DNA from: Candidatus Bathyarchaeota archaeon
GTDB lineage: Archaea > Thermoproteota > Bathyarchaeia > Bathyarchaeales > Bathyarchaeaceae
DNA: 7,643 nucleotides
Reading direction: 5' to 3'
Assembly (NCBI GenBank): GCA_029883255.1
Contig: JAOUJL010000064.1
Coordinates: 1 to 7,643 of the forward strand
Position numbers and translations under genes: made by a program. The notes under the pieces are model-generated. The model was given only the letters and a program-made list of their open reading frames with translations. It was not told the origin of the DNA and searched no databases. Numbering within the stretch: the stretch's first letter is position 1; each line of letters starts with the position of its first letter. Shown in pieces: positions 1-7,643 of this stretch.

Positions 1-2242
1 TCTCTTCATAGATCGGCGTCTTTCTGAACCGTTTTGGTAGTTCCGCAAGCCTTTTGGGCCCCATGGTTCTTCCACGAGGTAGAGCGCCGAACCGTTCAGC
101 AACAAACTTCATCTTGGAGGCAAAGGGGAAGCGTGCCTTGAGATAATCGTTAAACGCTTGCTCCACCTCTTCTTCTGTTAACTCGAAAAGGAGACACTGA
201 ATCTTTTCAAGATCATTAAATTCTGCTTTTCGAGGCATCTCGACCAGAATTCGGTAACCGTCGTTCCACCAGCCAGTTATAAGCTCATGATCTGAAAGAA
301 TAGAGTCAAAAATGCAACCTAAAGTTCGATTCACAACCTCTCCAAAACACGCGTGGATGACTACGTATTTGTCAAAAGCTTCAATGAGAATGTGATTGTT
401 AGTCGGAAGAGGAGCGCCCCGCGTTAAATGTTCATGAATCTCTTCGACGGGATTTAGCAATGTCGATCCATTAGTGGAAAGCTCTTTTGCAAGTTTTTCA
501 GCCACGACCTTGACGTTTTTCTCTCGGTTCAACTCCCTAGCAATGTCTCTTCGAAGTCTGCCTACTTGCTGAGCGAGAGTAAGTGGCACTGGAAGAATTT
601 CGCCATCCCAGCCGGGGATTGCTGCCATAAGGTCCTCGGAGGGGACTACGTAAACGTTACCTGTTTCATCTTCTATCTGGACGATTCGCCACACCTTGCC
701 TCGGCATATGAAATTGAGTCCTACTCGTGCTCTAAGGGCCACGAACTCATCACCGAGGGTACCAATGCGGTGGTCTGAGAGTATGTCTATGATGGGATAT
801 CGTCTTTCGTCAGGAATCATGGATAGGTTCTCGTAATAATACAGCCTAGTTCTTCGCGTCTTGTTCAATGTGTTTCCTTCAATTCGTAATTCTCTCAACC
901 TATGTAGATAATTTACAACATCTAAAAGTTTAGCTTTAGAGAGATTTCGATACGGGTATGCTCGACGCAAAATTTCAAAAACTTGATTAGCAGTCGTTCT
1001 TCGTTGATCTAGCAATATTCCAGCAATCTGATGTGCCAACACATCCAATGCGTTTTCATGTATAGATATCGGTTCTAAGCAACCTTTGTAGGCCTGTTGT
1101 GTGGCGGCCACTGCTTCTAGTGTGTCGTCAGACGACGCTGTGATGATTACACCCTTCGAGGTAAGATCTAATTTATGTCCGCTTCTCCCCACGCGTTGAA
1201 TCAAGCTGGTTACTTGGCGCGGGGACAAGTATTGAATGACCAAGTCTATGTGTCCAATGTCAATTCCTAGCTGCAGAGTGCTGGTGCATACAATTGCCTT
1301 GAGAACCTTCGCTTTAAACTCGTCTTCAACGCGGCTTCTTTCTTCTCTGGATAAGGATCCATGGTGAACTGCTATGCTGGATGTGAGTTGGTTGAATTTG
1401 TGTCCGAGCATTTCAGCGTTTGTTCGAGCGTTGACGAAGATTAAGGTGGAAGCGTGGTTTTTCACTAGGTTTAATATTCTTCTTATCCTTGCTGCGGCCT
1501 CGGGGGCTGTTCTCAGTTTTTGGGCCATATCGTAATCTAGATCTGCAGGGACCGAGTTTTCCACGATATATTGGTAACCCTTCGGCAAAGGCACTGTAAT
1601 CACTTTGATGGGCCGATTTGTTCCAGCAATAAATTTTGCCACTTTTTGGGGGTTGCCGACGGTGGCGGATAAGCCGACTCTTTGAAACTCCTTTCCGGCG
1701 ATTTCATTCAGTCTTTCTAATGCAACTGTGAGCTGGACTCCACGTTTGTCCTCCGCGATCTCGTGAACCTCGTCTACAATGACATACCGAACATGGCTGA
1801 GATGCCTTTGCATACGTGAGCCTGGCAGGATAGCCTGGAGAGTTTCTGGAGTTGTTACAAGCATATTAGGTGGGCGGAGTGCTTGTCTTCGACGGATCTT
1901 GATTTCAGTGTCGCCATGCCGCACTTCTGCTGAAATGTCGAGGTGAAATGCCCAATCGGATAAGCGTAGTATCATGTCACGATTGAGTGCACGCAGCGGC
2001 GTAATGTAGATGATAGATATTCCTTTCTTGTTTTGTTGCTGAATGAAGTTGGAGAGAATAGGGAGAAGAACCGCCTCGGTTTTTCCGCTCCCCGTTGGCG
2101 CGATTAATAAAACATTTTCTCTTTTTAGAATGGGTGGGATAGCCTTAACCTGTGGAGTAGTGGGTTCAGAGAATCCTAACTGGGTTAAAGCATTACGCAC
2201 TGGTTTTGCAAGCAGATTAAAAACGTCAGAGTCCATCGGCAT
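1..2242 (-). CDS. lhr: Lhr-type superfamily 2 DExH helicase (3' end beyond the window)
   Basis: ATP-dependent 3'-5' nucleic-acid helicase of the Lhr family, which acts in DNA repair or on RNA. Reading the minus strand from ATG 2242 gives 747 residues without a stop before the left edge. Visible motifs are a Q-motif-like FSEPTTPQ (24-31), Walker A APTGSGKT (48-55), motif Ia TPLRALN (81-87), TPETLQ (131-136), DEVH (157-160), SAT (192-194), VHHGSLSREER (292-302), the Lhr-typical STLQLGIDIGHIDLVIQY (321-338) and motif VI QRVGRSGH (349-356). The region after about residue 380 fits the Lhr winged-helix and domain 4 part, including ERFGALPRGR near the edge. Archaeal Lhr proteins are usually around 850-950 residues, so perhaps 100-200 are missing. 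The frame stays open upstream of ATG 2242, so an earlier TTG or GTG start is possible. ATG 2242 puts the Q motif at the usual distance. The family call is firm; the subtype (aLhr1 or aLhr2) is not resolved. Confidence 0.93.
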   Translation of the reverse strand, partial: MPMDSDVFNLLAKPVRNALTQLGFSEPTTPQVKAIPPILKRENVLLIAPTGSGKTEAVLLPILSNFIQQQNKKGISIIYITPLRALNRDMILRLSDWAFHLDISAEVRHGDTEIKIRRRQALRPPNMLVTTPETLQAILPGSRMQRHLSHVRYVIVDEVHEIAEDKRGVQLTVALERLNEIAGKEFQRVGLSATVGNPQKVAKFIAGTNRPIKVITVPLPKGYQYIVENSVPADLDYDMAQKLRTAPEAAARIRRILNLVKNHASTLIFVNARTNAEMLGHKFNQLTSSIAVHHGSLSREERSRVEDEFKAKVLKAIVCTSTLQLGIDIGHIDLVIQYLSPRQVTSLIQRVGRSGHKLDLTSKGVIITASSDDTLEAVAATQQAYKGCLEPISIHENALDVLAHQIAGILLDQRRTTANQVFEILRRAYPYRNLSKAKLLDVVNYLHRLRELRIEGNTLNKTRRTRLYYYENLSMIPDERRYPIIDILSDHRIGTLGDEFVALRARVGLNFICRGKVWRIVQIEDETGNVYVVPSEDLMAAIPGWDGEILPVPLTLAQQVGRLRRDIARELNREKNVKVVAEKLAKELSTNGSTLLNPVEEIHEHLTRGAPLPTNNHILIEAFDKYVVIHACFGEVVNRTLGCIFDSILSDHELITGWWNDGYRILVEMPRKAEFNDLEKIQCLLFELTEEEVEQAFNDYLKARFPFASKMKFVAERFGALPRGRTMGPKRLAELPKRFRKTPIYEE

Positions 2243-2312
2243 TTTTTCTTCTGTCAAATTGTTGATCGCCCCTCACTCGGTAGCTGCTCTCATAGAGCCC
2301 AAGTATGGGCGA

Positions 2313-2328
2313 ATTAAAAATTGTTTTG
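2313..2328 (-). promoter_or_regulatory. Candidate BRE/TATA promoter of lhr
   Basis: On the minus strand CAAAACAA (2328 to 2321) directly precedes TTTTTAAT (2320 to 2313). This resembles an archaeal A-rich BRE followed by a TATA box. It would place a transcript start near 2290, giving a leader of about 48 nt before ATG 2242. The rest of the 2243-2415 gap holds no convincing gene. The call rests on pattern alone in AT-rich DNA. Confidence 0.3.
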
Positions 2329-2415
2329 GAGCGATTCAACCGCTATTAAGCACGATGAGAGTTAGCACTACTGTAATGAGAGGAAAAGTGTTGGAAATTC
2401 GAAAGGTGGTTTGTT

Positions 2416-2631
2416 CTATTCCTGAGACCTGCTTAAGTAGACCCAAAGTACTAGCATAATAGTGGTCAGCAAGGCGCCGGCAAGCCCTGATATCATCCAC
2501 TCTGCATGGAGTACGTTTGGAAAAACCGCTAGTAGCCAAGGCCAAACCATGTGATAGAGAAAGTTGGCGGCGATTCCCGCAATGAAACCCAACAAGGCAA
2601 AGGTCCCAAGCACTTTTATTCTTTCACTCAT
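2416..2631 (-). CDS. Small hydrophobic membrane protein, function unknown
   Basis: A 71-residue protein read from ATG 2631, opening MSERIKVLG. It has a strongly hydrophobic segment at about 6-26, an aromatic hydrophobic stretch at 27-41 (HMVWPWLLAVF) and a second clear membrane segment at 46-66, ending in a short polar tail (SRSQE). I chose ATG 2631 because GTGA lies 5 nt upstream and the basic N-terminal MSERIK then precedes the first helix. An upstream ATG at 2652 would add seven residues but has no ribosome site. I recognise no family. The gene diverges from the cdv operon and lies 173 nt upstream of lhr on the same strand, so it could be cotranscribed with lhr or control-linked to cdv. 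Membrane-protein composition and no better ORF on the other strand support it as real. Confidence 0.6.
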   Translation of the reverse strand: MSERIKVLGTFALLGFIAGIAANFLYHMVWPWLLAVFPNVLHAEWMISGLAGALLTTIMLVLWVYLSRSQE

Positions 2632-2767
2632 TTTAGTCACTGGGTTTAACATTCTAAATTTCGTGCTTTTTAGCCTAACTTACACAATTCTGTCTATTAA
2701 TGCAAATTCGCCTAGCCTTCATTTTCATATCGGATTTAAAGCTCAAAACGGAAAGAAAACCCAGATA

Positions 2768-2841
2768 TACGCTTAGAGATATACTCATATGTTCTCTACA
2801 TGTTAATAACGTAATAATACGCTTAAAGAGCCACTCATTTG
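2768..2841 (+). repeat. Imperfect 24-nt direct repeat, two copies 50 nt apart, upstream of the cdv operon
   Basis: Copy 1 is 2768-2791 and copy 2 is 2818-2841. They match at 19 of 24 positions: TACGCTTA, then R, then AGA, three unmatched bases, then ACTCAT, W, TG. Both copies have the same orientation, and the second abuts the Shine-Dalgarno site of the first cdv gene. The 50-nt period is close to five turns of B-DNA, so both copies would face the same side of the helix. The best TATA-like string (2803-2810) lies between them. The layout suggests an operator pair for a cell-cycle regulator, but this is inference. Confidence 0.55.
2803..2810 (+). promoter_or_regulatory. Candidate TATA element of the cdv operon
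   Basis: TTAATAAC lies 45-52 nt before the first start codon, which would put transcription start around 2832 with a leader of roughly 20-25 nt carrying GAGAGG. The upstream bases are not a good BRE, so the site is tentative. Its position between two direct repeat copies is the main support. Confidence 0.3.
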
Positions 2842-2846
2842 AGAGG
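2841..2846 (+). promoter_or_regulatory. Ribosome binding site of the first cdv gene
   Basis: GAGAGG with an 8-nt spacer to ATG 2855. It overlaps the last base of the second direct repeat copy and the 3' arm of a short inverted repeat (CTCA TT TGAG, 2834-2843). A protein bound at the repeat, or local pairing, could affect translation as well as transcription. Confidence 0.65.
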
Positions 2847-2854
2847 AAATAAAA

Positions 2855-3511
2855 ATGCCAGACAAATTTGTTAAACGATGGGGAGAAGGATACAATCAAA
2901 CACCGATTACCACAAAAATCAAAGAAGCCGTTCGCCCTCAAGGTCCATTGAAACCGCGCCTGGATTTTGCGATCAGACGCATCGACATGCAAGTTCAAAA
3001 ACTAGACAAAGCATCCGACCGATTCTCAGACCGTGACAAATCGATTTTTACACGAATCGTTGATGCATACACCAAACATGACACGCCACGTGCCAACGTC
3101 TTCGCTAGCGAATTAGCCGAAATACGCAAAATGGAAAAAATGATAATGCACGCAAGGCTCGCCTTAGAGCAGATTGTCCTGAGGTTAAGAACAGTTTCGG
3201 AGCTTGGCGACATAGTCACCACGCTTGCTCCAGCAGTAGGTGTGCTACGTAGCATTCAAACAGGGATGGCCAATATCTTTCCGGAAGCAGAAAAGGAATT
3301 TGGACACATTGGAAACATGCTCAGCGGGATAATCGTAGACGCTGGCCAGACTACAGGGTTAAACCTAGACTTTGAAGCGTCAAATGAAGATGCACAGAAG
3401 ATTCTAACTGAAGCAGCCACAGTTGCGGAACAGAAGATTAAAGAAAAGTTCCCTGAGTTGCCTGCAGGCATACCATCAATAGGCGAGGAAGCCCCAACTG
3501 AAATCGGATGA
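2855..3511 (+). CDS. ESCRT-III family protein of CdvB type without winged helix (CdvB paralog)
   Basis: Filament-forming ESCRT-III protein expected at the division site. It has 218 residues, a size close to Sulfolobus CdvB1 and CdvB2. A basic N-terminal stretch (KFVKRW, 4-9) may touch membrane. The core begins near PLKPRLDFAIRRID (31-44), followed by the long alpha1-alpha2 hairpin with the CdvB signature RANVFASELAEIRKME (79-94) and helices through 197. After the last helix comes FPELPAGIP (199-207), a good MIM2-type peptide of the kind bound by the CdvC MIT domain. The protein ends soon after, so there is no winged helix to bind CdvA. It is first in the operon, 37 nt ahead of cdvA. Its partner in the cluster (4290-5156) shares the RA..FA.E.AE.RK signature and the following pattern. 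Assignment to the ESCRT-III family is strong; equating it to CdvB1, B2 or B3 is not possible by eye. Confidence 0.9.
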   Translation: MPDKFVKRWGEGYNQTPITTKIKEAVRPQGPLKPRLDFAIRRIDMQVQKLDKASDRFSDRDKSIFTRIVDAYTKHDTPRANVFASELAEIRKMEKMIMHARLALEQIVLRLRTVSELGDIVTTLAPAVGVLRSIQTGMANIFPEAEKEFGHIGNMLSGIIVDAGQTTGLNLDFEASNEDAQKILTEAATVAEQKIKEKFPELPAGIPSIGEEAPTEIG

Positions 3512-3538
3512 TCTCACCAATGGATGAACAGCTATAGA

Positions 3539-3544
3539 AGGTGA
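3539..3544 (+). promoter_or_regulatory. Ribosome binding site of cdvA
   Basis: AGGTGA, 4 nt before ATG 3549, matches the archaeal 16S 3' end. It fixes the start at 3549. The GTG contained in this motif (3541) opens a different frame of only 62 codons and is not used. Confidence 0.7.
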
Positions 3545-3548
3545 AGTT

Positions 3549-4259
3549 ATGCCAAATCCTTCTTCCAACCCCTTTCTATTTGTCGGCAAGACTGTTAGTG
3601 ACGAATATGGACGTCAAATTGGGCGAATCGCATCATTCATGGTTAGCCCAGATGGGCGCATTAATACAGTTTTTGTCGAGCATGGAGACGGAGAATTTCT
3701 TCGCTACCCGAACACTCAGTTCAAAGTGAATGGTAGCAACATCATAATCTTGCCCACTGTTAAATTGAAAGTGAAGACACTCTGCGATGAGATACCGCTA
3801 ATCTGGCGAAAAGATCAAGCGTTGAAAGAACTCTCGGAAAAGAAACGTGTTTCAACGGAAATGTTTAACGATATTCACAAAAGCTTTGAAGGTGCGTTAA
3901 ATCAACTGAAAGCGGATGCGCAAACCACCATAGATGATATAGATAAACAGATCGAGAAGTGTGCTCAGCAGACTAACGATCTTCACTCAGCTTTAGTAAA
4001 CCTGGAAATTGAACGTGAAATTGGCAGAATTGATGACGAATCATATCAAACGGCTATGGGTATGATACAGCAAGGTTTGAAACAGGTCAATGCTGAAAAG
4101 ACTGATCTTGACGCAATGAGAAACAAATTATCCAACATAGTTCTTGGAGATACATCTATAACTTCGGTAGAAAAGAAGACGGAAAAAGAAGCCCGATCTC
4201 CTCAGGCTACGACTCTTCCCGAACCACCAGTTGTAGTTCACGTGAAACCGAGTTCTTAA
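3549..4259 (+). CDS. cdvA: CdvA, membrane-binding division protein with PRC-barrel and coiled coil
   Basis: In Sulfolobus, CdvA binds membrane and DNA at mid-cell and recruits CdvB. The protein has 236 residues, about the size of the Sulfolobus one. Residues 9-73 form a PRC-barrel-like beta domain: FLFVGKTVSDEYGRQIGRI, MVSPDGRINTVFVE, then FKVNGSNIIILPT. Residues 86-197 are a long charged helical, coiled-coil region (DIDKQIEKCAQQTNDLHSAL, EREIGRIDDESY). A polar linker follows, then a C-terminal peptide LPEPPVVVHV (223-232) and PSS at the end. That tail sits where Sulfolobus CdvA has its ESCRT-III-binding (E3B) peptide, which docks as a strand on the CdvB winged helix. Here it is also almost identical to the MIM2-position motif of CdvB from the same operon. 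The next gene starts 30 nt downstream. Family call is strong from domain order and context. Confidence 0.9.
   Translation: MPNPSSNPFLFVGKTVSDEYGRQIGRIASFMVSPDGRINTVFVEHGDGEFLRYPNTQFKVNGSNIIILPTVKLKVKTLCDEIPLIWRKDQALKELSEKKRVSTEMFNDIHKSFEGALNQLKADAQTTIDDIDKQIEKCAQQTNDLHSALVNLEIEREIGRIDDESYQTAMGMIQQGLKQVNAEKTDLDAMRNKLSNIVLGDTSITSVEKKTEKEARSPQATTLPEPPVVVHVKPSS
4215..4244 (+). other. CdvA C-terminal E3B/MIM2-like peptide
   Basis: Encodes LPEPPVVVHV (CdvA residues 223-232). The copy in CdvB is LPEPPVAVTV, coded at 4824-4853. The peptides agree at 8 of 10 positions, while many third codon bases differ (for example CTT-CCC-GAA-CCA-CCA against CTT-CCT-GAA-CCG-CCT). The likeness is therefore kept at protein level rather than being a fresh DNA copy. 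Confidence 0.6.
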
Positions 4260-4289
4260 AATCCGACGCAGACAGGATGGGCGGGGACG

Positions 4290-5156
4290 GTGTTCAAGAA
4301 GGTTTTTCGCTCCCCTCCACTTGAAGATCGTATTCTTCAAGCAATGCGAAAACTAATGATTCAACATGTCAGACTGGAAAAAGTAAGTTTTAGATTACGT
4401 CAAAGGGACAGAATGTTATTTGCAAAATGCACTATGGCAATTAAAAATCAAAATCAAGAGCGGGCAATGATTTTTGCTAACGAATCCGCTGAAGTTAGAA
4501 AACTGATTACTATCGTTGTGCAAACCGACCTAGTCATAGAACGAGTAATTCTAAGACTTGAAACCATCAAAGAATTGAACATCATAATGGTGGATCTAAA
4601 ACCTGCGCTTAAAGTCCTTGAAAATGTCACAAAATGTATTGATGGAATAATGCCTGATGTTTCATCTGAACTAGGAAAGGTGAACGATGCCATCAGTGAG
4701 ACTCTAGTCACAACCAACATCAGTTCCCCGCATCTGACCATGCCACTCGAAGTAAAGACCCCTGGTGGTGAAAAAATACTTGAAGAAGTCTCCACGCTTC
4801 TTGAGCAAAGGTTAAGGGAGAAGCTTCCTGAACCGCCTGTCGCCGTCACTGTCACAGAGAGAATTGAACCTGTAGAAAGTCCAAAACAAATGGTTGCTCT
4901 TGCCACTGGCTGTTCAGAAGTTTATAGAGAAAAAGACCCTCAAACCTGTGTGGAAATGAAACGCGTTTCATTCACAATTCAACATTCATCATCGTTGGAG
5001 GACGCACTACTGGATTATATTAAGAGTCATGAAAATCAAATTGATGTTAATCAATGCGCGCTAGAATTGAATATCTCATCTGAAGACGTGGAGAAGACAC
5101 TAGAAAATCTGGGCGCGCAGAGAAAGATAAGGGTTGAACAGTGTGATCAATTATGA
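4290..5156 (+). CDS. cdvB: CdvB, ESCRT-III core plus C-terminal winged helix
   Basis: ESCRT-III subunit that in Sulfolobus links CdvA to the division filament. It has 288 residues from a GTG start. The nearby ATG at 4277 is out of frame, and only a weak G-rich ribosome site (4281-4286) precedes GTG 4290. The ESCRT-III core covers about 10-178, with the hairpin signature RAMIFANESAEVRK (58-71) and VILRLETIKEL (86-96). LPEPPVAVTV (179-188) follows the last helix at the MIM2 position. A variable linker runs from about 189 to 234, then a winged helix from about 235 to 284 (SLEDALLDYIKSHENQIDVN, then LNISSEDVEKTLENL and KIRVEQ as the wing). This is the CdvA-docking domain and distinguishes the gene from the first paralog. 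Its stop TGA overlaps the cdvC start in ATGA, which implies translational coupling. Confidence 0.92.
   Translation: MFKKVFRSPPLEDRILQAMRKLMIQHVRLEKVSFRLRQRDRMLFAKCTMAIKNQNQERAMIFANESAEVRKLITIVVQTDLVIERVILRLETIKELNIIMVDLKPALKVLENVTKCIDGIMPDVSSELGKVNDAISETLVTTNISSPHLTMPLEVKTPGGEKILEEVSTLLEQRLREKLPEPPVAVTVTERIEPVESPKQMVALATGCSEVYREKDPQTCVEMKRVSFTIQHSSSLEDALLDYIKSHENQIDVNQCALELNISSEDVEKTLENLGAQRKIRVEQCDQL
4824..4853 (+). other. CdvB MIM2-position peptide
   Basis: Encodes LPEPPVAVTV (CdvB residues 179-188) directly after the final core helix (EQRLREK). It occupies the same place as FPELPAGIP in the first paralog (EQKIKEK before it). By position and pattern it is the likely docking peptide for the CdvC MIT domain. 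The beta-prone VAVTV half is unlike the first paralog and like the CdvA tail. Confidence 0.6.
5143..5148 (+). promoter_or_regulatory. Ribosome binding site of cdvC inside cdvB
   Basis: GTGATC, complementary to the archaeal 16S tail, lies within the last codons of cdvB, 4 nt before ATG 5153. With the ATGA stop-start overlap it supports coupled translation, which would keep CdvC synthesis proportional to CdvB. Confidence 0.6.
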
Positions 5157-6313
5157 GTGCATCTCAAGAACTTGAAAAAGCAGCGAAGAATTATGCAGTT
5201 GAAGCCATCCGCCTTGATAAACAGGGCGCCAAAGGAATGGCTATCACTATGTATCAGAAAGCCATTGAAACCCTCCTAAATCTTGCTCAGCTATACCCTG
5301 ACTACAACTTGAACAAAGTTTACATTCAGCGGGCAATGGCGTATCAAGAAAGAGTGAAGGCTCTGCAAGGTGTTGGGTCTATGGAGCCACGGGGAGAACG
5401 AAAACCAGGCGTAACGGCAACACCTTCACAAGGAGAGAAAGTAAGCTACGATGAGCTTGTGCTCAAAGAAAAACTCGATGTGAGATGGGGGCAAGTTGTG
5501 GGTTTAGAGACGGCAAAGAAGGCAATTAAAGAAGCAATCGTTTATCCAGTTCAGAGGCCAGACTTGTTCCCGTTAGGCTGGCCAAGAGGAATCCTCCTAT
5601 TCGGTCCACCTGGATGCGGAAAAACATTAATAGCTGCGGCTGTGGCCACAGAGATCGATGCGGCGTTCATCTCAGTGGACGCCGCGTCTATCATGTCAAA
5701 GTGGCTGGGGGAAGCAGAACAGAATGTTGCTAGACTCTTTGGCTCGGCAAGAAAGTCAGCTAACGAGGGACATCCCGCCATAGTCTTCATCGATGAGCTT
5801 GATTCACTAATCGGGATGCACTCAAACGAGGTTGGAGGCGAAACTAGGGTGCGTAATCAATTCCTTAAAGAGATGGATGGTATAGTAGACAAGGGTAAAA
5901 ATCTCCATATGTATGTAATCGGAGCCACAAACAAGCCGTGGGCTCTGGACTGGCCGTTCATAAGAAGATTCCAGAAACGAATTTTGGTTCCCTTACCTGA
6001 TCATTCTGCGCGTTTGGGAATGTTCAAGCTCTACTCCACTCAGCTAAAACTGGCATCAGACATAGACACGCATAGACTAGCTAGATTTTCTGAGGGATTT
6101 TCTGGAAGCGACCTACGTGACGTGTGTCAGTCAGCGCACCTTAAGGTTATTGGAGAGCTTTTTGAGTCTGGTCAAGCAGATGATAAAAAGGCTCAGCCAA
6201 GATCAATATCTATGGACGACTTTAAGCATATTCTGGAAGAAAGAAAGCCAAGCGTTTCAGTGAATATGGTGGACAAATATAACCGTTGGTTTGAAGCATT
6301 TAAGGCACTTTAG
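5153..6313 (+). CDS. cdvC: CdvC, Vps4-type AAA+ ATPase with MIT domain
   Basis: ATPase that pulls on and disassembles ESCRT-III filaments in the last step of division. It has 386 residues. The N-terminal MIT domain is a three-helix bundle at about 3-72 (ELEKAAKNYAVEAIRLDKQG, AITMYQKAIETLLNL, AYQERVKAL), then a Pro/Gly linker (73-97). The AAA+ core has Walker A GPPGCGKT (151-158), pore loop SKWLGEAE (182-189), Walker B IVFIDELDS (210-218), sensor 1 IGATNKPWALDWPFIRRF (256-273) with arginine fingers R271 and R272, and sensor 2 GFSGSDLRD (315-323). The segment that in eukaryotic Vps4 carries the beta domain is short here (about 340-353), as expected for archaeal CdvC. A C-terminal helix ends NRWFEAFKAL, like the Vps4 terminal helix. 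All catalytic residues are present. It is last in the operon and overlaps cdvB by 4 nt. Confidence 0.96.
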   Translation: MSASQELEKAAKNYAVEAIRLDKQGAKGMAITMYQKAIETLLNLAQLYPDYNLNKVYIQRAMAYQERVKALQGVGSMEPRGERKPGVTATPSQGEKVSYDELVLKEKLDVRWGQVVGLETAKKAIKEAIVYPVQRPDLFPLGWPRGILLFGPPGCGKTLIAAAVATEIDAAFISVDAASIMSKWLGEAEQNVARLFGSARKSANEGHPAIVFIDELDSLIGMHSNEVGGETRVRNQFLKEMDGIVDKGKNLHMYVIGATNKPWALDWPFIRRFQKRILVPLPDHSARLGMFKLYSTQLKLASDIDTHRLARFSEGFSGSDLRDVCQSAHLKVIGELFESGQADDKKAQPRSISMDDFKHILEERKPSVSVNMVDKYNRWFEAFKAL

Positions 6314-6541
6314 CCCGGGGAGGCCGTTGGATAGGTTTAGAGCAACTCCGTTTTCTCCCCTGATATGCTGGAAAAACTCTCCTTTCTCTTCAGCATACCC
6401 TGCTCTAAACCCCAAAAAGGCCTCTGTCAATGTCTGGCCAGGCCCGAGAAGCCTCCTGACGACTGAGGAAAACGCCCCGTGTCTCTCTTGATCAACTTTC
6501 TCTTTGGAGACGAATCCAATTCGAACTAGCTTTCTCGCCAC
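6257..6541 (-). CDS. Possible small protein of unknown function overlapping ubiX and cdvC
   Basis: A 94-codon frame from GTG 6541, opening MARKLVRIGF. It overlaps the last 16 nt of ubiX on the same strand and, antisense, the last 57 nt of cdvC. Codon choice (AGA/AGG, GAG, GTT) is not unlike the neighbours, and an overlapping GTG behind ubiX would suit translational coupling. Against it, no clear ribosome site precedes the start, the frame contains the long inverted repeat 6321-6423, and the C-terminus reads into cdvC. The middle (LGPGQTLTEAFLGFRAGYAE) is protein-like, but I recognise no family. It may be a real small gene, a decayed gene or chance. Confidence 0.33.
   Translation of the reverse strand: MARKLVRIGFVSKEKVDQERHGAFSSVVRRLLGPGQTLTEAFLGFRAGYAEEKGEFFQHIRGENGVALNLSNGLPGLKCLKCFKPTVIFVHHIH
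6321..6423. repeat. Nested inverted repeat (potential long hairpin) just after cdvC
   Basis: Four complementary arm pairs nest in the correct order. They are AGGCC (6321-6325) with GGCCT (6419-6423), TTGG (6327-6330) with CCAA (6412-6415), an 11-base perfect pair GGTTTAGAGCA (6334-6344) with TGCTCTAAACC (6401-6411), and TATGCTG (6364-6370) with CAGCATA (6391-6397). Together they give 27 Watson-Crick pairs with a 19-versus-3 nt internal loop and a terminal loop of about 20 nt. It starts seven bases after the cdvC stop, between converging genes. It could be a termination or 3'-end stability element, a small structured RNA or a remnant of a miniature transposon. I saw no target-site duplication. 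Confidence 0.6.
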
Positions 6542-7083
6542 CTTCTAGTAAGAGTGTGTTTTATTCCCAAGAGGTCCAAAACTTTTCCAACTACAAAGTC
6601 CACAAGATCGTTTATGCCCTTAGGTTCGTGATAGTATGCAGGCATCGCTGGAACAATTGTGACGTTTTCCTCCGCGAGTTCTAGCATGTTGCGTAAATGA
6701 ATAGCACTCAAAGGGGTCTCACGAGGGACGATTATCAGTTTTCGTTTTTCTTTTAACGTAACATCTGCGGCTCTTAAAATAACGTTGTCGGAGTATCCAT
6801 GAGCTATTCCTGCCAGCGTTTTCATGCTACAAGGAATGATTATCATTCCATCCGTTTTGAATGATCCACTCACGATTGGAGCATTCCAATCGTCCATATC
6901 ATAAACGCAGCTGGCTAGTCTTTCGAGGTTACTCTTTGAGGTGCCAAGTTCGTGTTCAATTACTTTTTCCCCAGCTTTGCTAATTACAAGGTGAGTTTCA
7001 ATGTTTTTGCTCCGTAACACTTCCAACAAGCGTTTGCCATAAATGACGCCACTGGCTCCGGTTATTGCTACTATTAATCGCAC
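6526..7083 (-). CDS. ubiX: UbiX-type flavin prenyltransferase
   Basis: Joins dimethylallyl phosphate to reduced FMN to make prenylated FMN, the cofactor of UbiD-type decarboxylases. With the start at GTG 7083 it has 185 residues, the normal length. Motifs are GASG at 9-12 in the FMN-binding loop, SGSF (72-75), IIPCSMKTLAGIAHG (82-96), the UbiX signature RAADVTLKEKRKLIIVPRET (104-123) with PLSAIHLRNM after it, and PAMPAYY (145-151). GTG 7083 is preferred over GTG 7092 because AGGTG lies 6 nt before it, and the protein then opens MRLIVAITGASG like its family. It is 17 nt downstream of ftr on the same strand, so it is probably cotranscribed. In many archaea a UbiD-type enzyme acts in the modified mevalonate pathway to isoprenoid lipids, a likely user of this cofactor; none is visible here. 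Confidence 0.95.
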   Translation of the reverse strand: MRLIVAITGASGVIYGKRLLEVLRSKNIETHLVISKAGEKVIEHELGTSKSNLERLASCVYDMDDWNAPIVSGSFKTDGMIIIPCSMKTLAGIAHGYSDNVILRAADVTLKEKRKLIIVPRETPLSAIHLRNMLELAEENVTIVPAMPAYYHEPKGINDLVDFVVGKVLDLLGIKHTLTRRWRES

Positions 7084-7089
7084 GTTGTG

Positions 7090-7094
7090 CACCT
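7090..7094 (-). promoter_or_regulatory. Ribosome binding site deciding the ubiX start
   Basis: AGGTG on the minus strand, between the ftr stop and GTG 7083, with a 6-nt spacer. Its own GTG (7092) is in frame and would add three residues (to give MHNV at the start), but that start would have no ribosome site of its own. Confidence 0.55.
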
Positions 7095-7100
7095 GATATG

Positions 7101-7643
7101 CTAGTTTTGTTGTAATACTTCTTTAAGATAAGCTCGGAATGGACCGAGCTTTCCTCCATAGTTACCAGCCGAGATTTTAACGACTCCCGGAACTTTCACT
7201 GCTGCTTTTATCCCTTCGACCATCGCTTTCTTAACAAAATTGGAATTCAAACCGTTTATGACGATTTCGTAAACGCTGTTCACGTTGTCTGGAACCTGTG
7301 AGTTAGACACGATTTTCTTCAGTTTCGGACAGAGTGGGTGATTCGTCGATGCTCTAAGTTTGTACTTCATTGAGCCTGATTTAGATCCAGATCCGCATAT
7401 GCCTCCAGGGAATGGTAATATGACTCCTTCAGCCCTCTGGTTGATAGACTTTACCGCTTCCTCTGCCGCTTTAAGACAGGAATCACGGCTTTCCGCTAGA
7501 ATCAGGAAATTCCCACCTGCAACGGCCTTCATAACGCCGAAGCGATCTTCCACTACGAATTCTCCTCCCATGATTGGGATGCGCCAGACATCTCGCCCTG
7601 CGACAGCATCTTTTTTTTGAAATCCGTCACCGAAAAGGCGAAG
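7101..7643 (-). CDS. ftr: Formylmethanofuran:tetrahydromethanopterin formyltransferase, C-terminal part
   Basis: Moves the formyl group from formylmethanofuran to tetrahydromethanopterin, the second step of archaeal CO2 reduction or its reverse. The last 180 residues are visible and the frame is open to the right edge. Family motifs in order are FGDGF near the edge, WRIPIMGGEFVVEDRFGV, AVAGGNFLILAES, LPFPGGICGSGSKSGS, ASTNHPLCP, VYEIVINGLN and PGVVKISAGNYGGKLGPF. The start lies outside the window. Full-length Ftr is about 297 residues, so some 115 N-terminal residues are missing. The ATG at 7571 is internal: the 24 codons before it still match the family (LFGDGF, DVWRIPI). Downstream, ubiX follows after 17 nt. 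It shows that the organism has a methanofuran/tetrahydromethanopterin C1 branch, but does not by itself show methanogenesis. Confidence 0.95.
   Translation of the reverse strand, partial: LRLFGDGFQKKDAVAGRDVWRIPIMGGEFVVEDRFGVMKAVAGGNFLILAESRDSCLKAAEEAVKSINQRAEGVILPFPGGICGSGSKSGSMKYKLRASTNHPLCPKLKKIVSNSQVPDNVNSVYEIVINGLNSNFVKKAMVEGIKAAVKVPGVVKISAGNYGGKLGPFRAYLKEVLQQN

Follow-up and report, generated by a model that had tools for sequence, protein, structure and literature searches.

The window, by which we mean the whole stretch of 7,643 nucleotides analysed here, carries on its forward strand a cdv cluster in which a CdvB1/B2-like paralog is followed by CdvA, CdvB and CdvC, with the following features:

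2855..3511, + strand: CdvB1/B2-like ESCRT-III paralog without a winged helix (NF041005 match)
3449..3475, + strand: FPELPAGIP of CdvB1, residues 199-207, the cluster's ordinary MIM2-type motif, found at the same place in the paralogs of relatives
3549..4259, + strand: CdvA, 236 aa, with an N-terminal PRC barrel, coiled coil, flexible linker and C-terminal docking tail
4215..4229, + strand: LPEPP of CdvA, residues 223-227, the MIM2-core-like module
4230..4244, + strand: VVVHV of CdvA, residues 228-232, the putative E3B-type strand module
4290..5156, + strand: CdvB, GTG start, 288 aa, with an ESCRT-III core, a motif at the MIM2 position, a linker and a broken winged helix
4824..4838, + strand: LPEPP of CdvB, residues 179-183, a MIM2-core-like module immediately behind the ESCRT-III core
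4839..4853, + strand: VAVTV of CdvB, residues 184-188, the unconserved part of the likeness to CdvA
4995..5141, + strand: broken winged helix of CdvB, residues 236-284, from a 2xvc-type profile match and predicted helices and strand
5153..6313, + strand: CdvC, a Vps4-type AAA ATPase (NF041006 match)
5153..5377, + strand: MIT domain of CdvC, the presumed receptor of MIM2-like peptides (phmmer to 2w2u and 4lcb)

CdvA has the PRC barrel and the CdvA coiled coil by which the protein is recognised, scoring 69.6 bits against the NF041007 equivalog under a curated cut-off of 350 that is passed by 6 of the 121 genomes of the phylum sample. By phmmer CdvB matches the structures of CdvB2 (9s97, E 5.2e-26) and CdvB (9s9j, E 8.4e-19), with 20.1 bits against Pfam Snf7 (under the cut-off of 27.3). 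CdvC contains the MIT, AAA and Vps4_C domains that characterise CdvC/Vps4, with AAA (122.5 bits) and Vps4_C (22.4 bits) both over cut-off and MIT (23.3 bits) under its cut-off of 30, the MIT domain having kin by phmmer in 2w2u (E 8.1e-11) and 4lcb (E 2.3e-11). The match of CdvC to NF041006 cell_div_CdvC reached 520.9 bits (E 1.5e-156, under the cut-off of 650) and that of the CdvB1/B2-like paralog to NF041005 reached 193.8 bits (E 2.3e-57, under the cut-off of 350).

The best 10-residue match between CdvA and CdvB joins residues 223-232 of CdvA (LPEPPVVVHV, 4215-4244) to residues 179-188 of CdvB (LPEPPVAVTV, 4824-4853), with 8 of 10 residues identical as reported in an earlier note on this DNA, which was also correct that the third codon bases have diverged, 2 of the 10 third positions being alike and 19 of the 30 nucleotides identical. 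The likeness is above chance, since 3000 shuffles of CdvA and CdvB reached an identity of 8 twice and never exceeded it, while the best ten-residue identity was 5 for the pairs CdvA-CdvC, CdvA-CdvB1, CdvB1-CdvC and CdvB-CdvC and 7 for the homologues CdvB and CdvB1; it is mainly due to LPEPP. Among 77 same-genome pairs of named relatives, drawn from 80 named loci of which L160, L190 and L204 gave no CdvB match, the ten-residue identity was 4 (2 pairs), 5 (42), 6 (22) or 7 (11) and never 8, with none of the last five residues in common in 41 pairs. This set contains seven tails in which core and strand are split, such that the last five CdvA residues compared are spacer; with these removed, the 70 remaining pairs gave identities of 4 (1), 5 (41), 6 (17) and 7 (11), and 39 had zero of the last five residues in common. 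A single common ten-residue docking peptide was rejected, as relatives have only the first five residues in common, such that the common docking peptide proposed earlier survives as LPEPP and is lost for its last five residues. The likeness is best read as one common core together with a coincidence of valines, the full ten-residue form being a trait of this lineage and the common core a trait of the group. Co-variation of the two peptides across orthologs, raised in the earlier note as a check, was not found in the 77 pairs; the third core residue of CdvA is always E, against E in 69, Q in 4, A in 2 and V in 2 of the CdvB partners, such that the motifs do not co-vary.

In CdvA, LPEPP was found in 120 of 120 homologs, with variable residues ahead of it and an alternating hydrophobic pattern after it in all 120, as against 23 of 116 CdvB orthologs. 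The CdvA set and the 120 CdvB rows considered below are the best-scoring rows, namely the best 120 of 1511 for CdvA and the best 120 of 939 for CdvB. The motif conforms to the MIM2 core as defined in PMC8970359 (hydrophobic-P-charged-hydrophobic-P, with P counted as hydrophobic). It is termed MIM2-core-like rather than MIM2 because the two further prolines that the full consensus has after the core (PMC5840170) are absent; VVVHVK follows the core in the window, and no proline occurs in the five residues after the core in any of the 120 CdvA sequences (best 120 of 1511). VVVHV occupies the same C-terminal place as the strand IPVKVINTL of family f26. This family is inferred to be Sulfolobaceae-like, being the one to exceed the NF041007 cut-off and having in L107 a member that matches the CdvB of S. 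islandicus (E 1e-88). In keeping with the earlier placement of the CdvA peptide where Sulfolobus has E3B, f26 tails close at the corresponding position with strands such as PIPVKVINTL, and VVVHV is predicted, from its sequence and from the models described below, to be an E3B-type strand.

In CdvB, LPEPP follows immediately on the ESCRT-III core, where CdvB1 has FPELP and S. islandicus CdvB (9s9j) has LPDLP, bearing out its earlier assignment to the MIM2 position, with CdvB1 reading EQKIKEKFPELPAGIP and CdvB reading EQRLREKLPEPP there. The aligned columns of the best 120 of 939 CdvB homologs read LPEPP (109), LPQPP (5), LPTPP (3), LPAPP (2) or FPTPP (1), such that [LF]PxPP is present in all 120 and likewise in all 77 CdvB proteins of the named loci. 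The segment after the core is not conserved, with Ser at its second position in 103 and proline somewhere in 38 of the 116 orthologs; read by alignment, the alternating pattern was present in 25 of 120 and proline in 32 of 120. The CdvB profile matches 2xvc_A (E 4.8e-6), and hhalign of 19 against 8 C-termini gave 98.6% with E 9.3e-16, the E value being that of this single comparison. Helices are predicted at CdvB residues 236-246, 253-259 and 264-276 and a strand at 280-284, with the C-terminus four residues past this last strand, and on these grounds the CdvB domain is identified as a broken winged helix of the 2xvc kind, as in the known E3B partner.

Core and strand adjoin in most of the window's clade. 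They are separated by 7-11 residues in six of seven family-f6 genomes and by 3 residues in one f4 genome, with split tails in 7 of the 80 named loci, including a spacer of about 28 residues in L188. All split tails retain the core, LPEPP standing intact 3-28 residues from the strand, and in the f6 split forms the strand has its own proline (SPVVVYV, NPVVVYL). The strand occurs without the core in the sister clade (f3, f8 and f9), in f26 and in other families, and the core occurs without the strand in 10 of the 11 genomes read from f13, a family inferred to be Nitrosopumilus-like from its tail type set against the literature. Core and strand of CdvA are two modules, each conserved and separated in some relatives. 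On a CdvA-core tree one clade (SH-aLRT 91) has the [LIVMF]PxPP core in 41 of its 42 rows and the sister clade in none of its 9; by parsimony the motif changed at least four times overall, a minimum that depends on an uncertain root. The tree came from a quick search without bootstrap, has long branches and omits the near-copies G022, G023 and G134. In f13, two of the eight genomes searched (G157 and G063) have CdvB paralogs with PEPP at the MIM2 position, the other 21 of 23 paralog ends having forms such as FPSVP or IPDVP; these 23 ends came from 30 loci and were selected by search pattern.

The tails were read from one CdvA per genome in 52 of the 61 genomes of the first set, the other nine having weak matches or none (G005, G009, G012, G019, G025, G031, G038, G044 and G054). 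The phylum sample gave 73 matching genomes, of which 15 were in the first set and 52 of the other 58 were read, with G063, G110, G117, G129 and G141 (f13) and G125 (f16) left out, hence the coverage of f13 at 11 of 16. The automated strand pattern misses 6/6 f26, 2/2 f24, 2/7 f9 and 1/4 f12 tails, those of f26 and f24 looking like E3B strands by eye (PIPVKVINTL, PIPVKVIEG), and statements on strands outside the window's clade are by reading and not by pattern. Departures from the common form were seen in L219 of the 80 named loci, where the tail reads DPEPP, and in G043 of the 42 clade rows, which has no core; in f18, LPKPP lies 33 residues ahead of the strand in two of four genomes. A change in the MIT domain that tracks the CdvA motif was sought and set aside, as the many MIT columns in which the clade (36 genomes) departs from its sister (9) are inseparable from kinship.

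AlphaFold was run on two chains holding both peptides, one of which also held MIT (CdvA+CdvB+MIT), with every row of the alignments used (A2 and A3) checked; the output for the model with MIT consists of per-residue confidence and secondary structure only. The CdvA segment was predicted as a strand beside CdvB in both chains (228-232 and 228-233), with pLDDT just above 50 in the first and under 50 in the chain with MIT and with the partner strand absent from the output, such that strand formation by CdvA in the presence of CdvB is predicted at low confidence. The VAVTV segment of CdvB was coil in both models at pLDDT under 50 (chain residues 430-480, and 426-480 with MIT). MIM2 peptides bind MIT in the groove between its helices 1 and 3; in the chain with MIT, which was run without a known MIM2 as positive control, neither LPEPP nor LPQPP was confidently placed (pLDDT under 50). 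Foldseek with the first model listed 50 of 444 matches, which comprised CdvA, CdvB and proteins with a PRC-barrel-like domain, 2xvc being absent among these 50 and likewise among the 50 matches listed by VIA-align.

We consider it reasonably probable that the CdvA tail combines two docking peptides, with VVVHV as an E3B strand for CdvB and LPEPP as a MIM2-type core for the MIT domain of CdvC. As in Sulfolobus, the strand would complete the sheet of the broken winged helix of CdvB. LPEPP, which repeats the MIM2-type core of CdvB itself, would most likely let the CdvC MIT domain grip the scaffold CdvA. Membrane CdvA filaments would recruit CdvB via the strand, with CdvC in turn recruited via CdvB, CdvB1 and, when the strand holds no winged helix, CdvA; a tail in which the two modules directly abut would presumably not bind both partners at once. 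The earlier proposal that CdvA uses a MIM2-like peptide to bind the MIT domain of CdvC is rendered plausible by the invariance of LPEPP, its likeness to the motif at the CdvB MIM2 position and its persistence when split from the strand, although the model gave no confident placement on MIT.

That last result is also what would be seen if LPEPP were no more than a stiff polyproline lead-in on the N-terminal side of the E3B strand, touching the CdvB winged helix or setting the register, with no direct CdvA-CdvC contact. For most of the clade the proline pair adjoins the strand, and prolines just ahead of the strand are likewise seen in the E3B-type tails of other families (PIPVKV, PIQVVLV). We nevertheless regard this as unlikely, as the core remains intact in the split forms, where the f6 strand has a proline of its own, the sister clade has the strand without LPEPP, and CdvB, itself no E3B ligand, has the same core at its MIM2 position. 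It is more doubtful still that LPEPP of both proteins is read by another common partner, such as a proteasome or segregation factor; the receptor of LPEPP is a presumed one, and the MIM2 and linker region of Sulfolobus CdvB also destabilises the protein (available text of PMC12909875), yet the CdvB motif lies where the paralogs and S. islandicus CdvB have MIM2, and the MIT domain is kept.

Two further readings would account for the likeness as it stands in the window. The earlier suggestion that LPEPPVAVTV of CdvB mimics E3B and fills its own winged helix until displaced by CdvA draws on that likeness, and in this species a strand could form there; it is highly improbable, as the alternating pattern is present in just 23 of the 116 orthologs, 38 of the 116 have proline in the segment, and only the CdvA segment was a strand in both models. 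Ten nearly identical residues in neighbouring genes might likewise reflect a recent functionless DNA copy of one gene into the other, which is scarcely credible, as recent duplication or gene conversion is contradicted by the disagreement of the third bases and by the conservation counts; at the DNA level the tail peptide is spelled in 77 different ways in the loci examined, a figure informative for synonymous spread only, as the search pattern fixed LPEPPV.

The composite tail may act as a toggle, an extension that we hold to be possible though rather unlikely. The E3B strand would be held by the CdvB winged helix in ring assembly and, once CdvB is gone, the adjoining LPEPP would be free for the CdvC MIT domain, the ATPase being passed to the membrane scaffold only then, with the CdvA-CdvC link gained separately in Bathyarchaeia and Thaumarchaeota. 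Action of Vps4/CdvC on the membrane scaffold itself becomes testable with short peptides, for which the natural fused and split CdvA tails are ready-made test pieces.

Two types of division machine have been described in the TACK archaea, a crenarchaeal type in which a CdvA strand binds CdvB and a thaumarchaeal type in which a CdvA MIM2 may bind CdvC (available text of PMC8970359, in which the word stem "bathyarch" does not occur). The Bathyarchaeia clade with both motifs on CdvA cuts across this division and was not found in the literature searched. In Sulfolobus the CdvA E3B peptide binds the CdvB broken winged helix (PDB 2xvc) with a Kd of 6 uM, CdvB MIM2 binds the CdvC MIT domain (PDB 2w2u) with a Kd of about 30 uM and the short MIM2 of CdvB1/B2 has a Kd over 100 uM (PMC5840170, as far as its available text extends). 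The window resembles the E3B system in its predicted C-terminal CdvA strand and in a CdvB that matches the 2xvc profile and stops soon after the final strand of the winged helix, and differs in the conserved LPEPP ahead of the strand, which six of six f26 tails lack. M. sedula CdvA did not bind CdvC in vitro (available text of PMC3132758), a result that speaks against the composite reading but, as we read it, fits a presumed Sulfolobus-type tail without LPEPP. As with Sulfolobus CdvB MIM2, a hydrophobic-P-x-x-P core lies right after the CdvB ESCRT-III core and the MIT domain is related to 2w2u, whereas the core here is LPEPP rather than LPELP, the further consensus prolines are absent and a second copy is present on CdvA. 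LPEPP is likewise a short core without a proline-rich end, as is the MIM2 of Sulfolobus CdvB1/B2, with proline here at the second hydrophobic position.

A parallel to the CdvA motif is thaumarchaeal CdvA, with a MIM2-like motif near its C-terminus and a proposed CdvA-CdvC contact (Frohn et al., 2022, PMC8970359, available text); such a contact is therefore not the unknown control layer that the earlier note took it for, being already in print for Thaumarchaeota. The CdvA-core tree suggests that the motif here was gained separately from the thaumarchaeal one, and in contrast to the thaumarchaeal system, where the same text describes CdvA without the strand and CdvB without the winged helix, here a predicted strand and the winged helix are present together.

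The CdvA tail encoded in the window joins two docking modules, an LPEPP core resembling that of MIM2, the motif for the CdvC MIT domain, and an E3B-type strand (VVVHV), and this combination in a single tail is a real, conserved architecture. Four consecutive genes on the + strand encode CdvB1/B2-like, CdvA, CdvB and CdvC proteins, with two further genes past the cluster on the opposite strand.

Genes of the cdv cluster and its flank
2855-3511, + strand, CdvB1/B2-like ESCRT-III protein
3549-4259, + strand, CdvA
4290-5156, + strand, CdvB with C-terminal winged helix
5153-6313, + strand, CdvC
6526-7092, - strand, PF02441-family flavoprotein (169.5 bits)
7101-7571, - strand, FTR_C, formyltransferase proximal-lobe protein (202.2 bits)

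Nearly all named protein relatives and named loci are recorded as Candidatus Bathyarchaeota or Bathyarchaeia, a few as Nitrososphaerota or Crenarchaeota archaeon. Divergent from cdvB1 lies a short membrane-protein-like ORF (2416-2652, - strand) with an end like VLWVYLSRSQE, found at the same position in several relatives (loci L001 and L002, both 3078-3341; L004, 3073-3336). A frame at about 1-2272 on the - strand, open to the window end and containing GSGKTEA, resembles by eye an ATP-dependent helicase, with a similar string in L004 beyond its cdvB1 gene.

The near-identity that the earlier note saw between CdvA residues 223-232 (LPEPPVVVHV, 4215-4244) and CdvB residues 179-188 (LPEPPVAVTV, 4824-4853) was confirmed at 8/10 residues, as was the divergence of third codon bases, 2/10 of which agree (19/30 for all bases). 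This is the top ten-residue match between the two proteins, 8 identities being reached in 2/3000 shuffles of both. Among relatives the likeness was kept in the core and lost over the full ten residues, with identities of 4, 5, 6 and 7 in 2, 42, 22 and 11 same-genome pairs and never 8. These pairs come from the 77 of 80 fetched named loci in which both motifs could be located; once the seven split tails, in which spacer residues separate core and strand, are set aside, the numbers become 1, 41, 17 and 11 of 70 pairs. In the best 120 of 1511 CdvA homologs LPEPP is present at the tail of all 120 with five invariant columns, preceded by variable or gapped linker columns and followed in 120/120 by five alternating hydrophobic residues lacking proline. 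The aligned CdvB columns (best 120 of 939) read LPEPP in 109, LPQPP in 5, LPTPP in 3, LPAPP in 2 and FPTPP in 1, with the next five positions alternating in 25, containing proline in 32 and having serine second in 105. A motif scan of the same CdvB set from residue 150, locating the motif in 116/120, gave 23, 38 and 103, respectively. The ten-residue peptide thus comprises five conserved core residues followed by valines that agree by local coincidence, since the last five residues behave differently in CdvA and CdvB and pair identity never reaches 8. At residue 185, the mostly serine position (105/120), the window CdvB has alanine. In some CdvB proteins of the order two PxPP motifs follow the ESCRT-III core: L081 and L082 combine IPEPP with a second IPEPP or an LPEPP, and L068 has LPEPP and IPQPP.

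Core abuts strand in most of the window's CdvA clade, the best 80 of 97 named loci comprising 72 fused tails, seven split and one with DPEPP (L219). The gap is 7-11 residues in 6/7 genomes of family f6, three in one f4 genome and about 28 in L188; strands of split f6 tails have their own proline (SPVVVYV, NPVVVYL). Outside this clade each module occurs alone: the strand without the core in the sister clade of families f9, f3 and f8 (core 0/9), in f26, taken for Sulfolobaceae, and in other families, and the core without the strand in 10/11 CdvA tails read among 16 matching f13 genomes. By our own identification f13 appears to be the thaumarchaeal type, its tails resembling Thaumarchaeota tails of the literature. 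A CdvA tree was built from 102 rows, with the tail removed and three near-copies excluded. One of its clades (SH-aLRT 91) has the core in 41 of its 42 members, all but the long-branched G043. Gain and loss of the core require at least four changes overall, and therefore the bathyarchaeal and f13 motifs were probably gained separately. Several f13 CdvA tails (L059, L060, L084, L085, L087, L092) have two [LIMF]PxPP motifs 13 residues apart and terminate in a DNDWLARMEAQ-like stretch without a strand. Three f5 genomes of the order (G031, G038, G044; one rated 99% complete) gave weak CdvA-like matches only and no window-type CdvA; further weak CdvA-like coiled-coil matches occur elsewhere in many genomes as second hits.

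The CdvB profile matched winged helix 2xvc (E 4.8e-6), and when the C-termini of 19 CdvB proteins were compared as a profile with 8 of crenarchaeal type, the result was 98.6%. With cdvA and cdvB sharing one frame, replacing the stop by glycine allowed prediction of a single artificial chain that contains both peptides and the winged helix; its alignment (A2, 89 rows) was checked. Here CdvA 228-232 is predicted as a strand that falls in no region of pLDDT below 50 but in blocks averaging 51-55, while the CdvB peptide is coil, pLDDT being under 50 from chain residue 430 onward. A second chain, relative L132 (CdvA 94% identical) plus the MIT domain (alignment A3, 107 rows, checked), again placed a strand at CdvA 228-233, with pLDDT under 50; overall pTM was 0.42 and 0.37, respectively. 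These models lend weak support to E3B-type docking of the predicted CdvA strand, for which the CdvB winged helix would be the natural partner, the outputs themselves naming none. The earlier suggestion that the CdvB peptide mimics E3B and occupies its own winged helix was not supported, the strand in CdvA and coil in CdvB of these low-confidence models counting as weak evidence against it.

The alternative suggestion, that CdvA binds the CdvC MIT domain, concerns the core. LPEPP has the MIM2 core as defined by Frohn et al. and departs from the longer MIM2 consensus, the CdvB copy occupies the MIM2 position, and CdvC has an MIT domain related to 2w2u. At that position two f13 CdvB paralogs (G157, G063; 8 genomes searched) read MPEPP or IPEPP, the remaining 21 of 23 ends printed having other spellings, mostly FPSVP. 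Neither LPEPP nor LPQPP was confidently placed in the one MIT-containing chain (L132), which is not strong evidence either way because such cores are reported to bind weakly, over 100 uM for CdvB1/B2 and about 30 uM for CdvB (PMC5840170). The best-fitting mechanism, which we hold to be somewhat favoured, is dual docking, in which the CdvA strand would dock CdvB and LPEPP, a candidate contact, would probably dock CdvC. A bolder idea is that the abutting tail may work as a toggle, held first by the CdvB winged helix with LPEPP freed for the MIT domain later, but the occurrence of split tails among some clade members speaks against this as a general mechanism.

Dual docking can be set beside published systems. 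In M. sedula CdvA-CdvC binding was not found, and CdvB can be bound by CdvA and CdvC together (PMC3132758). The 2026 structures (PMC12818579) and the CdvB degradation study (PMC12909875), in which E3B binding may stabilise CdvB, concern Sulfolobus; the window CdvB ends four residues past its last predicted strand, like the Sulfolobus broken winged helix. Bathyarchaeal CdvC served as a control (PMC7240154), and a single mention of Bathyarchaea concerns extra CdvA-like proteins (PMC11188069). A tail combining core and strand was not found in the listed titles and abstract starts on CdvA or CdvB with Bathyarchaea, E3B or MIM2, nor in the passages cited here, and the word stem bathyarch is absent from the text of PMC8970359. 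That paper proposes a CdvA-CdvC contact for Thaumarchaeota, assigning MIM2 to thaumarchaeal CdvA and the winged-helix-binding strand to that of Crenarchaeota (Frohn et al., 2022). In the window's clade a single CdvA tail carries both of these modules, which such accounts place in different lineages.
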